This document shows positions 1-64,000 of a DNA stretch of 64,000 nt, in pieces (within the stretch, counting starts at the first letter, position 1; each line of letters opens with the position of its first letter). A program made the position numbers and the translations under genes. Below the pieces are notes generated by a model. It did no database searches. It saw only the letters and a list, made by a program, of their open reading frames with translations, and was not told the DNA's origin. Source of the stretch: a virus; the IMG/VR virus record IMGVR_UViG_3300020182_000010, positions 91,153-155,152 of that record. One strand, 5' to 3'.

Positions 1-178
1 GTTTTTTATTTAAGACTACTTCTCGTATATTATATTCATTGCCATGTAAAAATTCAGAGGTATGTAATACCCCCATCGCGGTTGGTTTATTTAACAATGT
101 CGAATAATGTTTTGCTAAACTGCGACTTGCAGTTCTTGGAAAACTGATTACCGCTATATTACAAATAGTGTTTGACAT
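1..178 (-). CDS. Sulfotransferase-like protein, N-terminal fragment
   Basis: This reading frame starts at an ATG at 176-178 and stays open to the left edge, giving about 59 residues. The start reads MSNTICNIAVISFPRTASRS. The hydrophobic strand followed by S-F-P-R-T-x-S-x-S resembles the PAPS-binding loop of sulfotransferases, which are common in marine phages. The ATG lies 1 nt after the stop of the SGNH-like gene, so the two are translated in series. The catalytic and 3'-phosphate-binding parts lie outside the window, so the family call rests on one motif. Another P-loop-like nucleotide-binding enzyme is the main alternative. Confidence 0.45.
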   Translation of the reverse strand, partial: MSNTICNIAVISFPRTASRSLAKHYSTLLNKPTAMGVLHTSEFLHGNEYNIREVVLNKK

Positions 179-179
179 A

Positions 180-908
180 TCATACATTTCCCGGTGATAC
201 GTTGTTTAAAATAAAAGAATCTACCGCATATTTTGCAAAATCTTCTCCGTAATGAAACGTATGTTTAGTAGAAAAATTGTTATCCTTCGCATAATTAGTA
301 TAGGCAAATGGTATGCTATTAAGTTTTAATATGCTTTTAGATTCTAGAATCCAAGACAAATCATTCCAATTTGAACTCAACGAATGACTTTTTTCTTCGT
401 CTGTGAGCATGGCATCTTCTATATCTGAAAACATAAACTTGCATGGTATGTTTTCATTGTCACAGAATGATTTTAATAATATTATATGTTGAAGTAAATC
501 TGTCTTATCTTGTATTGAATTTTGTATATATTCAAAATACCCAAGTGCTGCTGCATTGAAACCTCTACCCTGATTTAATTTTTCATACCATAAAGATAGT
601 GTAACTGGGTTATTAAGTGTTTTTAAAAACAATTCACGCCTATGTGAATATGTCATCATAAACACTGCGTTGGGTTTCTTGTTTTGTTGAATTAAGTTTT
701 TTATACCGATTATTGCTTTTCGTGTGATTAAATTGTTCGATGCTCCTGGTCTAGAATCGTTAATGACCGATACCCCCATCTGTTCTCCTAACAAAGCCGG
801 CCACGAAAATTTGCTGGTTTTGAAATTATCGACAAATGTATTACCCACATCATCCATTCCAAATCCTTGTGTATGAGAACAGCCACCTGCATATAAAATA
901 TTTTCCAT
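180..908 (-). CDS. SGNH/GDSL-hydrolase-like protein
   Basis: The protein has 242 residues. I start it at the ATG at 906-908 because that ATG shares a base with the stop of the upstream gene (TAATG); the longer frame begins 33 bp earlier. Near the N-terminus the block G-G-C-S-H-T-Q-G-F-G resembles SGNH block I with its nucleophilic Ser. The segment S-R-P-G-A-S-N-N resembles the block with Gly and Asn oxyanion residues. A His near the C-terminus (FHYGEDF) could complete the site. SGNH proteins act as esterases or acetyl transferases on glycans and lipids. Its place in a run of modification enzymes fits glycan or small-molecule tailoring, but the substrate is unknown. Confidence 0.5.
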   Translation of the reverse strand: MENILYAGGCSHTQGFGMDDVGNTFVDNFKTSKFSWPALLGEQMGVSVINDSRPGASNNLITRKAIIGIKNLIQQNKKPNAVFMMTYSHRRELFLKTLNNPVTLSLWYEKLNQGRGFNAAALGYFEYIQNSIQDKTDLLQHIILLKSFCDNENIPCKFMFSDIEDAMLTDEEKSHSLSSNWNDLSWILESKSILKLNSIPFAYTNYAKDNNFSTKHTFHYGEDFAKYAVDSFILNNVSPGNV

Positions 909-1501
909 TAGATATTTATTGTTTTTCGCATATTTTCGCATAGTCTTATATCTTTAAGTGGTATGTTTGGAATTTCAAAATGTAAGCACAATCTATTTTC
1001 CGTAACATTTTTAACGCCGTGCCGTTTTGTAATGTTTAGAAATGTCGGAGAAGTTATTTGATACTCTCCGCCATCTTCATAATACGTGATTGATGACGAA
1101 ATCCCCCACAGAGGTATCATCAGAACCGTATTTTTTCTATATGGAAAATCTGAGTGTGTAGGCACATCTTCTCCTGCATGTTGAAGGAAAAATGAAACAT
1201 CACCAATAACGATGTCGTTGTCAATTTTTTCTGATAACTGTTTTATTATATTTGCAATTGTAGGATGAGTAGTGTCACACTTTGAAACAAAATCAGTACG
1301 CTTGTGTACTTTTTTTGTAATCGATTTTTTCAAATCTTTAATCGTATTACCGATTACGTTTATCCCTGTATTTTTACAGAATTCATCTTTGTGATTAATA
1401 TCAATATCATCAATATCATATGATCGCAGAGAGTTATAATAAGAAGTTAATACATCCACATCATAATCTAAATCTATGACTAGTACTTCACGATCATCCA
1501 T
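908..1501 (-). CDS. 2-oxoglutarate/Fe(II) oxygenase-like protein
   Basis: The protein has 197 residues. The C-terminal half shows the facial-triad pattern of Fe(II)/2OG dioxygenases: H-S-D in PTHSDFPYRKN, a distal His in TKRHGVKN about 40 residues later, then an Arg in ENRLCLHFEIP for the 2OG carboxylate. Beta-strand-rich segments lie between, as in the double-stranded beta-helix fold. The N-terminal half is not recognised. The gene is coupled to the SGNH-like gene by a TAATG overlap and follows the TauD-like genes, so one transcript probably serves the cassette. The substrate is unknown. Confidence 0.5.
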   Translation of the reverse strand: MDDREVLVIDLDYDVDVLTSYYNSLRSYDIDDIDINHKDEFCKNTGINVIGNTIKDLKKSITKKVHKRTDFVSKCDTTHPTIANIIKQLSEKIDNDIVIGDVSFFLQHAGEDVPTHSDFPYRKNTVLMIPLWGISSSITYYEDGGEYQITSPTFLNITKRHGVKNVTENRLCLHFEIPNIPLKDIRLCENMRKTINI

Positions 1502-1570
1502 GAGGTAATTTATCCAAATTCTCTATCTCCATAGTAATTATATGTATTCAAAAAACTATATTCATATTTA

Positions 1571-2248
1571 TTATATTATAAACTGTGTTCGCCATAACAT
1601 ACGTTCACCCTCGAATGCTACTCTTTTATGGATCATTTTTAGATTGTCCCAGATTAATATCTCGTTATCCTGCCATTCATGCATATATGCATTTGCTTCT
1701 ACCCATTCTTTAATAGGACGTAAGTCTATTTCATTATTGCGCAATGTGTTTATACTACAATATAGTATATCTTCACCAGTGACATGATGCTTAATATTAA
1801 ATGGTCGCTTTATTTTTTGTTTCTCTAGTAATCGTAGTTGTCTATCAGTAAAACATTCGCCATGCAAATGTATAGGAGGGTAGTATTCACCTATAGAATC
1901 TTTATACAGTTCTCTAAGTTCAAGTGGTGCATTACTCATATTACAGAACCAAGTTGGTGAAAGATGAGCATTTTTTACATTGTACAATATTGTACCAAAG
2001 TAGTTTCCTCTACCATAACTCCAATCATTATGCCAGTCTACATCGCCGGTATTGAACAATCCATTATTACTTAACTCTTGCACAGTACGATTGTCATTAA
2101 TCACATGCTTGTCTGTGATTAATGGTTTTCCTAATTCACTGACAATATACTCGAAATCTGTTAATGTTATTGAACTATTTAATGAGACTTTCACAAGACC
2201 ATTCGTCATAAGATCCTGCTTGATGGTCTCTATATTCAATTGTTTCAT
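1571..2248 (-). CDS. TauD/TfdA-family dioxygenase
   Basis: The protein has 225 residues. The metal site is complete: W-H-N-D-W near residue 75 gives the HxD pair. I-W-D-N-L-K-M-I-H-K-R near residue 205 gives the distal His, and the following R-M-L-W-R-T gives the 2OG-binding Arg. This is the layout of taurine/alpha-ketoglutarate dioxygenases, somewhat short for the family (usually 270-300). The ATG has a strong ribosome binding site (AAGGAAAAGG) and lies inside the 3' end of the upstream TauD-like gene, giving an overlap of 74 bp. A second ATG with AGGA at 2209 would shorten it by 13 residues. It looks like an active paralogue of its neighbour. Confidence 0.7.
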   Translation of the reverse strand: MKQLNIETIKQDLMTNGLVKVSLNSSITLTDFEYIVSELGKPLITDKHVINDNRTVQELSNNGLFNTGDVDWHNDWSYGRGNYFGTILYNVKNAHLSPTWFCNMSNAPLELRELYKDSIGEYYPPIHLHGECFTDRQLRLLEKQKIKRPFNIKHHVTGEDILYCSINTLRNNEIDLRPIKEWVEANAYMHEWQDNEILIWDNLKMIHKRVAFEGERMLWRTQFII

Positions 2249-3110
2249 CTACCTTTTCCTTTACTTCCTCGTCTCTATACCAAATACCTGCTCTCCACAA
2301 TTCGCGGTCGCCAGTATATGCTTCTCTTTTATGTAGACTGTGATGTTGGTCACTAAAACAGATATCATAATTATTCCATTCGTGTTCATACACATATTTT
2401 TCATCTTGTGTATGCTTTTTCAGTTTATAATATAAGTTATGCTGTGCATCTTTAGAAATTCCACTAAATCCTCGAATAACAGTCCAAGGAAAATATAGGC
2501 CTTCCTTATTATTGATAGGGTGAGTTGTGACTAAATCTTTTCTTGGTGTTTGTTTTTCGAAACTGTTTTGTCCATCTATATCTTTGAACTCCATCATAGT
2601 TTGTTCATCACTAAAAATTCTCTTGTAATACATTTGCTCAAGTTTCAACTTAGCATTATATGTTACGATTTTAGACTTTATGTTACGAAGAATGTCTTTT
2701 GTATTATCATCCAAATCTGCAAAAGCCGTTTGACTATCAGAGAAGAACGTATTTCCACCACTCTCTGCATTTTGATGCATGTACATAACTACAACATCAT
2801 CATGTCCCTTACGATTCATTCCAGCACTATGCCACTCTAATTCACCGTCTTCTTCACCGCTAAATAATCCATTTTTTCTAACTTTAATAAGTTCGCCATG
2901 TCCCGCGACATTTCCTTTGACTTTTGTATTTTGTGATACCACCTCACCAATTGTTTTATAAAATGATACTAGAGTTTCTGGTGGTACTGGATCATTATTT
3001 CTCACTACCACTACACGGCAATCACCTATTAGTTCTCTAATTTTATCTGCATCGTTTTCATAATCGCATTCAGTCACAATTGCTGCAAATTTATTTTTTT
3101 CTACAATCAT
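2175..3110 (-). CDS. TauD-like Fe/2OG enzyme with HxA site, possible halogenase
   Basis: The protein has 311 residues and the overall TauD layout: proximal metal motif near residue 93 (E-L-E-W-H-S-A-G), distal His in H-S-L-H-K-R near residue 260 and a following Arg (R-E-L-W-R-A-G). The aligned neighbour reads W-H-N-D-W, so here the iron-binding Asp is replaced by Ala. The codons read TGG CAT AGT GCT GGA. HxA or HxG in place of HxD is the hallmark of Fe/2OG radical halogenases such as SyrB2, where chloride takes the vacant iron position. The same change could instead mark a dead or non-iron paralogue. Its start overlaps the GNAT-like gene by 20 bp, so it is translationally linked to the radical SAM cassette. 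Confidence 0.6.
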   Translation of the reverse strand: MIVEKNKFAAIVTECDYENDADKIRELIGDCRVVVVRNNDPVPPETLVSFYKTIGEVVSQNTKVKGNVAGHGELIKVRKNGLFSGEEDGELEWHSAGMNRKGHDDVVVMYMHQNAESGGNTFFSDSQTAFADLDDNTKDILRNIKSKIVTYNAKLKLEQMYYKRIFSDEQTMMEFKDIDGQNSFEKQTPRKDLVTTHPINNKEGLYFPWTVIRGFSGISKDAQHNLYYKLKKHTQDEKYVYEHEWNNYDICFSDQHHSLHKREAYTGDRELWRAGIWYRDEEVKEKVDETIEYRDHQAGSYDEWSCESLIK

Positions 3111-3663
3111 TTTTCACTCTTTCTAACCCTATATTTATACAGTCTTTCGTCAATGGAAGCCAAGTTATATTTTGTTCACAACTACTATCTCCGTTGCATA
3201 CATAAAACTGGTCTGTTTCCATGATCCAGTCTGGCCATTGCATTTTGTTGTGCAAGAAGTATTTAAATCCATTAATACCGAACTTACCTTCTCTACTCAT
3301 AAATGCATAATCAAATTTAAGATTGCCAACTAATTCTATCTGCTGTTCAATCATTTGTTTTGTATATTCAATATCGTTAACCGCAAATCTATAATCCGAA
3401 GATTTAATAAATCTATTTAGAACCCTACATCCATTTCCATAAAATTGTTTTCTATGTAAAACAGAAGAAAACCCCAATATTTTACCAGATTGCGTTTCAT
3501 ACGTTGATGCTCCAACCCAATCATCAATGTTTAACCGCTTCATTGTATAATTATATTTTAGATTGTCTTGAAAATTTGATTGTGTAATAAACTGTTTTAT
3601 GCTTTCAATATATGATTCCCAATTATTATCGGCAGAATTTATTGTTTTAATAGTTAAATTCAT
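3091..3663 (-). CDS. GNAT-like acyltransferase (tentative)
   Basis: The protein has 190 residues. After an N-terminal helix-rich part, a run of strands (DDWVGASTYETQSGKILGFSSVL) followed by YGNGCRVLNRFI resembles the central sheet and pyrophosphate-binding loop of GNAT acyltransferases. The usual Q/R-x-x-G-x-G/A motif is not clean. A later segment (FDYAFMSREGKFGINGFKYFL) fits the last GNAT strands and helix. The gene overlaps its upstream neighbour (radical SAM) by 17 bp and its downstream neighbour (HxA enzyme) by 20 bp, so all three are tightly coupled. If the fold is right, it would acylate the product of the cassette. It could also be a family I do not know. Confidence 0.35.
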   Translation of the reverse strand: MNLTIKTINSADNNWESYIESIKQFITQSNFQDNLKYNYTMKRLNIDDWVGASTYETQSGKILGFSSVLHRKQFYGNGCRVLNRFIKSSDYRFAVNDIEYTKQMIEQQIELVGNLKFDYAFMSREGKFGINGFKYFLHNKMQWPDWIMETDQFYVCNGDSSCEQNITWLPLTKDCINIGLERVKNDCRKK

Positions 3664-4582
3664 TTTGCTTCACATGTTCAAAGAATGGCGCAATTGTCCA
3701 ATTCTGAGTCAACCGTCCTCTACTAGTGTTATCATGATCAATAACACCGTCATCGTCAATTTCCCAATCAATTAATCTTACGTATACTGGTCCTGCTTGT
3801 GTTTCATACTCAAACATCCAGGATGAAAGAGTTTCACCACTTTGTGGTCCTGCCGCAACAACTCCCGCTGCAGTCTTATATATGTCTTTTTCATTAATAC
3901 CTAGTTGTAATTTTGCTATATCTTTAAGTTCTTGTATATTATATGAAGAATTTTCCATATATCTACCAATTTGTCCCACACTTTTCATTCGAAGTACGGG
4001 ACGAATTCTATTATATGGCGGAGTAGTATTAAAATCTATTCCACTATTGCAGGCTAGTTCACCAAATAATTCTATTTGTCTTTTTAATGTATGTTCGTTT
4101 ACATTTTTTGCAATGATTGTACCAGTGTTCACTGGCAGTCTCGCATCAAAAACATTTTTCAATGCTCTAACTTTTACCGTTGACCAATTGCCTTCATCTA
4201 ATACTTTGTATACATTATCATCATCTGCGCCGTTCATACTAAGCAATAGTAATCTGAGGCCTGCATCTTTTAGATTGGATGTGTAACTCTTATTTGCTAA
4301 CTTTAGTCCGTTGGTAGTTAGACTAGGGCGATGTCCTAATCTTTTTGTAGTTGCAATAATCTCACATATATCCTCTCTCATAGTAGGTTCTGCTCCTATT
4401 AATCTGATATAGGTACGAGCAGGTAATCGTTTGATAATGTCAAATAATTTATTTTTATCAATATCTGGAATATCACGATTTGGAATATAACAGTTAGCAC
4501 ACTCCATGTTACATCGATGAGTTAGATCAACTACAATGTTACTGAATGTATTATTTTCTGGTTCTAATTCGTAATAATTCAT
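3647..4582 (-). CDS. Radical SAM enzyme
   Basis: The protein has 311 residues. The cluster motif C-N-M-E-C-A-N-C (CxxxCxxC) starts near residue 28 after the typical first strand (NIVVDLTHRC). L-I-G-A-E-P-T near residue 60 stands for the GGEP motif that holds SAM, and S-L-T-T-N-G-L is the next conserved strand. No C-terminal SPASM or Twitch cysteine cluster is visible, so it probably carries a single 4Fe-4S cluster and uses the 5'-deoxyadenosyl radical on a small molecule or peptide. It abuts the upstream small gene (4583-4918) with no gap. As the central enzyme of the cassette it may prepare the scaffold that the 2OG enzymes modify; this is inference from position. Confidence 0.75.
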   Translation of the reverse strand: MNYYELEPENNTFSNIVVDLTHRCNMECANCYIPNRDIPDIDKNKLFDIIKRLPARTYIRLIGAEPTMREDICEIIATTKRLGHRPSLTTNGLKLANKSYTSNLKDAGLRLLLLSMNGADDDNVYKVLDEGNWSTVKVRALKNVFDARLPVNTGTIIAKNVNEHTLKRQIELFGELACNSGIDFNTTPPYNRIRPVLRMKSVGQIGRYMENSSYNIQELKDIAKLQLGINEKDIYKTAAGVVAAGPQSGETLSSWMFEYETQAGPVYVRLIDWEIDDDGVIDHDNTSRGRLTQNWTIAPFFEHVKQNEFNY

Positions 4583-4918
4583 TTATGATTCAATTGATTT
4601 GTATTCTGCCTGTGTTATAGTCTCTATGTCACTTATTACTAAATATTCACCTAATGATTGTAATAACATTGTTAGATCATTATGCATATCAGATGCATGA
4701 GCCTTATATCGGTAGTAATTGGTCTGGAGCACATTGGAACCGTTATCTACTCTGGTAGATTTTCTATCACCACTAATGTCAAGCTCTTTTTCATCAGATA
4801 GCCGATATGTTATACTGGTGAATTGATCTGAACCAATTGTTTCTTCAAACCACGATAGATATTGATCATGGTTTTTTCCATCTGGGTAATCTATACTAAC
4901 TGTAAATTTATATGGCAT
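4583..4918 (-). CDS. Small protein upstream of radical SAM gene, unknown
   Basis: The protein has 111 residues and I do not recognise it. It reads as a compact alpha/beta fold, with strands at the N-terminus (YKFTVSIDYPDG) and near residues 35-55, and helices in the last third. It has no signal peptide, membrane segment or cysteine motif. It is the first gene after a T4-like late promoter (4973-4980) and ends 1 nt before the radical SAM gene starts. A role as partner, carrier or substrate of that enzyme is possible, but nothing in the sequence shows it. Confidence 0.6.
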   Translation of the reverse strand: MPYKFTVSIDYPDGKNHDQYLSWFEETIGSDQFTSITYRLSDEKELDISGDRKSTRVDNGSNVLQTNYYRYKAHASDMHNDLTMLLQSLGEYLVISDIETITQAEYKSIES

Positions 4919-4972
4919 TTTTGTTTTCCTTTTGTTTTAATTAAATAATTTATCTAGTTATCTATTTATATA

Positions 4973-4980
4973 ATTATATA
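4973..4980 (-). promoter_or_regulatory. T4-like late promoter, enzyme cassette
   Basis: TATAAATA on the minus strand, exactly the T4 late -10 element, lies 55 bp before the ATG of the first gene of the 0-5 kb cassette. No -35 box is expected for this class. It puts the radical SAM/2OG genes under late control. Confidence 0.6.
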
Positions 4981-4990
4981 ATTAAGTAAA

Positions 4991-5017
4991 TTGGTCTGGG
5001 CAAATTGCCCAGACCAA
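4991..5017 (-). terminator. 27-nt inverted repeat, terminator-like
   Basis: Arms of 13 bp around one central base (TTGGTCTGGGCAA and its complement) begin 7 nt after the stop of the upstream gene. The following minus-strand sequence is AT-rich but has no clean U-run. It probably ends or protects the transcript before the late promoter at 4973-4980. Confidence 0.5.
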
Positions 5018-5023
5018 CATCTA

Positions 5024-5374
5024 TTATTTTCCTTTGTTTACAAAATTGTAAAACTGTTGTGCAGCTTCAAGAATTTGTTCTGTTCCTGGAACTTCTGGCA
5101 TTTCTACCTTCGTTACAACTTCATCATGTTCTTTGCGAACTGATGTTTCGAACATACCATATTTTGCATAATAGTCCTGCCACATTTGTGATTGTGCCAT
5201 TTCTAATACTTGAGTGCGAATTTCATAACCATTTTTATTAAAAGTTACTTTAGGAAGTGAAGGAGGTGTCATTTTTTGAAATGCTTCTGTAAATGCCTCT
5301 GGTTTCATTCCGGTGTTTTTGTATAAATCGCTGAATTTTTCAGCCATCTCTGTCATTTGTTTCATATCGAACAT
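5024..5374 (-). CDS. Small conserved phage protein, weakly phasin-like
   Basis: The protein has 116 residues with two amphipathic helical parts: residues 1-35 (MFDMKQMTEMAEKFSDLY...) and the last 25 (EQILEAAQQFYNFVNKGK). A conserved-looking centre lies between them (NGYEIRTQVLEMAQSQMWQDYYAKYG). Length and helical nature recall short alphaproteobacterial phasins, which coat polyhydroxyalkanoate granules. I also recall similar unnamed proteins in marine T4-like phages. I therefore do not assign a function. A good ribosome binding site (AAGGAGAAC) precedes the ATG. The gene lies directly downstream of the tmRNA and could be read from the same transcript. Confidence 0.6.
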   Translation of the reverse strand: MFDMKQMTEMAEKFSDLYKNTGMKPEAFTEAFQKMTPPSLPKVTFNKNGYEIRTQVLEMAQSQMWQDYYAKYGMFETSVRKEHDEVVTKVEMPEVPGTEQILEAAQQFYNFVNKGK

Positions 5375-5399
5375 ATTGTTCTCCTTTGTGTGTGTGTGT

Positions 5400-5668
5400 T
5401 GTGTAACTATTCTGTTGCTAGGTCAGTTACCAACCCCCACGTGCTTAAATTAAGCCGCTAATGCCATTTCTGGCGCATAATTGTTATTTGCAATTATAAA
5501 GTTTATTCGCGGTAACGGCGCTTATATCCCGGTAACTCCATTCATCTATCTTGTCAGTCGATCCTATTTCAGCCCCATAAGAAACACACTTATCTAAATG
5601 TGCTTATGGTGGAGCTGCGCGGTACTGCCCCACGGTCCTGTCCAATCATCAAATCACTTCAACGTTAC
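5400..5668 (-). ncRNA. ssrA: Permuted two-piece tmRNA (alphaproteobacterial type)
   Basis: On the minus strand the acceptor piece comes first and ends in C-A-G-C-U-C-C-A-C-C-A at 5607. A 30-nt spacer (5606-5577) follows, then the coding piece begins G-G-G-G-C-U-G at 5576. These two strands form a 7-bp acceptor stem whose third pair is G-U, the alanine identity element. GGAUCGAC follows, as in the tmRNA 5' domain. A 5-bp T-arm (CGUGG/CCGCG) lies in the acceptor piece. The tag frame starts at the resume codon GCA (5491) and encodes ANNNYAPEMALAA, then UAA at 5450-5452. The LAA end is a ClpXP-type degron. Downstream pairing (GUAACU/AGUUAC, 5403-5430) fits a pseudoknot. The 3' boundary of the coding piece is approximate. 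Confidence 0.9.
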
Positions 5669-5674
5669 ATTCTA

Positions 5675-5703
5675 TTTATAACATATTTTGATAGTGTTGT
5701 CAA
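5675..5703 (-). promoter_or_regulatory. Sigma70 promoter of tmRNA
   Basis: TTGACA (5703-5698), 17-nt spacer and TATAAA (5680-5675) give a near-consensus promoter with a predicted start near 5668, at the 5' end of the acceptor piece. The -35 box contains the TGA stop of the upstream hydrolase gene. The spacer lacks the GAATC found in many other promoters of this phage. Confidence 0.75.
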
Positions 5704-6278
5704 GTGTTGAATTTATTTTTAATAATTTCAACTACTCTGTCAGATAGAACTATCTCATAATGGTTTCTATCTACTTCTGCATATTCTATATCATTACGAC
5801 AAGTCATACTTTTACGTGTGACAATGCCATCATTTTCACCTGATATCCATGGTACATCGCCAACTGTTGTGACTACCTGAAGCCAATTACACGAAATATC
5901 AATATTACGACTACCTCTGATAAATCTACTATGTGTTGTAATGTCACTAAACATTTCATATCCAGAAAAGAATTTCATTGTTGCTCCCCAAACCGCAATC
6001 TCACTGCCATTAAATGGTGTTGCTAAACTAACAACATTTTTTATTGTATCAAATTCACTTTGTAAATATGTTGCATATACACCACCAAGACTATGTGCTA
6101 TTACAAAAAATTCATCATCTATATCATTCAAAGTTTTCATCATTATAGCAAGATTATCAACTGCCGCTGTATGTTTACTATAATTTAAATATATAGGATC
6201 TTTACAATCCAAAGATTTCTGAATGAAGGCGAAACTTCTTTCACTAGCAGTTGCCCCATGTATATACACTATTCTCAT
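5700..6278 (-). CDS. Alpha/beta-hydrolase (lipase/esterase-like)
   Basis: The protein has 192 residues. The triad is readable: nucleophile elbow I-A-H-S-L-G-G near residue 62, acid in E-N-D-G-I-V near residue 148, and His in N-H-Y-E-I near residue 172. The oxyanion region follows the first strand (IVYIHGATASERS). This is the short, PGAP1/lipase-like form of the fold. There is no signal peptide, so it acts in the cytoplasm unless exported at lysis. It follows the corrinoid protein gene by 4 nt and probably shares its late transcript. The substrate (lipid, acyl-thioester or host ester) cannot be read from the sequence. Confidence 0.75.
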   Translation of the reverse strand: MRIVYIHGATASERSFAFIQKSLDCKDPIYLNYSKHTAAVDNLAIMMKTLNDIDDEFFVIAHSLGGVYATYLQSEFDTIKNVVSLATPFNGSEIAVWGATMKFFSGYEMFSDITTHSRFIRGSRNIDISCNWLQVVTTVGDVPWISGENDGIVTRKSMTCRNDIEYAEVDRNHYEIVLSDRVVEIIKNKFNT

Positions 6279-6282
6279 TCAT

Positions 6283-6978
6283 TCAAGTCCTGACGCTGTT
6301 GTGCTTGCGATCCATAAACATCTTTGCTGTTTCAACTGCTACTGCTGCATCTCTACAATACGCATCTGCACCAATTGCTTTTCCAAATTCTTCATTTAGT
6401 GGTGCGCCGCCTACTAGTATTGTATAATCATCACGCATACCTTTTTCAATCATTACATCAATAACAACCTTCATATATGGCATTGTTGTTGTAAGTAATG
6501 CACTCATACCTAATATATCTGGATTATGTTCTTCGATTGCATCAAGATAAGCCTGAACATCGTTATTAATACCAATATCGTGTACATCAAATCCTGCACC
6601 TTCCATCATCATGCCAACTAAGTTCTTACCAATGTCATGTATATCACCTTTAACTGTGCCGATAACCATAGTTCCAACTTGTGGTGCGCCTGTTTCCGCA
6701 AGTAGAGGTTTAAGAATTGACATACCGCCTTTCATAGCGTTTGCTGCCAGTAGCACTTCAGGCACAAACAATATGCCATCTCTGAAGTCGATGCCAACAA
6801 TTGTCATACCAGCAACTAAAGATTCTGTTAGTACACGATATGGTTCCCATCCTCGCTCTAATAGAATATTTGTGCCTTCTTCTACCTCTTCTTTTAGACC
6901 ATCATACAAATCATCGCCCATTTGAATTACTAATTCTTCATCATTTAATTCAGAGAGTACAATATTATCATCTTCCAT
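6283..6978 (-). CDS. Cobalamin-binding methyltransferase corrinoid protein
   Basis: The protein has 231 residues. I start it at the ATG at 6976-6978, which has GAGAAG upstream; a GTG 12 nt earlier extends the frame. Residues 1-90 form the helical cap domain (LKEEVEEGTNILLERGW...FVPEVLLAANAMKGG). The Rossmann domain then carries G-D-I-H-D-I-G-K-N, the DxHxxG motif whose His ligates cobalt in base-off B12, followed by the usual SALLTTT and GGAPLNEEF segments. The length and both domains match free corrinoid proteins of the MtaC/MtbC/MttC type, partners of one-carbon methyltransferases. No methyltransferase partner is encoded in this window, so it may plug into a host system. It follows a late promoter. 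Confidence 0.85.
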   Translation of the reverse strand: MEDDNIVLSELNDEELVIQMGDDLYDGLKEEVEEGTNILLERGWEPYRVLTESLVAGMTIVGIDFRDGILFVPEVLLAANAMKGGMSILKPLLAETGAPQVGTMVIGTVKGDIHDIGKNLVGMMMEGAGFDVHDIGINNDVQAYLDAIEEHNPDILGMSALLTTTMPYMKVVIDVMIEKGMRDDYTILVGGAPLNEEFGKAIGADAYCRDAAVAVETAKMFMDRKHNSVRT

Positions 6979-7009
6979 TATTCTTCTCACTTGTATAGGT
7001 TAACATATC

Positions 7010-7017
7010 TATTTATA
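7010..7017 (-). promoter_or_regulatory. T4-like late promoter, corrinoid gene
   Basis: Exact TATAAATA on the minus strand, 32 bp before the corrinoid protein start and just after the terminator of the upstream porin-like gene. Confidence 0.65.
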
Positions 7018-7021
7018 AGCA

Positions 7022-7055
7022 ATAAAAAAGGGGCGCTATTAGCACCCCTTTTTCT
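7022..7055 (-). terminator. Rho-independent terminator of porin-like gene
   Basis: GGGGTGCT-AAT-AGCGCCCC forms an 8-bp stem (one G-U) followed on the minus strand by six T. It lies 20 nt downstream of the porin-like stop. A-runs on the other side make it potentially bidirectional. Confidence 0.85.
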
Positions 7056-7074
7056 CAATATATTCACTTTTATA

Positions 7075-7848
7075 TTAGAATGAAAAACTTAGTGTAACTG
7101 ATGGTGTTACTGTTTCATCATCTACATTATAATTAACATCTGTTTCTACACTGGCACCAGACCAATCAAATTCATGTCCTACGCCGACGTTTTCTAGTAA
7201 ATCGTCTTCGTCACCATTAATATATGTTGTTAAACCATATGTACTAACAGTAGAATCTAATTCATATGCTAATGTATCTGTTTCATATGATACAGTTGTA
7301 CCAAGTGCAACACCTGTAACTTCTGCCGTATCAACCCGTGCACCCCAAGTATATTCTTCAGATGTGCGATTGTAATCCATAGATGCCGTTACATCTACAA
7401 CTGCTAAATCAACATTATATGCAAGTTGTACATTTGACACTTCGGTAATGTCAGTTGTAATATCAGTAAAACCAACTGCTACAGCGGCTGGACCGTATGA
7501 TAATATCACTGATTCATCAATAGTTGGTACTGCAACTGATGAAAAGTCTGATGTTGCTTCTACAAAAATACCGTCTTGGTCACCCAATGATACTGTTGTA
7601 CCTAAAACTTCTGTTCCAACATGCCATTTATCTAGTGCAATTGTGGCACTATCAACTGATTCAAACTCTAGTCCAACGTTTGCTGCACCTTCGCCTGCTG
7701 CAACATCAATACCGATTGTAGTTGTTGCTTCGTACTTATCTGTTGCTTTATTTTCAGCAACTTTCATTTCCACAGAAGCATCAACATCTGCAGCAAATGA
7801 AGTCGTAGCCATTAAAATAGCGGCTACTGTTGTTAGTAATAGTTTCAT
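7075..7848 (-). CDS. Outer-membrane beta-barrel (porin-like), exported
   Basis: The protein has 257 residues. Residues 1-19 form a clear Sec signal peptide (MKLLLTTVAAILMATTSFA, cleaved after AFA-type SFA). The mature part is acidic and made of alternating polar/hydrophobic strands rich in T, V, D and E. It ends V-T-L-S-F-S-F, the C-terminal Phe signature recognised by the BAM machinery. This predicts a small outer-membrane barrel, much shorter than trimeric porins (300 or more). It has a private sigma70-type promoter, a 5' hairpin and a terminator, so it is a one-gene unit. Possible roles are blocking superinfection by changing the surface, or nutrient uptake. No specific family is recognised. 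Confidence 0.7.
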   Translation of the reverse strand: MKLLLTTVAAILMATTSFAADVDASVEMKVAENKATDKYEATTTIGIDVAAGEGAANVGLEFESVDSATIALDKWHVGTEVLGTTVSLGDQDGIFVEATSDFSSVAVPTIDESVILSYGPAAVAVGFTDITTDITEVSNVQLAYNVDLAVVDVTASMDYNRTSEEYTWGARVDTAEVTGVALGTTVSYETDTLAYELDSTVSTYGLTTYINGDEDDLLENVGVGHEFDWSGASVETDVNYNVDDETVTPSVTLSFSF

Positions 7849-7875
7849 TATTATATTTCCTTTTAAACAAAAATA

Positions 7876-7894
7876 TGAGCAGATAAACTGCTCA
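7876..7894 (-). promoter_or_regulatory. 5' UTR hairpin of porin-like gene
   Basis: TGAGCAG-TTTAT-CTGCTCA forms a perfect 7-bp stem in the leader, about 30 nt before the AAGGAAA ribosome binding site. It resembles 5' stabilising hairpins of outer-membrane protein mRNAs; that role is inference. Confidence 0.5.
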
Positions 7895-7912
7895 CACTAT
7901 TCTACTTATACT

Positions 7913-7941
7913 AATATAATACATTTTTGCTTTATTATCAA
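7913..7941 (-). promoter_or_regulatory. Sigma70-like promoter, porin-like gene
   Basis: TTGATA (7941-7936), 17-nt spacer, TATATT (7918-7913). It lacks GAATC. Predicted leader is about 58 nt. Confidence 0.6.
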
Positions 7942-7992
7942 GCGGTTATAAAGTTAATATTAGTGTATGTGACATTTATGATACACTTTTAA

Positions 7993-8238
7993 TTATGCTT
8001 TAGTATTTTTCTTTGCATTCTTTTTTGTCTTAGTTTTAGATGCTGGCTTTTTTGTTTTGGTAGTTGGTATGATTTTTTTATCATACCAACCCCATCGATT
8101 TAATAATGGTTCAACTGCATATTTAACTTGTGAGTCATTCCAATTATATAACTTTTTAATATCAGAAAAAAGTTTATCTTTATCTTCATAAATTTGCATC
8201 ATATTAATGATGTTTTTATCTATGTCGATCCAGTTCAT
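7993..8238 (-). CDS. Small protein with lysine-rich tail
   Basis: The protein has 81 residues. Residues 1-57 form a folded-looking helical part rich in aromatic residues (NWNDSQVKYAVEPLLNRWGWYDKK). The last 25 residues are a Lys/Thr/Ala-rich tail (TKTKKPASKTKTKKN...) like the nucleic-acid-binding tails of histone H1-type proteins. The start overlaps the stop of the small membrane protein gene (ATGA), so the two are co-translated. The tail predicts binding to DNA or RNA, or to acidic surfaces; no family is recognised. Confidence 0.6.
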   Translation of the reverse strand: MNWIDIDKNIINMMQIYEDKDKLFSDIKKLYNWNDSQVKYAVEPLLNRWGWYDKKIIPTTKTKKPASKTKTKKNAKKNTKA

Positions 8239-8390
8239 TCAGATTTCCAGATAGTCCATATACCATATGCAATTGCTGCATATGCAATTAAATCAACTGG
8301 TACAATGAGCATTGCAATTCCAGTTGCAACTAGTGCTGCACCGTCGAGTGTTGTACGTTCTTTTAGTCTATTTTTAATCCAATTAATCAT
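8235..8390 (-). CDS. Small membrane protein, 51 aa
   Basis: The short frame starts at an ATG at 8388-8390 and ends in TGA overlapping the next ATG. A basic N-terminus (MINWIKNRLKERTTLDG) is followed by about 28 hydrophobic residues (AALVATGIAMLIVPVDLIAYAAIAYGIW) and WKSE. It would span the inner membrane once, or twice as a tight hairpin. Similar LKERTTLDG proteins are, to my memory, widespread in marine T4-like phages. The start lies inside the end of the CDF gene (8-bp overlap), so it is coupled to it. Holin-like or membrane-regulator roles are possible. Confidence 0.65.
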   Translation of the reverse strand: MINWIKNRLKERTTLDGAALVATGIAMLIVPVDLIAYAAIAYGIWTIWKSE

Positions 8391-9312
8391 TTTTTTTCTC
8401 CTTTAATAATTTATTATAAAACAGTTCTTCATCTGGACAATTATTATGTTCAATTTGAATAGTTGTATGTACTATTTTATAATTATCGATTAATAGTTTC
8501 TTGGTATTATATATTGTATCATCACATTCGCCATCATCCAATATATTGATGTGCATAGCGGCTGAAATTTGTCCGCTTGCTAATTCCCATATATGTATAT
8601 GGTGAACATTACTAACATGATCGATATTTGTTATAATATCTTTTACTATAACATCAACATCAATATGTTCTGGTTTTCCAGTCATTAGTATTCTAATACA
8701 ATCTTTTAATAATTCCCAACCACTTTTTAATATCAAACTGGCCAGAACTACACTTATAATAGGATCAATATAATACCAATCAGTAAAATATATTACGATA
8801 CCACCTATAATGGCACCAACACTGCCTAAAATATCAAGTAAGATATGAAGTATCACTCCTCGCATATTAATATTATGACCATCATGGTGATGATGCACCA
8901 CTTTAAATAAAACCAAATTAACGATTAATCCAACAATAGCAATTGGTAACATCCAATATATATCAACATGCTCAGGATTTAGTATACGATAAATTGCTTC
9001 GTATATAATATATCCAAAAAGTCCAATCCACATCAGTGCATTTAAAAATGCTGCAATAACTTCCGCTCTCATAAATCCATATGAATATGTATCTGTTGGT
9101 GGTTTTCTGCCAATCCAAAATCCAAATACTGCAATAATCATTGCTAATGCATCAGTTGAAAGATGTAATGCATCACTCAATAACGCAAGTGAATTACTTA
9201 TATGTGCACCAAATAATTCGATAACAACAAATAATATTAAAATAAAAATGCTTATTTTTAATGCACGTTCTTCTTTGCCGGCTTTTCTGATATGATATTG
9301 ATTATGCTTCAT
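8383..9312 (-). CDS. Cation diffusion facilitator (zinc exporter-like)
   Basis: The protein has 309 residues with six predicted membrane helices. Metal-site signatures are in place: S-D-A-L-H-L-S-T-D-A on helix 2 and H-I-L-L-D-I-L-G-S on helix 5, giving the His/Asp pairs of the CzcD/ZitB zinc-type site. A His-rich loop (VVHHHHDGHN) sits between helices 4 and 5. The cytoplasmic C-terminal domain carries the expected HVSNVHHIHIWEL segment. The length matches bacterial CDF proteins, and no damage is visible. These proteins export Zn2+, Cd2+ or Co2+ by proton antiport. The stop of the epimerase gene overlaps its start (ATGA), so both come from one transcript. Confidence 0.9.
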   Translation of the reverse strand: MKHNQYHIRKAGKEERALKISIFILILFVVIELFGAHISNSLALLSDALHLSTDALAMIIAVFGFWIGRKPPTDTYSYGFMRAEVIAAFLNALMWIGLFGYIIYEAIYRILNPEHVDIYWMLPIAIVGLIVNLVLFKVVHHHHDGHNINMRGVILHILLDILGSVGAIIGGIVIYFTDWYYIDPIISVVLASLILKSGWELLKDCIRILMTGKPEHIDVDVIVKDIITNIDHVSNVHHIHIWELASGQISAAMHINILDDGECDDTIYNTKKLLIDNYKIVHTTIQIEHNNCPDEELFYNKLLKEKKND

Positions 9313-10226
9313 AAATTTTTCATCTTTGTATTATACAATTCTCTAATACCGTTTTCTATACTAATAGTTGGATTCCAACCAATAAGTTTTGTTGCTTTGG
9401 ATATGTCAGCAAGTGTTTCAGTTGCGTAACCTTTGGGTTTATCTTGATTCTCTACTTCTAAATTAGGAAAAAACTCACGTAAAACATTAACAACTTGATT
9501 TACAGAAAAATTTTCACCAGTTCCAACATTAAAAATCTCACTCTTTACTTTAGATTCCATACTTGCAATACATGCATGTGCAACATCACTAACATGAATA
9601 TAATCTCTTCTATATTCACCATCACCGTGAACTGTTAATGGTGTATTTTCATTAGCCATACGATAAAATCTACTGATCATCAATCCATTATTATCGTCTG
9701 ATGGTTGTTCATCACCATATATGGTAAAAAAACGTAATACATTATAATTTAGTCCAAAGACGTTTTTATATTGTTTACATAATTGTTCGCCAAATAATTT
9801 AGTCATTGCATAATAATTTAATGGATCCGGTTTATGAAATGGTTTATGTGGTATAGGATTATTCCCATATATACTTGATGAACTAGCATAAACAAATTTA
9901 CGAATACCTACAGCATGTGCGGCAGTTAATACGTTACGTGTACCAGTAACATTAATGTCAAAGTAAGTATCAGGATCAATAAAACTATCCGGTATTCGGG
10001 TCTTTGCTGCTAGATGTATAACATAATCTTTTCCGGCAGTTGCCATTACACACTTAGCTGCATTTTGTATATCACCTTTAATATACTTTACCATTTTAAA
10101 ATCAGTAGGCTTTTCTACAATATCTAAAACAGTTACTTCGTAACCTTTTCTTAGTAATTGTCTGACAACTTCTCTGCCTACGAAACCAGCGCCGCCAGTG
10201 ACAAGAACTTTACCTTTTGCTAACAT
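9309..10226 (-). CDS. NAD-dependent nucleotide-sugar epimerase/dehydratase
   Basis: The protein has 305 residues of the extended short-chain dehydrogenase type. V-T-G-G-A-G-F-V-G near the N-terminus is the NAD-binding GxxGxxG. A-S-S-S-I-Y-G and Y-A-M-T-K give the catalytic Ser and the YxxxK pair. RFFTIYG and the C-terminal F-N-V-G-T-G-E-N-F-S segment fit UDP-glucose/UDP-glucuronate 4-epimerases (GalE-like). It would act on UDP-sugars, most likely for surface polysaccharide or virion glycans. The exact sugar cannot be read. It is the first gene of the epimerase-CDF-small protein operon. Confidence 0.85.
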   Translation of the reverse strand: MLAKGKVLVTGGAGFVGREVVRQLLRKGYEVTVLDIVEKPTDFKMVKYIKGDIQNAAKCVMATAGKDYVIHLAAKTRIPDSFIDPDTYFDINVTGTRNVLTAAHAVGIRKFVYASSSSIYGNNPIPHKPFHKPDPLNYYAMTKLFGEQLCKQYKNVFGLNYNVLRFFTIYGDEQPSDDNNGLMISRFYRMANENTPLTVHGDGEYRRDYIHVSDVAHACIASMESKVKSEIFNVGTGENFSVNQVVNVLREFFPNLEVENQDKPKGYATETLADISKATKLIGWNPTISIENGIRELYNTKMKNL

Positions 10227-10282
10227 ATGAATTCTTTCTAAGTTTCTTTATTCAACATATTTAGTCTATTAATATTTTTACT

Positions 10283-10311
10283 ATTATAACAGAATAATAT
10301 ACAAATAGCAA
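10283..10311 (-). promoter_or_regulatory. Sigma70-like promoter, epimerase-CDF operon
   Basis: TTGCTA (10311-10306), 17-nt spacer, TATAAT (10288-10283). The region 10227-10511 between the divergent operons holds this and the plus-strand promoter; no gene was found in it. Confidence 0.6.
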
Positions 10312-10379
10312 GTATTATTTTTTAATTGACAAATTGGCACTGTTGCATTGGATGCATACCGAGTCTTCTCAAAATGCAG

Positions 10380-10413
10380 TTGTTTTTGTTGTTTTTTAGT
10401 GCTATATTATAAT
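10380..10413 (+). promoter_or_regulatory. Plus-strand promoter, DUF1127 cassette
   Basis: TTGTTT (10380-10385), 17 nt, TATATT (10403-10408), with an alternative TATAAT at 10408-10413. The transcript would have a leader of about 95 nt with two small stem-loops: GAAAC...GTTTC, and GGGAA...TTCCC closing 5 bp. Confidence 0.55.
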
Positions 10414-10511
10414 AAATAATAGTAGAGAAACATAGTATTGTTTCACTATATGGCACTGGGAAAGACTAGGGTATTGCTTCCCTCAAGCATCAGACAATTT
10501 GGAGAAACTAT

Positions 10512-10700
10512 ATGACACTAAATGTATTTAGTGCCTTGACAAATCTTTTTGGCGGATTTGCTAGTAAGGCAACAAAACGCTCAGACTTGATGACTTGGGC
10601 AAAAACAGAATATGCACGTGATTGGCAATTTGCTTATAATTACATGCTAGACAATGATGGGAAGGCGCCATCACACAGACACATACAAGGAATAAAGTAA
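10512..10700 (+). CDS. Small protein, first of four-gene cassette
   Basis: The protein has 62 residues: a hydrophobic N-terminus (MTLNVFSALTNLFGG), then a charged helical part ending PSHRHIQGIK. It has a GGAG ribosome binding site 8 nt before the ATG. It begins a plus-strand set in which each stop shares an A with the next start (TAATG), so all four proteins are translationally coupled. I do not recognise the family. Its size and company with DUF1127 suggest a small regulator or membrane-associated peptide. Confidence 0.65.
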   Translation: MTLNVFSALTNLFGGFASKATKRSDLMTWAKTEYARDWQFAYNYMLDNDGKAPSHRHIQGIK

Positions 10701-10936
10701 TGATTAACAAATTAATCGCAACACTCACAAACATTCGTAATACAATGGATTATAACAAAAAAGTACGTCAAACAATTAGAGAATTATCCGCACTATCAAA
10801 CTATGAACTAAATGATATCGGTATTTCACGTAGCGAAATTTATCATATTGCGCATACATCATATAAAAAGTCAGCAAAGGTCAAAGCCGATGATGTACAT
10901 GTTAGTACAAATGAAAATTTGAGAGGATTTGTATAA
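10700..10936 (+). CDS. DUF1127 protein
   Basis: The protein has 78 residues. The core R-Q-T-I-R-E-L-S-A-L-S-N-Y-E-L-N-D-I-G-I with following SRSEI matches the DUF1127 (YjiS-like) motif, in which R-x-L-x-x-L-x-D-x-x-L-x-D-I-G-x-x-R is conserved. DUF1127 proteins are very frequent in alphaproteobacteria, where some act in RNA turnover and in phosphate or carbon-use regulation. The phage copy has an extended C-terminal tail (residues 55-78). It is coupled to both neighbours by TAATG overlaps. It could mimic a host DUF1127 regulator; this is inference. Confidence 0.85.
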   Translation: MINKLIATLTNIRNTMDYNKKVRQTIRELSALSNYELNDIGISRSEIYHIAHTSYKKSAKVKADDVHVSTNENLRGFV

Positions 10937-11109
10937 TGACAACATTAGTAATGGAATATACAATTAATCCGTTTTGGACTGCACTCCGCACATTTGGACG
11001 CGGAACGTGGGCATTAATGGAATCGATAGGTAGAGCAAGAGCCGCCGCTGAATTGCATCGCCTAGGTTATACAAAAGAAGCAAAACGCTTGATGTTGGAG
11101 ATCAGATAA
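10936..11109 (+). CDS. Small basic DUF1127-related protein, 57 aa
   Basis: The frame starts at the ATG overlapping the DUF1127 stop and ends TAA at 11107-11109. The protein reads MTTLVMEYTINPFWTALRTF at the start, then R-A-R-A-A-A-E-L-H-R-L-G-Y-T-K-E-A-K-R-L. The A-R-A-A-x-E-L-x-R-L-G-Y motif is like the N-terminal helix of short alphaproteobacterial DUF1127 relatives, followed by an 'EAKRLMLE' end. It lacks the DIGxxR part. It is probably a divergent or truncated paralogue. Confidence 0.65.
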   Translation: MTTLVMEYTINPFWTALRTFGRGTWALMESIGRARAAAELHRLGYTKEAKRLMLEIR

Positions 11110-11243
11110 TGTGGAATAGATTTATTAAAGCAATGGAATACCGCTCATACTGTATGGCAATTAGAGAACTACGCAACAAAGGCTTATACAGAGAAGCACA
11201 ACGTGTTAGTGAATACAAGCACAATATGTATCCGACTAATTAG
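11109..11243 (+). CDS. Small basic protein, 44 aa, end of cassette
   Basis: The ATG shares a base with the previous stop. The protein reads MWNRFIKAMEYRSYCMAIRE, then L-R-N-K-G-L-Y-R-E-A-Q-R-V-S-E. The R-A/x-x-R-E-L-x-x-x-G-x-x-x-E-A pattern parallels the preceding protein, suggesting tandem duplication within the cassette. It converges on the minus-strand gene ending at 11259, with 15 nt between them and no terminator visible. Confidence 0.6.
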   Translation: MWNRFIKAMEYRSYCMAIRELRNKGLYREAQRVSEYKHNMYPTN

Positions 11244-11258
11244 TAGTATGACAAAAAA

Positions 11259-11510
11259 TTAATTAGGACCAGCAATAAATTGTAGTTTGCGCATAATGCA
11301 TTCTACATCTGCTGGTTCAAGATAAGGTATAACATCATCATCTATATGTATACCAGGCAGTTGAACAAAATTATTATCCTTGAACACCGCGATTTCATAA
11401 AAATCTTTATCTGGTTCTCGGATCACACTCAAATCATATTTACCAAAAGATTGTTTGGCTTGAAAGTGCCGTGGATGTATCTCACTAAATTTCAAATCAT
11501 AAAAATTCAT
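11259..11510 (-). CDS. Hypothetical protein, 83 aa
   Basis: The protein is not recognised. Strand-rich, acidic sequence (DFYEIAVFKDNNFVQLPGIHIDDDVIPYLEPADVECIMRK is split by short turns) suggests a small beta-type domain with a C-terminal helix. It overlaps the upstream SWIM gene by 14 bp and is the last gene of the unit driven by the promoter at 12091-12119. Confidence 0.55.
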   Translation of the reverse strand: MNFYDLKFSEIHPRHFQAKQSFGKYDLSVIREPDKDFYEIAVFKDNNFVQLPGIHIDDDVIPYLEPADVECIMRKLQFIAGPN

Positions 11511-11718
11511 CTAACGTATCCTCAAATTTTTCTTCGATTGATTTAATGTGTTTGCATTTTTTAAACGCTGGACAATCACAAGTAAATCCGTTGGGTTTCA
11601 TTTCGATATTATATATGCCGCCCTTGCTACCAGTTGCAGTCCATGTAGTTCCGAGTGCCCAATGATTTTTAGTATTAATCAGGTCACTGGGAAATATACG
11701 TGGCCCATACTTTGCCAT
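11497..11718 (-). CDS. SWIM-type zinc-finger protein
   Basis: The protein has 73 residues. F-T-C-D-C-P-A-F-K-K-C-K-H-I-K-S matches the SWIM pattern CxCx(n)CxH, which binds zinc and is found in DNA-, RNA- or protein-binding proteins. The N-terminal part (residues 15-45) forms the usual strands before the finger (WTATGSKGGIYNIEMKPNG). The stand-alone finger suggests an adaptor rather than an enzyme. The stop and start are shared with the neighbours (ATGG/TAATG-type junction at 11718). Confidence 0.7.
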   Translation of the reverse strand: MAKYGPRIFPSDLINTKNHWALGTTWTATGSKGGIYNIEMKPNGFTCDCPAFKKCKHIKSIEEKFEDTLDEFL

Positions 11719-12059
11719 TATACAGATTCAAATCCAAAGTTTGCTACAACTGAACGATTACCATCAGCATCTTCAATAATATTTCCAACTGAAATACTAG
11801 ACATTTTTCCAAACCGCTCAATCCGATCTTCTGGTCCAATATTTCCTACTTCAAAAACATGATCCAGGCTATCAGCAATAATGTTTGCAACATGGGTATA
11901 ACATTCATCGAATTTCATAGCAGCCGCTTTAAAATTTCCAAATGTTGCATCTGCATACGCAGTTGCTTTTTCATGGCAATTCCAGCCCTCTTTATTAACC
12001 AGTTCTACTAGTTTTTCATCTAATTGAATTTGATAAACTTTAAAAACTTGTACTGACAT
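11718..12059 (-). CDS. Hypothetical protein, 113 aa
   Basis: The protein is not recognised. It has an N-terminal strand (VQVFKVYQIQL), a helical centre (KATAYADATFGNFKAAAMKFDECYTHVANIIADSLDHVFEVG) and a strand-rich end. There is no membrane segment or metal motif. It is first in a three-gene unit with the SWIM protein. The unit is led by a GAATC-type promoter and an AAGGAAA ribosome binding site. Confidence 0.6.
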   Translation of the reverse strand: MSVQVFKVYQIQLDEKLVELVNKEGWNCHEKATAYADATFGNFKAAAMKFDECYTHVANIIADSLDHVFEVGNIGPEDRIERFGKMSSISVGNIIEDADGNRSVVANFGFESV

Positions 12060-12090
12060 ATGAGATTTCCTTGTTGCTATCTATACACTC

Positions 12091-12119
12091 TTTATATAGT
12101 GATTCGTTCCGTTTGTCAA
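12091..12119 (-). promoter_or_regulatory. GANTC-spacer promoter
   Basis: TTGACA (12119-12114), 17-nt spacer AACGGAAC-GAATC-ACTA, TATAAA (12096-12091). GAATC begins 8 nt after the -35 box. Confidence 0.8.
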
Positions 12120-12122
12120 GTT

Positions 12123-12497
12123 TTATTGCATGTGTGAACTAACAAAATCTGGACCAAAAAATTCTGCACACATCACTTCTTCTGACGGGCGAGTTTTAGC
12201 ATAGCGCAAGTGAATTTTAATAAAGTCTTCGGATGACGTTTCTGCGAAATCTTTTTTCACACCTCGTCTGAACATCGCTTGCATAGCAGAGTTGAGCATT
12301 TCTTTTTGTTCTGCTGTGCATTCTTCTTTTATTGAAAGTGCATATGCGGCACAGCACAATTCTACGATATTTTTTACTTTGTTGATAGGACACATATAGA
12401 AATGACGCAAACCTGATTCTCGACTCTGACTTGCTTTGAAGATTGAGTTAACACGAATTTCTAGTTCACGCTCAGTCATATCATATACATTATACAT
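12123..12497 (-). CDS. Hypothetical protein, 124 aa
   Basis: The protein is unrecognised and mostly helical (MTERELEIRVNSIFKAS..., IVELCCAAYALSIKEECTAEQKEMLNSAMQAMFRRG). A Cys pair (ELCCAAY) and single Cys residues do not form a clear finger. It is a single-gene unit with its own GAATC-type promoter, and AGAGAGGAT stands before the ATG. Its setting among many separately promoted small genes suggests early host-takeover functions. Confidence 0.6.
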   Translation of the reverse strand: MYNVYDMTERELEIRVNSIFKASQSRESGLRHFYMCPINKVKNIVELCCAAYALSIKEECTAEQKEMLNSAMQAMFRRGVKKDFAETSSEDFIKIHLRYAKTRPSEEVMCAEFFGPDFVSSHMQ

Positions 12498-12526
12498 AAC
12501 AGTATCCTCTCTCTGATTACTTAATT

Positions 12527-12555
12527 AATATAGAGCGATTCGTTAGTATTGTCAA
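12527..12555 (-). promoter_or_regulatory. GANTC-spacer promoter
   Basis: TTGACA (12555-12550), spacer ATACTAAC-GAATC-GCTC, TATATT (12532-12527). The leader continues with AATTAAGTAATCAG, shared with the next two promoters. Confidence 0.8.
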
Positions 12556-12560
12556 GTCTT

Positions 12561-13013
12561 TTATGCTGATTTCTTTTCGTAAACTGCTTCGCCATTAGAG
12601 AACACACCAATTTGTTCCATTTCTCCAAAGTTTGCGTGAAACTTTTTGGCAATCTTGCTGACCCATGCTTCTGCTAGTGGATTAACATCATCACCATAGT
12701 AACCTTTTTTAGCAACAATCCAGACAGCCGCACACCCACAGTATTCACTAACACCAAAATAAGCAAGTTGATTTTCAGCAATTGCTAATTCCTCACGGTC
12801 AACCCACTCTTCGCACTCTGACATAGATGGGAAAAGTTCTTTTACTTTCTCGACCATCCATTCTTTAAAGTGATCCCAATCATCACCGACGAGATATTCA
12901 TCGAAATTATCAAAATCAACACAATTGTTTTCTTCATCCCATCCGTAACCGTGCTCTGATACATCGTAGTACGCAACGATTGCGTCACGTGGTGTAGAAA
13001 CTGAACGACCCAT
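12561..13013 (-). CDS. Acidic hypothetical protein, 150 aa
   Basis: The protein is unrecognised, strongly acidic and rich in Trp, Tyr and Glu (VSEHGYGWDEENNCVDFDNFDEYLVGDDWDHF is interrupted by short charged runs). Acidic proteins of this kind can mimic DNA and inhibit nucleases or polymerase, but no family is recognised. It has its own GAATC-type promoter and a GAGAAGAGG ribosome binding site. Confidence 0.6.
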   Translation of the reverse strand: MGRSVSTPRDAIVAYYDVSEHGYGWDEENNCVDFDNFDEYLVGDDWDHFKEWMVEKVKELFPSMSECEEWVDREELAIAENQLAYFGVSEYCGCAAVWIVAKKGYYGDDVNPLAEAWVSKIAKKFHANFGEMEQIGVFSNGEAVYEKKSA

Positions 13014-13045
13014 AGTTATTTCCTCTTCTCAGTGATTACTTAATT

Positions 13046-13074
13046 AATGTAAAATGATTCGTTAGATTTGTCAA
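13046..13074 (-). promoter_or_regulatory. GANTC-spacer promoter
   Basis: TTGACA (13074-13069), spacer AATCTAAC-GAATC-ATTT, TACATT (13051-13046). The -35 box contains the TGA stop of the 52-aa gene upstream. Promoter and leader are nearly identical to those at 13259-13287. Confidence 0.8.
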
Positions 13075-13229
13075 GCTATCTTTTTTAATTTTTCTAAGAC
13101 TTCCCACATTTCTACCAATACAGGATGAGTTTTTCCTTCGAGACCTGGCATGTTATCGTAAACCAAGTCATGTACTTCGCCCAACTTTTCTTCGACCACT
13201 TCCATTATTTCTTCTTTAGTAAGAGTCAT
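13071..13229 (-). CDS. Small acidic protein, 52 aa
   Basis: The frame starts at the ATG at 13227-13229 behind AGAAAGGG and ends in a TGA that is part of the next promoter's -35 box. The protein starts MTLTKEEIMEVVEEKLGEVH and continues with a second helix (HPVLVEMWEVLEKLKKIA). It looks like a helical hairpin, acidic, without a known family. Placement behind a private GAATC-type promoter supports a real gene. Confidence 0.7.
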   Translation of the reverse strand: MTLTKEEIMEVVEEKLGEVHDLVYDNMPGLEGKTHPVLVEMWEVLEKLKKIA

Positions 13230-13258
13230 AACATCCCTTTCTCTCTGATTACTTAATT

Positions 13259-13287
13259 AATGTAAAATGATTCGTTAGATTTGTCAA
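13259..13287 (-). promoter_or_regulatory. GANTC-spacer promoter
   Basis: TTGACA (13287-13282), spacer AATCTAAC-GAATC-ATTT, TACATT (13264-13259). The same spacer as 13046-13074 shows recent duplication of the promoter cassette. Confidence 0.8.
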
Positions 13288-13310
13288 GTATTATTTAACA
13301 CTTTTAGAGA

Positions 13311-13499
13311 TTAAAACTCGTCAATTAAAACACAATCTTCCTCTTCATCTTCACTCAAGTAAATAGAATCAAAAAGGGATTTAGGAACAACACCCAACCC
13401 AACCTTAGAACGTGTTTGACAATAGTGTTCATAATCTACACACTCTTTGATTTCGGGCAGAAAAGATAATGGATGGGATGTGATAATTTCTTGTGTCAT
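13311..13499 (-). CDS. Hypothetical protein, 62 aa
   Basis: The protein is unrecognised. The middle (VDYEHYCQTRSKVGLGVVPKSLF) may form a helix and turn; the C-terminus is very acidic (LSEDEEEDCVLIDEF). It is a single-gene unit with its own promoter at 13531-13559. No metal or membrane motif is visible. Confidence 0.55.
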   Translation of the reverse strand: MTQEIITSHPLSFLPEIKECVDYEHYCQTRSKVGLGVVPKSLFDSIYLSEDEEEDCVLIDEF

Positions 13500-13530
13500 G
13501 TGATTCTCTTTCTTGTTAACTTATACATAC

Positions 13531-13559
13531 TTTATAGCAGATGTATATTATGTTGTCAA
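13531..13559 (-). promoter_or_regulatory. Sigma70 promoter without GAATC
   Basis: TTGACA (13559-13554), 17 nt, TATAAA (13536-13531). This member of the small-gene series has ATACATC where the others have GAATC. It starts 2 nt after the U-run of the terminator at 13562-13588. Confidence 0.75.
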
Positions 13560-13561
13560 GT

Positions 13562-13588
13562 AAAAAGGGCACCGAAGCGCCCTTTTAT
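13562..13588 (-). terminator. UUCG-tetraloop terminator
   Basis: GGGCGC-TTCG-GTGCCC followed by five T on the minus strand, and a T-rich run on the plus side (bidirectional). It ends the gene at 13603-13857. Confidence 0.85.
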
Positions 13589-13602
13589 TTTCCTCATTTG
13601 TA

Positions 13603-13857
13603 CTAATTAGCAAAAAGTGGTTGCATTGTTTCGAAAACTTTATTGTAAGCATTTACTTCTGCTTCATAGTATTCATAAAAATCGGAATCATCAGCGAAGT
13701 GTGCGTGGTCACAATTATAACTAGCACAATGTTCATCCCAAACACGGTTCATTGCTTCCATACCTTCAAGCAAATCACCACGACCATAAGAAGTCATTAC
13801 TGTTTTCGCATCTTCAAAGGTAGTATTGAACTGGTAAAAACTAGGAATTCTAAACAT
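13603..13857 (-). CDS. Acidic hypothetical protein, 84 aa
   Basis: The protein is unrecognised, acidic and aromatic (DDSDFYEYYEAEVNAYNKVFETMQP). A cluster of C-x4-C-x-H-x-H (CASYNCDHAHF) could bind a metal. It is a single-gene unit: own promoter, CGGAGAAC ribosome binding site and own terminator. Confidence 0.6.
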   Translation of the reverse strand: MFRIPSFYQFNTTFEDAKTVMTSYGRGDLLEGMEAMNRVWDEHCASYNCDHAHFADDSDFYEYYEAEVNAYNKVFETMQPLFAN

Positions 13858-13890
13858 ATCGTGTTCTCCGTTTTTCTAACTTATACATTC

Positions 13891-13919
13891 TTTATATACT
13901 GATTCGTTTAGAATGTCAA
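13891..13919 (-). promoter_or_regulatory. GANTC-spacer promoter
   Basis: TTGACA (13919-13914), spacer TTCTAAAC-GAATC-AGTA, TATAAA (13896-13891). Confidence 0.8.
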
Positions 13920-13926
13920 GTAAAAA

Positions 13927-14751
13927 CTAAGAAAACATATTATTTAAATTGCCGTCGAATATAAAATGACCTGTGTGGTCTAATTTAACTAATGGGTCAA
14001 GTAATATTTCACCGCCAATATTTTGCCAACGACGGCAAAATGCATAATCTTCTGATAGATATCGTTTAGTATCAGGTTCCAAGTAAGTGTCAAAGAATAG
14101 ATAAGTCCATTTAGCAAACTCTGGATCTAAATTTAAATCATTGTTAAAGTAAAGATCCGGATATTCTTTGACCATTTTCATAATAACTTCACGCTTGATT
14201 AACATGAAACCGGTTGCAGCATCTTTAAGTAATGCTAATCCATCAGTCATTTGCATTCTTGGCGTATCTTCATCTAAATTATACTTGAAGTTAAGAGCAT
14301 AATTTGATCCCACTGAATTTAATATGTCACTATCTATTGATGAATTGTTTTTAACTGCATTTTGTATTTTATTCCAATCCAATTCTTTCTTTGGATATGC
14401 ACCAACGACAATATCTTTGTCATGCTGTAGCATATGTAAAATATCCAGTGCATCAAAATTTATATCTGCATCTATAAACATCATATGTGTTGCTGCAGGA
14501 TTAGACATAAAGTATGCTACCATATGACATCTTGCACGTGATATCAATGATTCATTTGCACTTGTGGTAAGAGAATAGGGGATTCCATACTTAGTGAACA
14601 TCATATGTGCACGTGACCAAGACCGAAAAAAAGGTTCAGTTACCTGTCCACCATAACATGGAGTACAGTAATGCACATGTGTTTTTTTAATGAAGTCTAA
14701 ATCAATTTCTTTTCTAAATTGCTGGCAGTGCTCTAATGCGCTATTATTCAA
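13927..14751 (-). CDS. Glycosyltransferase-like protein (GT-A fold)
   Basis: The protein has 274 residues. The N-terminal strand HVHYCTPCYGGQV, then M-M-F-I-D-A-D-I near residue 93, is the DxD metal and nucleotide-sugar site of GT-A glycosyltransferases. IVVGAYPKKELDW, DAATGFMLIKREV and LSEDYAFCRRW follow in the order seen in such enzymes (ED as the later acidic motif). It has no membrane segment. Phage enzymes of this type modify DNA bases, virion proteins or host surface sugars; the target is not readable. A private promoter with GAATC one base out of register drives it. Confidence 0.75.
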   Translation of the reverse strand: MNNSALEHCQQFRKEIDLDFIKKTHVHYCTPCYGGQVTEPFFRSWSRAHMMFTKYGIPYSLTTSANESLISRARCHMVAYFMSNPAATHMMFIDADINFDALDILHMLQHDKDIVVGAYPKKELDWNKIQNAVKNNSSIDSDILNSVGSNYALNFKYNLDEDTPRMQMTDGLALLKDAATGFMLIKREVIMKMVKEYPDLYFNNDLNLDPEFAKWTYLFFDTYLEPDTKRYLSEDYAFCRRWQNIGGEILLDPLVKLDHTGHFIFDGNLNNMFS

Positions 14752-14786
14752 TTTTTATCCACTTCATTAATTTATAGTATTACTAC

Positions 14787-14815
14787 ATTATATACGATTC
14801 TACAGTAGATGTCAA
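14787..14815 (-). promoter_or_regulatory. GANTC-spacer promoter (shifted)
   Basis: TTGACA (14815-14810), 17-nt spacer with GAATC starting 9 nt after the -35 box, TATAAT (14792-14787), a perfect -10. The -35 box contains the TGA stop of the kinase gene. Confidence 0.8.
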
Positions 14816-15492
14816 CGTTTTTGATCTTGTATCCATGCCTTTGCTTGTCTACTGTCAGGAGAACTATTTAAAAATTTCTGTACATTTTTATATACGGTAT
14901 TAAAGTTCTCTTGGCGTTCTTTATTTTCCTGGCCCATTGTATTATCTACAACATGAAAGTCAGCAGCGCCAAAAACTTGCTGAAATTGCATCAGATTATT
15001 CTGAACTCTATGCCACATTTTTATTACTACCTCGTCTGGTAATCTTCTAGCTCTATTTTTGTTTAACCTCGTTGCTTGTTCAAGGCTAGTGTTTACCATA
15101 ATCATCATTGTGTTGTAACCCAATGACTTTAATGCTTCACTATCTTTTTTAACTTTGCTCACATCTTTGCCTGTGCCATCAATTAGTACACCCAGTCTAC
15201 CATCTAAAAAGTGTCCACGTCTTTTTTGTGTAAGGTCTTTTGCTTTTTTGCGTACTTCTTGTCCTTGTGTTGAAAACACTTGCTCTGGATCACTTAGGTC
15301 AATATCTTGTTTCTGTGCTAAGTACTCATAAATTTCATCACTATTGATAGTTTTGAGGCCAGTGCCGCCCAACATCTTTCCAGCCACATATGACTTTCCA
15401 GATCCAGGACCACCAGCCATAAAAACTGCTTTGAAAATATGGGGATCATTCACGCCCTCTTCCATAGATTGTATGATTTCATTAACCCGCAT
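14812..15492 (-). CDS. Zeta-toxin/kinase-like P-loop protein
   Basis: The protein has 226 residues. V-F-M-A-G-G-P-G-S-G-K-S-Y near residue 25 is a Walker A loop. N-S-D-E-I-Y-E near residue 50 and V-L-I-D-G-T-G-K near residue 103 resemble the substrate Asp/Glu and Walker B of zeta-toxin and polynucleotide-kinase-type enzymes. The L-N-K-N-R-A-R-R segment fits the Arg-rich lid. The N-terminus (MRVNEIIQSMEEGV) resembles the leader-like starts of T4-like virion-associated proteins. It probably phosphorylates a nucleotide, nucleic acid or sugar-nucleotide. It follows a late promoter. Confidence 0.7.
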   Translation of the reverse strand: MRVNEIIQSMEEGVNDPHIFKAVFMAGGPGSGKSYVAGKMLGGTGLKTINSDEIYEYLAQKQDIDLSDPEQVFSTQGQEVRKKAKDLTQKRRGHFLDGRLGVLIDGTGKDVSKVKKDSEALKSLGYNTMMIMVNTSLEQATRLNKNRARRLPDEVVIKMWHRVQNNLMQFQQVFGAADFHVVDNTMGQENKERQENFNTVYKNVQKFLNSSPDSRQAKAWIQDQKR

Positions 15493-15527
15493 TTGTACTT
15501 ACTCCATTAATTCATTATATATATTTA

Positions 15528-17618
15528 TCATGAACCTAAAACTGTTTGTGATTTTATTGATTCCCAAGATGTGATACTATTTGCTATTTTAGGAGAAATA
15601 TTATTAATAATTCTAGTATGTCGTGGTTTTATACTGTTCATATAAAGTATACGCTTTTCTTCTTCCTTAACTGAGTCATAATCTGCGCCAGGAGATTCAT
15701 ATGATAATTCTTTTCGTATGCTATATAAATCACGTAAAATTTTCTTGTAGCTAGAAAGTTCTTCGACTATTATAATTGCTTGTTGTTTTTGTCCTGATTG
15801 GAATATACTAGTATTACTTCCTGTATATTGCCTAATATCATTAATTGTATTTCTAATTAATGTTTGTTGTGCAGTTACATTAGGACCTATTTCAGACCGC
15901 CACATTGTTTTAAATACACTAGCAAGTACAGACATTAATGGTAATCCATTACTGTTGTTATCAGTGATTACATTATTGCCAGAAGTATTAATAATATCTG
16001 CTTCTGATGTAGATAATGCAACTTGTGGATTAGATGAATCACTACGGGTATTAAATGATTGGTCTGAATTACTGCCACCAAATGTGATGCCATCTATATC
16101 TTTAATACTAGGAGGTAAATCTAAATCAGGAATGGGTAATTGGGATGTTGCACGTTTAGAAATAGATGAAATGACAGATGAAGTAGCTGATATTGAATTA
16201 CTACCTGTCAGAGGTTTTTTAATAACTCTTGATGATCCATCAGATGATGTAATGGTCTCAAATTTTGAATCTAGACCAATCTTATCAGCATATAGATCAA
16301 ATAAGTATGAGTCTACAGGTTGGTAGATACTTGCTGCTAGACTAAATGGAGATTGTGGGACACCAGGTTGTGAAGCCGCTTCAGAATTTACACTACTAAT
16401 TATAGAATCAACATCCCCAGCAAACACACGCGGATCAAGACTGGTAGGAATATTAAAACCTGCATTTCCTGTCGGCAAGGGTGCATTTAATAGTCCTGCT
16501 GCATCTTTCAATGCAGATGATCCTGTATTCATTAATACTGCTAATTTACATGGATCTAGCATTGCAGCAGCCATTGTCATTGCTTTTAGTTTGTCTGCTA
16601 TTTGTGCTGTCATATTTGCAAGGCTTGATATTTCTCCAAATATTTGATTTGCCACACTTGAAACTGCATTCATTGCACTTGATGCCATATTACCCAAATC
16701 ACCCAATATGCTTTTAATATTTGGTAACGATCCTAATGCATTCGTCAATGCACTATTAACTACTCCTGATATATCAGATATCAATGAATTAATATTACTG
16801 GATATTGGTCCAACTATTCCAGAAATTATATTTGAAATATTATTTGAAATACCATTGAAAAAATCCATAATACCAGACTGTCCTAATATATTCATAATAG
16901 ATGTTTTTGCACTATCTAAAAGATCAAACGCACTATCAAAACCGCCTGACATTACTCCCATCAATTCATTAAATAAGCTACAACTACTATCTTGCTCTCC
17001 AAAACTTCTATTAAGACCTGACAACGTATCTGCATCTTGCAATGTTTGTGGCAAATCTGTAATTTGTTGGTTAGTATGAATATTTAAATTATTATACATT
17101 TCAATAGCGGCAGTTCCCAACACGGCACCAATTAATATTTTATCAAAATCTATTCCAGTTTGAGATAAAACACCGGCAATTATCGTACTTTTAGTAAGAA
17201 CACTGCCACCATTACTTTCATTAGACAACATGTTAAAAGAGTCATTTGCACTATTTAATGATACAACCCCTGGACTTGAAACATATTCAGTATAATTTGT
17301 ATTACCATTTGTAGAAACTGCACTATACGGATTGGTAAAATTGTTATCTGCTAATTCACTTGATATAATAGATAATGCTTGCTTTCTATTATATTGTTCT
17401 TCTGCTGCATTTAATTCTGCTAAACGTGCAGGAGACAATCCAATATTATTTTTTTCATCATAAAATTGCACAGGAGTGTTAACAGTTTCTCCTAAAGAAT
17501 CAAATATAATACTATCTGAATTAGGTGTATTTGATCCGGTTAGACTGCCGCCGCCTTTTCTTATAAATTCTTGATATCGTCTTTCAAATTCTGCTTCGCT
17601 CATTGACATCTTATTCAC
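15528..17618 (-). CDS. Virion structural protein (baseplate/tail), Ser/Asn-rich
   Basis: The protein has 696 residues and low-complexity, Ser/Asn/Ile/Gly-rich composition. The N-terminus MSEAEFERRYQEFIRKGGGS is followed by a disordered part. Residues 200-340 carry repeated helical segments of the type SGISNNISNIISGIVGPISS and ANQIFGEISSLANMTAQIADKL, like membrane-active or coiled tail-tip helices. The C-terminal 130 residues are helical and charged. It ends the PAAR/Sm-like gene set, and its start overlaps the PAAR stop, so a baseplate or tail-tip role is likely. No exact T4 counterpart is recognised. Confidence 0.6.
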   Translation of the reverse strand: MNKMSMSEAEFERRYQEFIRKGGGSLTGSNTPNSDSIIFDSLGETVNTPVQFYDEKNNIGLSPARLAELNAAEEQYNRKQALSIISSELADNNFTNPYSAVSTNGNTNYTEYVSSPGVVSLNSANDSFNMLSNESNGGSVLTKSTIIAGVLSQTGIDFDKILIGAVLGTAAIEMYNNLNIHTNQQITDLPQTLQDADTLSGLNRSFGEQDSSCSLFNELMGVMSGGFDSAFDLLDSAKTSIMNILGQSGIMDFFNGISNNISNIISGIVGPISSNINSLISDISGVVNSALTNALGSLPNIKSILGDLGNMASSAMNAVSSVANQIFGEISSLANMTAQIADKLKAMTMAAAMLDPCKLAVLMNTGSSALKDAAGLLNAPLPTGNAGFNIPTSLDPRVFAGDVDSIISSVNSEAASQPGVPQSPFSLAASIYQPVDSYLFDLYADKIGLDSKFETITSSDGSSRVIKKPLTGSNSISATSSVISSISKRATSQLPIPDLDLPPSIKDIDGITFGGSNSDQSFNTRSDSSNPQVALSTSEADIINTSGNNVITDNNSNGLPLMSVLASVFKTMWRSEIGPNVTAQQTLIRNTINDIRQYTGSNTSIFQSGQKQQAIIIVEELSSYKKILRDLYSIRKELSYESPGADYDSVKEEEKRILYMNSIKPRHTRIINNISPKIANSITSWESIKSQTVLGS
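15532..15539 (-). promoter_or_regulatory. T4-like late promoter, kinase gene
   Basis: GATAAATA on the minus strand, 40 bp before the kinase ATG and overlapping the end of the upstream virion gene. Confidence 0.5.
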
Positions 17619-17920
17619 CCATTAATATATGTTTTGCCTGCTCCAGATGCCACTTTAATTCCACATGAGTGAGAATCATTAAGTCTACCAAGTGGTCTGC
17701 CATTGACATACACATTAGGAGAACCTTGTACCAATGGGGTGACATGGGGAACACATGATGGAGGTGAACCCATTGGTATATCGTGTGGGAAAGTTCTATC
17801 TCCTGTACGATACGCAAGTTTACCTTCTATGATAACATTTTCACTGCCCATGCCACACTTCCCTGGCGCACAAGGCGAATGCGCTGTTAATGTGTCTGTT
17901 GTTCTAGCAGCAGGTGGCAT
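17615..17920 (-). CDS. PAAR-repeat tail-spike tip protein
   Basis: The protein has 101 residues. M-P-P-A-A-R-T-T-D-T at the start is the PAAR motif itself. Two PAAR-like halves follow (ENVIIEGKLAYRTGDRTFPH and NVYVNGRPLGRLNDSHSCG). His and Cys residues (H-S-P-C, S-C-V-P-H, H-S-C-G) fit the metal site at the tip of the cone. It is the equivalent of T4 gp5.4, which sharpens the central spike of the contractile tail. The neighbours are the Sm-like protein upstream and the baseplate protein downstream, with 1-4 nt overlaps. Confidence 0.9.
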   Translation of the reverse strand: MPPAARTTDTLTAHSPCAPGKCGMGSENVIIEGKLAYRTGDRTFPHDIPMGSPPSCVPHVTPLVQGSPNVYVNGRPLGRLNDSHSCGIKVASGAGKTYING

Positions 17921-18231
17921 TATGTAATTAATCCTGGTGTATCTGGTACAACCAATCCGCTTGTAGCGGCTCGATATGCATCTGTTGTTTCTTTATTTGT
18001 TTTTAATACTGCAACTACTTTATCTGCTTTAAATGATACTTCGCCCTCTGCATCACCAGTAATGGTAAACGGCTGAAATGCAGCACCTTGCGGACCAATT
18101 GCTATAGTAAGAGGTCGTGCTAAAACAATTGTTTCAGTGCTTTCACTTATCAATTTTCCCAATGCTTCCTGACCACTCATTAGAGAAATGGTAACAATAT
18201 CATTTACTTTATGTTTCGCTTGTACTAACAT
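17920..18231 (-). CDS. Sm-like virion protein
   Basis: The protein has 103 residues. N-D-I-V-T-I-S-L-M-S-G-Q-E-A-L-G-K-L followed by ESTETIVLARPLTI matches the first strands of an Sm/Hfq fold. The rest (FQPFTITGDAEGEVSFKADKVVAVLKTNKE) supplies later strands and a C-terminal tail. Marine T4-like phages have similar small proteins next to baseplate genes, so a structural role is likelier than RNA binding. It is the first gene after a late promoter. Confidence 0.65.
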   Translation of the reverse strand: MLVQAKHKVNDIVTISLMSGQEALGKLISESTETIVLARPLTIAIGPQGAAFQPFTITGDAEGEVSFKADKVVAVLKTNKETTDAYRAATSGLVVPDTPGLIT

Positions 18232-18254
18232 TTTATCCTCATTCTATTATGTTA

Positions 18255-18262
18255 TATTTATT
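18255..18262 (-). promoter_or_regulatory. Late promoter-like element
   Basis: AATAAATA on the minus strand, 24 bp before the Sm-like start; one mismatch to the T4 late core. Confidence 0.45.
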
Positions 18263-18282
18263 CATTTAATTAACTTCTACTA

Positions 18283-18726
18283 TTATATATCTCTAAACTT
18301 TAATGTATTTAAAATGAATTCTTTAGAGAACCTTTTTAATATATCAAAATCTTTACTTACATCCTCAAACTTCTCTAGTATTCCACTTCTCCTGTTTAAT
18401 ACCCACCCATCAACCACACATATAAGATACATATCACCGTGAAGTAGATCATGTATTAATAATAATTCTGGGTCTTTATCAGGACATGCATGAAGCACGG
18501 TATATAAACAGCCTAAACCGTTACCACTGTTAGTATAAAATCCTTCAGTTATATACTCCCATACATCTGGCCAAATACTAGGGTTATCATAATTAAATCC
18601 ATTATGATGATAATCTAATCTTTTCCACCAGTCTATAACTTCCTGTAAGTTATGTTCTGTAAAATTATTTTTAAGTTCTAATCTTCTTTGTCGCCACTCA
18701 TAAAGAAGTGTAGATTGTTCTTTCAT
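18283..18726 (-). CDS. Hypothetical protein, 147 aa
   Basis: The protein is not recognised. Aromatic-rich helical N-terminus (YEWRQRRLELKNNF, WWKRLDYHHNGFNYDN), then a compact centre with single Cys residues (GLGCLYTVLHACPDKDPELLLIHDLLHGDMYLICVVDGW). The ending is a charged helix. It lies directly (0 nt) after the fibre gene, so its start is coupled to that stop. A fibre-assembly or tail accessory role is suggested by position only. Confidence 0.55.
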   Translation of the reverse strand: MKEQSTLLYEWRQRRLELKNNFTEHNLQEVIDWWKRLDYHHNGFNYDNPSIWPDVWEYITEGFYTNSGNGLGCLYTVLHACPDKDPELLLIHDLLHGDMYLICVVDGWVLNRRSGILEKFEDVSKDFDILKRFSKEFILNTLKFRDI

Positions 18727-20922
18727 TTACATTGACCATCTTTTTATAGTGTAACTAATTTCTGTAGTATAAGTTGCATTTTGTTCAAAATAAATTTTTA
18801 AATTATCGCCTTTTTCTGCGGATGCTGATAAAGTTGAATTACTCAAATCATTTAGCATTGCGGTATAATTCCATAATGGATCAGCAGATGAAATTATAAC
18901 ATCGTCGCCATCCTGTTTAGTATCGCCTATGATACCAGTTGTATTCATTACAGTTTCAAACCAATTATTGATTGCTGTCTCATTTTGATTTGCAACACGT
19001 ATAACATTTTCTATCATAACATCAAAAGAAATATTTGAAAATTCTACTTCCGGCGCAACTGGTGCTGCAGGAACTGCAGGTGGAGTAGGGTATAATGGAT
19101 TCGGATACATTTCTGCTATATTATCAGTATTTAAATCCTGCCATAATTCAGTACTTTCATCTGTTAATTTAACTTGATTTACACCATGTGGGTAACCATT
19201 AATTATTTTTATTGTACCAGTACGAAGAAATAAATTTCCTTCTACTGTACTTTCTTGCTTTAATGAATAATTAATAAAAAATGCACTGCATAGTTCAGAA
19301 TGATATTTTAAGAATGTATCTGATGTTGTTTCAAATGTTTTCTTAAATAAACTAGAACGTTTGCCGCTATGATGGGAATGCGATGATAGATGTTGATCTG
19401 CAAACATTTGATTATATGTATTCTCTGTCAATACTTCTACATTTCGGCGAGACCGTGCATAATATGGAGCAACAAATTCTGGAACGTCAACATAACCAAC
19501 ATTTGTAGTATCAGCATAACTAATATCTGATGGGATACCAACCAATGACTTTGTATAATAATATGCGCGGTGTGTGTTGCTATAATCATATAGTGTGAAA
19601 TCATTTGAGCCTGCTTGATCTTTTTCTTTAATATACAATGTGGCAAGTCCAACTTCAGATGTTTCAGGTTCTGCATATGTTAACTGATAGTCAAGTGTAT
19701 TCTGAACTGCAATATTCTCAGTTCTATAGACTGGTAGAGTAGTATCATCGTATCTGTAATAATTATTGATTTCATCCAATGACATTGTTGCCAAATCTGA
19801 ATTAGCAGGTAGACTTGCAATTCTAGGTGATAGTAAATCAAATTCAGATAATACAAGTGATAATCCGTTTTGTAAATCTCTACTATAGTCTATATAATAG
19901 TCATTATTTACAAGTGCTGATCCATCACTTCTAAGATTTGGTGTTGAAAGTGGAGTTGCATCTAAATCCTGTGTTTCAATATCAGTTGTATGGAATTGAA
20001 AATCTTGTGTACCGTTACCAAGTTGTTGCCAAACAGTATCTTGTTTATACCAATATGTAACTCTATCTGGTCCAGTAATCACTGCAACATCGCCACCTAA
20101 TCCAAGAGCATTGTCTGGTGAATTTGTTGTATAATCTATGTTTGCGTTCAAAGGATGATAATTAAGAATATGGTCAATAACCTCAGATGCCCATTCAGAA
20201 CCATCCCACTTGAATAATCCAAAATTAGACTTACTCATATAAGTTGAATTATCGTTAGGAGAAATAATTTGTGCTGGCATAGCATCATTATGCCTCATAT
20301 ATAATGAAGTTATAGTTATATCTTTTACTGGATCATATGATTTAGATGTTACGACACCGTGTGTATAATCTTCAACGCCAATAACTTCTAATACTTCTCC
20401 GGTGCCATCTAACGGACCAAGGGCAAGTGATGTAAACTGTACATTAATATCATTTGATACGGCACCCATGGTTCTATACTCTGTGTTGCCAATCTTTTTT
20501 ATAATATATGTTTTTCCAGCATCAATTTCAGAAGATGGTATTCTATGATTATCATATTTGTATTCTTTTAGATATACCGTTTCACCAACTGTAAAATTCA
20601 CATTGCCTTTCCATTCTACATTTTCTAAATAAAAATGCATTGCGCCAATTAAAGCATCAACATCTTGAACATTTCTTATTACTAAATCTTCGTCAACTTT
20701 CAGACCAGGTTCTGGATTATCATTACTATCTAACCAAGTTTGTATAACTGCGTGTGCGTTTGCGAATGCATCAAATTGAACTTCATTAATTGATTCATCA
20801 ATACCGACGAATAATTGGTTGGTATCTGTGGTGAAGCCCATTTCACCAGTTTCTAATGTATCAACGCCTATTTCCTCACGGAGGCCGCGTCTTAGTAGAA
20901 TTTTTACGTTTGTTATTGCCAT
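18727..20922 (-). CDS. Tail fibre/receptor-binding protein with Mtd-like N-terminus
   Basis: The protein has 731 residues. The start (ITNVKILLRRGLREEI...LETGEMGFTTDTNQLFVG) is the N-terminal module common to phage fibres and the major tropism determinant: R-R-G near the start, then GEMG and D-x-x-x-L-F-V-G. The remaining 650 residues are polar, beta-rich and without obvious coiled coil. A small DPPA-rich linker (LYPTPPAVPAAPVAPEVE, residues 610-630) precedes a C-terminal domain of about 100 residues. The same N-terminal module recurs in the cupredoxin-like protein at 56113-56757. Confidence 0.7.
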   Translation of the reverse strand: MAITNVKILLRRGLREEIGVDTLETGEMGFTTDTNQLFVGIDESINEVQFDAFANAHAVIQTWLDSNDNPEPGLKVDEDLVIRNVQDVDALIGAMHFYLENVEWKGNVNFTVGETVYLKEYKYDNHRIPSSEIDAGKTYIIKKIGNTEYRTMGAVSNDINVQFTSLALGPLDGTGEVLEVIGVEDYTHGVVTSKSYDPVKDITITSLYMRHNDAMPAQIISPNDNSTYMSKSNFGLFKWDGSEWASEVIDHILNYHPLNANIDYTTNSPDNALGLGGDVAVITGPDRVTYWYKQDTVWQQLGNGTQDFQFHTTDIETQDLDATPLSTPNLRSDGSALVNNDYYIDYSRDLQNGLSLVLSEFDLLSPRIASLPANSDLATMSLDEINNYYRYDDTTLPVYRTENIAVQNTLDYQLTYAEPETSEVGLATLYIKEKDQAGSNDFTLYDYSNTHRAYYYTKSLVGIPSDISYADTTNVGYVDVPEFVAPYYARSRRNVEVLTENTYNQMFADQHLSSHSHHSGKRSSLFKKTFETTSDTFLKYHSELCSAFFINYSLKQESTVEGNLFLRTGTIKIINGYPHGVNQVKLTDESTELWQDLNTDNIAEMYPNPLYPTPPAVPAAPVAPEVEFSNISFDVMIENVIRVANQNETAINNWFETVMNTTGIIGDTKQDGDDVIISSADPLWNYTAMLNDLSNSTLSASAEKGDNLKIYFEQNATYTTEISYTIKRWSM

Positions 20923-20939
20923 GTCGTGTAACTCCTAGA

Positions 20940-21629
20940 TTACATGTATTTATCAAAATACTCTTGAACCTTAGTAGCCCACAATAGTGAATACTTGTCG
21001 AATTCCTCTCCCTCTACAACAAATTCTTGATAATTACCGAGATTATCTGCTTCCGCATCCCATCCAATCATCATAATAACAATAGTACGAATATCAGTTC
21101 CATATAATTCATTATGTGCGGCAGCATATGCAGCACCTTGTAGAAAATAATCATCAATCCATGCACGTTTTTTGGGCTTACGAGTTGTTTTAAAATCAAT
21201 AATTGCTTGTTGCCCTTTGTATACACCAATACAATCTGCAGTTCCTGCATATAGTCCTGGATAGTATAATGGGACTTCTGTTCCCCACACTTCACTAATA
21301 TTACTAAGACCATCGTTGATAACAATATCTGACAGTTCTTTAGCCATCTGATGGATGAGGTTTGTGCCACTTGGTCTATCCTCTTCAAGAATAAACTTTT
21401 CTAAATGCAAGTGAACTTGTGTGCCAATTCCAGTAGCAAGGTTCATAATACGATTTGCTTCTTCATTACCGACACGTTTTCGCCATTCGTGTAGCGCAGT
21501 TTTGTCCGCAAGTGCACTCAAAACTGTTGTAACACTTGGGAGGGGCTTACCTTCAGGTGTTTGATAGTGACGGGATCCGTCTAAATTGACACGTGATAGG
21601 GGAGCATAAGTATAGGTTTCTTTTAACAT
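20940..21629 (-). CDS. PD-(D/E)XK exonuclease (Cas4/RecB/MGME1-like)
   Basis: The protein has 229 residues. The nuclease core is complete: an early Glu/His region (GIGTQVHLHLEKF), then G-T-A-D-C-I-G-V near residue 130. A-I-I-D-F-K-T-T-R-K-P-K-K about 15 residues later gives D...DxK. The helix DDYFLQGAAYAAAHNE supplies the Q-x-x-x-Y motif (RecB motif V). Such enzymes degrade or trim single-stranded DNA ends in recombination and replication. It is a single-gene unit. Its promoter places the predicted transcription start at the ATG itself, so the mRNA should be leaderless. Confidence 0.85.
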   Translation of the reverse strand: MLKETYTYAPLSRVNLDGSRHYQTPEGKPLPSVTTVLSALADKTALHEWRKRVGNEEANRIMNLATGIGTQVHLHLEKFILEEDRPSGTNLIHQMAKELSDIVINDGLSNISEVWGTEVPLYYPGLYAGTADCIGVYKGQQAIIDFKTTRKPKKRAWIDDYFLQGAAYAAAHNELYGTDIRTIVIMMIGWDAEADNLGNYQEFVVEGEEFDKYSLLWATKVQEYFDKYM

Positions 21630-21635
21630 AAGACA

Positions 21636-21664
21636 ATAGTATCATATAAATTTAAGACTGTCAA
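21636..21664 (-). promoter_or_regulatory. Leaderless-type promoter, exonuclease
   Basis: TTGACA (21664-21659), 17 nt, TACTAT (21641-21636). The -10 box ends 6 nt before the ATG at 21629, and no ribosome binding site fits in between. Confidence 0.7.
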
Positions 21665-21700
21665 GAAAAAAGCGCAAGAAAGAATCCTGCGTTTTCAATG
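21665..21700 (-). terminator. Rho-independent terminator
   Basis: Stem around CGCAGGATTCTTTCTTGCG with six T following on the minus strand. It ends the gene at 21710-21988 and is joined within 2 nt to the next -35 box. Confidence 0.75.
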
Positions 21701-21709
21701 ATTTAGAAA

Positions 21710-21988
21710 TTAACTTGTATACATCTTACGATATGCTTCGATATCTTTCTCATACTGCTTCGAACAGAAGTTAGATTGACGTTTCCAAAAATTCATCTTA
21801 CGCTCACATATGTCTAACTCTTTAGATGCATGATGCTTTTCAACTGTATCGTCACTTTTTAGAAGTATGAATTTCAGGAAGAAGTAATTTTCAAGATGCT
21901 TACAAATCATGTGATTTGCATCGTATTTTTCTGCATTAAATGCAGAAGCGAATGTACGCTTTTCAGTATCGCTATAAAAAAACATCAT
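21710..21988 (-). CDS. Hypothetical basic protein, 92 aa
   Basis: I start it at the first of two adjacent ATGs behind AAAAGGAGAAT. A longer frame begins inside its promoter and cannot be the transcript start. The protein is helical and basic (CKHLENYFFLKFILLK, CERKMNFWKRQSNFCSKQYEKDIEAYRKMY) and has no recognised family. It is a single-gene unit between a GAATC-type promoter and a terminator. Confidence 0.65.
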   Translation of the reverse strand: MMFFYSDTEKRTFASAFNAEKYDANHMICKHLENYFFLKFILLKSDDTVEKHHASKELDICERKMNFWKRQSNFCSKQYEKDIEAYRKMYTS

Positions 21989-22018
21989 GTGTATTCTCCT
22001 TTTGTTTAACACATGATG

Positions 22019-22047
22019 TTTATAGCATTGATTCGAGGATTTGTCAA
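22019..22047 (-). promoter_or_regulatory. GANTC-spacer promoter (shifted)
   Basis: TTGACA (22047-22042), 17-nt spacer with GAATC starting 7 nt after the -35 box, TATAAA (22024-22019). Confidence 0.75.
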
Positions 22048-22078
22048 GAAAAAAGCGCAAGATAAAACTCTTACGCTT
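22048..22078 (-). terminator. Rho-independent terminator
   Basis: GCGTAAGA-GTTTTA-TCTTGCGC stem followed by six T on the minus strand, then CTTGACA of the next promoter. It ends the late structural operon. Confidence 0.8.
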
Positions 22079-22104
22079 TAATAGGTTATAATTTTTTAAA
22101 TTAA

Positions 22105-22560
22105 TTATAGATGTTTTTGTAATTCTTCTATCATTGATGCCTTTGTATGTCTACGATCTAATTGGATACCTATATTTTCATCTGCCCATATATCAATTTC
22201 TTTCTTAGTCATGGATGTAAAATTAGGAGTAGTTTCTATTTTTTTATTATTTTTGGTTTCTACAACTATACTTTCTGTGGTCATATCTACTGTAATTGGA
22301 GTAACTGTTTCTATTACTGCATCTTCAACTTTTTCAGCAACCGCTTTTTTTATAATTACTTCATCTTTAATACTTTGGATACGACTATTATTTTCTCTTG
22401 CCTTTTTGTTTTCTAATGTTAGGCGGCGCTTTTCTGCCTTTTCATCTGACATTGTTGCTAGAGCATTTTCAATAATATTATTACTATCAATAATAATTTT
22501 TTTCATTTCTTTTTTAGAAACAACTTTAATTTCTTTATCACCTTTAATAATTAATGGCAT
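22105..22560 (-). CDS. Hypothetical protein with C-terminal HeH/LEM-like motif
   Basis: The protein has 151 residues. Residues 15-85 are a long charged helix or coiled coil (KKEMKKIIIDSNNIIE..., EKAEKRRLTLENKKARENN). A linker of Val/Thr/Glu follows. The last 40 residues (SMTKKEIDIWADENIGIQLD...TKASMIEELQKHL) form two short helices of the HeH/LEM kind used by phage proteins to bind nucleic acid. It overlaps the upstream gene by 1 nt and ends the late operon. Confidence 0.55.
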   Translation of the reverse strand: MPLIIKGDKEIKVVSKKEMKKIIIDSNNIIENALATMSDEKAEKRRLTLENKKARENNSRIQSIKDEVIIKKAVAEKVEDAVIETVTPITVDMTTESIVVETKNNKKIETTPNFTSMTKKEIDIWADENIGIQLDRRHTKASMIEELQKHL

Positions 22561-22880
22561 TACTTGGTTCTCCTTGTTGTTGCTTTTGTGGCAAGTTTTT
22601 TTACAGTTTCTTTAGAACTATCATCATTATCTGATGTAGGGGCAAATTCTAACTCTATACTGTTTGCATTTGCATTACTTACGTATTTACTTTTTGATAA
22701 AATATCAGTTAAACTCTCAGGTGTAATAGAATGACCCAAGTCATTCAGTTCACGCACCATTATATCAGTTCCAATAGTATTAATATCATTTGCTTTTAAG
22801 CGAACAAGATATACATTAATATCATTCATAAGTTGAGACTTATAATTATCATTTTCGCTTAAAAGTGTTGAAATTTTCAT
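22560..22880 (-). CDS. Hypothetical virion-operon protein, 106 aa
   Basis: The protein is not recognised. It has an N-terminal helical domain (LMNDINVYLVRLKANDINTIGTDIMVRELNDLG) with a pattern like a small winged helix (GHSITPESLTDILSKSKYV). An acidic linker and a basic tail (KKLATKATTRRTK) follow. It lies 1 nt after the scaffold-like gene stop and shares its late transcript. Confidence 0.55.
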   Translation of the reverse strand: MKISTLLSENDNYKSQLMNDINVYLVRLKANDINTIGTDIMVRELNDLGHSITPESLTDILSKSKYVSNANANSIELEFAPTSDNDDSSKETVKKLATKATTRRTK

Positions 22881-22881
22881 T

Positions 22882-23994
22882 TTATGACCTCTTTGCTCGG
22901 CCTAATGGTTCACTATCTGGTCCAGATGCTGCTTCGTCACCTGCTGCAAAATCTACATCGTCTTCAAAATCATCAGACATATCACCACCGATTATATCAC
23001 CTGAAGACATGTCATCTGATGGTTTTTCGCCATTAAGAACCAAAACTGCATCATTTACTGTATCTTTTGTTGCACGTGCCTGCCCTAGTAAACTTGCTAC
23101 GGCATCGTTTACTTTATCTTTAAATGATGATGCTTGGTCTGCGCCATGTGAGTAAGCCATTTCATCAGTAAGTGGACCAAGTTGATCATTTTGTAGTTTG
23201 CCTAGTTTTTCAATCATGTCTTGTAGTTCATCTACCATGCCACGTGCTGCCATCATAACTTCTGCTTCTGCTGCATCACTTTCAAGTAATGTATTAAGTT
23301 GTGCTAGAAGGCCTTCTTCTAATTTTTCTCTATCCATTTTGTATTCCTTTGGTGCTTCGTAAGTATTGCCATACTTTTTCATTGTATCAAATGATGGTTT
23401 TTCGCTCTCAGTTGCTTTTTCTGCTTTTGCAGCATGTACTGCTTTGCGTTGTGCATCAGATTTATACTTACCTTCATTGATTGATTCGTAGTACTCATTT
23501 GCCATTTCTTTGCCGTACTTTTTAGAAAATTCTTCTTTTGACATTGTTTCTGAATCATCAATAATCATATCACTCATGCGGCCTTCAACAAATGATTCAT
23601 TCTTTAAGAATGCTGGCTTATCATCTTTTGTGCCCATCTTGCCGTCTTTACCAGCAGCCATTGGCATTTTATCTGACTTTGCTTTACTCTTTTTAGTAGT
23701 CTTGCCTTTTTTCTTTGCATCTTGATATGCTTTCAGACCAGCGGGTAATTCACCTTCAGCAACGTGTGCTTTTAGTAGTGATTTAATAGTTTCAATCATA
23801 AGCATGTTTTCGACATATGCACGATCCTGGTAGTCTGAAGTCATTTCTCGCTTTTTTGCTTCTAGTTGTGCTTTTGCTTCTCTTAGTGATTCTAGATCAC
23901 CATCTACTTCGTACCCAAAATTACTTTTCATGTACTCATTCATTTTTGAAGAGATAGCAACCGGGTTAGAGTTGTAAAAAATTGTTTTTCTCAT
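22882..23994 (-). CDS. Virion/scaffold-like protein of marine T4-like phages
   Basis: The protein has 370 residues. Residues 35-70 form a charged helix (SLREAKAQLEAKKREM). A Lys-rich, disordered part follows (residues 110-140, KGKTTKKSKAKSDK). A conserved-looking C-terminal domain holds L-G-P-L-T-D-E-M-A-Y-S-H-G-A-D and helices SSFKDKVNDAVASLLGQARATKD. The tail is very acidic (DDMSSGDIIGGDMSDDFEDD). From memory this domain occurs in structural proteins of cyanophages and pelagiphages. Composition suits a prohead core or internal head protein. It is first in a late unit. Confidence 0.6.
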   Translation of the reverse strand: MRKTIFYNSNPVAISSKMNEYMKSNFGYEVDGDLESLREAKAQLEAKKREMTSDYQDRAYVENMLMIETIKSLLKAHVAEGELPAGLKAYQDAKKKGKTTKKSKAKSDKMPMAAGKDGKMGTKDDKPAFLKNESFVEGRMSDMIIDDSETMSKEEFSKKYGKEMANEYYESINEGKYKSDAQRKAVHAAKAEKATESEKPSFDTMKKYGNTYEAPKEYKMDREKLEEGLLAQLNTLLESDAAEAEVMMAARGMVDELQDMIEKLGKLQNDQLGPLTDEMAYSHGADQASSFKDKVNDAVASLLGQARATKDTVNDAVLVLNGEKPSDDMSSGDIIGGDMSDDFEDDVDFAAGDEAASGPDSEPLGRAKRS

Positions 23995-24027
23995 GGTATT
24001 TGCCCCAATACATTAAGTTATATCATG

Positions 24028-24035
24028 TATTTATC
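24028..24035 (-). promoter_or_regulatory. T4-like late promoter
   Basis: GATAAATA followed by CA on the minus strand, 34 bp before the scaffold-like gene. Confidence 0.6.
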
Positions 24036-24056
24036 TTTTTAGTTTCATTTCCTAAT

Positions 24057-24683
24057 TTACTTAATAGATTCATATATTGCTTTTATACTGCGTTTTGCAC
24101 TTCCTGCCTCAGATTTAGCACGTGTAAATCTTGCTTCCGCAATATTCATTTTACTAATATCTTTACGCTTTTTTGCTTTTGCATATGTATCTTTATACTG
24201 AATGGCATCAAAATAGAATTTTTCGAATACTGCGTTACTTGCCATTATTTTTGTTAATTCTGGTGAGTTTATTTTCTTTCCAGAATTCAAATGTCTTGTT
24301 ATAACATATGCAGTTTCATACAAACAAATTTCCTCAAATAATGTATCATCTGAACGATTGTCCCTAATATCATAGTAACCATTGTCATTTTTTTCAACAG
24401 AAAACATTCCTACTTTTACACCATTATGTGTCTTTGTAGACTCATTCATTGTTGTTGCAACTTTTTTACTAACATTGTTACTGGCACTATTAAATGCGTT
24501 CATAATATTTTCCATTGCTTTAATATCTGCAGTTTTAACTCCATGTGATACATCAATATGACCAGAGTCAGCCATTACTTGCTGTTCATGGGCAACCTGT
24601 TCTTTTAATGCAGTTTTGTCACCGTTCAGTGCCTTCATTAAATTTGACATTGCATTCACATCTTGTTTACTAGGTGTTGTCAT
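24057..24683 (-). CDS. Conserved phage protein of virion operon, 208 aa
   Basis: The protein has no recognised domain. Residues 1-85 carry two similar helical repeats: DVNAMSNLMKALNGD and DIKAMENIMNAFNSA. The middle is strand-rich (GVKVGMFSVEKNDNGYYDIRD). The C-terminal third is a long helix (KMNIAEARFTRAKSEAGSAKRSIKAIYE). I recall this last part in other marine T4-like phages. It is probably virion-associated, as a late operon member. Confidence 0.6.
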   Translation of the reverse strand: MTTPSKQDVNAMSNLMKALNGDKTALKEQVAHEQQVMADSGHIDVSHGVKTADIKAMENIMNAFNSASNNVSKKVATTMNESTKTHNGVKVGMFSVEKNDNGYYDIRDNRSDDTLFEEICLYETAYVITRHLNSGKKINSPELTKIMASNAVFEKFYFDAIQYKDTYAKAKKRKDISKMNIAEARFTRAKSEAGSAKRSIKAIYESIK

Positions 24684-24694
24684 TACATCCTCCG

Positions 24695-24889
24695 TTAGTT
24701 GACTCTATATCCACGTAGTGTTGGTACTAACACGCCCTTATGTACTAATTTATCAGCAATAATTATTGAGCGTTCACTCAATTGAGATTCATTAACATAT
24801 TCGTTTTCTGAAAAGAACTGGTTTAATAAATCACTTTCTTCTTCGGTGATCATAACATATATACCACCTAATACTTCTTGTAACTTCAT
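24695..24889 (-). CDS. Small winged-helix-like protein, 64 aa
   Basis: The ATG at 24889 has AAGAGGAGT before it. Helices (EEESDLLNQFFSENE, NESQLSERSIIIADKLV) and an ending KGVLVPTLRGYRVN that looks like a wing suggest a minimal DNA-binding fold. The evidence is weak, and no family is recognised. Confidence 0.5.
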   Translation of the reverse strand: MKLQEVLGGIYVMITEEESDLLNQFFSENEYVNESQLSERSIIIADKLVHKGVLVPTLRGYRVN

Positions 24890-24901
24890 TTTAAACTCCT
24901 C

Positions 24902-25462
24902 TTATTTATTGAGTTTATTTAATAGACTTCTAAATTGCTGGGCCGTTTTGGGATCACTTGCAAGTGCGTCTAACGATTTTGCTTGCTGTGCCATCGCAAA
25001 ACGTTGAACAGGCGTTAATGCTTTGCCTTGTTCGGCTCTATCAAGTGCCTTTGCTGCCTGTTGACCACTAATGCCACCCAATGCTTTCTTGCCTAGGCGT
25101 TGCATTGCTTGTGCCTTTTTAGTCATTGCAGATGAACTAGAATCTTGGCTAGGCGCGGATGCTTGTGCTTGTGACTGAGCTTGTTGCATGCCCTTCATTT
25201 CGCCTGGTGTTAATGAAGTTCTTGTTCCCTGCGAACCAGTAGAATATTCTTCATCAAGACTAAAACCTAAAACTTCTTTCGCTGTTTTTTCATCTCTATC
25301 ACGTAATGCTCTCATTAATTCAATATATTTACCAAAGTCAAGAGTTTTCATTCTATTACGAACATCATCATCACTTGCTCCAACTAAATCAGCAATACCA
25401 GTTAATCTTGTATTATATGACTCCGTTAACATAACATTCTCTATACTATCTTTTAAACTCAT
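24902..25462 (-). CDS. Gln/Ala-rich hypothetical protein, 186 aa
   Basis: Residues 1-65 are helical (MSLKDSIENVMLTESYN..., DFGKYIELMRALRDRDEKTAKEVLGF). A disordered Gln/Ser/Ala-rich stretch (MQQAQSQAQASAPSQDSSSS) follows, then helices ending RSLLNKLNK. It is probably a virion or assembly protein with a flexible linker. It lies 6 nt after the basic protein gene in the late operon. No family is recognised. Confidence 0.5.
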   Translation of the reverse strand: MSLKDSIENVMLTESYNTRLTGIADLVGASDDDVRNRMKTLDFGKYIELMRALRDRDEKTAKEVLGFSLDEEYSTGSQGTRTSLTPGEMKGMQQAQSQAQASAPSQDSSSSAMTKKAQAMQRLGKKALGGISGQQAAKALDRAEQGKALTPVQRFAMAQQAKSLDALASDPKTAQQFRSLLNKLNK

Positions 25463-25468
25463 TTTATA

Positions 25469-25753
25469 TCACCTATTCAACATTTTTAATCGTTTGCTTG
25501 CTGGGTTCATACGTTTTGTCATCTTCGATTTACGTGTTAGTCTCTTGCCCATTTTAGCTTTAGTTTTTGCTAAAGTGAACCGCTTCTTAACATCTACTGG
25601 CTTAAAACATGCTGTGGGATTAGCAACTGTTTTGCCTTTTAGTCTTCCTGATGAACAGCGATACTTACGAACTACCTTTTTACCACTACGTGCATAAACT
25701 AGTTTCGCTTCGTAAAATTCTTCGTCATTTTTTACAATTTCTTCTATAAGCAT
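25469..25753 (-). CDS. Basic conserved protein of marine T4-like phages, 94 aa
   Basis: A strand-rich N-terminus with Y-R-C-S-S-G-R-L-K-G and A-N-P-T-A-C-F (two Cys) is followed by an Arg/Lys-rich half (KKRFTLAKTKAKMGKRLTRK). This resembles unnamed basic proteins that I recall from cyanophages. The charge suggests DNA packing in the head or nucleic-acid binding. The start overlaps the XhlA-like stop by 1 nt. Confidence 0.65.
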   Translation of the reverse strand: MLIEEIVKNDEEFYEAKLVYARSGKKVVRKYRCSSGRLKGKTVANPTACFKPVDVKKRFTLAKTKAKMGKRLTRKSKMTKRMNPASKRLKMLNR

Positions 25754-26001
25754 TATATCACCTTAAACACAGAAGTCAATAGTGCAATTAACAATGTCCC
25801 AAATAATGTTGAACTTGCCCAAACAACTATCTTTTTCAATTCTGTAAATTGTTCCTTTGTATCTAATGTTTGACGTTCTACTAATGTTTCTAACCGCCCA
25901 ATCGATTCATCTAATTTCTTAAATCGTTCATGATTAACTGCTACATGAGTTTCTAAACTCTGCATCTCAAGTGCTGCTAATTGCGGTTCATTTATAGACA
26001 T
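25753..26001 (-). CDS. XhlA-like coiled-coil membrane protein
   Basis: The protein has 82 residues. Residues 10-55 form a coiled coil (ETHVAVNHERFKKLDESIGRLETLVERQ). The last 24 residues (IVVWASSTLFGTLLIALLTSVF) form one membrane helix. This is the layout of the haemolysin XhlA family, small phage membrane proteins of lysis cassettes. No endolysin is adjacent, so lysis is suggested but not shown. It is first in the late operon. Confidence 0.6.
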   Translation of the reverse strand: MSINEPQLAALEMQSLETHVAVNHERFKKLDESIGRLETLVERQTLDTKEQFTELKKIVVWASSTLFGTLLIALLTSVFKVI

Positions 26002-26027
26002 CGTTCTTCTCCACTAAATGTTATATG

Positions 26028-26035
26028 TATTTATC
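26028..26035 (-). promoter_or_regulatory. T4-like late promoter
   Basis: GATAAATACA on the minus strand, 27 bp before the XhlA-like gene; same 10-mer as at 24028 and 30615. Confidence 0.6.
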
Positions 26036-26063
26036 ATTTTAGTTTAGAAGAATTATCCACATA

Positions 26064-26096
26064 TAAAAAAACCCAGTTATTAACTGGGTTTTTTCT
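26064..26096 (-). terminator. Bidirectional rho-independent terminator
   Basis: AACCCAGTTA-A-TAACTGGGTT with seven T after it on the minus strand and six T on the plus strand. It ends the transcript of 26195-26584 after a structured 3' region. Confidence 0.85.
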
Positions 26097-26125
26097 TTAC
26101 ATTCACTGCTTAATGGGGTATCTCC

Positions 26126-26190
26126 ACATTCTATTTCATTATGCGAATGATTCCAAGACCATACTAGGTAGTGGGCGCTCAATAGAATGT
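26126..26190 (-). repeat. Inverted repeat in 3' UTR
   Basis: ACATTCTATT (minus, 26190-26181) and AATAGAATGT (26135-26126) are 10-bp perfect arms around a 45-nt loop. They lie between the stop at 26195 and the terminator. The 95-nt region has no plausible gene. It may fold as a 3' UTR element or small RNA. Confidence 0.4.
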
Positions 26191-26194
26191 AGAA

Positions 26195-26584
26195 CTATAA
26201 TAATTCAGACATCTCAAATTCTATTGTAATAGGATCTAATGGTACACCATCTATATCCACACCGTAGAATATTTCTTTTAGTATTGCAACATTATCACCG
26301 CTACGTTCAAATGCTTGTCCATGCTCTACCGCAAATTTAAAAATCATGCCATTACCAGTTAGAGTTGGTGCTAGTCCAGTAAGTGATACTGGAATAGGAC
26401 TATTCATAATTACAGGTTGGGCTACCAGATTAATTAGATTACAAACATCATCAAAATTTTGTTGTGACTGATCTAATATATTACCGGTTGATGTGATATC
26501 TAATGTTTTTAGATAGATAGTATAAAAATTCAGATTGCCAGATAGATTTTCGCTTGAACCTGCCGAGCCATGTATTCTTGTCAT
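26195..26584 (-). CDS. Virion protein, 129 aa (tail-associated, unknown)
   Basis: The protein is strand-rich and of neutral, polar composition (NLNFYTIYLKTLDITSTGN, PIPVSLTGLAPTLTGNGMIFKF, DPITIEFEMSELL). It is likely a small tail or head decoration domain. It has two tandem late promoters and its own terminator, so it is strongly and separately expressed, as expected of an abundant virion protein. No family is recognised. Confidence 0.55.
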   Translation of the reverse strand: MTRIHGSAGSSENLSGNLNFYTIYLKTLDITSTGNILDQSQQNFDDVCNLINLVAQPVIMNSPIPVSLTGLAPTLTGNGMIFKFAVEHGQAFERSGDNVAILKEIFYGVDIDGVPLDPITIEFEMSELL

Positions 26585-26612
26585 ATTATTTCTCCGATTG
26601 AATTATTAAATG

Positions 26613-26633
26613 TATTTATACTATGTATTTATA
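26613..26633 (-). promoter_or_regulatory. Tandem T4-like late promoters
   Basis: Two exact TATAAATACA elements on the minus strand (26626-26633 and 26613-26620), 13 bp apart, before the 129-aa virion gene. Confidence 0.7.
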
Positions 26634-26648
26634 TCATATATAAAACAA

Positions 26649-26680
26649 AAAAAGACCCACCATTGGTGGGCCTTTTTACT
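26649..26680 (-). terminator. Bidirectional rho-independent terminator
   Basis: GGCCCACC-AAT-GGTGGGTC-type stem with T-runs on both strands, after the 84-aa virion gene. Confidence 0.85.
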
Positions 26681-26701
26681 CTAACAAGTAGAGTTTATAT
26701 C

Positions 26702-26956
26702 TTAGTAATCAAAATCTGCTGCTGAATAATCGTCGCCTAGTGCTGCTGTTAGTGTAGTCGCTGTCCATGCGCCGTTATTTTCTACTGCAACGCGCTCTGC
26801 GCCTTCGCCTAGAATTACAACAGTTGCACGTGTGCCTACTGTTTCAACAACATGTTTCGCAGAGATTGTACCTGCTACTTTTGAGATTGTGAAATGTACA
26901 AGTGATCCTGTTAGGAATTGACCTGCATCATATGATTCGTGTACTTTTGCTACCAT
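26702..26956 (-). CDS. Small virion protein, 84 aa
   Basis: The protein is all-beta-looking (GSLVHFTISKVAGTISAKHVVETVGTRATVVILGEGAERVAVE) with an acidic end. Own late promoter and own terminator indicate high expression, as for a head decoration or minor capsid protein. It is not recognised as a named T4 gene. Confidence 0.6.
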   Translation of the reverse strand: MVAKVHESYDAGQFLTGSLVHFTISKVAGTISAKHVVETVGTRATVVILGEGAERVAVENNGAWTATTLTAALGDDYSAADFDY

Positions 26957-27004
26957 TTTATTTCTCCATTAAAATTTGTTGAGACTTTATCATCTCTATA
27001 CTTT

Positions 27005-27012
27005 TATTTATC
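27005..27012 (-). promoter_or_regulatory. T4-like late promoter
   Basis: GATAAATA on the minus strand, 49 bp before the 84-aa virion gene. Confidence 0.5.
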
Positions 27013-27035
27013 ATTTTTGTTCCAACAATTGTATG

Positions 27036-27887
27036 TTACTTTCTTCTAGATTGAAATTTTGTTAGACCAGATTTTGTTGGATTATCATATGTTGTCTTTG
27101 CTAATCGTTTGCCCAGTGCATCTGCACCTTTAGCAATTGCATAGGCTCCGCCAACTGCTACAACCGCTTTAACAATTGGACGATCCCAAATCTTTTTCTT
27201 TGTGTCATTTCTGTCATTCACAATATAATTACCACGCTTTTGAAAGGAAAGTAATGGTTGCATAAACTCACTTCGCATTGCTTTAGAACGCATATATTGA
27301 ACACTACGTGTTACTACTAATGCACGTTGATTTTGATTCAGATTATCCCAATCACCAACTAATCTACGCATAGACTTTAACATGCCATCTTGTATATTTA
27401 ATTGGCGCTGAAATCTAAGTAACATTTTTTGTTCAAATGCTGGACTATTTTTACTATTGCCTATATGAGTTAGATATTGTACTAAATCTGCTTTATTTGG
27501 AGATAATCTTTTCTTTGCAATTTCATCTTTTTCATTACTATTATCTTGATCTTTTCCCATAAGTCTATTAAGAGCAATATATAAATCAGTTCCGCTTGTT
27601 CTAAATGTATCAAAATTTCTAAATGCTACTGTACGTTTGGCATATTCACTTGCCAATGGCGCATAATCATAATCTTTATTAAAAATATTTAATAGCATTA
27701 GGTACATGAATGATACATCGGACGCATCATCTAAATTAACCTCACTTGCAATTTTTTTATTTCTAAAAAGTCGGCTCTCAGTTAGTTCATTCACTAACTG
27801 TAAACTTTTATCTTCATCATCACTTATATCATGGCCGCCATAAATTTCTGCCCATTGACTTGCTGTATATTTTTTATCATTTGCCAT
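27036..27887 (-). CDS. Hypothetical virion-operon protein, 283 aa
   Basis: The protein is helical and charged, with segments DDASDVSFMYLMLLNIFNKDYDY (split by turns) and FEQKMLLRFQRQLNIQDGMLKSMRRLV. Near residues 230-255 an Ala/Gly-rich stretch (VKAVVAVGGAYAIAKGADALG) could be a membrane-active helix. It ends in a basic tail. It could be an internal head protein ejected with DNA, but no family is recognised. It follows the 64-aa gene by 3 nt and shares its late transcript. Confidence 0.5.
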   Translation of the reverse strand: MANDKKYTASQWAEIYGGHDISDDEDKSLQLVNELTESRLFRNKKIASEVNLDDASDVSFMYLMLLNIFNKDYDYAPLASEYAKRTVAFRNFDTFRTSGTDLYIALNRLMGKDQDNSNEKDEIAKKRLSPNKADLVQYLTHIGNSKNSPAFEQKMLLRFQRQLNIQDGMLKSMRRLVGDWDNLNQNQRALVVTRSVQYMRSKAMRSEFMQPLLSFQKRGNYIVNDRNDTKKKIWDRPIVKAVVAVGGAYAIAKGADALGKRLAKTTYDNPTKSGLTKFQSRRK

Positions 27888-27890
27888 GCT

Positions 27891-28085
27891 TTATTTCCTT
27901 TTATCTAGTATATCCTTCATGACATTTGTTGCTGTGTTGGTAAACCATCGTGGTGCCACACTGTGTATTAATAATGCTGGTACTAATAATTGCAATTTTA
28001 CCGCAGCACTTAGTGCAGTAGCCATATGTTGTAATCCACTTTCATTAACACTTTCTAAATGCTCTTTACATTTTTTACTAAACAT
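27891..28085 (-). CDS. Small hypothetical protein, 64 aa
   Basis: Its frame lies between two coupled genes with 4-nt gaps. The middle (LQHMATALSAAVKLQLLVPALLIHSVAPRW) is hydrophobic helix, with a basic end (KDILDKRK). It may be membrane-associated. The AAGATAATATA leader gives only a weak ribosome binding site. Confidence 0.5.
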   Translation of the reverse strand: MFSKKCKEHLESVNESGLQHMATALSAAVKLQLLVPALLIHSVAPRWFTNTATNVMKDILDKRK

Positions 28086-28089
28086 TATA

Positions 28090-30144
28090 TTATCTTTCTT
28101 TTGTCATGTTTGCAGCACTAAAACCACTGCGATTAACTAATTTACTATCACCCTGGCCAATAACGTAGCCTTCGCCACCTCGCTGTCCATTTGTATATGC
28201 CTCTACATCTGCGTCACTTGCATCTAATTGTGCAATTATATCATTTTTTACTTTCATAATGCCCATTATTACTGTAAATAATGCCTTCATTCCTGCAGCA
28301 TTGTTATTTACATGATTGTTCATTCTATCTTTCATCTGTTCAGACATTTTGGCAGTTGCTATCCATTTTGACCAATCACCTGTTAAGTTATTCAACTTAC
28401 GTGCTTTTGTCATATTATTTACATATGTATAAAGTGCATTTTTGAAACTTGATAACTTGTTTGATTTTAAAAAATTATCATCTAATAACATATCTATTTT
28501 ATTGGCACTAGAATTTGCAATGCTTGCTACTTTATCTAAATCATCTGCTTGTACTCTTGGACCTTTTGTGAGTGTCACTGGTGGCATGATAAGAAGATTA
28601 CCTGAGTTTAACTCTGATGTATCTACTTTACTTTTTGTTCCATCAAGTTCAATCTTAGCATGTAAAACTACACCTGATTGACTTTTTGATATCTGTTTAC
28701 CGATATCACTATTGCCACGAACACGATATGTTACCGTATTTGGTGTGAAAACAAAATGCCCATCTTCTGCACTTGGTTTTGTAAAATATAATAAGTCACC
28801 ATGCACATAACCTCTAAAGTTTTCTGGCGTTGCTGCTTCATATATATCCCATATATTTGTCATTTGTTTTACAAAAGCCTTGCGGTTAGCATCCGGTGCT
28901 TCTTTGCCGCGTCTTAAAAACATTGATGCCATGTCATTTTTACTTGTTACTTTTCCATCATATCCTTTGGCACCGAAGCCACTCTTGTCTGTTAATACAA
29001 ATTCACCATTCTCATTGCGACCAAAGATTACCGCAGGCGAACCATCCCATTTAACAGTAACATTTTCAGGAGATTTCTCTAAATTCTTTAATGTTTCAAT
29101 CGATTTCGCAACACCTTTTGAACCATGCCAAATAGCAAAGTCTTCAACATGTTGAATACGTGCATCTGATTCACGCAACGAAGATTTAGCCCCTTCACTT
29201 AACTCGGTTGGAACACCAGCATTTTGAATACTTGGATTTGATTTGAAGTCTTTGAAAATCTTTTGTGCTAGTTCTTCTGGATAGTTTTTCTTAACTGCCG
29301 CATACAATGATTCAAAACTATCCATATCTGCAGGACTATCTAACTGTAGTTTTTTAGCAATCGTTGCATCGTCATAATATGGACCGCCAATTACTTCGTT
29401 ATTGTTTTTCTTAGTATAACCTTCGCCGTTCTTTTTAGGAACAGGTGTTCTACGAACACGCACTAGACCGTTTGAACTCCACATCCAACGTTCCATTTCC
29501 ATTGGACGACCATCTTCAGTTTTCTCATCACTTGCCGCCACGTTTAATCTGCCCGCAATACTGGCAATCATGATGTTACGATGAACACCTTTATACTTGC
29601 TATCTTCTTCATGTGGTGAGTGATAATATGTTTTCATCCATTTTGGATCGCCTGGCATAAAGTCCAATTGTACAAAACCAGTACGCCCTTCAGGTACACC
29701 TAAACTTTTTTTAGTTTTAGGGTCAAACATTTCACGGTTAGGGTCATAATTTTGGATTTTAATTTTAGTAATGTGTACGCTGGTTTTCGCATAGTATGAA
29801 ATTAGCGGATGATTTTTTAGCATTTCGCCAAATTCGTCACTTTTTTCTGGGGGGATCTTGATTGCAACGTCAATATCTCCGCTAAACTGTTTTTTGCCAA
29901 CACTACCAAGTGCCTGACTAACAAGATCAACACCCAATGCATTAGACAATGGTGTTAGTGTTGCTTTAATTTCGTCACGGTGAATTGGACCAACACCTGG
30001 TGCTGATCCGCTTTCATTAATTTGTGTATCATCAAGTAAGTTCTTCATACGATTATGTAGACCAACTTGTTTTAAGCGTGGCTTTCTTGGACCTCGAAAT
30101 CGGCGTTCAATTCCCTGATTTAAAATTATGTCTGATATCTTCAT
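28090..30144 (-). CDS. Nucleotidyltransferase/ligase-like fusion protein
   Basis: The protein has 684 residues. The N-terminal half carries G-K-K-Q-F-S-G-D-I-D-V-A-I near residue 83, the GS-x-DxD metal motif of pol-beta-type nucleotidyltransferases, with F-V-Q-L-D-F as third acidic strand. The C-terminal half has V-K-W-D-G-S-P near residue 367, matching motif I (KxDG) of covalent DNA/RNA ligases. G-Y-V-H-G-D-L-L and a late G-G-E-G-Y-V-I-G match later ligase motifs. It may nucleotidylate or seal nucleic acid, or be a tail/head protein with relic enzymatic folds. Its neighbours are small virion-operon genes. Late expression fits end repair at packaging; this is inference. Confidence 0.6.
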   Translation of the reverse strand: MKISDIILNQGIERRFRGPRKPRLKQVGLHNRMKNLLDDTQINESGSAPGVGPIHRDEIKATLTPLSNALGVDLVSQALGSVGKKQFSGDIDVAIKIPPEKSDEFGEMLKNHPLISYYAKTSVHITKIKIQNYDPNREMFDPKTKKSLGVPEGRTGFVQLDFMPGDPKWMKTYYHSPHEEDSKYKGVHRNIMIASIAGRLNVAASDEKTEDGRPMEMERWMWSSNGLVRVRRTPVPKKNGEGYTKKNNNEVIGGPYYDDATIAKKLQLDSPADMDSFESLYAAVKKNYPEELAQKIFKDFKSNPSIQNAGVPTELSEGAKSSLRESDARIQHVEDFAIWHGSKGVAKSIETLKNLEKSPENVTVKWDGSPAVIFGRNENGEFVLTDKSGFGAKGYDGKVTSKNDMASMFLRRGKEAPDANRKAFVKQMTNIWDIYEAATPENFRGYVHGDLLYFTKPSAEDGHFVFTPNTVTYRVRGNSDIGKQISKSQSGVVLHAKIELDGTKSKVDTSELNSGNLLIMPPVTLTKGPRVQADDLDKVASIANSSANKIDMLLDDNFLKSNKLSSFKNALYTYVNNMTKARKLNNLTGDWSKWIATAKMSEQMKDRMNNHVNNNAAGMKALFTVIMGIMKVKNDIIAQLDASDADVEAYTNGQRGGEGYVIGQGDSKLVNRSGFSAANMTKER

Positions 30145-30359
30145 TTCTTATCTCCAAATGGATTTTCACCTGTTAATTGAGGTCTTGAAAACCATAATTT
30201 AAACCAAGCATCAGTTCCAGGCTCAATATCATTCTTTTTTTGATACTCACCTTTTTCTTGTCCAGTATGAGATATATTTTCCTGATGTTGTGATACATCA
30301 TAGGGCTTATATATACCTGCTAAAACCTTCAGTTGATGTAACTGCTGTTCAAAGTCCAT
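30141..30359 (-). CDS. Conserved phage protein, 72 aa
   Basis: The protein is helical at the start (MDFEQQLHQLKVLAGIYKPY), then disordered, ending with the conserved-looking P-G-T-D-A-W-F-K-L-W-F-S-R-P-Q-L-T-G. I recall this end in marine T4-like phages. The function is unknown. It overlaps both neighbours (4 nt and 1 nt), inside a late operon. Confidence 0.6.
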   Translation of the reverse strand: MDFEQQLHQLKVLAGIYKPYDVSQHQENISHTGQEKGEYQKKNDIEPGTDAWFKLWFSRPQLTGENPFGDKK

Positions 30360-30595
30360 TATTTGTCTACACTATTCATGCCTCGCTTAAACTTCCGCGG
30401 GTCTTTTGTGCGGATACTATTAACCAAACGTTTTTGTAAATCATGTGAAGTTTCTTCATCAAAAGTATTTTCAATGAATTCCATTAGGTGTATTGCACCT
30501 GCAATCAAGTGTTCACCTTTTTGTTCAACCAAACGTTTGTTATCTTTATCATAAGACATGCTGTTTAGTTCTTCAAATAGACTTTTACGTTTCAT
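30359..30595 (-). CDS. Conserved phage protein, 78 aa
   Basis: A mainly helical, charged protein (EHLIAGAIHLMEFIENTFDEETSHDLQKRLVNSIRT). No family is recognised. It is the first gene after a late promoter (GATAAATACA) and has a CGGAGGA ribosome binding site; its stop overlaps the next start by one base. Confidence 0.6.
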   Translation of the reverse strand: MKRKSLFEELNSMSYDKDNKRLVEQKGEHLIAGAIHLMEFIENTFDEETSHDLQKRLVNSIRTKDPRKFKRGMNSVDK

Positions 30596-30614
30596 AACAA
30601 TCCTCCGTTAAGTG

Positions 30615-30622
30615 TATTTATC
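30615..30622 (-). promoter_or_regulatory. T4-like late promoter
   Basis: GATAAATACA on the minus strand, 20 bp before the 78-aa gene and overlapping the last codons of gp41. It separates the late operon from the replication genes. Confidence 0.6.
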
Positions 30623-32039
30623 AAGTTTCGTCAAAAGCCGATCTAGTTTTAGTTTTCAACATTGCACGGAGAGAACTCGCTGCCTGTGTTTTTTCGAAAA
30701 CAGGAGTATCATCATCTGACTTATTTAGAGTTGTTTTCTTTCTAAGTTGATCAACAACACTAGAGGGGGCACCGCTATTGCTTGGTGTGCCTGCACCAGT
30801 GCTATCTTGGTCTGGATCATCTGATATACGTAAACTGTCTCTATCAAATAATAAACTTACTTTACTGCCGACACCAGATGATGAACGTGTTTTTAATAGT
30901 TGTAATTGATATTGTCCACGTTCACGCATAGCATTCGATGTAAAAATACCAATCACATTATCAGCAGTTTGAATTTTACTAATGCCACCAGCAATATGAG
31001 AATGATCAAATTCAATTTCTTCAACTGCACTACGATTTAATTGTGATGCAGTTACAGTAACAGTCTGTGTTTCCATAGAAAAGTTACGCATTTCTTCTGT
31101 AACATATTTGTCTTTGGTAAAGGTGTCACCTGCTTGTACTTTTTTAGTTGCCGGCATTAACAAATCTAGATAGTCAATGCACATGCAATCTACTGTTTTG
31201 CCAGTTTGTATCTGAAGTTCTTTCAAGTAAGACCGTAGATCATTGATTGTTGAACCACTCGGAAGATACTTTATACGTAGCATACCGGACTGTTTGCCTT
31301 TCGCTTTAACTTGTAGTTCAACATCATCTAAGTCTTTAAAAATGCGTCTAGTACTGCGGTCCGTCTGCATTGCATACATACGCATACTTGAAAGTTCCTC
31401 GGATAACTCCAATGTGAAGTAGACACAATTCAACCCAGCCTCCGCCCAATTCAGGCTCATATTTTGCATAAAAAGGGATTTACCTGCTCCGGAGCCACCT
31501 GCAAAAATCGTAATCTCCCCACGATTAATGCCACCATATAGCTTATCATCAAGAGATTTCCAACCAGTGGTAATCTGACCATTGTTGTCTTTCATCCGTT
31601 CAAGCACACCTCTGGGATCAGCAAAATAATCTGTTCCCAAACTACGTGCCAGTCCAATTTGAACAGCCTCTTTGATTCTAAGTTCTACTTCACCATACTT
31701 GCCAGTCTCAAGTAAATCTGTGCTATCGATAATAGCCTTCTCAATAGCCTTGTGACGGCAAAATGTCTCAAACTCATCCACAAACCATTCTTCGTGCTGG
31801 GTTATGTTTTCCAACTTCTCAATGTCTTGTCCTGTTTCTGCTTTAATAATTGCAGGATCTGGTAGTGTAGAATAGTCTTCACTATAATCAATAAGTTGTT
31901 TGACCACAGGACGGACACTGCGGTCGAAATATTCAGGCTTGATAATCCCTCTGATCCTAGTATATAGTTCAGGATTAGTCACCATGAATTGAATGAATAG
32001 TTTTTGTAAGTCTGGGCTATAATTTTTTACTTCTGACAT
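30621..32039 (-). CDS. 41: Replicative DNA helicase, T4 gp41 / DnaB-like
   Basis: The protein has 472 residues. The N-terminal helical collar is followed by the RecA-like motor: F-A-G-G-S-G-A-G-K-S-L-F near residue 185 (Walker A) and V-D-C-M-C-I-D-Y-L-D-L-L near residue 285 (Walker B). S-Q-L-N-R-S and a DHSHIAGGISKIQTAD segment, then an Arg finger region (KTRSSSGVGSKV), follow. It unwinds DNA 5' to 3' at the fork with the gp61 primase. Its promoter puts the predicted transcript start at the ATG. Confidence 0.92.
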   Translation of the reverse strand: MSEVKNYSPDLQKLFIQFMVTNPELYTRIRGIIKPEYFDRSVRPVVKQLIDYSEDYSTLPDPAIIKAETGQDIEKLENITQHEEWFVDEFETFCRHKAIEKAIIDSTDLLETGKYGEVELRIKEAVQIGLARSLGTDYFADPRGVLERMKDNNGQITTGWKSLDDKLYGGINRGEITIFAGGSGAGKSLFMQNMSLNWAEAGLNCVYFTLELSEELSSMRMYAMQTDRSTRRIFKDLDDVELQVKAKGKQSGMLRIKYLPSGSTINDLRSYLKELQIQTGKTVDCMCIDYLDLLMPATKKVQAGDTFTKDKYVTEEMRNFSMETQTVTVTASQLNRSAVEEIEFDHSHIAGGISKIQTADNVIGIFTSNAMRERGQYQLQLLKTRSSSGVGSKVSLLFDRDSLRISDDPDQDSTGAGTPSNSGAPSSVVDQLRKKTTLNKSDDDTPVFEKTQAASSLRAMLKTKTRSAFDET

Positions 32040-32045
32040 TTGTAT

Positions 32046-32074
32046 AGTATATCATTTCTATGTGTAAAGGTCAA
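32046..32074 (-). promoter_or_regulatory. Leaderless-type promoter, gp41
   Basis: TTGACC (32074-32069), 17 nt, TATACT (32051-32046). The -10 ends 6 nt before the ATG at 32039. Confidence 0.7.
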
Positions 32075-32079
32075 CACTT

Positions 32080-32946
32080 TTAGTCAAACAGTGCTGGATT
32101 TAAATTGTTTTCTTCTTTCTTGCGTAATCGGTCTCTCTTCCATCCTTCGCGCTGCTTTTCTCGTTTTGCAAGTTCTTCTGCAGATGGTGAGATAGGCTCT
32201 GGATCAGGGACTACTTCAACTTCGTCCAATGTTGGCAAGAAAGCATCATATGCATTCTTATTCATTTCAAATCCAACAAATTTTCTACCATATCGCAATG
32301 CAGTTCTAGGTGTAGTGAAGCCGCCACAGAATGGATCCATTACTACATCGCCACGGTTACTACTATACAATATAAACTTTTCAATCCAATCTTCATTTAG
32401 TTGGTTCTTGTTTTTAATTTGTCCCGGCTTATGGCTACGTGGCATTGTTTGAACTGTCAGACGATCATGATAACTATCTTTACTATCTGTATAATAAGCA
32501 TTAGTATTAAATGTGCGCTTTTGTTTGCTTGTTTCTGGCTTTGACCAAAACAATACATGATAGTGACTACTTACAAATTTGTTTTTTGTTGATACACCAA
32601 AACTATATTGTGCAATAATATGATTAATTTCTTTTAAGTCTGTTGAGTGCAATGCATTAAGTATATGATGCAAATTTGTATATCCACTGACAATATACAT
32701 ACTACCGCCTGGTCGTAAAACCCTTGCACATTCTGTAATCCATTGCCTAGAAAAATCACCGTATGTTTCTAATGGAACTTCTACATAGCCAGGAACTACG
32801 TTGCCTTCGTCACGATTATAATGTGCGTCAAGTTTATCACCCTCAATACCATAAGGAGGATCAGTAAATATCAAATCTACTGTTCCATCTTCTATATGCT
32901 CATTGATGCCGCTAGTACAATCTTGATTATAAACTGTATGATTCAT
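32080..32946 (-). CDS. DNA N6-adenine/N4-cytosine methyltransferase, beta class
   Basis: The protein has 288 residues. V-D-L-I-F-T-D-P-P-Y-G is motif IV near residue 28. D-P-F-C-G-G-F-T-T near residue 210 is motif I (FxGxG-type) with the following K-F-V-G-F-E. Motif IV before motif I is the beta-class order shared with CcrM. The middle part (TYGDFSRQWITECARVLRPGG) aligns by eye with CcrM, but the CcrM-type C-terminal domain is missing; instead there is a charged tail. The target sequence cannot be read. It lies next to a possible endonuclease gene, so a modification role in a restriction pair or in phage promoter control is possible. Confidence 0.85.
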   Translation of the reverse strand: MNHTVYNQDCTSGINEHIEDGTVDLIFTDPPYGIEGDKLDAHYNRDEGNVVPGYVEVPLETYGDFSRQWITECARVLRPGGSMYIVSGYTNLHHILNALHSTDLKEINHIIAQYSFGVSTKNKFVSSHYHVLFWSKPETSKQKRTFNTNAYYTDSKDSYHDRLTVQTMPRSHKPGQIKNKNQLNEDWIEKFILYSSNRGDVVMDPFCGGFTTPRTALRYGRKFVGFEMNKNAYDAFLPTLDEVEVVPDPEPISPSAEELAKREKQREGWKRDRLRKKEENNLNPALFD

Positions 32947-32968
32947 TTACTCTCCTTAACATTTGATA

Positions 32969-32997
32969 ATTATACTATAAATCAAATAAAATATCAA
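32969..32997 (-). promoter_or_regulatory. Sigma70-like promoter, methyltransferase gene
   Basis: TTGATA (32997-32992), 17 nt, TATAAT (32974-32969). The leader is about 16 nt and includes AAGGAGAG. Confidence 0.65.
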
Positions 32998-33665
32998 GCA
33001 TTTTGTATACTTTGTTTCACAGATTCAATTACCGCGCGTTGTGCTTTACGTTTTTCATCTTTGTAATTAACTTCAACTAGTTGTGTATTTGAAATATCTT
33101 CTGGTCTAAAAATAAACTCCAATGCATCAAATGGAATGTGTGCTTCAATGCCGTCAGATACTCCAACCAAATATGGTTTAACATCTTCAGCACTGATGAT
33201 TGCAATTGCGTTCTGTTGTCCAAGCATATAAAAATCTGCAGGATTTTCAATTGTTGTGCCTTTGTTTTCACCTAAACTATTTTTTAGTTTTACTTTGACT
33301 GTCTTTTTTTGATTATTGCGTTTAGTAAACATACCATCTGTCATATATTTAAATTCTATATCTAAATTTTCTATGATATCTCTATGGTCTCTACCGATAT
33401 CATCAACCCAAACCAGCCGCCCGTCTGTTGCTGCTTCAACTGTTTGTTCAATTATATCTGCCTTATCAAATCTATCTTTGCGGTCGTTCAACTGTGATCC
33501 CAAACTATATACAACCGAACTATATACTTGTGAATTAATTACTGATTTTAATTGAGTAGCATATGTAGAAGTTTTCATTATCGTGTTTCCTAATATTTCA
33601 AAATGTCCCCAATAGTCTTCTGGTTCTATCTGAGTTTCGTCAAGATTGTTAAGAATATCCAACAA
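32994..33665 (-). CDS. Possible PD-(D/E)XK endonuclease, beside methyltransferase
   Basis: I start it at a TTG at 33663-33665 behind AGAGAG, giving about 223 residues. An in-frame ATG upstream lies inside the promoter, and another ATG at 33581 (behind AGGAAA) would be 28 codons shorter. In the middle, V-D-D-I-G-R-D-H-R-D then L-D-I-E-F-K-Y-M gives a D...ExK pattern, and a strand pair K-K-T-V-K-V-K-L-K-N follows. The C-terminal part (ADFYMLGQQNAIAIISAEDVKPYL) is strand-rich. Position 48 bp upstream of the methyltransferase favours a restriction partner, but the fold is not certain. Confidence 0.5.
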   Translation of the reverse strand: MLDILNNLDETQIEPEDYWGHFEILGNTIMKTSTYATQLKSVINSQVYSSVVYSLGSQLNDRKDRFDKADIIEQTVEAATDGRLVWVDDIGRDHRDIIENLDIEFKYMTDGMFTKRNNQKKTVKVKLKNSLGENKGTTIENPADFYMLGQQNAIAIISAEDVKPYLVGVSDGIEAHIPFDALEFIFRPEDISNTQLVEVNYKDEKRKAQRAVIESVKQSIQNA

Positions 33666-33696
33666 ATCATCTCTCTGTTTATTAGCGTATACGTTC

Positions 33697-33725
33697 TTTA
33701 TATAATGATTCTTATTGCTTGTCAA
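33697..33725 (-). promoter_or_regulatory. GANTC-spacer promoter
   Basis: TTGACA (33725-33720), spacer AGCAATAA-GAATC-ATTA, TATAAA (33702-33697). Drives the possible endonuclease gene. Confidence 0.8.
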
Positions 33726-33727
33726 GT

Positions 33728-33752
33728 AAAAAGAGCGCCGAAGCGCCCTTTT
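33728..33752 (-). terminator. UUCG-tetraloop terminator
   Basis: GGGCGC-TTCG-GCGCTC followed by five T on the minus strand; bidirectional. Nearly the same module as 13562-13588, again joined to a TTGACA box. Confidence 0.85.
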
Positions 33753-33966
33753 ATTTTCCTCTACTAAATCTATCTTTTGGTCTATAAAAAATCTTTTGAT
33801 TATGAAATCTTCCTAGCAAATCACGAATTTCTTTTAACTCTTCGGCTAGTTTATCATCATGCTCTTCCATTAAACGTTTTGCCCTTCTGGAAACTTTTGC
33901 ACTTAATGCGTTTTCTATAATTTCTAAATCCCTAACTGTTAACTTGAAATTTTCATTCGGTTTCAT
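33751..33966 (-). CDS. Hypothetical basic helical protein, 71 aa
   Basis: I start it at the ATG at 33964-33966, which follows AAGGTAGC; the longer frame begins inside the ClpP gene. Helices TVRDLEIIENALSAK and RRAKRLMEEHDDKLAEELKEIRDLLGRF make a small antiparallel or dimeric coiled coil, with a basic tail (YRPKDRFSRGK). It could bind nucleic acid. It probably shares the ClpP transcript. No family is recognised. Confidence 0.6.
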   Translation of the reverse strand: MKPNENFKLTVRDLEIIENALSAKVSRRAKRLMEEHDDKLAEELKEIRDLLGRFHNQKIFYRPKDRFSRGK

Positions 33967-33985
33967 AGTGCTGCTACCTTGCTTT

Positions 33986-34672
33986 TTAGTATGTTTTAAT
34001 AATTTTATCAGCAATTCCATGTTTAATTGCCTCTTCTGGAGTTAACCACATATCACTTTCTGGAAGCAAGTGTTTACGAATGTAACTTTCTGTTTTGCCT
34101 GTGCATTTTTTATAATGGTCAAGCATCCGTTCTGTTGATAATTCAAACTCTTTAACAATTGACATTAGTTCATGTTCTTTGCCTTTTGATCCCCAACTAT
34201 ATTGATGTGACATTACACTTGTATTTTGTGTGAGATAACGATGACCTTTTTCACCTGACATCATTAACAGAACACCACAACTTGCAATCATGCCCATTCC
34301 ATATGTATATACTGGAATTTCACTTTGTTTAATTGTGTCTATAAGATGCAATGCACTATTTACAGCACCTCCTGGTGAATTAATATAAAGATGAATTATA
34401 TTAGGTCTTTGTTCAGCAGGCATCATATTATATTCCATAATCATTTTGACTAATGGCATACAATTTTCTTGATTGAATTCTTTATCCATGAATAATACAC
34501 CATTATCATACAGTATTTCACCTGGCTTTTTTGGTGGCATTGGTGGCTGCGGCATCGGCATTTGTGGTGTTGCCGGTTGCTCTTTTGGTGATGGAATTAC
34601 TTTTGTTTCTACTGCTGGTTTTTTCTCTGGTGTCTTTTTGGTTGTTTTCTTTTTGACTGGATTCTTTGCCAT
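33986..34672 (-). CDS. ClpP-family serine protease
   Basis: The protein has 228 residues. Residues 1-55 are a Lys/Pro-rich extension (KKKTTKKTPEKKPAVETK, PQMPMPQPPMPPKKPG) absent from bacterial ClpP. The protease core then shows the oxyanion strand N-S-P-G-G-A-V, the nucleophile in G-M-I-A-S-C-G-V, the His in V-M-S-H-Q-Y-S, and the Asp in E-S-D-M-W-L-T-P-E-E-A. All triad members are present. It could process the prohead, as T4 gp21 does, or join host Clp ATPases. The phage tmRNA tag ends in LAA, a ClpXP degron, so a functional link is conceivable. Confidence 0.85.
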   Translation of the reverse strand: MAKNPVKKKTTKKTPEKKPAVETKVIPSPKEQPATPQMPMPQPPMPPKKPGEILYDNGVLFMDKEFNQENCMPLVKMIMEYNMMPAEQRPNIIHLYINSPGGAVNSALHLIDTIKQSEIPVYTYGMGMIASCGVLLMMSGEKGHRYLTQNTSVMSHQYSWGSKGKEHELMSIVKEFELSTERMLDHYKKCTGKTESYIRKHLLPESDMWLTPEEAIKHGIADKIIKTY

Positions 34673-34690
34673 GTATTTGTATTTCCTATA

Positions 34691-35692
34691 TTATCCTAAA
34701 CGCATTTTTACGTTAATTTTAGTACTATTACTTATCTTACTATCAATTATACTCTTTAGAGTATATAACTTACCATATTTATTCACTGCATCAGCGGCGT
34801 CTTTTATATCATCTTCCCATCTTGGAAAACTAACTGACCAACCGTTTTCAATTGCTTGCTTAATTAATTTTTCACCTGCTTTATCTCTATCAGGGCTTAA
34901 AATAATATCACCTTTAAATAAATTGATATAATCTATCTGCTCCTTACTCGCCTCATTGCTCATTATAGCCACACAGTCTAATGCAGCCGCATCAAACACT
35001 CCTTCTGTTATTATTAGATACTTACGCTTACTATTAATAACATCTATATTATATATAAAGTCTTTAGGCGTCTTCATCATGTACTTTGAATCTGCTTTAC
35101 CAGTATAGTCTCTACCAGTATAACCTACTATACGTCCACCTTGGTAATAGGGAATAATAACACGGTGTCTGAATACTGGATGTGGGCTCCAGTATATGTT
35201 ATTCACATGATCATATAGTCCACGATCTATCAAGTATTTAGCACCTAAAATCGCTCTTTTATCAGGTGCGTCAATTTGTAGTATATCTTCCAATAACATA
35301 CTTCCAACTGGCAATTCACAATCTTTAAATTTAGGTATTATAGTTCTAGACTTTTTACTAGCAAATGTCATTGGGCCATCTGCTAATTCTTTATCTCTAA
35401 TCGCTTGTAATTGAATACGTTTTATATCACTATCAGGAATTCCCAAATTACGCATTAGCAAAATCATTTTCTTATTAATGACTCTACCTAACTTATGTGA
35501 TGCAGTAAATCCACAATTAAAACAATGATACGATATACTATCTATATCGTTTCTAATGCCGCCGCGCAATCTTGTATCATTTCTTGCTTCGCCATTATCT
35601 ATGCAACAAGGGCAATTAAATGATAACCAGCCACCACTACTAGGTCTCTGAGGTCTAGGCAGACTCGAATATATAACTTCCTGTAGATTCAT
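34691..35692 (-). CDS. 61: DNA primase, T4 gp61 / DnaG-like
   Basis: The protein has 333 residues. The N-terminal zinc ribbon is N-C-P-C-C near residue 25 and Y-H-C-F-N-C-G near residue 55. The TOPRIM part has L-I-I-T-E-G-V-F-D-A near residue 225 and I-L-S-P-D-R-D-K-A-G near residue 270 (DxD). It makes RNA primers with the gp41 helicase. The predicted transcript start falls on the ATG, so its private mRNA is leaderless. Confidence 0.9.
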   Translation of the reverse strand: MNLQEVIYSSLPRPQRPSSGGWLSFNCPCCIDNGEARNDTRLRGGIRNDIDSISYHCFNCGFTASHKLGRVINKKMILLMRNLGIPDSDIKRIQLQAIRDKELADGPMTFASKKSRTIIPKFKDCELPVGSMLLEDILQIDAPDKRAILGAKYLIDRGLYDHVNNIYWSPHPVFRHRVIIPYYQGGRIVGYTGRDYTGKADSKYMMKTPKDFIYNIDVINSKRKYLIITEGVFDAAALDCVAIMSNEASKEQIDYINLFKGDIILSPDRDKAGEKLIKQAIENGWSVSFPRWEDDIKDAADAVNKYGKLYTLKSIIDSKISNSTKINVKMRLG

Positions 35693-35698
35693 AAGTTT

Positions 35699-35727
35699 AT
35701 AATAAACTATAATATAATAATTGTCAA
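35699..35727 (-). promoter_or_regulatory. Leaderless-type promoter, primase
   Basis: TTGACA (35727-35722), 17 nt, TATTAT (35704-35699). The -10 ends 6 nt before the ATG at 35692. Confidence 0.7.
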
Positions 35728-35741
35728 GTATTATTTAAAAT

Positions 35742-36677
35742 TTAAATCCACTTTGCAATTTTGCGACCACCCATTGGATATACTCCAAATCTAGCACCTT
35801 TAATACCAAAGTTATTTCTATCTTTTGAGTATCTTACCATTAATACTGGTTCAAACTCTCCTTCAAGTCTTTCCTTATTTGCATGAGATGAACCAGTTGC
35901 AACAAGTTTATTACCATCAAATTTTGGTTCACCCTGTAATACCAAATCAACATTTTGCGGTCCTGTCTTGCCGCCCCAGCCTATACCATAAATTGCAATA
36001 CCGCGTAGTCTTCCATCTTTTAGTTTTCTAGCAAATGTTGAGCCTTTAATCATTTGTCCATCAGGTGATATATCTCTGACTGCCTGTACAAATGAATCTA
36101 TTTCTTCTTTAATACTTGGTATACGGTTATAAACAACCGCAAGTTCTTTATCTGAAACTCCGCCCCATTGTCCAAAGTCTTTTGCCTGAGAACCTTTTTT
36201 ATGTGAAACCCAAGCAACTGCATTACCACTTGCGTCAACTGCATGAAAATCTGATTTAGGAGTACCTGGAGTAGAAACAAACTTGGCGACCGATACAGTC
36301 CGATTACCAATGACAAGATCAATTTCTGCATTATCTTGTTTCATCTGTCCTAGCATTTTATTTATTGTTCCAAGTGCAGCATCTTCATCACGTGTAGAAA
36401 ACCCTAAGCCTTTGCCACCGAACTCACTAGTTTTTTCCAAACCTGAAAGTCTCACTGTGCGACCGTCTTCTAGTTCAAACGTATCAGGAATAATACCATT
36501 TTTAAGATTATCTATAACTTCAGAATTCTTCTTAATAATTACAGATGGCTCACTTTGTCCAGCAAGAACGAAAGGCTCACCTTTTTTAATCTTGGCAATC
36601 AATGTTTGTAATCTATTGGGATTATCTTTTAAGTTTCGTTTTACAAGAGGTCCTTCTTGAAGTTCATTATATTTCAT
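35742..36677 (-). CDS. Phage protein with possible nuclease-like core, 311 aa
   Basis: I start at the ATG at 36675-36677 behind AAGAGAGAGAC; the longer frame reads into the upstream gene. Conserved-looking segments are FELEDGRTVRLSGLEKTSE, EFGGKGLGFSTRDEDAAL, and K-S-D-F-H-A-V-D then A-V-A-W-V-S-H-K-K-G. The last resembles the D...(S)xK half of PD-(D/E)XK folds with Ser in place of Glu. The C-terminal third is strand-rich and ends GVYPMGGRKIAKWI. From memory the family occurs in other T4-like marine phages without a known role. It follows the 274-aa virion gene by 13 nt. Confidence 0.5.
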   Translation of the reverse strand: MKYNELQEGPLVKRNLKDNPNRLQTLIAKIKKGEPFVLAGQSEPSVIIKKNSEVIDNLKNGIIPDTFELEDGRTVRLSGLEKTSEFGGKGLGFSTRDEDAALGTINKMLGQMKQDNAEIDLVIGNRTVSVAKFVSTPGTPKSDFHAVDASGNAVAWVSHKKGSQAKDFGQWGGVSDKELAVVYNRIPSIKEEIDSFVQAVRDISPDGQMIKGSTFARKLKDGRLRGIAIYGIGWGGKTGPQNVDLVLQGEPKFDGNKLVATGSSHANKERLEGEFEPVLMVRYSKDRNNFGIKGARFGVYPMGGRKIAKWI

Positions 36678-36690
36678 TTGTCTCTCTCTT

Positions 36691-37515
36691 TTAATTCCGT
36701 AACATGACTTTAGATATAGAGCCACTTGTTGCAGTATATGAAATTCGTATCCAATTAACATTGGCATTAACCATATATGCTTGAACGCCCGACTCATTAT
36801 TAACTATAATATTTTTATCGTAAAATAGATTAGGCGTAAGATCGAACCAATCGCTATCATTCATTGATGGCTGCGGTGAAAGATCACCTTGAATATTCAC
36901 TTTTCCTGTCATATCATCAAAATATAATGCGATAGTATGAAGTGATTTAGATTTGATAGTGTTACCACTGCCATCAAATGTAGTTGTTGTAAAAGTTGTG
37001 ATTTCTTCGCCATTAACAGTTTCAGATACAGGAAAAAATGTAGTTGTTTCTTGCGAATCTTCAAACTGTGGATAAATGTCATCGATTACTTCTATTGTAC
37101 CTTTAGCATTATCATATGTATCAGTATAGATAATTTGTTCTACGCCATTTTCTACAGTATACATTGCAAACTGATAGAAGCCTTCTGGTAGCATAATTGT
37201 ATCAGCCGTAGAGATAACAAGTGACGCCATCCCTTTGGTAGCATTTGTAATATCTAAATATTTGAATAGAACATTTTCACGACTTTCTCTATCATACATT
37301 TTCCAGATAATAGTTTTTCCACTTAAATCAATTGATTTTCTGTCTGTGTCTTTTATCTTAAATCTGAGAGTATTATCAATACCCTTGTGTAATTTATGGT
37401 GTCCATCATACATTGGCATATTCCCTAGGTAGGTTGTCGCAGCAGATGTGCCAGTTTCATCTAAGCACACTACCTCTATTTCTCTGTTATACTGCAATAC
37501 ATTAAAGTTAATCAT
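36691..37515 (-). CDS. Virion/tail-fibre-like protein, 274 aa
   Basis: The protein is beta-rich. Residues 40-130 resemble the N-terminal domain of phage baseplate/fibre proteins: strands LRFKIKDTDRKSIDLSGKTIIWKM, and EGFYQFAMYTVENG. A Thr-rich linker (residues 175-195) follows, then a C-terminal domain. The late promoter core ends 5 nt before the ATG, so its mRNA is predicted to be leaderless. It is divergent to the plus-strand gene at 37566. Confidence 0.55.
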   Translation of the reverse strand: MINFNVLQYNREIEVVCLDETGTSAATTYLGNMPMYDGHHKLHKGIDNTLRFKIKDTDRKSIDLSGKTIIWKMYDRESRENVLFKYLDITNATKGMASLVISTADTIMLPEGFYQFAMYTVENGVEQIIYTDTYDNAKGTIEVIDDIYPQFEDSQETTTFFPVSETVNGEEITTFTTTTFDGSGNTIKSKSLHTIALYFDDMTGKVNIQGDLSPQPSMNDSDWFDLTPNLFYDKNIIVNNESGVQAYMVNANVNWIRISYTATSGSISKVMLRN

Positions 37516-37520
37516 AGATG

Positions 37521-37528
37521 TATTTATC
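37521..37528 (-). promoter_or_regulatory. T4-like late promoter, leaderless
   Basis: GATAAATACA on the minus strand ending 5 nt before the ATG at 37515. Confidence 0.55.
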
Positions 37529-37552
37529 TCCTAGGACACATAATTTTTATTA

Positions 37553-37560
37553 CATAAATA
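37553..37560 (+). promoter_or_regulatory. T4-like late promoter, plus strand, leaderless
   Basis: CATAAATA on the plus strand ending 5 nt before the ATG at 37566, mirror image of the promoter at 37521-37528. Confidence 0.5.
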
Positions 37561-37565
37561 TAGTT

Positions 37566-37952
37566 ATGGATAATAAAAAAATAGAATGGATACAAGAGAA
37601 TTACCCGTTTTTCTCTTGTGTTCGTTATGGGAAAAAAGAATTTAACGAATATTTAGGTATTGTTATCAATACTGATAATATAATTACTTCTATATATAAT
37701 TGGGAATCAATACCTACGCCAGAATTGAGGAAACAATTTATAGAATTGGGAGAACAATGGTGGTGGGAATCCAATAGATTAATTCCCATCAATCTATTTT
37801 TAGGATCACAGATAAAACCCTATAGGAATTGGATTTTGAATATGAACTCAAAAGACGTACAAATTATTTGGGGACCCGAAACAAGTTTAAATAATATTGT
37901 GCAAAAAAGAATTAAACGACGGTCGATTCAACTTGTTCGCAAATTAGATTAA
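37566..37952 (+). CDS. Plus-strand hypothetical protein, 128 aa
   Basis: This is one of the few plus-strand genes. I start it at the ATG after CATAAATA, not at the earlier ATG in the promoter region. The protein is aromatic-rich (MDNKKIEWIQENYPFFSCVR, WWWESNRLIPINLFLG) and ends in a basic helix (QKRIKRRSIQLVRKLD). I do not recognise the family. It overlaps the end of the minus-strand DnaE-like gene by 41 bp, tail to tail. Confidence 0.6.
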   Translation: MDNKKIEWIQENYPFFSCVRYGKKEFNEYLGIVINTDNIITSIYNWESIPTPELRKQFIELGEQWWWESNRLIPINLFLGSQIKPYRNWILNMNSKDVQIIWGPETSLNNIVQKRIKRRSIQLVRKLD

Positions 37953-38499
37953 GTTGTACAACAATACTTACAGCATATGCAATCGCATGTGCCTTCTTGA
38001 AATAATAACTATTGTCTGTTGGCTTTGTCCATACATTTTCTTTAATAACATCTACGCTTTCACTCAATAGATATCTTTTCGCTGGTCTGATAATTGCAAG
38101 CACTTCTGCTAATTCTATAATACTCTGTGGTTTTAATATTCGTAACACATCTATATGATTATGCACATGTGCAAGTTGTTCAACAATTTCAGAGTGTTCT
38201 AATAACTCCCAAATTGGTTCTTTGTCTGTTAATTCAGATAAATGTTCAGGATCACGCACACCATTGTATAAACTGTTATTCAAAAAATCTAATTTAAAGT
38301 ACCCACGTTCTTCTGCCTCTTTGTATTCAATACTTGCTAGATTGCTTACAGGATCATACGGTATCTCAGACACATATACGCCACTATTATGTTTCGTATA
38401 AATACCATTTTTTTTAATACTGGCAGGTATATGACTAATTAGACTGAGAATATCATTCCTGTCTAAAACGTCAATATCAATATCAGTTTGATTTTTCAT
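37912..38499 (-). CDS. DNA polymerase III alpha (DnaE)-like fragment
   Basis: The protein has 195 residues. I start it at the ATG that shares a base with the upstream stop (TAATG). E-A-E-E-R-G-Y-F-K-L-D-F-L followed by a loop, then EPIWELLEHSEIVEQL, LKPQSIIELAEVLAIIRPAK resembles DnaE. There the order is G-x-x-K-x-D-F-L, D..vf.ll, then lkP..f.dl....a..RPgp, from the thumb/palm to finger regions. The catalytic Asp residues and the rest of DnaE are absent. It may be a domesticated fragment that acts as a decoy or structural protein. Confidence 0.55.
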   Translation of the reverse strand: MKNQTDIDIDVLDRNDILSLISHIPASIKKNGIYTKHNSGVYVSEIPYDPVSNLASIEYKEAEERGYFKLDFLNNSLYNGVRDPEHLSELTDKEPIWELLEHSEIVEQLAHVHNHIDVLRILKPQSIIELAEVLAIIRPAKRYLLSESVDVIKENVWTKPTDNSYYFKKAHAIAYAVSIVVQLNLICEQVESTVV

Positions 38500-38807
38500 T
38501 ATTTCCACACCATTATAAACATTGCTGCATCAGTGTCATCTTCAAAATATAATGAACCCATATGTGCCACATAAAAGCCATTACATGTATCATTGCACCA
38601 ATCAATTAATTCTGTAAGTGCGCCACTTCCTGGCACTAATTCACCTTCGAATTTAATATTATCTTTTGAAACTGCCGACCATTTTAAAAACTCTTTATTA
38701 TCAAAGTCACTAAAGAATTTTCTACGATTGCGGGTTTTGCCTTCAATTTTACGAAGTCGATCAAGCAACTCACGTGTTTTATGATTTCTTTTAATAAGTT
38801 GTGTCAT
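38499..38807 (-). CDS. Hypothetical protein, 102 aa
   Basis: It has a basic N-terminus (LIKRNHKTRELLDRLRKIEGKTRNRRKF), then a mixed fold (ALTELIDWCNDTCNGFYVAHMGSLYFEDDTDAAMFIMVWK) that looks like a small alpha/beta domain. The ATG shares a base with the upstream stop. No family is recognised; the last part recalls host-factor-like phage proteins of unknown role. Confidence 0.55.
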   Translation of the reverse strand: MTQLIKRNHKTRELLDRLRKIEGKTRNRRKFFSDFDNKEFLKWSAVSKDNIKFEGELVPGSGALTELIDWCNDTCNGFYVAHMGSLYFEDDTDAAMFIMVWK

Positions 38808-39265
38808 CAATTTTGAGTATTCTCACTATCATCATCATAAAGTAATGCCTCAGCAGCACGATATTGGTTGTATAAATCTTTCAGTACTTCATATTTTTCA
38901 ATCATTTCGTGCTTTGGTTCTAGGATACATAGTCGCTTTTCTATTGCATCAAGCCGTCTCTCTGTTCGATCCTCGTGTGTTTCTATATTATCATGAAAAG
39001 TAAAAAGATCAAGGTCTATATTAACGGTTCCTTGACTTTGCATATTGGATGAGGATGAACTTGATGTAAAGTCTGATACATCATATGTAGTACTACCACT
39101 TGTGATTTTTATATTACTATCATCTTCGGATTGAAGGCTTAATACAAATTCATCAAAATCATCTACATCACTTTCAATTTTTGTTTCTTCTGAAATATGT
39201 TTTTTAATTTCCTTATCCCAATCAGTAATTGCTTCAATTGGATATTTTCCTTGTCCTGGTATCAT
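38807..39265 (-). CDS. Hypothetical acidic coiled protein, 152 aa
   Basis: I start at the ATG at 39263-39265, 1 nt after the phosphoribosyltransferase stop, with GGGAG upstream. The middle is acidic and disordered (ESDVDDFDEFVLSLQSEDDS, TSSSSSSNMQS). Residues 100-150 form a coiled coil (RTERRLDAIEKRLCILEPKHEMIEKYE). It resembles an adaptor or assembly protein. The family is not recognised. Confidence 0.55.
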   Translation of the reverse strand: MIPGQGKYPIEAITDWDKEIKKHISEETKIESDVDDFDEFVLSLQSEDDSNIKITSGSTTYDVSDFTSSSSSSNMQSQGTVNIDLDLFTFHDNIETHEDRTERRLDAIEKRLCILEPKHEMIEKYEVLKDLYNQYRAAEALLYDDDSENTQN

Positions 39266-39266
39266 A

Positions 39267-39764
39267 TTATGTCTCCCATGGAAATTGCACCCAGCAGTCC
39301 TCTTCGTCAGAAAATTCATTACTCCAATAATCGGTATCTACAATTGAATTGGGACTACTGAGCAATGCGCTAAATCTAACATTATTGTGCCACACCTGCC
39401 CCCATCTTTCGTCTGATGGTAAACAACTTGCTTGCCAATCTTTCATAATCCATTCCATCGCATCTCCGCCACGATTTATATCATCTAAGATTAAGATATT
39501 CTTTGGATCTTTTTCATAACCAAATGCATCTTCTGCCATCCAACAATTACTTTCGGTATTCTCTTCTAACCCATTTGCTGCTAGTTGTACACATAATGTA
39601 TGCATTGGTATCTCAGTCATATGAGAAAGCATAACGGCAGGAACAAGACCGCCACGTGTGATTCCTATAATGTAGTCTGGACGCCAGTTATCTTTGTACA
39701 TATCCATTGCAATATCTTGTACGGCAGAGTTAATTTTTGACCAATCGTATGTGATAAGTTTCAT
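39267..39764 (-). CDS. Phosphoribosyltransferase-like protein
   Basis: The protein has 165 residues from the ATG at 39762-39764, which overlaps the upstream stop (ATGA). I-I-G-I-T-R-G-G-L-V near residue 35 is the PPi loop. N-I-L-I-L-D-D-I-N-R-G-G-D-A near residue 85 is the PRPP-binding motif of type I phosphoribosyltransferases. The long C-terminal segment with several Trp is unusual. It probably handles a nucleobase in salvage; the base cannot be assigned. Similar proteins occur in T4-like cyanophages. Confidence 0.75.
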   Translation of the reverse strand: MKLITYDWSKINSAVQDIAMDMYKDNWRPDYIIGITRGGLVPAVMLSHMTEIPMHTLCVQLAANGLEENTESNCWMAEDAFGYEKDPKNILILDDINRGGDAMEWIMKDWQASCLPSDERWGQVWHNNVRFSALLSSPNSIVDTDYWSNEFSDEEDCWVQFPWET

Positions 39765-39967
39765 GTATCTGTTTCCACTTCTACTATTTTTCGTAAACTC
39801 CATCCACCGTTATTATCTTCATTCCATTCAAGTTCAGTATTCTCATCCCATCCAAGGTGAGATAACAAATCCTCCGGTAAGTATATAAACAATTCTCCTG
39901 TTTCCGGATCCTCATATACAGTTGATGTATTGCTTAATAGTTTACTTGATGCTTTCATAGTACTCAT
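39761..39967 (-). CDS. AbrB/MazE-like small DNA-binding protein
   Basis: The protein has 68 residues. Y-E-D-P-E-T-G-E-L-F-I-Y-L-P-E-D-L-L followed by L-G-W-D-E-N-T-E-L-E-W is the swapped-hairpin pattern of AbrB-type proteins (D...G...LP...L.L..GD.l...). It is probably a dimeric transcription factor, or an antitoxin-like fold without its toxin. It overlaps both neighbours by 4 nt. Confidence 0.65.
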   Translation of the reverse strand: MSTMKASSKLLSNTSTVYEDPETGELFIYLPEDLLSHLGWDENTELEWNEDNNGGWSLRKIVEVETDT

Positions 39968-40641
39968 AGTCCTGCCCTTTCTAATACTTCACTAACAAAT
40001 TGCACATCATCTTTTCTTACTGAAAACTTTTTGGTCCAAAATGTAGGTTCTAAATATTCATTTATTAAGTTTAATTCATGTTCATTAAAATTTGCCATTG
40101 CTTCGCTACAACTGTAGCAATTAAAAATAATCCAAGGGCTGATGCGTCCGGATTTGATCCAATGTATGAGACGCGGCTTACTAATCTCCCTAAAGAATGC
40201 ATTATACGGTCTATCATATTCCCTACTCCATTGTTGCATTAATAATATACCACGTTCAACTGCACGTTCTGCAGTTTCTTTTTTATTTAACTCACGAATA
40301 TAAGTCTCATAAACTGCATCACTACACCATTTATCTAAATGAACACTATTATTGATAACAAAATCAATAAATTTCTCTGGATCAATTGCATTAATATCTA
40401 AAATGTGCCTACCAAATTTAGTAAATGCAGTATAGTAATTAGATTTTGAAAATTCTTCGTATGATTTTTCTTTAGTTTTTATACCTTGTGTTAACTTATA
40501 AAATTGATTATATGCTATATGTCCTAGTCTAACATATTTAGCATCTTTATTTAACCAACGTCTTTTCGGTTCACAGAGATGAACTGAGAGAGTCTTTTCC
40601 TTTTTAAAGGACTTTTTACAATATTGGCATTCAAAACTCAT
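39964..40641 (-). CDS. C2H2-type zinc-finger protein, conserved in T4-like phages
   Basis: The protein has 225 residues. F-E-C-Q-Y-C-K-K-S-F then L-S-V-H-L-C forms a C2HC finger at residues 3-24. The remaining part is helical, without an enzyme motif (LGHIAYNQFYKLTQG, DAVYETYIRELNKKETAERAVERGILLMQQW, RLIHWIKSGRISPWIIFNC). From memory the family is common and unnamed in marine T4-like phages. A role in DNA or RNA binding during replication is likely from the finger and setting. Confidence 0.65.
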   Translation of the reverse strand: MSFECQYCKKSFKKEKTLSVHLCEPKRRWLNKDAKYVRLGHIAYNQFYKLTQGIKTKEKSYEEFSKSNYYTAFTKFGRHILDINAIDPEKFIDFVINNSVHLDKWCSDAVYETYIRELNKKETAERAVERGILLMQQWSREYDRPYNAFFREISKPRLIHWIKSGRISPWIIFNCYSCSEAMANFNEHELNLINEYLEPTFWTKKFSVRKDDVQFVSEVLERAGL

Positions 40642-41044
40642 AAGGGCATTCTGTTTCTTCTATAGTAAAGCCACCTTCAATCCAGAACTCAGGATCATCC
40701 CCATCATCGAATCCATTATCATATAGATAATTAATACCTTCGTCATGATAATTATTTATAAAATCATTATAATCTTTTGCTTCGTACTCTTCACCAGTTT
40801 CTAAATTGTAAAAAATGAATTCATCTGTGCCACTATTCAATGCATTAACCATTGGTTCATCAAATTCTGCATATACATCAACCGTTTCTTCAGTGTGGGA
40901 AACTATACCGTCATGTCCAATATCAAAAGATCCCCATTTCCAGTTAGTATCTATTTTCAATCCGGTATTTGTCTCTTTATTAATGAAATATTGTATTTCA
41001 CTAATGCCCCACTTTTGTACGTTCTGAATATGATACCAATTCAT
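40631..41044 (-). CDS. Acidic hypothetical protein, 137 aa
   Basis: The protein is strand-rich and acidic (IDTNWKWGSFDIGHDGIVSHTEE, DEFIFYNLETGEEYEAKDYND), with a very acidic C-terminus (YDNGFDDGDDPEFWIEGG). No family is recognised. It overlaps the upstream gene by 4 nt and the zinc-finger gene by 11 nt. Confidence 0.55.
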   Translation of the reverse strand: MNWYHIQNVQKWGISEIQYFINKETNTGLKIDTNWKWGSFDIGHDGIVSHTEETVDVYAEFDEPMVNALNSGTDEFIFYNLETGEEYEAKDYNDFINNYHDEGINYLYDNGFDDGDDPEFWIEGGFTIEETECPYEF

Positions 41045-41523
41045 TTTTTCTTCTTTCGCTTTGTTTTACCAAAAATTTCATCTATAGATTTATCATCTAT
41101 TCCTATATTAATTGCCATACGTTTTATATCTGTGTCTGTGTTTATGTTACGATACAATTCAATTTCATCTGCCTTCATATGTGGGTATGTATCTCTAATA
41201 AACTCAGATATAGTATCCTTCTTTTTGTTAGAGTTAGGAGGCTTGATCCATTCGTGATATTGCTTCTTACCACTACCAGTTAAACACATTAGTTTCCATA
41301 TTAGTTCATCATGTTTATACAAATCTACATAATGCTTGTTGACAAACTCATTAGTTGCAAGTATTGCTTCCTCTGCGTATGCACCCTTAATACTGCTAGT
41401 ATAACGTAAAAATAGCCAACTACTCCATTGCTTCTTATCATCATCAGACAAACGTGAATACCAATCATAATCACGGCGGTCTATAGCATTAAGAATATCA
41501 TTCAATGGAAGTTTATCGGCCAT
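41041..41523 (-). CDS. Possible clamp-loader small subunit (gp62-like)
   Basis: The protein has 160 residues. I start at the ATG at 41521-41523 behind GAGGAGC. Residues 1-60 (PLNDILNAIDRRDYDWYSRLSDDDKKQW) are helical. L-I-W-K-L-M-C-L-T-G-S-G-K-K-Q-Y-H-E-W-I near residue 83 faintly recalls the segment L..LIGSG...H..YL of T4 gp62. The basic end is GKTKRKKKK. The resemblance is weak. The ATPase partner gp44 is not in the window, so the call is tentative. Confidence 0.35.
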   Translation of the reverse strand: MADKLPLNDILNAIDRRDYDWYSRLSDDDKKQWSSWLFLRYTSSIKGAYAEEAILATNEFVNKHYVDLYKHDELIWKLMCLTGSGKKQYHEWIKPPNSNKKKDTISEFIRDTYPHMKADEIELYRNINTDTDIKRMAINIGIDDKSIDEIFGKTKRKKKK

Positions 41524-41740
41524 TCTCTGCTCCTCTTGGCGGTGCGATGTATTTGCCACCATTTATGAATATAAACATACTACAAATCTTCTTAGATGTA
41601 AAGTAAAAACAGTCATTATTATCAAAATATTCTACACTCCACTCTGTTGATTGCAATGATTGTTCACACCATTTGACTGCATTTTTCGTGTCACTATAAT
41701 TAACTATTAATACACGATGTAATGTATTAAAAGAAATCAT
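41513..41740 (-). CDS. Hypothetical protein, 75 aa
   Basis: A small alpha/beta-looking protein (RVLIVNYSDTKNAVKWCEQSLQS, WSVEYFDNNDCFYFTSKKICSMFIFI) with four Cys not arranged as a finger. It overlaps both neighbours (14 and 11 bp). The family is not recognised. Confidence 0.5.
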   Translation of the reverse strand: MISFNTLHRVLIVNYSDTKNAVKWCEQSLQSTEWSVEYFDNNDCFYFTSKKICSMFIFINGGKYIAPPRGAENGR

Positions 41741-42227
41741 AACTACTTAATACATCCGGAATGCGATTAAGGTCTTTTACAAAATAAGCACACTTGGGTT
41801 TATCACCGTATTCTAATGGGATAGCAAGAATGTGTCCATATTTTAGTTTAGGAAAAAACCATTTTACATCTGCAAATACGTTGTTAATTTTTATTGGTTG
41901 CCAATCCATTGTAAATCCGGCTAATGGATTAGTTAAAATTGTATCAAAACTACGTTCATTAATACTTGTTAATGGTACAAATTCTAAATCTCCTATATCT
42001 CTATGTCCAATTAGAATATTCCAATCAATTGGCATTTCAATTTTATGGTCACCTATTGTCATTGCTATACTAGGCGCTTCAAACGTTTCAATAAAAACTA
42101 AAGGAATGAAGTAAAAATCCGGATCTGCTTTATCTGTTACATCCATTACACAATATCGAATATCTTCTATTTCCTCGGGCAGACTGTTCATTTCAAAACA
42201 GCGATTTTCTGGTGTTAATATTTTCAT
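41727..42227 (-). CDS. Conserved T4-like phage protein next to uvsW, 166 aa
   Basis: The strand-rich protein holds P-S-I-A-M-T-I-G-D-H-K-I-E-M-P-I-D-W-N-I, then DLEFVPLTSINERSFDTILT and YGHILAIPLEYGDKP, C-A-Y-F-V-K-D. These segments look like those of an unnamed family in marine T4-like phages. It has no enzyme motif. The TAATG link to uvsW upstream suggests joint regulation; a repression or sensing role is conceivable. Confidence 0.6.
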   Translation of the reverse strand: MKILTPENRCFEMNSLPEEIEDIRYCVMDVTDKADPDFYFIPLVFIETFEAPSIAMTIGDHKIEMPIDWNILIGHRDIGDLEFVPLTSINERSFDTILTNPLAGFTMDWQPIKINNVFADVKWFFPKLKYGHILAIPLEYGDKPKCAYFVKDLNRIPDVLSSYDFF

Positions 42228-43672
42228 TAGTATTTTACCTTTTCTATGCTGAATGGATATTCGGCATCTTTATAGAATTTCTTTCTTTCGGTTAAATGTC
42301 TTTTTGAGAATCTACATCGACTGGTGACATCCCAGATTTGAACAAAATCTTTATCTTTTGCCACACGGACACCACGACCGATAGACTGAATAACCCGCAC
42401 AAAAGACTTGCCAGGCTCCAAAAGAACCATGTTGAATATGCGAGGGATGTTAATACCAACGGCGGCAACACCGTAAGTAGCAATAGTGATTGAATTGGTA
42501 CCTTCATTTATTTCCTTATATGCTGTTTTCCTATCATCAGATTTCATAGAACCTTGTACAAAATCTGCTTCTGGAATTAGCTCCTGTAATGCTTGTCCTG
42601 AATTAATACGCCCAGTTAAAACTAGGGTATTTCCTGTTTGTGATATTTCTTTAATTAAGTTGGCTAAATATTCTTGTCGTTTTTTATCCTCTAACAAAAA
42701 TTTAAGTTCACTTTGATAATCAGTATATGACTGTGTTTCTTGTGTTTGAACAACATTTACATGACAATTGGATAATACACCAATATCTTGTAAATCTTTG
42801 GCCGCTAGTCGATTTACGATATCTCCCAGACTGGCACGTATGGTAGCAAACTCATGATCGGACTTGGGAATAGTCCCTGTTAATCCCCAACGCAACGGAA
42901 CACGTGAAAATACACTTGTTAACAAATCTTTTAGTACATCAGCCTTTGCTTGATGTACTTCGTCTACTATTACGCAACATACATCTTCAATAAAGTCCAT
43001 GATGTTGTCTTCGCCTTTTTTAGTTTTCTTTAGCAAGGAATTGAGGGATTGCCATGTACAGATGGTGTGGGTTTTTCCAATATCTTTCCTATCACCGAAG
43101 TAAACACCAGCATCTAACCCACAGTTTAGATAGTCTTCTTCGGTCTGCCGTACCAAGTCCTTATTTGGTACAATAACAATTGAACGCCCATACTTTTCTA
43201 CTAATTTAGACATAGTGGCAGTCATAATAGTTTTACCGGCACCTGTAGCAATCTCTTGTAGAGCCTGTGGTGCTTCTAAAAACTTATTAACAACGGCAAC
43301 CTGATAATCACGAAGGCGAATAGGTTCACCTTCCGCTGGATGTCCTTCAGGCCAACATGTATCACCCCAAAATTCATCATCAATTGTATCAAATTCTAGT
43401 TCAATATGTTCACGCCTATCATCAATGTCAATCTCATATCCAGAACTCATAATTATAGGTAAAAGATCATCTAATAAATTTAGATAAGTTCTGCCACCTA
43501 CATCACAAAATCTAACCGTTCCGTCCCATCGTCCCAATTTATAAGCAGGCATATGGTATGCATGTGGCAATAAAAACTTTAACTTATCACTACACTTACG
43601 GCGTGTTGCAGGATCAAGTCCTTCTAACTTTACGTTTACTTCGTCTTTTATTAAGATTGTACATTTTTTCAT
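42227..43672 (-). CDS. uvsW: UvsW-type superfamily 2 helicase
   Basis: The protein has 481 residues. After an N-terminal DNA-binding part, E-I-A-T-G-A-G-K-T-I near residue 140 is motif I, C-V-I-V-D-E-V-H near residue 235 is motif II (DEVH) and W-G-L-T-G-T near residue 265 is motif III. I-A-T-Y-G-V-A-A-V-G-I and V-I-Q-S-I-G-R-G-V-R complete the second motor domain. UvsW resolves recombination intermediates and R-loops, switching T4 from origin-dependent to recombination-dependent replication. Its promoter is of the leaderless type. Confidence 0.9.
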   Translation of the reverse strand: MKKCTILIKDEVNVKLEGLDPATRRKCSDKLKFLLPHAYHMPAYKLGRWDGTVRFCDVGGRTYLNLLDDLLPIIMSSGYEIDIDDRREHIELEFDTIDDEFWGDTCWPEGHPAEGEPIRLRDYQVAVVNKFLEAPQALQEIATGAGKTIMTATMSKLVEKYGRSIVIVPNKDLVRQTEEDYLNCGLDAGVYFGDRKDIGKTHTICTWQSLNSLLKKTKKGEDNIMDFIEDVCCVIVDEVHQAKADVLKDLLTSVFSRVPLRWGLTGTIPKSDHEFATIRASLGDIVNRLAAKDLQDIGVLSNCHVNVVQTQETQSYTDYQSELKFLLEDKKRQEYLANLIKEISQTGNTLVLTGRINSGQALQELIPEADFVQGSMKSDDRKTAYKEINEGTNSITIATYGVAAVGINIPRIFNMVLLEPGKSFVRVIQSIGRGVRVAKDKDFVQIWDVTSRCRFSKRHLTERKKFYKDAEYPFSIEKVKY

Positions 43673-43678
43673 AATAAT

Positions 43679-43707
43679 ATAATAACACTTTTATCGGTTC
43701 AAGTCAA
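43679..43707 (-). promoter_or_regulatory. Leaderless-type promoter, uvsW
   Basis: TTGACT (43707-43702), 17 nt, TATTAT (43684-43679). The -10 ends 6 nt before the ATG at 43672. Confidence 0.65.
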
Positions 43708-43740
43708 GAAAAAACAGACATCCATTAGATGCCTGCTTTT
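43708..43740 (-). terminator. Rho-independent terminator
   Basis: CAGGCATC-TAAT-GGATGTCTG, an 8-bp stem, followed by six T on the minus strand and then CTTGACT. It ends the AAA ATPase transcript. Confidence 0.8.
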
Positions 43741-43756
43741 GAAATTTTAATATAGA

Positions 43757-44731
43757 CTACACCCGTTTCATACATGTAGTTTCTGCTAATCGCTTCCAAC
43801 GTGCAGGACTTAACTTACACAAGTCAGCCAACTTCTGAGCCATGCGAAGTGAAATTTCACGCATTTTTGCTTGATTATCTTCCAGGAATGTTACAATATC
43901 AACTTCCTGTTCTTTAGTCAAACCTTTCTGATCGAACAACCCACCATCACGTGCAATCTGTTTTATGCGCAAGATTTTTTCGCGTGTTGTATCCATAGTC
44001 AAATCAAGATAGTGACAGCGTGACATAATAGCCCCGAGGTGATCTTTGATTTTTGTTGAACGTACATTGTCGAATTTCAAGTTAGTGATAAAGATTACAG
44101 AACCTTTGAACTCAAAACGATCAGGAACACCTTCACGGCGCAAGAAATGCGAGTCTGAATTCCAAGAGATATAACGTTTCTTGCCACTATCAAGTGCAGC
44201 TTTAAGAATGTTTAGTGCATTCTCGTCAAACAAGATGCTATCACAGTCATCCAAAACAACGATGTTCTTTGCATCTGAATACTTGTAAAGCATTGCATAC
44301 AAACCAATCGGTGACATTGTGCCTTTGACAAATGTGTGACGAAGCGGATTGTCTGCCATTAAATCAAACAGTGAATCTTTCTCAAGTATTTGCTCAACAC
44401 CATATGTTTTGCCAATACCAGGAGGTCCAGATACCACCATACCACGCACGATACCATCACATGTTGCTACAGTCATTTCATCTAATATAGCAAAACGTTC
44501 CGCAATGCGATCCATAACCTCAACATCAGTCTCACGATGAAATGATACAACCTCAACGTTTTCAGGCTGTACTTTTACTCGCATTTTTGAACGTTTAAAT
44601 TCTGTTTCACTTGCATCAACTGTTATGAAATTTGTACCATTTTTTGCTTGTTTCATTTCAGAAACTACAGGAAAAATACCTGTTACTTCTTCATTGCGAT
44701 AAAATCCGTTTGTTATTTGAACTACTGACAT
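43757..44731 (-). CDS. AAA+ ATPase of T4-like phages
   Basis: The protein has 324 residues. V-S-G-P-P-G-I-G-K-T-Y near residue 100 is Walker A. N-I-V-V-L-D-D-C-D-S near residue 148 is Walker B, G-S-V-I-F-I-T-N sensor 1 and the M-S-R-C-H-Y region contains the Arg finger. The N-terminal 85 residues are beta-rich (TNFITVDASETEF, SKMRVKVQPENVEVV). It is not clamp-loader gp44, which lacks this N-terminal part; it resembles an unnamed single AAA ATPase of marine T4-like phages. It has its own GAATC-type promoter and terminator. Confidence 0.8.
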   Translation of the reverse strand: MSVVQITNGFYRNEEVTGIFPVVSEMKQAKNGTNFITVDASETEFKRSKMRVKVQPENVEVVSFHRETDVEVMDRIAERFAILDEMTVATCDGIVRGMVVSGPPGIGKTYGVEQILEKDSLFDLMADNPLRHTFVKGTMSPIGLYAMLYKYSDAKNIVVLDDCDSILFDENALNILKAALDSGKKRYISWNSDSHFLRREGVPDRFEFKGSVIFITNLKFDNVRSTKIKDHLGAIMSRCHYLDLTMDTTREKILRIKQIARDGGLFDQKGLTKEQEVDIVTFLEDNQAKMREISLRMAQKLADLCKLSPARWKRLAETTCMKRV

Positions 44732-44761
44732 TTACGTTTCCTCTTTGTGATTACTAACTTA

Positions 44762-44790
44762 GTTATAAACTGATTCTCTTATAATGTCAA
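44762..44790 (-). promoter_or_regulatory. GANTC-spacer promoter, AAA ATPase
   Basis: TTGACA (44790-44785), spacer TTATAAGA-GAATC-AGTT, TATAAC (44767-44762). The leader has GAGGAAAC before the ATG. Confidence 0.8.
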
Positions 44791-44798
44791 GTATCTAT

Positions 44799-45050
44799 TT
44801 ACCGATGCCTCCAAGGTTCAGCCAAATCTGCTAAGTGCCGTTGGTAATTATTATAGGAAATTGTATAATCTTGCCAAGAACTATATGTATATGTTTCAGG
44901 ACCAACTTTATTATTCCGTGATTCTGCAGATGCACGTGCCATTTTTTCACCATATGGATACCAATCGACCAATTCTTTAGTATCAGATGTGTACACAACA
45001 AAAATAGGATAACCCTTTTTGACTTCAGTTTTTAGTTTTTCAATATTCAT
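44799..45050 (-). CDS. Hypothetical protein, 83 aa
   Basis: Residues 1-30 are a helix followed by a strand (EKLKTEVKKGYPIFVVYTSD). A middle part (DWYPYGEKMARASAESRNN) and an aromatic end (SSWQDYTISYNNYQRHLADLAEPW) follow. No family is recognised. The ATG follows the stop of the 56-aa gene by 2 nt; three genes share the transcript from 45653. Confidence 0.55.
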   Translation of the reverse strand: MNIEKLKTEVKKGYPIFVVYTSDTKELVDWYPYGEKMARASAESRNNKVGPETYTYSSWQDYTISYNNYQRHLADLAEPWRHR

Positions 45051-45052
45051 TA

Positions 45053-45223
45053 TTAAACCCTAGACAATTCAAAATAACAATCGGCAACAAGTTGTATAGC
45101 ATTATCACCATATCGTTCTCTTACTTTATCATATACGGTCTCTACATCTTTACCAGAATTGATTAACTGCTGTGCAAAATTTTGCACTTCCATTCGGAAA
45201 CTTTTAGTGATTGGAGTATTCAT
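45053..45223 (-). CDS. Small protein, 56 aa
   Basis: The ATG at 45221-45223 shares a base with the stop of the upstream gene (TAATG). The protein (MNTPITKSFRMEVQNFAQQL, then SGKDVETVYDKVRERYGDNAIQLVADCYFEL) is helical with a clear amphipathic pattern, like a small DNA-binding or protein-binding helical bundle. No family is recognised. Confidence 0.7.
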   Translation of the reverse strand: MNTPITKSFRMEVQNFAQQLINSGKDVETVYDKVRERYGDNAIQLVADCYFELSRV

Positions 45224-45621
45224 TATGCTGCTTCTTTCATTTCACTACGATAGTTGTATGGTTTATCCCATTTACCACAGTTTATATCAATGTAAAAGTC
45301 GTGGTCAAAATAATCAATTTGTGAATTGCTGTTGTTGTAGTAACCAGTTGATTTGATTGCTACAAGCAAATCGCCATAGAAACGTTTAATTATCGGATCG
45401 TTAGCATTTTCCTCACACCAGTAGTGGTTAACTTGCAGATTATCACCAGAGATACCTGCATCACCCAGTAGGTCAAGCGGTCCGCCCCAAAGATTGACAA
45501 CCAATGAACTATGATTATCAACGCCAACAGTTACTTCTCTACCAGTAAATCCATATGATTTACACACTATTTTAACATTTTTTGCAATTACTTTTTTGCG
45601 GTCCTGAGAAATATAAGCCAT
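45223..45621 (-). CDS. Hypothetical protein, 132 aa
   Basis: I start at the ATG at 45619-45621, with AAAAGGAC 8 nt upstream; a GTG lies 18 nt earlier. The sequence is strand-rich (VIAKNVKIVCKSYGFTGREVTVGVDNHSSLVVNLWGG is split by turns), followed by a helical centre (NDPIIKRFYGDLLVAIKSTGYYNNS) and an acidic aromatic C-terminus (IDYFDHDFYIDINCGKW). The family is not recognised. It is first gene of a three-gene, GAATC-promoted unit. Confidence 0.6.
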   Translation of the reverse strand: MAYISQDRKKVIAKNVKIVCKSYGFTGREVTVGVDNHSSLVVNLWGGPLDLLGDAGISGDNLQVNHYWCEENANDPIIKRFYGDLLVAIKSTGYYNNSNSQIDYFDHDFYIDINCGKWDKPYNYRSEMKEAA

Positions 45622-45652
45622 ATTGTTAGTCCTTTTCACTGATTACTATTAT

Positions 45653-45681
45653 AATATAAAGTGATTCGCTATATTTGTCAA
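45653..45681 (-). promoter_or_regulatory. GANTC-spacer promoter
   Basis: TTGACA (45681-45676), spacer AATATAGC-GAATC-ACTT, TATATT (45658-45653). Confidence 0.8.
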
Positions 45682-45686
45682 CCTTT

Positions 45687-45782
45687 TTATGACAGGATAA
45701 CGCAAAAAATACCAATAATAGTTGTAACGGTCATAATTTCAGAAGTTAAAGTTACCATTCCATTTTTAAGTACATTCAACAT
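45687..45782 (-). CDS. Tiny membrane protein, 31 aa
   Basis: The ATG at 45780-45782 has AGGG 8 nt upstream. The protein (MLNVLKNGMVTLTSEIMTVT followed by TIIGIFCVILS) has a hydrophobic C-terminal half able to span the membrane once. It lies in a separate unit with its own GAATC-type promoter directly after the nrdB terminator, so the phage invests in expressing it. Upstream ATG at 45797 has no ribosome binding site. Confidence 0.6.
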   Translation of the reverse strand: MLNVLKNGMVTLTSEIMTVTTIIGIFCVILS

Positions 45783-45816
45783 TTTTAAAGCCCTCATTGT
45801 TGCTATCTATACATAC

Positions 45817-45845
45817 TTTATATAATGATTCGTTTAAGATGTCAA
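45817..45845 (-). promoter_or_regulatory. GANTC-spacer promoter
   Basis: TTGACA (45845-45840), spacer TCTTAAAC-GAATC-ATTA, TATAAA (45822-45817); start joined to the nrdB terminator. Confidence 0.8.
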
Positions 45846-45885
45846 GAAAAAAGCGCAACAAAAAATGCTGCGCTTTCAATAATCT
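45846..45885 (-). terminator. Rho-independent terminator, nrdAB operon
   Basis: AAAGCGCA-G-CA paired with TG-TTGCGCTTT around a T-rich loop, followed by six T on the minus strand and CTTGACA. Confidence 0.75.
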
Positions 45886-45905
45886 ATAAAATAGTTTACA
45901 GTAAG

Positions 45906-47036
45906 TTAAAGTGACATGCCACCAAATGTATTCTTATCAACATCTTGTTTGACACCACCAACTACATATGATGAAATTTCAGTCTCTTGAGGCGCAACTT
46001 GAACTTCTGCGCCAGCGATCCACTTTTGTGTCCATGGCAGAGGATTTGCTTGAGGTGTTGTATACGGACATTTTAAACCTACAGCCGTCATACGTTTACA
46101 ACAAATCCATTCAATATAATCACTTAACAATTGTGTGTTTAGACCAATCATTGACCCATCTTTGAATAGATAATTTGCCCATGCTTTTTCTTGCTCGACT
46201 GCATCAACAAACATTTGAATACACTCTGCTTCTGTTTCTTTGGCAATTTGGATATAGTCTGGATCATCTTTTGGCAGAAGTTTTAGAAGTGTTTGTGTTG
46301 AACCCAAATGTAGATTTTCATCACGGGCAATCAATTTAATAATTTTAGCATTACCTTCCATCTTCTTCAATTCTGCGAATGCCCAAGAACATGCAAATGA
46401 AACATAAAAGCGAACACCCTCAAGAATGTTGACACTCATAAGTGTTTTGTAAAGTAATTTCTTAATTTCATACTTATCAATAACAACTTCATTGCCATTA
46501 ACAGTATGGGTACCTTCACCCAATAGATTGAAATATGAGGTCATATCAATTAGTTGGTCATAGCATTCTGAAATATCATCAGCACATTCCATGATTTCTT
46601 CAATATCCATCATACCATCAAATACTTTTGATGGGTCAGAATATACATTACGAATGATGTGAGTGTATGAACGCGAATGAATTGTTTCACTGAATGTCCA
46701 AGTTTGAATCCATGCTTCTAGTTCTGGAATAGTTACCAGCGGTCCGAATGCCTCTACTGGAGCACGACCTTGTACACTATCTAACAGAATTTGACGCTTT
46801 AGATTTGATGTAAAAATATGACGTTCATTGTCTGTAAGATTCTTAAAATCGTTTGAATCTTTAGTTACATCAACTTCTTCTGGACGCCAAAAGAACCCAA
46901 GTTGTTTGTCTGTTAGTTTGTCAAACTGCTTATACTTTAACATATCATAACGTTGAATAGCAACGCTGCCTGCAGGATCCATGAAGGCCAATGCTTTAGT
47001 ATGATCTGTCTTATTCTGTGAATTAAATACACTCAT
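45906..47036 (-). CDS. nrdB: Ribonucleotide reductase class Ia, small subunit
   Basis: The protein has 376 residues, close to the family length. Iron-binding helices are visible: W-T-F-S-E-T-I-H-S-R-S-Y-T-H-I with Glu and His ligands near residue 110, E-I-M-E-C-A-D-D, and the later A-R-D-E-N-L-H-L with Glu/His near residue 235. The small subunit holds the diiron-tyrosyl radical used by NrdA to make dNTPs. The C-terminal tail (TFGGMSL-like end, FGGMSL) would dock on the large subunit. It lies 15 nt after nrdA. Confidence 0.92.
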   Translation of the reverse strand: MSVFNSQNKTDHTKALAFMDPAGSVAIQRYDMLKYKQFDKLTDKQLGFFWRPEEVDVTKDSNDFKNLTDNERHIFTSNLKRQILLDSVQGRAPVEAFGPLVTIPELEAWIQTWTFSETIHSRSYTHIIRNVYSDPSKVFDGMMDIEEIMECADDISECYDQLIDMTSYFNLLGEGTHTVNGNEVVIDKYEIKKLLYKTLMSVNILEGVRFYVSFACSWAFAELKKMEGNAKIIKLIARDENLHLGSTQTLLKLLPKDDPDYIQIAKETEAECIQMFVDAVEQEKAWANYLFKDGSMIGLNTQLLSDYIEWICCKRMTAVGLKCPYTTPQANPLPWTQKWIAGAEVQVAPQETEISSYVVGGVKQDVDKNTFGGMSL

Positions 47037-47051
47037 TTTATATACCCTTAT

Positions 47052-49343
47052 TTAAATTACGCAACTATCACAATCATCGTCATCTACTTGTGATATTGAT
47101 AGTGGTTCGTCCATTAGTTTGTCAATGTCAATTTCGCCTTGGCCATCGAATGTGTTGAAATAATACAATTGCTTGCCTCCATACTTATAGAACATAATAA
47201 GATGTTGGAGCATTGTAGACATTGGAATTTTTTCTTCATCATAGAACACAGGATTGTAACTTGTGTTTACTGAAATTCCTTGGTCAATATACTTCTGTAA
47301 AACTGCTACGATCTTGAGGTAACCTTCAGGAGATGTTTGATCCCATAGCAATTCATATTTGTTTTTTAGTTTGTGAATTCCTGGCACAACTTGTTTTAGT
47401 ACACCGTGTTTAGACTGTTTGATTGATACTAGTGAACGTGGTGGTTCAATACCATTAGTACTGTTACTAATTTGTGCAGAGGTTTCTGCTGGCATAAGCG
47501 CCATCAATGTAGAATTACGAATACCATATTCTTTCAAATCTGCACGAAGTCCATCCCAATCTTGACGTTCTTGGTGTGTTACTAATTCATCAACATCAAT
47601 TTTACGAGTATCAATAGGCACAATGCCTTGGCCGTATTTGGTCTCATTTGAACCAGTACATGATCCCATTTCTTTTGCAAGTTCAACACTTGCTTTAATT
47701 AAATAATAACTCCATGCTTCTGCCCATTCATCAATCATATCCAAATTTGGATTTGTATATGTCATATCATTCTTTGCCATCCAATATGCGAAGTTAATAA
47801 TACCGACGCCAACAGGTCTACGCTTCAATGTGGATAATTCAGCAGCTAATACTGGATAACGCTGATAATCAAGTAACGCATCAATGCCACGAACTGCAAG
47901 GCGACTAACACGTTCAAAATCAGTGAGTGTTTTAATATTACCCCAATTGATTGCTGCTAGTGTACATAGTGAAATTTCACCGTCTGGATCATTTAGATTG
48001 CTTAAAGGTCTAGTAGGAAGATTAATTTCCTGACATAGATTTGATTGGCGCACAGGTGCAATATCCTGTAAAAATGAACTATGTGTATTAGCATGGTCAA
48101 CATTCATGAGATAGATACGACCAGTATTTTTACGCTCATTCATAAATGCTGAAAACAGTTCACTTGCTGGAATAGATTTTTGTCTAATAGAACTATCATT
48201 CTCAGCAAGTTCATACAAACGTTTAAATTCGTCCTGGTCATTAAAGAATGATTCATACAAACCTGGGACATCTGCTGGTGAAAATAATGTAATGTCACCA
48301 CCAGTCATTAGGCGCTCATACATAAGTTTGTTAAATTGAACACTATAATCTAAGTGACGAACTCGATTATCTTCTGTGCCTTTGTTATTTTTTAGAACAA
48401 GTAAATCTTCTACTTCTAGGTGCCATAATGGATAATGTAGAGTTGCGGCGCCGCCACGAACACCACCCTGAGAACATGATTTTACACTTGCTTGAAACAT
48501 TTTATAAAATGGAATAACACCAGTATGTGTAGCATCACCATTTCGGATTGGCGAATTGATAGCACGAATGCTACCAGCGCCAATGCCGATGCCTGCTTTT
48601 TGTGAAACATACTTCACAATAGCACCTGATGTTGCCGTTATTGAATCAAGAGAATCACCTGTTTCGATAACAACACAACTACTAAATTGACGCTGTGGTG
48701 TTCTGACACCAGCCATTACAGGAGTTGGTAAACTAATGTCAAAATTACTCACAGCATCATAGTAGTCTTTTACCCATTTCATACGGGTATCTTTTGGATA
48801 GTTAGAAAAAAGAGTAGCAGCGATAAGGACATATGCAACTTGTGGTGTTTCGTACAATTGCTTAGTTGCACGATTTTGCGCAAGGTATTTGCCGCGAAAT
48901 TGTTCCATTCCCACATATGATATATTGAAATCTCTTTCATGCTTTACAAAAGCATTAATTCTTTCCCATTCATCATCATCATAAGAACCTAATAGTTCTG
49001 AATCATAAAACCCATCAGTAGTGTTTTTTTCTACTATCGCTTTTACATGCCATGGATCAAATGAACCGTACACTTCTTTGCGAATATGATAGTTAATCAG
49101 ATTTCCAGCAACCCATTGATAATTTGGGGTATCCTCAGTAATCAAATCGGCTGCGGATTTAATCAATGTTTCTTGAATTTCTGCACTTGTTATGCCATCG
49201 TAAAATTGTATGTGAGATTTGATTTCAACTTCACTAGGTGATACACCTGCGATACCATCACACGCAAAAAATACTACCTTATGCATTTTATCAAGGTCTA
49301 ATTCTTTTTTAGTGCCGTCCCGTTTTGCTACATTTATTACCAT
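47052..49343 (-). CDS. nrdA: Ribonucleotide reductase class Ia, large subunit
   Basis: The protein has 763 residues, the full class I length. The N-terminus (VINVAKRDGTKKELDLDKMHKVVFFAC) is the ATP-cone. The active-site cysteines are in Q-F-S-S-C-V-V near residue 222 and R-Q-S-N-L-C-Q-E-I-N, with the usual N-x-C-x-E segment near residue 437. R-G-G-A-A-T-L-H-Y-P and M-P-A-E-T-S-A-Q-I-S-N are also standard. The C-terminus ends D-D-C-D-S-C-V-I, the CxxC redox tail. It reduces ribonucleotides for phage DNA synthesis. Confidence 0.95.
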   Translation of the reverse strand: MVINVAKRDGTKKELDLDKMHKVVFFACDGIAGVSPSEVEIKSHIQFYDGITSAEIQETLIKSAADLITEDTPNYQWVAGNLINYHIRKEVYGSFDPWHVKAIVEKNTTDGFYDSELLGSYDDDEWERINAFVKHERDFNISYVGMEQFRGKYLAQNRATKQLYETPQVAYVLIAATLFSNYPKDTRMKWVKDYYDAVSNFDISLPTPVMAGVRTPQRQFSSCVVIETGDSLDSITATSGAIVKYVSQKAGIGIGAGSIRAINSPIRNGDATHTGVIPFYKMFQASVKSCSQGGVRGGAATLHYPLWHLEVEDLLVLKNNKGTEDNRVRHLDYSVQFNKLMYERLMTGGDITLFSPADVPGLYESFFNDQDEFKRLYELAENDSSIRQKSIPASELFSAFMNERKNTGRIYLMNVDHANTHSSFLQDIAPVRQSNLCQEINLPTRPLSNLNDPDGEISLCTLAAINWGNIKTLTDFERVSRLAVRGIDALLDYQRYPVLAAELSTLKRRPVGVGIINFAYWMAKNDMTYTNPNLDMIDEWAEAWSYYLIKASVELAKEMGSCTGSNETKYGQGIVPIDTRKIDVDELVTHQERQDWDGLRADLKEYGIRNSTLMALMPAETSAQISNSTNGIEPPRSLVSIKQSKHGVLKQVVPGIHKLKNKYELLWDQTSPEGYLKIVAVLQKYIDQGISVNTSYNPVFYDEEKIPMSTMLQHLIMFYKYGGKQLYYFNTFDGQGEIDIDKLMDEPLSISQVDDDDCDSCVI

Positions 49344-49369
49344 TTATTCATTTCTCCGAAATCGCAATG

Positions 49370-49377
49370 TATTTACA
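49370..49377 (-). promoter_or_regulatory. Late promoter-like element before nrdA
   Basis: TGTAAATACA on the minus strand, 27 bp before nrdA. One base differs from the late core, so use as a promoter is uncertain. Confidence 0.35.
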
Positions 49378-49392
49378 CATTTTACACTTTAC

Positions 49393-49860
49393 TTAATATC
49401 TATTGTTTATATCCGCATCTTCCATACCGGCGACACGTAATTTTATTATATTACTAAGTTGAAAATGCTTTATTTCAAATCCCTTAGTAATCCCTTGAAA
49501 CTTATTTCTCATAAGTGCTACCTGATTAATTAGTTCAGATATGGCAACAACTTCTGCTTCACCATCAGAATATTTTTCAGCATCCCTGCTTGATAATGCT
49601 TTATTATAATTTTCTAAATATTTACGCAAATATTCACTTCGTTTCTTTCTTAGTTGTATATTTAGATGTTCTAGTATAGCCTCTAATTCTTGCAACTGCC
49701 CAAATCTATGTTCGACATATCCAGGCAGTTGTGTGGATGCTTTTTCAATATTACCTGTTACTTTTACTTCTTTTTTTGCTTCTGTAAGTTCGATTTCAAA
49801 GTGGTCTAAAAAAGCAGGAATATTATTCCAATCAGCAACTATCTTACTATACCAATTCAT
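49393..49860 (-). CDS. uvsY: UvsY-like recombination mediator
   Basis: The protein has 155 residues, near T4 UvsY. The helical N-terminal part is charged. The C-terminal half holds L-S-S-R-D-A-E-K-Y-S-D-G-E, ISELINQVALMRNKFQGI and G-F-E-I-K-H-F-Q-L-S-N-I-I-K-L-R-V-A-G, which matches what I know of UvsY of marine T4-like phages. UvsY helps UvsX replace gp32 on single-stranded DNA. Both partners lie 1-3 kb upstream. Confidence 0.8.
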   Translation of the reverse strand: MNWYSKIVADWNNIPAFLDHFEIELTEAKKEVKVTGNIEKASTQLPGYVEHRFGQLQELEAILEHLNIQLRKKRSEYLRKYLENYNKALSSRDAEKYSDGEAEVVAISELINQVALMRNKFQGITKGFEIKHFQLSNIIKLRVAGMEDADINNRY

Positions 49861-50105
49861 CCGTCATACTCATCCCATTCATCGTCCCATTCATCGTCAG
49901 TATCATCATTAACAAAATATCGGTCGAATGCTGTTTGTAGAATTTTATCATCATCCACCATTTCAAATATTTCAGTTTTTCTGATACCATGGTCATCCAA
50001 TATTTTTATTAGACGTTCAGCAGATTCCATTTTATCCTTTGCTGGAATAAAAGATTTAAGTGTATTCCAAACATCAAGTAATATTTCTGTATCACTGGTA
50101 GCCAT
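49857..50105 (-). CDS. Acidic hypothetical protein, 82 aa
   Basis: A helical N-terminal part (EILLDVWNTLKSFIPAKDKMESAERLIKIL) is followed by a second helical pair (GIRKTEIFEMVDDDKILQTAFDRY) and a very acidic tail (DDTDDEWDDEWDEYDG). It overlaps uvsY by 4 nt. It may be a small recombination partner; no family is named. Confidence 0.6.
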   Translation of the reverse strand: MATSDTEILLDVWNTLKSFIPAKDKMESAERLIKILDDHGIRKTEIFEMVDDDKILQTAFDRYFVNDDTDDEWDDEWDEYDG

Positions 50106-50108
50106 AAA

Positions 50109-50558
50109 TCATCCTTCATATATTGCTGAGTTAGCACCGTGTTCTGCACATTCAGATTTTACACAATAGCATCTATTATTAGTTAATTCACGAACAAGTT
50201 TGTCAGCAAATTTATATGCATGTTCTGCAAACTTTTCTGCGCCCACACCATCCATCACTGTTAATTCTGCCAAACCTGCTGATTCTAGTTCAGTTAATTT
50301 ATACAACATTGGATCAGCCCTGTCAACTACTACTTTATGATCAAAATTATCTTCTAGCCATTTCTTCAATGGCTTTAGCCCACCAAAATCTACTGCCCAA
50401 TTACGATGATCTAAATCATCGCACCCAAACGTAAATTTGAATGCTAGACTATATCCATGTAAAAAGCGACAATGCGAATGGTCTGCATGCGGTTGTCTGA
50501 ATACTGCAGATAGTCCTATATTGTGTCCATAACTCTTTGTAGAATAGTACTTAGCCAT
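50109..50558 (-). CDS. 6-pyruvoyl-tetrahydropterin synthase/QueD-like protein
   Basis: The protein has 149 residues, tunnelling (T-fold) family. The zinc-site region is S-Y-G-H-N-I-G at residue 12 and S-H-C-R-F-L-H-G-Y-S near residue 31; the catalytic Cys is present. The third zinc His of the usual C-x-x-x-H-G-H is Tyr here (HGY), so metal binding may be altered. W-A-V-D-F-G-G-L-K and F-D-H-K-V-V, and the late acidic Glu (KSECAEHG), are as in the family. Enzymes of the family lead to queuosine precursors or pterins; no other queuosine gene was found in the window. Confidence 0.8.
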   Translation of the reverse strand: MAKYYSTKSYGHNIGLSAVFRQPHADHSHCRFLHGYSLAFKFTFGCDDLDHRNWAVDFGGLKPLKKWLEDNFDHKVVVDRADPMLYKLTELESAGLAELTVMDGVGAEKFAEHAYKFADKLVRELTNNRCYCVKSECAEHGANSAIYEG

Positions 50559-50560
50559 TT

Positions 50561-51673
50561 CTAAACCTCATTAACTTCTAAGTTTTCATCAATAATTTCA
50601 CCATTTGAATCAACTTCAAGTGTTTCAAGTCCATGTTCATCAGCATCTAAATCTTCGTTATTCCAATCATTGATCACAATGTCAAGTTTTTCATCTGTCC
50701 AGTTTTTACGAAATTCAATGATTTCATCACCTGATTTGGTGACATATCGCAAGCGATTGCCTTGCTTTACAAGCAAACCTTTTGCTTCAAAAAATTCAAT
50801 TAGTCCTGAGTAAGGTGACATACCAGTTTCATATGGAATTTCTACTTGCACACTTTCAAATGGTTTTGAATATCGAGTTTTTACAACTTTACACGCTGCT
50901 CTAATACCATGTACTTGAGATGTTTTGTTGCCGTCTGCATCTACTTTTAGTTTTAGTTTACGCATAGCGATAACAATGCTTGATGCATAGATAAAGCCTT
51001 GTCCACCCGAGATCTTGTCATCTGGATCAAACATATCCTGTGATGCATATGTATGATTTGTGGCAATCATACCAATATTAAAATCTCCAAACATATTTAC
51101 ACAGTTACGAACTAGTGCAGCAAGTGCTTTGGGTTTACGACCCATGTCACCTTTCATATCACCCTTTTCAAACTGTGTTACATCAGTTGGTGTTAACATC
51201 ATGCCCAAACTATCAAGTACAAAAAGAACTTTTGGACGCTCTGCATCCTCTACATCAGCATATTCTTTGCGATAATCTGTCATAAAATCTGATATAATTC
51301 TTGCGACATCATCAATCATTGCGACATTTAATTTTAATAGTTTATCATCGCTTGTATCTACATTTAGCGCATGTAACCATGATTCATCAAGTGCATTTTC
51401 ACTATCAATAAGAACTACAAAGATACCTTGATCCTGTGCATTTTTGACAATGTTACCAGCTGCAATATATGATTTACCTGCGCCGGACTCTCCGGCAAGA
51501 ACAGTAACTTTACCAAGTGGAATACCTTTGTGAAAGTCATTAGATATTAACTTATTTAGACAGTAGTTACCTGTTGAAATCCATGTGTCTGGATCCCGAA
51601 ATCCCATAGACATACCTGGGACTGCTTTCGTAATACTCTTACGAAATTTTGAAGCATCGAATGCTTTAGCCAT
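50561..51673 (-). CDS. uvsX: UvsX recombinase (RecA-like)
   Basis: The protein has 370 residues. L-A-G-E-S-G-A-G-K-S-Y near residue 57 is Walker A. V-L-F-V-L-D-S-L-G-M-M near residue 145 is Walker B, with I-A-T-N-H-T-Y near residue 195 as the sensor strand. S-G-G-Q-G-F-I-Y is the L2 region. It forms filaments on single-stranded DNA for strand exchange. It follows the gp32 gene and a 25-nt hairpin in one transcript, as partner proteins. Confidence 0.92.
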   Translation of the reverse strand: MAKAFDASKFRKSITKAVPGMSMGFRDPDTWISTGNYCLNKLISNDFHKGIPLGKVTVLAGESGAGKSYIAAGNIVKNAQDQGIFVVLIDSENALDESWLHALNVDTSDDKLLKLNVAMIDDVARIISDFMTDYRKEYADVEDAERPKVLFVLDSLGMMLTPTDVTQFEKGDMKGDMGRKPKALAALVRNCVNMFGDFNIGMIATNHTYASQDMFDPDDKISGGQGFIYASSIVIAMRKLKLKVDADGNKTSQVHGIRAACKVVKTRYSKPFESVQVEIPYETGMSPYSGLIEFFEAKGLLVKQGNRLRYVTKSGDEIIEFRKNWTDEKLDIVINDWNNEDLDADEHGLETLEVDSNGEIIDENLEVNEV

Positions 51674-51702
51674 ATTAGACTCCTAATAAAAATGTATGAG
51701 AC

Positions 51703-51727
51703 AGGAGAGCAATATTATCGCTCTCCT
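51703..51727 (-). repeat. Hairpin between gp32 and uvsX
   Basis: AGGAGAGC and its complement form an 8-bp stem with a 9-nt loop. The U-run is on the plus-strand side only, so on the mRNA strand it is not a standard terminator. It may stabilise or separate the gp32 message from uvsX. Confidence 0.55.
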
Positions 51728-51747
51728 TTTTTATGTACGATCTACTA

Positions 51748-52740
51748 TTAATCAGTTTTACGATTACGGATCATTGCAAGAATATCAGACGCATCTGCGC
51801 CTGCATTACTAGTTGCTTCTTCTGCTACAGGGGCTGCAGCAGGTGCTGCGACAGGCTCTGCTTCAACTTTAGGTGCAGATGCAGTAACATGTGCTTGCGG
51901 TTTTGTTGTAATAGAAGATCCCACAGAACCATTAGAAATGGCTCCTTCAGGAACTTCCATGCCATATGGACGATAAAAGTTTGCCCAACGATTTGGATCA
52001 TACAACTCACCATCTACTGATGCTTCAAACATTTCCATAATTACACGAAGTTCATCTTCTGATGGACGTTTAGGCATGAAATCATTTAGGTTATACAACC
52101 CATGTGTTTCAATAGATTGGCGCTCTGCTTCATTTAGTGAACGCTCTTTACGAGCCCAATTTGAAGTTGAATAGTCTGCATATTGTCCTTTTTGTGTTTT
52201 AACAAGTCTAAAGTCAGTTCCTGCATCATAATCAGTTGGCAAGTTTTCCATATCAGGATCCATAAGTGCTGATTTCAATAACTTAAAGATTTGCGGACCA
52301 ATTACAAAACGACGGATAGGATTTTCTGGAGGGGTTTCATTCATAGGATCTGTTACAACAAATCCTTGAAAAATATATGAACGCTTTTTCCAGTATTTGC
52401 GGCCTAAATCTTCCATTGATGGGTCTTTGAACCATGGACGGATTTCTGCGTGAACAGGGCAAGTGTCTCCCCACATTTCAACGCACGGTACTTGCACTGA
52501 AATAGGCTTTTGTTCGCCGCCCAATACACCTGCAAATGGAATTTTTATTACTTGACGTTCACGCCAAAAGAATACATTGTCAGGGGAATCATCTGGTAAA
52601 AAACGAATAACTGCAGTACTATCATTATCCATATTCCAGAAAGGATAGATTGCGTCTGTGCCGCGTGATTGATTTGAATTTGTTTCTGCTTTATTTTCTT
52701 GTGCAAGCAGTTTTGCACGAATTTCTGCTAGTGTTGCCAT
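51748..52740 (-). CDS. 32: Single-stranded DNA-binding protein gp32
   Basis: The protein has 330 residues. The N-terminal helical, basic part (EIRAKLLAQENKAETNS) is the cooperative binding domain. The OB-fold core has the zinc site: V-P-C-V-E-M-W-G-D-T-C-P-V-H with Cys and His ligands near residue 85. Phe/Tyr/Lys-rich strands follow (YWKKRSYIFQGFVV). An Ala/Pro-rich linker (residues 280-310) and a short acidic C-terminus end the protein. It covers single-stranded DNA and works with UvsX/UvsY. Its own promoter has a 90-nt leader with a possible leader peptide. Confidence 0.9.
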   Translation of the reverse strand: MATLAEIRAKLLAQENKAETNSNQSRGTDAIYPFWNMDNDSTAVIRFLPDDSPDNVFFWRERQVIKIPFAGVLGGEQKPISVQVPCVEMWGDTCPVHAEIRPWFKDPSMEDLGRKYWKKRSYIFQGFVVTDPMNETPPENPIRRFVIGPQIFKLLKSALMDPDMENLPTDYDAGTDFRLVKTQKGQYADYSTSNWARKERSLNEAERQSIETHGLYNLNDFMPKRPSEDELRVIMEMFEASVDGELYDPNRWANFYRPYGMEVPEGAISNGSVGSSITTKPQAHVTASAPKVEAEPVAAPAAAPVAEEATSNAGADASDILAMIRNRKTD

Positions 52741-52752
52741 TTTACTTTTCCT

Positions 52753-52809
52753 TTATATTAGCCTTATTAGCCATGTTAGATTTATATTAGCTTTAGTTGT
52801 GATATGCAT
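52753..52809 (-). CDS. Possible leader peptide of gp32 gene, 18 aa
   Basis: An ATG at 52807-52809 follows AGAGAGGATA. The frame encodes MHITTKANINLTWLIRLI and ends TAA just before the AAGGAAAAG site of gene 32. The frame contains three copies of GCTAATA/GGCTAAT. It could couple translation to gp32 or just be a chance frame within an unstructured operator; T4 gp32 binds its own leader. Confidence 0.35.
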   Translation of the reverse strand: MHITTKANINLTWLIRLI

Positions 52810-52832
52810 TATCCTCTCTAGAGCATATATAC

Positions 52833-52861
52833 ATATTACAGTAATTATTTATCAATGTCAA
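52833..52861 (-). promoter_or_regulatory. Sigma70-like promoter, gp32
   Basis: TTGACA (52861-52856), 17 nt, TAATAT (52838-52833), without GAATC. Confidence 0.65.
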
Positions 52862-52892
52862 GCAAAAAGAGGGCATAATGCCCTCTTTTTAA
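52862..52892 (-). terminator. Rho-independent terminator
   Basis: AGAGGGCAT-T-ATGCCCTCT, perfect stem, followed by five T on the minus strand and then GCTTGACA. It ends the 52912-54432 transcript; bidirectional. Confidence 0.85.
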
Positions 52893-52911
52893 AATAAATT
52901 TTTATTAAATT

Positions 52912-54432
52912 TTAGTCGAAATAATTGAATGGTTTAAATGCTTCTGATAACATATCATCTATTTTATCTTCGATTGTGGTTTCTACCACGTCTTCCGAAA
53001 CTACATCTGCCATTTTTACAAGTCTAGCACCCATTTCTAATGATTCGCGCGCCACTGTATGTGGGGCTACTTTTACTTGTTCTGCAATGTTTCTTAAAAA
53101 TACAGATAATTCTGCTGCACGATCATTACTTCTATCATGCCTACGATTATCATCACACGATTCAACATGTATTCTACTAGCCAAATCTACAAACTTTTGC
53201 GCAAGACTGGGAGTTTTACTATCTTCATCTAGTTCAGTTTTCTTAATGCCACTAATGTCAATATTACTATCACGGTATGAAATAGTATTAACTGGCGAAC
53301 CGTCTTCATTACATGCTTCAATAATATTTTTAACACGCTCTAATTGATTTGTTTTTTGATTTTCTGATTCTGTTGTGTTTGCACGATGTATAAGAGGTAG
53401 AATATCTATTAATTTATCTTCGAATGTTGACTTTGTAAATTTTGATATATAATCATTCATAGTATCTTCTGACAAGTCAGACTTCTTAACCCACCATGAT
53501 CCACTTTCATCATCACAATCATGCTTACAATCAGTAGTTGGCTTGTGTTGTTCATCACCGCAATCTTTACATACTAATTTTTCTTTACCTGCTTCATTAA
53601 GTGCTAATGATTCTACAAAAGATGTATATCCTTTAGTACCTTGAATACGTTTAATACTTTCTTTGACTGATTCTATTTGTCTTTTTACATTAAGGACTAT
53701 GTCACGGTTTGTTTCATTTACCAATCCTTGTTTATTTACAATATTCATAAATTCTTTTAGTTTAACTAATGTAGTAGTTTGTTCAATAATTGCTTCTCCA
53801 ACCAAGTCACTTGGTACGCCACCATTACTAACGTGTCTAGCCATTGCACGTGCACCTGATAAATGTTTATTTGGATATTTAAAACGTTCACCATCTGAGT
53901 TTTCTACAAATATTGCAGAGATATTACGTGATCTTGCTCCGCGTTGTTCTTCATTGACTGAAGCTTTGTGTCTTATAATCAATCTAACATTTTCAAGAGT
54001 CTGGCGACTTGTTTTTGCCGAACCTTCTAATGGGCTCAGTCCTTCTCCTAATACATCACTCATTTCTTGCTCCTTACTATGTTTACTATTTGTTTCTATA
54101 TTATATGTATAATTTTTAGGTTCTATATGCTTGCCAAAGGTTCTAATATCAAAATCCATAAGATTACTTTTAGATAAATTTTTAATTAAATTTATCATTT
54201 TTTCTACCTTAGGTGTATTAATATCAACATTTTCTCCAATATGAAATTTTATTTCAGACGAATTATCATCTATAAATATCATAATATTGGGGTCTTGCAC
54301 ATAGAAATATCTTGCATCCTCTGGTACTGCAACACTTTTACCATCCTCATTTGAAAATAATTTAGGCGATAGCCCATTACCTTGTAATATTCTCATTACT
54401 TTTTCTGCGATATTTTTAAAATTAATTGCCAT
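52912..54432 (-). CDS. Virion-type protein with zinc-binding insert, 506 aa
   Basis: Residues 1-95 form an N-terminal domain (NIAEKVMRILQGNGLSPKLFS, ARYFYVQDPNIMIFIDDNSS). A helical middle follows with repeats of charged residues and R-G-A-R-S-R-N-I-S-A-I-F-V-E-N-S-D-G-E. Near residue 285, C-K-D-C-G...C-K-H-D-C is a Cys/His-rich insert able to bind zinc. The C-terminal 120 residues (SLAQKFVDLASRIHVESC, ELSVFLRNIAEQVKV) are helical. From memory similar proteins of T4-like cyanophages are structural. It has a late promoter and terminator. Confidence 0.6.
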   Translation of the reverse strand: MAINFKNIAEKVMRILQGNGLSPKLFSNEDGKSVAVPEDARYFYVQDPNIMIFIDDNSSEIKFHIGENVDINTPKVEKMINLIKNLSKSNLMDFDIRTFGKHIEPKNYTYNIETNSKHSKEQEMSDVLGEGLSPLEGSAKTSRQTLENVRLIIRHKASVNEEQRGARSRNISAIFVENSDGERFKYPNKHLSGARAMARHVSNGGVPSDLVGEAIIEQTTTLVKLKEFMNIVNKQGLVNETNRDIVLNVKRQIESVKESIKRIQGTKGYTSFVESLALNEAGKEKLVCKDCGDEQHKPTTDCKHDCDDESGSWWVKKSDLSEDTMNDYISKFTKSTFEDKLIDILPLIHRANTTESENQKTNQLERVKNIIEACNEDGSPVNTISYRDSNIDISGIKKTELDEDSKTPSLAQKFVDLASRIHVESCDDNRRHDRSNDRAAELSVFLRNIAEQVKVAPHTVARESLEMGARLVKMADVVSEDVVETTIEDKIDDMLSEAFKPFNYFD

Positions 54433-54451
54433 AATATTGTTCCCTTTTTAG

Positions 54452-54459
54452 TATTTATC
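54452..54459 (-). promoter_or_regulatory. T4-like late promoter
   Basis: GATAAATACT on the minus strand, 20 bp before the 506-aa gene and overlapping the end of the terminase gene. Confidence 0.6.
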
Positions 54460-56017
54460 AAAATACCATTGGAAGTGGTTCATCATAGTCATCATTCGTA
54501 TCTAAACTTTCACCTAATAATTCTTCATATTGTTCATCAAACCGTGATATAACTTGTATTTGTCTCACACACAATAACGTAGCACTAACAAGGTCATCAG
54601 TCTCTCCTAATTTTGCTTCGTAACTTTTACCTTTAGCAACAAAGGTCTTGAACTCTCTTATTAAATTTTTACTGATAGGTGTCATCTTATCACTTTCAAT
54701 CCAAGACTTCATTTTCATACACGCAGTAATTTTAGTCTTATATGTTGTGGTAAACCCTTTACGTATTGAGCGGGTCGCTCCTCGCTTCTTAGGCTCATGT
54801 AGAAACTCACCGGGAAATTTATCTTCATCCATCTCTTCTATAAGTATTAATGCTGCTTCGCCAAGTGAATTATTCTCAACACTCCAATATATCTCCGGTG
54901 ATTTATTTCCTAATTCTTTTAATTCTTCTTTAATAATATGCAGTATATCATACAAGGTCTTAACTTGTCCTCGCATATCAGTTTTATTATGTTGCCATTC
55001 TGCTACTTGATTCATCTCAGGTAAACTCCAGACCTGTATCGCAGCATTATCACCTCCTGTGCCCATTGCAGGGTCAAGACCAACAACATATGTATTTCCT
55101 TTCTTTATAGAATCATACCATCGTATCTGTCCAGTTTTGCGTAACGGCTCAATACCTCTAAACTGTGATAATTTCACACTGTCAACCAATGTTTCATCGA
55201 ATGCAACAAATTCACATTCGTGTTCACGCAAGAAACGTTCTACTCCAACACGTCCTTTTTCTTCACTTGCCCAAATCTCATCACGATCCGGATGCTGTGA
55301 CCATACTGCTTTATATGCTCTAAAACCATTAACACCAACTTCTGTTTCATTTCCAAACTCATCAACTGTTTTAATTCCACCCTGCCAAATAAGAGCAAAT
55401 TGGTCATCATCTAAATTTGGGGTTGATGTAATAATTGCTTTACCACCAGTTGCGAGTGTTGGTGAAATAGATGTCCAAAATTCTTTGGCAATTGTAGGTC
55501 TAACAAATGCAAATTCGTCTGCATACAATAATGAAATACTCAAACCACGACCAGTGTTTTCTGTTGTTGCCTGGGCAATAATTCTTGATCCATTATCAAA
55601 TTCAATAGAACCTTTATTATATGAGATAACACCACACCTAATGTGGTCCGGACATAATTCATACGCATATCTAATTCTGTGCATAATTTCTTGGGCACCA
55701 CTGTATTTGTGTGCAGCAATCAAAATTGTTTGATCTGGAACAAACATGGCGTACCACAACAAATAGCCTGCGGCAGTCGTTGACTTACCCATTTGTCTGC
55801 CTAACATCGAAATACTGTAGCGATAATTGTGATATGAATTTACAAGTTCATTTTGATATTCATATGCGTTATATATCATACTACCCTTGGTAGGATGCTG
55901 AATTGTGAAGTATGTATTCAGAAAATAGGAAGGATTGTCTATACATTGACTAAACTCACTTAATTGTTCATCAGTGAATTCTGTGGTTTTGTATGCTTGT
56001 TTTGTTAGGTCTGCCAT
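54458..56017 (-). CDS. 17: Terminase large subunit, T4 gp17
   Basis: The protein has 519 residues from the ATG at 56015-56017; the longer frame begins inside the upstream terminator. The ATPase has S-M-L-G-R-Q-M-G-K-S-T near residue 72 (Walker A) and L-L-Y-A-D-E-F-A-F-V (Walker B). The nuclease half starts V-G-L-D-P-A-M-G-T-G-G-D-N (first catalytic Asp) near residue 325. W-S-V-E-N-N-S-L-G and a late G-E-T-D-D-L-V-S-A-T supply further acidic residues. It pumps and cuts concatemeric DNA during head filling. Confidence 0.95.
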   Translation of the reverse strand: MADLTKQAYKTTEFTDEQLSEFSQCIDNPSYFLNTYFTIQHPTKGSMIYNAYEYQNELVNSYHNYRYSISMLGRQMGKSTTAAGYLLWYAMFVPDQTILIAAHKYSGAQEIMHRIRYAYELCPDHIRCGVISYNKGSIEFDNGSRIIAQATTENTGRGLSISLLYADEFAFVRPTIAKEFWTSISPTLATGGKAIITSTPNLDDDQFALIWQGGIKTVDEFGNETEVGVNGFRAYKAVWSQHPDRDEIWASEEKGRVGVERFLREHECEFVAFDETLVDSVKLSQFRGIEPLRKTGQIRWYDSIKKGNTYVVGLDPAMGTGGDNAAIQVWSLPEMNQVAEWQHNKTDMRGQVKTLYDILHIIKEELKELGNKSPEIYWSVENNSLGEAALILIEEMDEDKFPGEFLHEPKKRGATRSIRKGFTTTYKTKITACMKMKSWIESDKMTPISKNLIREFKTFVAKGKSYEAKLGETDDLVSATLLCVRQIQVISRFDEQYEELLGESLDTNDDYDEPLPMVF

Positions 56018-56056
56018 AATAATTATATACTCACTTAATTTATATATGTATTTAGC

Positions 56057-56082
56057 ACAAAAAAGCATCCCCTGAGGGATGC
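56057..56082 (-). terminator. Rho-independent terminator
   Basis: GCATCCCT-CA-GGGGATGC followed by six T on the minus strand, after the cupredoxin-like fibre gene. Confidence 0.85.
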
Positions 56083-56112
56083 ATTATTATTTCTATAGAT
56101 ATATTAATAAAT

Positions 56113-56757
56113 TTATAAATTAAGTGTAATATCGATTGGTGCAATACGTCCGCCCATACCCATGCCATGATTTGTGCAATAATACCATAATGGCCATGGC
56201 CCAGGAGTAGGATATGTAAATGTAACTTTGGCATCTGCTGTTCCTGGCGTGCCAGAAACAAGGACACCTTTTGTATATGTTGAATTTCCACTGTTATTGG
56301 TAAAACGTAACGGGTGACCTGTATTTGAAGATGCACTAACATCAAATATATATGCAACCCCAGGTGTCATTCTAATTAAAGGATTTGGCGTGAAGGTTGT
56401 TTCACCGTCAGTTACATTTTTAAAATAGAATACATTTCCGGTTGACCCAGATCTATAAAGACTTCCCTGGCCAACTTGAACTGAAATATTTACTGTTGGA
56501 GTATCAACAGTTGTATCAATGGTTGTGCCTTGCTTTTCGAATGTATGGTCACCAAATAGAGCATCATTATCAGTAAACTCATTTACGTCCGTTTTAATAT
56601 CACTATGGGCAGCAATTATATGACCGCCAGGCGTTACACCATCATGTGTTACTAATCTTTTCAAATCAGTATCAACTGTTATTTCGCCTACTTCACCGAT
56701 AAAGTTTTTATGTTGTAACGTAGTGCCTCTACGTAATTTTACTCTATATGCTGGCAT
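56113..56757 (-). CDS. Fibre protein with cupredoxin-like domain
   Basis: The protein has 214 residues. Residues 1-40 are the Mtd-like N-terminal module (YRVKLRRGTTLQHKNFIGEV, GEITVDTDLKRLVTHDG). Residues 85-210 read as a cupredoxin-like sandwich with G-H-P-L-R-F near residue 150. P-W-P-L-W-Y-Y-C-T-N-H-G-M-G-M near residue 190 completes the His...Cys-x-x-His-x-Met/Gly order of a type 1 copper site. The site could bind copper or may only be a structural relic. It is one of a series of tail-fibre-like proteins in this region. Confidence 0.65.
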   Translation of the reverse strand: MPAYRVKLRRGTTLQHKNFIGEVGEITVDTDLKRLVTHDGVTPGGHIIAAHSDIKTDVNEFTDNDALFGDHTFEKQGTTIDTTVDTPTVNISVQVGQGSLYRSGSTGNVFYFKNVTDGETTFTPNPLIRMTPGVAYIFDVSASSNTGHPLRFTNNSGNSTYTKGVLVSGTPGTADAKVTFTYPTPGPWPLWYYCTNHGMGMGGRIAPIDITLNL

Positions 56758-56812
56758 TTTTATTTCTCCAATTAGTTATATCTATATTTACTATTATTAA
56801 TCTAAAGTTGTA

Positions 56813-57160
56813 TTAGTCATTACCGCCACGTGCTCTAACTTCAGCCATAGATGATCTTCGTCTAGCAGTCCATGATATTTTTTGTGAATCTTCTACTTGT
56901 GTTATTATTTCACCGAAATCATGATCTTCTATCACCTGGGGGTCTGTTATAGATCCCATTGATGTTGTTTTTGAAACTGCAGATCCTTTATCAGATCCTT
57001 TTCTGTGTCCAGCTCCTGCAGTTGAAGGGGGGATAACATCATCAGTTATATATCCTCGGTCTAAGTAATCAGTCAAATCAACTGATTTCTTAACTTGAAT
57101 ATTTTTAAGTTTATTAGTGCTAATCCCGCCTGGGATTTTTACACCTCTAAAATTTGCCAT
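56813..57160 (-). CDS. Small hypothetical protein of tail region, 115 aa
   Basis: I start at the ATG at 57158-57160 behind AGGAGATATAG. The protein (MANFRGVKIPGGISTNKLKN) is largely disordered: Gly/Ser/Ala-rich middle (PPSTAGAGHRKGSDKG), then acidic and finally basic (TARRRSSMAEVRARGGND). It may be a flexible connector or chaperone for the large adhesin downstream of whose gene it is translated. No family is recognised. Confidence 0.55.
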   Translation of the reverse strand: MANFRGVKIPGGISTNKLKNIQVKKSVDLTDYLDRGYITDDVIPPSTAGAGHRKGSDKGSAVSKTTSMGSITDPQVIEDHDFGEIITQVEDSQKISWTARRRSSMAEVRARGGND

Positions 57161-57188
57161 TCTATATCTCCTAATTTTATTATTCAAT

Positions 57189-57215
57189 TATAGGGCTGCA
57201 ATTTGCAGCCCTATA
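57189..57215 (-). terminator. 27-nt inverted repeat, terminator-like
   Basis: TATAGGGCTGCAA and its complement form a 13-bp stem around one base, 11 nt after the stop of the giant gene. The 3' flank is AT-rich without a clean U-run. It has the same length and architecture as the repeat at 4991-5017. Confidence 0.5.
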
Positions 57216-57225
57216 TAATTTCTAC

Positions 57226-60200
57226 TTAGTCACTAGTATATTGATAGAATATAGTTCCTATTCTAACATACATTTTTGATCCATCTGATGATAATCTAGC
57301 ATTAGTTGAATATGGAACTCTCTTTGTTATACCTGCATATGAAATCGTAGTTATATCATATGCAGTTGTCATTGGAAGTTCATACATAGAATTACCCTCT
57401 GTGCCAAATGCATATAGTGCCGATCCATCTGAACTAAACTGAAGTGATTTAATTGAAGTATCAAGATCACCCAACCAATATGTATTACTAGTTCTATATT
57501 CAGTTGAAATATCAAATGGTGTAGCCAACACTCTTTCAACTATATATTCACCACTTGTATGTAACATAATCTTACCATCATATGACATTGTAAAATCTGT
57601 TATGGAACTGTTGGGTCTCATGAATCTCTTATATGTTCCAGATGTAGCAGTAATCGTACTAATATCAAATGGAGTACCAAAATCAAACTGATACATAGAG
57701 CAAGGATTCAAGTGATCTATTACATAAAACTTTGTCCCAGTAGAATTAATATGCATTCCTCTTATCTGGTCAGTAACAGCATTATAAACGCCTACATCAT
57801 CTCGTAAGTATGTTGTGTGTGTTAAGGATGCTGTACTTATATCATATGGAGTGGACAAAGTATGTTGTGTTACATATCCACCGTTTGAAGTATACATGTT
57901 AGTGCCATCATCACTGAAAATAAAGTTATCAGTATTACTAGATGGTTCATAACTTATACCAGTATCATACGTTAATCCTTGCAAGTCTGCTGCCCAGGTT
58001 ATCGAACTACCGGTTGCAGTCACAGGAGTGTAAGCACTTCCATCAATGCTATATACCTGGTAATTGTTACCAGTAGATGCGGTCAAAAGACTTCCATTAG
58101 CAGCAATGTGAATGGTACCAGTATTTCTAAAGAAATGTGAATTGCTGGGAGTTGTACTAATAGTATTGATATCCCAAGCGGTTGTCAATGCATACTCACG
58201 TAAAGTATCATCCTCTTGCGTATATGTATATACTTTTGCTCCATTTGAACTCATTTGGAAAGAAATTGGCGTGTATTGTCCTTCAAACACATGGGAAGTA
58301 CCTGTCCAATATGCAGTTGTAATATCCCATGGAGTTGCGCATATATATTGCTTTACAATTTGACCAGTTTCATAATATAAATTAAATCCTATACCATCTG
58401 GATTAAACTCAATACTTCTAAGTTGTGTAATTGAATTTACTGAAGAATTTACTGCTGTATATACTGCAGTACTAATATCAAATGGTGTTCCCAATATATA
58501 ATGATAGAGTTTATTATCATAATCGCCAATATACATATTTACACCATCTGATGACATCCACATACATTCAACATAATCAGTTAGATTATTGAAGGTTCCT
58601 GTGCTATACGAATTGCTCTTACTAGTTACATCATATGCAACACCCAAGTTATACTGGTGTATTACTTTAGTATTTCCATTACTCTGATATAATTTAGATC
58701 CATCATTCGAAATAAACAAAATGTGATCATATGTGCCTATACTAGTATGATTTTTATGTTGGTCTATTATATAATTAAAATCAAAGTTCCAATCTGACAT
58801 ATACCCAGATGGTGTGGTAACTGTAGGATACACTGCATCGGCAGTGCCATCAATTTTGTAAGTAACAATTGTGTTAGAAGTTATCCGTCCAGAAACTGAG
58901 TTTCCATCATCACTAATCCACATCCCATATCCTGTATTACGTTGTTCAGATTTTACACCATTATATACGGCAGTTGATAAATCAAAAGGAGTTGATAAAT
59001 CCAATTGATATGTTCTATCACCTCCAAGACCATAAACAAATATTTTTGTTCCATCATTTGATATATCAAGGTATGTTGGGGTGCTGTCCAATGTTCCTAC
59101 ATTAAATGTTACACCATTCCAATATATATTTTCTAGACTACCTGGGGTCGTCATAACATATTCGTATATAATATTAGTGTCATACATTATATACATTTTT
59201 GTAGAATCATATGAAAAAGCAAAATCATCAACATAATTATATATACCGTCATAATAGCCACTGATCTTTCTAATACTCGTTAAAGATGCTGGATCAAATG
59301 GAGTAGATAAGTCATATTCTTGAAGTTCGTGTCTAAAACTACCATAAGATGGTTGATATCCCCATCTGACATACATTTTAGTACCATCCGAATTTAATTT
59401 TGCTCTTTCTATAGCAGTGCCGCGATAATGACCTGTTGTTCCAGTTGTAGTGCTTGTAACAGTTGCGATATCATATGGGGTTGACATATTATGTGCTGTA
59501 ATACTAGCACCATTAGTAGTAATAAATTTATTACCATTATCTACAAATCCATTGTAACCACCGTTCATTGTTGTTGATGAATATGTCTTACTTGTGGTTG
59601 CAAATGGTACCGTGATATCACCTGCCCATGCTGGGCCAGCTACTGGAGTCAATACTACTGGTAGATCACCATTCATACTATAAAGAGTGAGTCGTTGTTC
59701 ATTGGTTGGTTGTACAACAACTCTGCTGCCATCATCTGATATCGCAGTAGCCGCTGCACCTGGGAAACTTGTAGATTTTACATCATTATATGAAATGGTT
59801 GATAAATCAAAGGGAGTTGATAAATCCAATTGGTATGTTACATCATCACCTCTGCCATATATACGCATTTTTGTTCCATCATTTGATATATTCATTCTAG
59901 TAACTGTGCTGTCCAATGTTCCTACATTAAATGTTACACCAGTCCAATATATATTTTCTAGACTACCTGGTACTACCATAACATATTCGTATATAATATT
60001 AGTTTCATACATTATATACATTTTTGTAGAATCATATGAAAAAGCAAAATCATCAATATAATCATATATACCTTGATAATAGCTATTGATCTTTCTAACA
60101 CTTGTCAACGATGCTGGATCAAATGGAGTAGATAAGTCATATTCTTGAAGTTCATGTCTAAAACTACCATAAGATGGTTGATATCCCCATCTGACATACA

Positions 60201-63200
60201 TTTTAGTACCATCCGAATTTAATTTTGCTATTTCTAGTTCTGTCCCGCGATAATGACCTGTTGTTCCAGTTGTACTACCTGTTATCGTTGTGATATCATA
60301 TGGGGTTGACATATTATGTGCTGTAATACTAGCACCACTAATAGTAATAAGTTTATTACCGCCATCCACAAAGCCTTGCAATCCATTATATGCATTCATT
60401 GAAATTTCCCATGTCTTTTTCAATGCAATTGGTGATGCTGTAATATCACCATTAAAGTTTGATGCTGGGCCAGCTACTGGAGTCAATACTACTGGTAGAT
60501 CGCCATTCATACTATAAAGAGTGAGTCGTTGTTCATTGTCTGGTTGTACAACAACTCTACTACCATCATCTGATATCGCAGTGGCAGTCGCATCTGGGAA
60601 ACTTGTAGATTTTACATCATTATATGAAATGGTTGATAAATCAAAAGGTGTTGCGAAATCCAATTGATATGTTACATCATCACCTCTGCCATATATACGC
60701 ATTTTTGTTCCATCATTTGATATATTCATTCTAGTAACTGTGCTGTCCAATGTTCCTACATTAAATGTTACACCAGTCCAATATATATTTTCTAGACTAC
60801 CTGGTACTACCATAACATATTCGTATATAATATTAGTTTCATACATTATATACATTTTTGTAGAATCATATGAAAAAGCAAAATCATCAATATAATCATA
60901 TATACCTTGATAATAGCTATTGATCTTTCTAACACTTGTCAACGATGCTGGATCAAATGGAGTAGATAAGTCATATTCTTGAAGTTCATGTCTAAAACTA
61001 CCATAAGATGGTTGATATCCCCATCTGACATACATTTTAGTACCATCCGAATTTAATTTTGCTATTTCTAGTTCTGTCCCGCGATAATGACCTGTTGTTC
61101 CAGTTGTACTACCTGTTATCGTTGTGATATCATATGGGGTTGACATATTATGTGCTGTAATACTAGCACCACTAATAGTAATAAGTTTATTACCGCTATC
61201 TACATAACTTTGCAATCCATTATATGCATTCATTGAAATTTCCCATGTCTTTTTCAATGCAATTGGCGATGCTGTAATATCACCATTAAAGTTTGATGCA
61301 CCAGCTGCTGGAGTCAATACTACTGGTAGATCACCATTCATACTATAAAGAGTGAGTCGTTGTTCATTGTCTGATTGTACAACAACTCTGCTGCCATCGT
61401 CTGATATTACAGTGACAGTCGCATCTGGGAAACTTGTAGATTTTACATTATTGTATGAAATGGTTGATAAATCAAAAGGAGTTGATAAATCCAATTGATA
61501 TGTTACATCATCACCTCTGCCATATATACGCATTTTTGTTCCATCATTTGATATATTCATTCTAGTAACTGTGCTGTCCAATGTTCCTACATTAAATGTT
61601 ACACCAGTCCAATATATATTTTCTAGACTACCTGGTACTACCATAACATATTCGTATATAATATTAGTTTCATACATTATATACATTTTTGTAGAATCAT
61701 ATGAAAAAGCAAAATCATCAATATAATCATATATACCTTGATAATAGCTATTGATCTTTCTAACACTTGTCAACGATGCTGGATCAAATGGAGTAGATAA
61801 GTCATATTCTTGAAGTTCATGTCTAAAACTACCATAAGATGGTTGATATCCCCATCTGACATACATTTTAGTACCATCCGAATTTAATTTTGCTATTTCT
61901 AGTTCTGTCCCGCGATAATGACCTGTTGTTCCAGTTGTACTACCTGTTATCGTTGTGATATCATATGGGGTTGACATATTATGTGCTGTAATACTAGCAC
62001 CACTAATAGTAATAAGTTTATTACCGCTATCTACATAACTTTGCAATCCATTATATGCATTCATTGAAATTTCCCATGTCTTTTTCAATGCAATTGGTGA
62101 TGCTGTAATATCACCATTAAAGTTTGATGCACCAGCTACTGGAGTCAATACTACTGGTAGATCGCCATTCATACTATAAAGAGTGAGTCGTTGTTCATTG
62201 TCTGGTTGTACAACAACTCTACTACCATCATCTGATATTGCAGTAGCCGTTGCACCTGGGAAACTTGTAGATTTTACACCATTATATACGGCAGTTGATA
62301 AATCATAAGGAGTTGATAAATCCAATTGATATGTTACATCATCACCTCTACCGTATACAAACATTTTTGTTCCATCATTTGATATATCAAGATGTGTTGG
62401 TGTGCTGTCCAATGTTCCTGCATTAAATGTTCCACCAGTCAAATATTTTCCACTAATAGAAAATGGTGTATTAAGACGATATTGATATATAATATTAGTG
62501 TTACTTAATATATATAATGAAGTTCCATCATATGATAAATCAAAATCATGCAAATATGATCCAGCCCAACCGCTAGTGATCTTTGCAACACTTGTTAGAG
62601 ATGCTGGATCAAATGGAGTAGATAAGTTATATTCTTGAAGTTCATGTCTAAAACTACCATAAGATGGTTGATATCCCCATCTGAGATACATTTTGGTACC
62701 ATCCGAATTTAATTTTGCTCTGCCTATGGGTGCGCTGCGTTGATGACTTGCTGATCCAGATGTAGTACCTGTTATCGTTGTGATATCATATGGGGTTGAC
62801 ATATTATGTGCTGTAATAGTAGTACCACTAGTAGTAATAAGTTTATTACCGCCATTCACAAAGCCTTGCAATCCATTATATCCATCCATTGGAATTTCCC
62901 ATGTCTTTTTTAATGCAATTGGCGATACTGTAATATCAATCGAAGATGTTGCCGAAGGAACAACACCCGTACTATATTGATGTAACTCACCATTTGAGCC
63001 AGCAATATACATTTTAGAACCATCTGTACTGAAAATTACGTCAGCTGGACTACCTTCCTCATTGCTCACACCAAAGCTAACATTGTCGTATGTCGCAGTA
63101 CTTATATCAAAAGCACTGGTCAAGCTGAATTGCTGAACCGTGTCCAGGTTGTTACCAACCATATACATCTTAGTTCCGTCAGGGTTAAACTCTATACTAA

Positions 63201-64000
63201 AAGGAGATTGTTCAATAGAATCGACATTAATGGAAATACTATTGTATGACGCTGTGCTTACATCAAAACCGGTGGATAGTGTGTATTGAAATATATCTTT
63301 AGTGCCAAACCCAACAACATACATCTTAGTACCATCAATGTTGAAAGTTATGTCACTAGCAAGACTAGCCTGACTAGATATACCAAAGAAGACATTACTG
63401 TATGCAATTGTGCTTAAATCATAAGCAGTAGACAAACCATATTGATATACTTTGCCGTCACTGAACCCAACAATATACAACTTAGTGCCATCATCATTGA
63501 AATCAAATCCATAAGTAGAAGATTCTTGTGCAGATGAATCAAAGCTAACATTATTGTATGTGGATGTACTTAGATCGAAGGCAGTGGAAAGATCATACTC
63601 GTATATAACACCTGAAGAGTCCAGCATATACATCTTAGTGCCATTATCGTTGAATTTCATACCAGTAGGATAGTTGCTCTGGGAAACTACACTAAGAGTA
63701 ATATTGTCATATGACACCAGAGACATATCAGCAGTCCAACCTGCTGTTGCGGTAGGTGCCGTGTGACCCATATCCGGTACATCATTGGCATCAAAATAAT
63801 ATGTACGATACGTATCATCATTTCCTCTGAATACTATGTTATCTCCCGCTTGTGAAACGAATGCTTTTGTATGTGTTTCGTTTAAATTATCAATTCCATA
63901 GTCATTATTATATGTCGTAGTAGATATATCATTTGGAGTTCCCATAATATACTGATGAAGTTCTTCTATACCTAAACTATTTTCTCCATATACGTTAAAT
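57226..64000 (-). CDS. Giant beta-propeller tail adhesin, 5' end beyond window
   Basis: The frame is open to the right edge: 18 more residues (FNVYGENSLGIEELHQYI) precede the first Met, and ELHQYI matches the repeat motif, so the Met is not the start. At least 2,257 residues are present. The protein is built of about 45-residue propeller-blade motifs of the type F-N-x-D-G-T-K-M-Y-x-x-x...I-Y-E-Y-D-L-S-T-x-x-D-x-S-T-x-x-Y. A five-unit superrepeat of about 277 residues lies in the middle. There is no signal peptide in view. Size and position beside other fibre genes suggest a host-binding tail protein. Confidence 0.75.
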   Translation of the reverse strand, partial: FNVYGENSLGIEELHQYIMGTPNDISTTTYNNDYGIDNLNETHTKAFVSQAGDNIVFRGNDDTYRTYYFDANDVPDMGHTAPTATAGWTADMSLVSYDNITLSVVSQSNYPTGMKFNDNGTKMYMLDSSGVIYEYDLSTAFDLSTSTYNNVSFDSSAQESSTYGFDFNDDGTKLYIVGFSDGKVYQYGLSTAYDLSTIAYSNVFFGISSQASLASDITFNIDGTKMYVVGFGTKDIFQYTLSTGFDVSTASYNSISINVDSIEQSPFSIEFNPDGTKMYMVGNNLDTVQQFSLTSAFDISTATYDNVSFGVSNEEGSPADVIFSTDGSKMYIAGSNGELHQYSTGVVPSATSSIDITVSPIALKKTWEIPMDGYNGLQGFVNGGNKLITTSGTTITAHNMSTPYDITTITGTTSGSASHQRSAPIGRAKLNSDGTKMYLRWGYQPSYGSFRHELQEYNLSTPFDPASLTSVAKITSGWAGSYLHDFDLSYDGTSLYILSNTNIIYQYRLNTPFSISGKYLTGGTFNAGTLDSTPTHLDISNDGTKMFVYGRGDDVTYQLDLSTPYDLSTAVYNGVKSTSFPGATATAISDDGSRVVVQPDNEQRLTLYSMNGDLPVVLTPVAGASNFNGDITASPIALKKTWEISMNAYNGLQSYVDSGNKLITISGASITAHNMSTPYDITTITGSTTGTTGHYRGTELEIAKLNSDGTKMYVRWGYQPSYGSFRHELQEYDLSTPFDPASLTSVRKINSYYQGIYDYIDDFAFSYDSTKMYIMYETNIIYEYVMVVPGSLENIYWTGVTFNVGTLDSTVTRMNISNDGTKMRIYGRGDDVTYQLDLSTPFDLSTISYNNVKSTSFPDATVTVISDDGSRVVVQSDNEQRLTLYSMNGDLPVVLTPAAGASNFNGDITASPIALKKTWEISMNAYNGLQSYVDSGNKLITISGASITAHNMSTPYDITTITGSTTGTTGHYRGTELEIAKLNSDGTKMYVRWGYQPSYGSFRHELQEYDLSTPFDPASLTSVRKINSYYQGIYDYIDDFAFSYDSTKMYIMYETNIIYEYVMVVPGSLENIYWTGVTFNVGTLDSTVTRMNISNDGTKMRIYGRGDDVTYQLDFATPFDLSTISYNDVKSTSFPDATATAISDDGSRVVVQPDNEQRLTLYSMNGDLPVVLTPVAGPASNFNGDITASPIALKKTWEISMNAYNGLQGFVDGGNKLITISGASITAHNMSTPYDITTITGSTTGTTGHYRGTELEIAKLNSDGTKMYVRWGYQPSYGSFRHELQEYDLSTPFDPASLTSVRKINSYYQGIYDYIDDFAFSYDSTKMYIMYETNIIYEYVMVVPGSLENIYWTGVTFNVGTLDSTVTRMNISNDGTKMRIYGRGDDVTYQLDLSTPFDLSTISYNDVKSTSFPGAAATAISDDGSRVVVQPTNEQRLTLYSMNGDLPVVLTPVAGPAWAGDITVPFATTSKTYSSTTMNGGYNGFVDNGNKFITTNGASITAHNMSTPYDIATVTSTTTGTTGHYRGTAIERAKLNSDGTKMYVRWGYQPSYGSFRHELQEYDLSTPFDPASLTSIRKISGYYDGIYNYVDDFAFSYDSTKMYIMYDTNIIYEYVMTTPGSLENIYWNGVTFNVGTLDSTPTYLDISNDGTKIFVYGLGGDRTYQLDLSTPFDLSTAVYNGVKSEQRNTGYGMWISDDGNSVSGRITSNTIVTYKIDGTADAVYPTVTTPSGYMSDWNFDFNYIIDQHKNHTSIGTYDHILFISNDGSKLYQSNGNTKVIHQYNLGVAYDVTSKSNSYSTGTFNNLTDYVECMWMSSDGVNMYIGDYDNKLYHYILGTPFDISTAVYTAVNSSVNSITQLRSIEFNPDGIGFNLYYETGQIVKQYICATPWDITTAYWTGTSHVFEGQYTPISFQMSSNGAKVYTYTQEDDTLREYALTTAWDINTISTTPSNSHFFRNTGTIHIAANGSLLTASTGNNYQVYSIDGSAYTPVTATGSSITWAADLQGLTYDTGISYEPSSNTDNFIFSDDGTNMYTSNGGYVTQHTLSTPYDISTASLTHTTYLRDDVGVYNAVTDQIRGMHINSTGTKFYVIDHLNPCSMYQFDFGTPFDISTITATSGTYKRFMRPNSSITDFTMSYDGKIMLHTSGEYIVERVLATPFDISTEYRTSNTYWLGDLDTSIKSLQFSSDGSALYAFGTEGNSMYELPMTTAYDITTISYAGITKRVPYSTNARLSSDGSKMYVRIGTIFYQYTSD
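58800..62920 (-). repeat. Five-unit tandem superrepeat, about 831 bp per unit
   Basis: The segment holding ACACCAGTCC or a close variant starts near 62431, 61600, 60769, 59935 and 59110, giving steps of 831, 831, 834 and 825 bp, all multiples of 3. The three inner copies (about 59.65-62.1 kb) are nearly identical, including silent positions; the outer ones differ more. This shows recent duplication or gene conversion within the adhesin gene. Confidence 0.9.

Follow-up and report, generated by a model that had tools for sequence, protein, structure and literature searches.

Does a phage protein of the TauD/TfdA fold, in which alanine takes the place of the iron-binding aspartate, act as a radical halogenase? 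The question was raised by the initial annotation of a 64,000-nucleotide stretch of DNA (the window), which makes up the final 64 kb of an IMG/VR virus record of 155 kb; T4-type genes, including those for ribonucleotide reductase subunits and recombinase- and terminase-like ORFs, were recognized in this record by reading. Within the Fe/2OG superfamily, TauD serves as the model hydroxylase. Replacement of Asp/Glu by Ala/Gly is the accepted signature of Fe/2OG halogenases (PMC8407142, PMC12346261, PMC12871659), whose motif combines HxG/A with the distal His and the 2OG Arg (PMC8407142, PMC12871659), and restoring the acid in SyrB2 abolishes halogenation (PMC4019311). Searches with the HXA/G motif also yield false positives (PMC12871659).

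The gene occupies positions 2175..3110 on the minus strand of the window, starts with ATG and encodes a protein of 311 aa. The product matched Pfam TauD (PF02668) with an E-value of 5e-31 and 109 bits at a curated cut-off of 27; this was its sole Pfam match, Asp_Arg_Hydrox (PF05118) giving none. As annotated initially, the proximal motif reads W93-H94-S95-A96-G97, encoded on the minus strand by CAT (H94, 2829-2831), AGT and GCT (A96, 2823-2825), with Ala at the Asp position of the hydroxylase HxD, so that the facial triad HxD...H of hydroxylases is absent from the sequence and from the alignment. The alignment with E. coli TauD (WHTD) and five bacterial plasmid TauDs had no gap at position 96 and was unambiguous there; the cellular TauDs examined from Streptomyces, Paraburkholderia, Caballeronia and Pseudanabaena had H-x-D. 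The other residues of interest were located by the same means, all on the minus strand: T121 (2748-2750), H260 (2331-2333), R269 (2304-2306) and R273 (2292-2294). The distal His and the 2OG Arg (H260 and R269, both invariant) are kept, in agreement with the initial annotation, as are both iron-binding His, and the acid is missing; judged from the alignment, the Fe/2OG site appears complete apart from the carboxylate.

Scans with peptides not including residue 96 (DGELEW, MNRxGHD and KxGLxxPW) recovered HxA relatives from 19 IMG/VR contigs besides the window, giving 20 records with 18 different proteins, the window's included. The relatives were 49-82% identical to the window protein, every one of them having the motif [WY]-H-[SC]-A-G-M, and A96 was fixed in all 18 different proteins, with GCA, GCT and GCC as its codons. 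Since all homologues were HxA and three Ala codons were in use, a local mutation or sequencing error was ruled out as the source of A96; the HxD homologues, regarded in the initial annotation as counter-evidence, did not occur among the close relatives. For gene pairs with unsaturated synonymous sites, to which the calculation was confined, dN/dS ranged from 0.04 to 0.06, as low as in the HxD TauD and radical SAM genes discussed below, which points to strong purifying selection (dN/dS about 0.05). The marks of an inactive pseudo-oxygenase, i.e. drift of catalytic residues and relaxed selection, were not found, and the protein does not look like a decayed enzyme, because no variation was seen at either His, at the Thr, at the 2OG Arg or at the second Arg. 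No homologue was detected by tblastn in 50,697 isolated phages at 1e-5, and two short-peptide scans of 84,980 GTDB species genomes, which distant relatives would escape, returned no relative; a bacterial origin of the gene as an AMG was rejected on the latter result, with the same limit. The plasmid matches were distant TauDs, and those examined had HxD.

The maximum-likelihood phylogeny of phage TauD-like proteins, which had been recommended initially, resolved three clades: HxA (100/100), HSN (98/82) and HxD (99/95). HxA and HSN were joined as sister clades at 99/95, while the position of the root is unsure, since branches are long and the only outgroup is distant. Column 96 was A in 18/18 HxA, D in 32/32 HxD and N in 62/62 HSN proteins, the last count being partly selected, as one of two search peptides contains WHSN. 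Seven residues (H94, T121, D254, H260, R262, R269 and R273) were invariant over the three clades in the 72 rows aligned. The gene next door indeed encodes W-H-N-D-W and keeps the His and Args, as first described; in the tree it falls into another clade and did not give rise to HxA. A recent duplication of this neighbour was rejected as the source of HxA, the two proteins lying in separate clades with about 25% identity.

The HSN clade, noted at L133, L134, L138, L144-L147 and L151-L227, was confirmed in 408 IMG/VR stretches (again partly selected by the WHSN peptide), and its members were present in isolated phages, namely the cyanophages P-HM1, P-HM2 and MED4-213 and the pelagiphage Mosig. 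The WHSN proteins of these four phages share GMF-x-DGEL-x-WHS and the other Fe/2OG residues with the HxA protein, whereas they have Asn for Ala, are often longer and, in the inspected loci, lack the four-gene cassette described below. In L133, L134 and L138 the WHSN genes adjoin genes for an HxD TauD, a fatty-acid-desaturase-like protein, a radical SAM enzyme and an ATP-grasp protein. The WHSN TauD-like proteins of these phages correspond to T4-GC447, and those of P-HM1 and P-HM2 were recorded only as taurine catabolism dioxygenase (PMC3037559); the open-access literature yielded no description of either phage clade, HxA or HSN, which is weak evidence of novelty. By alignment, the iron-site acid appears to be missing in both clades. 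Because the HSN sister clade is also acid-free, loss of the acid extends to a wider group of phage proteins and does not have to signify halogenation. In Mosig (L146, 51499-62095) a biosynthetic-looking cluster with a WHSN TauD, a fatty acid desaturase, an aminotransferase, a nitroreductase, a methylase and two Asp_Arg_Hydrox proteins was observed directly next to the tail-fibre genes.

The HxA gene was part of a cassette with the order radical SAM - partner - TauD(HxA) - TauD(HxD) on one strand in 20/20 records, and none was seen outside the cassette in these records, whose carriers are marine T4-like phages. The cassette genes mostly overlapped or abutted, with an extra gene between both TauDs in a few records. 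In the window, where all four genes are on the minus strand, the overlap is 17 nt between the radical SAM gene (3647..4582) and the partner gene (3091..3663), 20 nt between the partner and HxA genes, and 74 nt between the HxA gene and the HxD TauD gene (1571..2248). The radical SAM enzyme (311 aa, CxxxCxxC, MoaA-like in its N-terminal half) was identified by Pfam Radical_SAM at 1e-14 and by alignment A6, its best NCBIfam matches being far under the cut-offs. The 190-aa partner, present in 20/20 records and 160-215 aa long across them, gave no match of note in Pfam, NCBIfam, PHROGs and PDB searches; by eye it looks GNAT-like, without database support. The second TauD-like enzyme (225 aa) has the canonical WHND triad and matched PF02668 at 7.7e-15. 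Among 80 radical SAM loci, the full cassette was present in 18, the HxD TauD without HxA in 15 and the partner alone in 2, while in 45 (17 of them incomplete) none of the other cassette genes was near.

More Fe/2OG-type oxygenases were located around the cassette, at positions 2-1501 of the window and within the 15 kb that adjoin it on the left, and many of them recur beside HxA cassettes in other contigs. The product of 908..1501 (minus strand), an optional neighbour, is a probable further Fe/2OG oxygenase by its HSD...H...R read by eye; it had no Pfam match, and homologues (family F16) were present in three other HxA loci. Extra oxygenases at L229 12684-15340 (record 88683-91339) include one Asp_Arg_Hydrox recognized by Pfam and others recognized by eye. 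Also on the minus strand are another optional neighbour (180..941), SGNH-hydrolase-like by eye without database support (Pfam DUF6071 at 0.0098, under the cut-off), and the start of a gene for a 151-aa protein (2..187), which is complete in L229, has no Pfam support and recurs beside the cassette in 11/19 loci.

The AlphaFold2 model of the HxA protein, built on the 72-row alignment, reached a pLDDT of 85.5 and a pTM of 0.84. Its best PDB matches in Foldseek were the TauD-type dioxygenases, AAD-1, RdpA, FT_T and PlaO1, with a TM of 0.6-0.7 and 13-20% identity to TauD/TfdA structures; the structure prediction advised initially gave a TauD/AAD-1/RdpA fold, and known halogenases were absent from the best 50 matches. 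A PDB profile search at E<=1 recovered essentially TauD/TfdA-type oxygenases only, and no sequence relationship to the solved halogenases (SyrB2, WelO5, BesD, AdeV and DAH types) was seen at this threshold. The TauD/TfdA hydroxylases (AAD-1, AAD-2, RdpA, TauD, PlaO1) have the fold, PF02668 and the His/Thr/Arg site in common with the HxA protein and differ from it by their HxD. The radical halogenases of the BesD family, SyrB2, WelO5, DAH and AdeV share with it the HxG/A, the distal His and the 2OG Arg, with no detectable sequence kinship to a solved member at E<=1. Such remoteness and the presence of an HxD neighbour are compatible with a halogenase, because halogenases have emerged near hydroxylases: hydroxylases, rather than SyrB2, are the nearer relatives of BesD (PMC8407142), and DAH adjoins an HxD paralogue (PMC12346261).

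Starting from the conserved residues, the conserved cassette and the predicted fold, we infer activity, halide, substrate and pathway as follows. The single most likely reading, held at somewhat less than even confidence, is a radical halogenase that modifies a small molecule made by the phage. The HxA protein would be catalytically competent, a TauD-fold member of the Fe(II)/2OG enzymes whose iron is held by two His, H94 and H260, and whose 2OG is held by R269 and T121. A halide would fill the place vacated by Asp at A96, O2 and 2OG would generate a cis-halo-oxo-Fe(IV) species abstracting a substrate hydrogen, and the substrate radical would be captured by the halide in chemistry of the SyrB2/BesD type. 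A small anionic molecule in free form, e.g. an amino acid or a cassette-made intermediate, is the probable substrate, because R273, whose TauD/TfdA counterpart is a ligand of the substrate anion, is kept and no PP-binding carrier domain is present in the 155-kb record, which may be incomplete. A SyrB2-like carrier-tethered substrate was disfavoured on the same absence. The enzyme may perform an optional tailoring step in a phage pathway that depends on the HxD TauD together with the radical SAM enzyme and its partner protein, because HxA was found only with the full set, yet 15/80 radical SAM loci have HxD but no HxA. Stated in full, our tentative proposal is a phage-encoded radical halogenase on a TauD/TfdA scaffold, with an origin apart from the halogenase families known so far, which together with the radical SAM enzyme and the HxD TauD would yield a halogenated small molecule during infection.

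Several results weaken the halogenase reading: the solved halogenases were unmatched by sequence (E<=1) and in the best 50 folds, the Asn of the sister clade suggests that the missing acid may reflect something besides halide binding, and a halogenated product is not indicated by any known substrate or by a gene for self-resistance or export. The initial proposal was supported in part: the gene is a genuine phage gene, adjoins a radical SAM gene and encodes a conserved HxA in an Fe/2OG site that lacks nothing else. A non-halogenating AspH-like oxygenase follows close behind the halogenase and is nearly as likely, given that false positives arise when the motif is taken by itself and that the HSN sister clade shows the acid to be dispensable in this lineage. 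It would be a two-His Fe/2OG oxygenase with water in the Asp site that hydroxylates, desaturates or cyclises its substrate. The precedent is AspH (aspartate/asparagine beta-hydroxylase), which has a two-His iron site without carboxylate, with water in the vacant place, and hydroxylates without halogenating (PMC13168262); by sequence, the HxA protein also has two His and no acid, although AspH is a PF05118 and not a PF02668 protein. The retention of all remaining Fe/2OG residues agrees with such an enzyme, and an HSN sister that is acid-free over hundreds of phage loci suggests a lineage working without a carboxylate ligand; however, position 96 is solely Ala clade-wide, i.e. one of the two halogenase residues, with no mixture. 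We know of no TauD-fold two-His oxygenase that is non-halogenating.

The constant company of the HxD enzyme, encoded alongside in 20/20 records and often overlapping, could also mean that the HxA protein is a non-catalytic pseudoenzyme or a regulatory subunit pairing with it. This is improbable, as the other Fe- and 2OG-binding residues are invariant and dN/dS is equally low in the genes for the HxD TauD and the radical SAM enzyme, and the HxD enzyme was found without HxA in 15 of the 80 radical SAM loci. Even less credible is a normal hydroxylase with another acid, such as E92 (two residues ahead of H94) or E90, as the Asp substitute: position 92 is Glu in 18/18 HxA proteins and mostly Leu in HSN, but HxD proteins with the Asp ligand still present have D/E there in 21 of 32 cases, and E90 is common to HSN, with D/E in most HxD proteins. 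Neither residue looks compensatory, because relatives have D/E at the same positions.

If the halogenase reading is true, marine phages produce a halogenated metabolite and the HSN sister clade represents another non-carboxylate iron site. The open-access literature yielded no account of an Fe/2OG halogenase from a phage; known viral halogenases are flavin-dependent according to PMC10452541, which cites 2019 work on marine viral halogenases and counts them in 20/153 cyanophages. They differ from the HxA protein in their flavin chemistry and protein family, and no Trp_halogenase domain is present in the 155-kb record. In cyanophages, a cluster predicted to make a halogenated metabolite contains 2OG oxygenases next to an amino acid halogenase (PMC7824862), and resembles the proposal for the HxA locus in phage-encoded halogenation and in having several 2OG oxygenases together. 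The HxA, HxN and HxD clades of related phages form a natural series on a TauD scaffold for the choice between hydroxylation and halogenation. Even without halogenation, the rule that HxA/G denotes a halogenase can be put to a direct test with two carboxylate-free phage clades, of which one is very common.

Several other features of the window, all on the minus strand, were recorded. A permuted tmRNA of alphaproteobacterial type is located at 5400-5707 (Rfam RF01849, 126 bits; ARAGORN tag ANNNYAPEMALAA), and its type suggests an alphaproteobacterial host. The gene at 6283-6990, which adjoins the tmRNA and an alpha/beta hydrolase-like gene, encodes a corrinoid (B12-binding) protein with both Pfam B12-binding domains, MtbC/MetH-like and unusual in a phage. 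Genes for a cation-efflux protein (zinc transporter) and an NAD-dependent epimerase at 8383-10226 are likely host-derived metabolic genes. Finally, a 2239-aa protein at the record end (57226-63945) contains long near-identical repeats of the DGTKMYV/DISTATY type.
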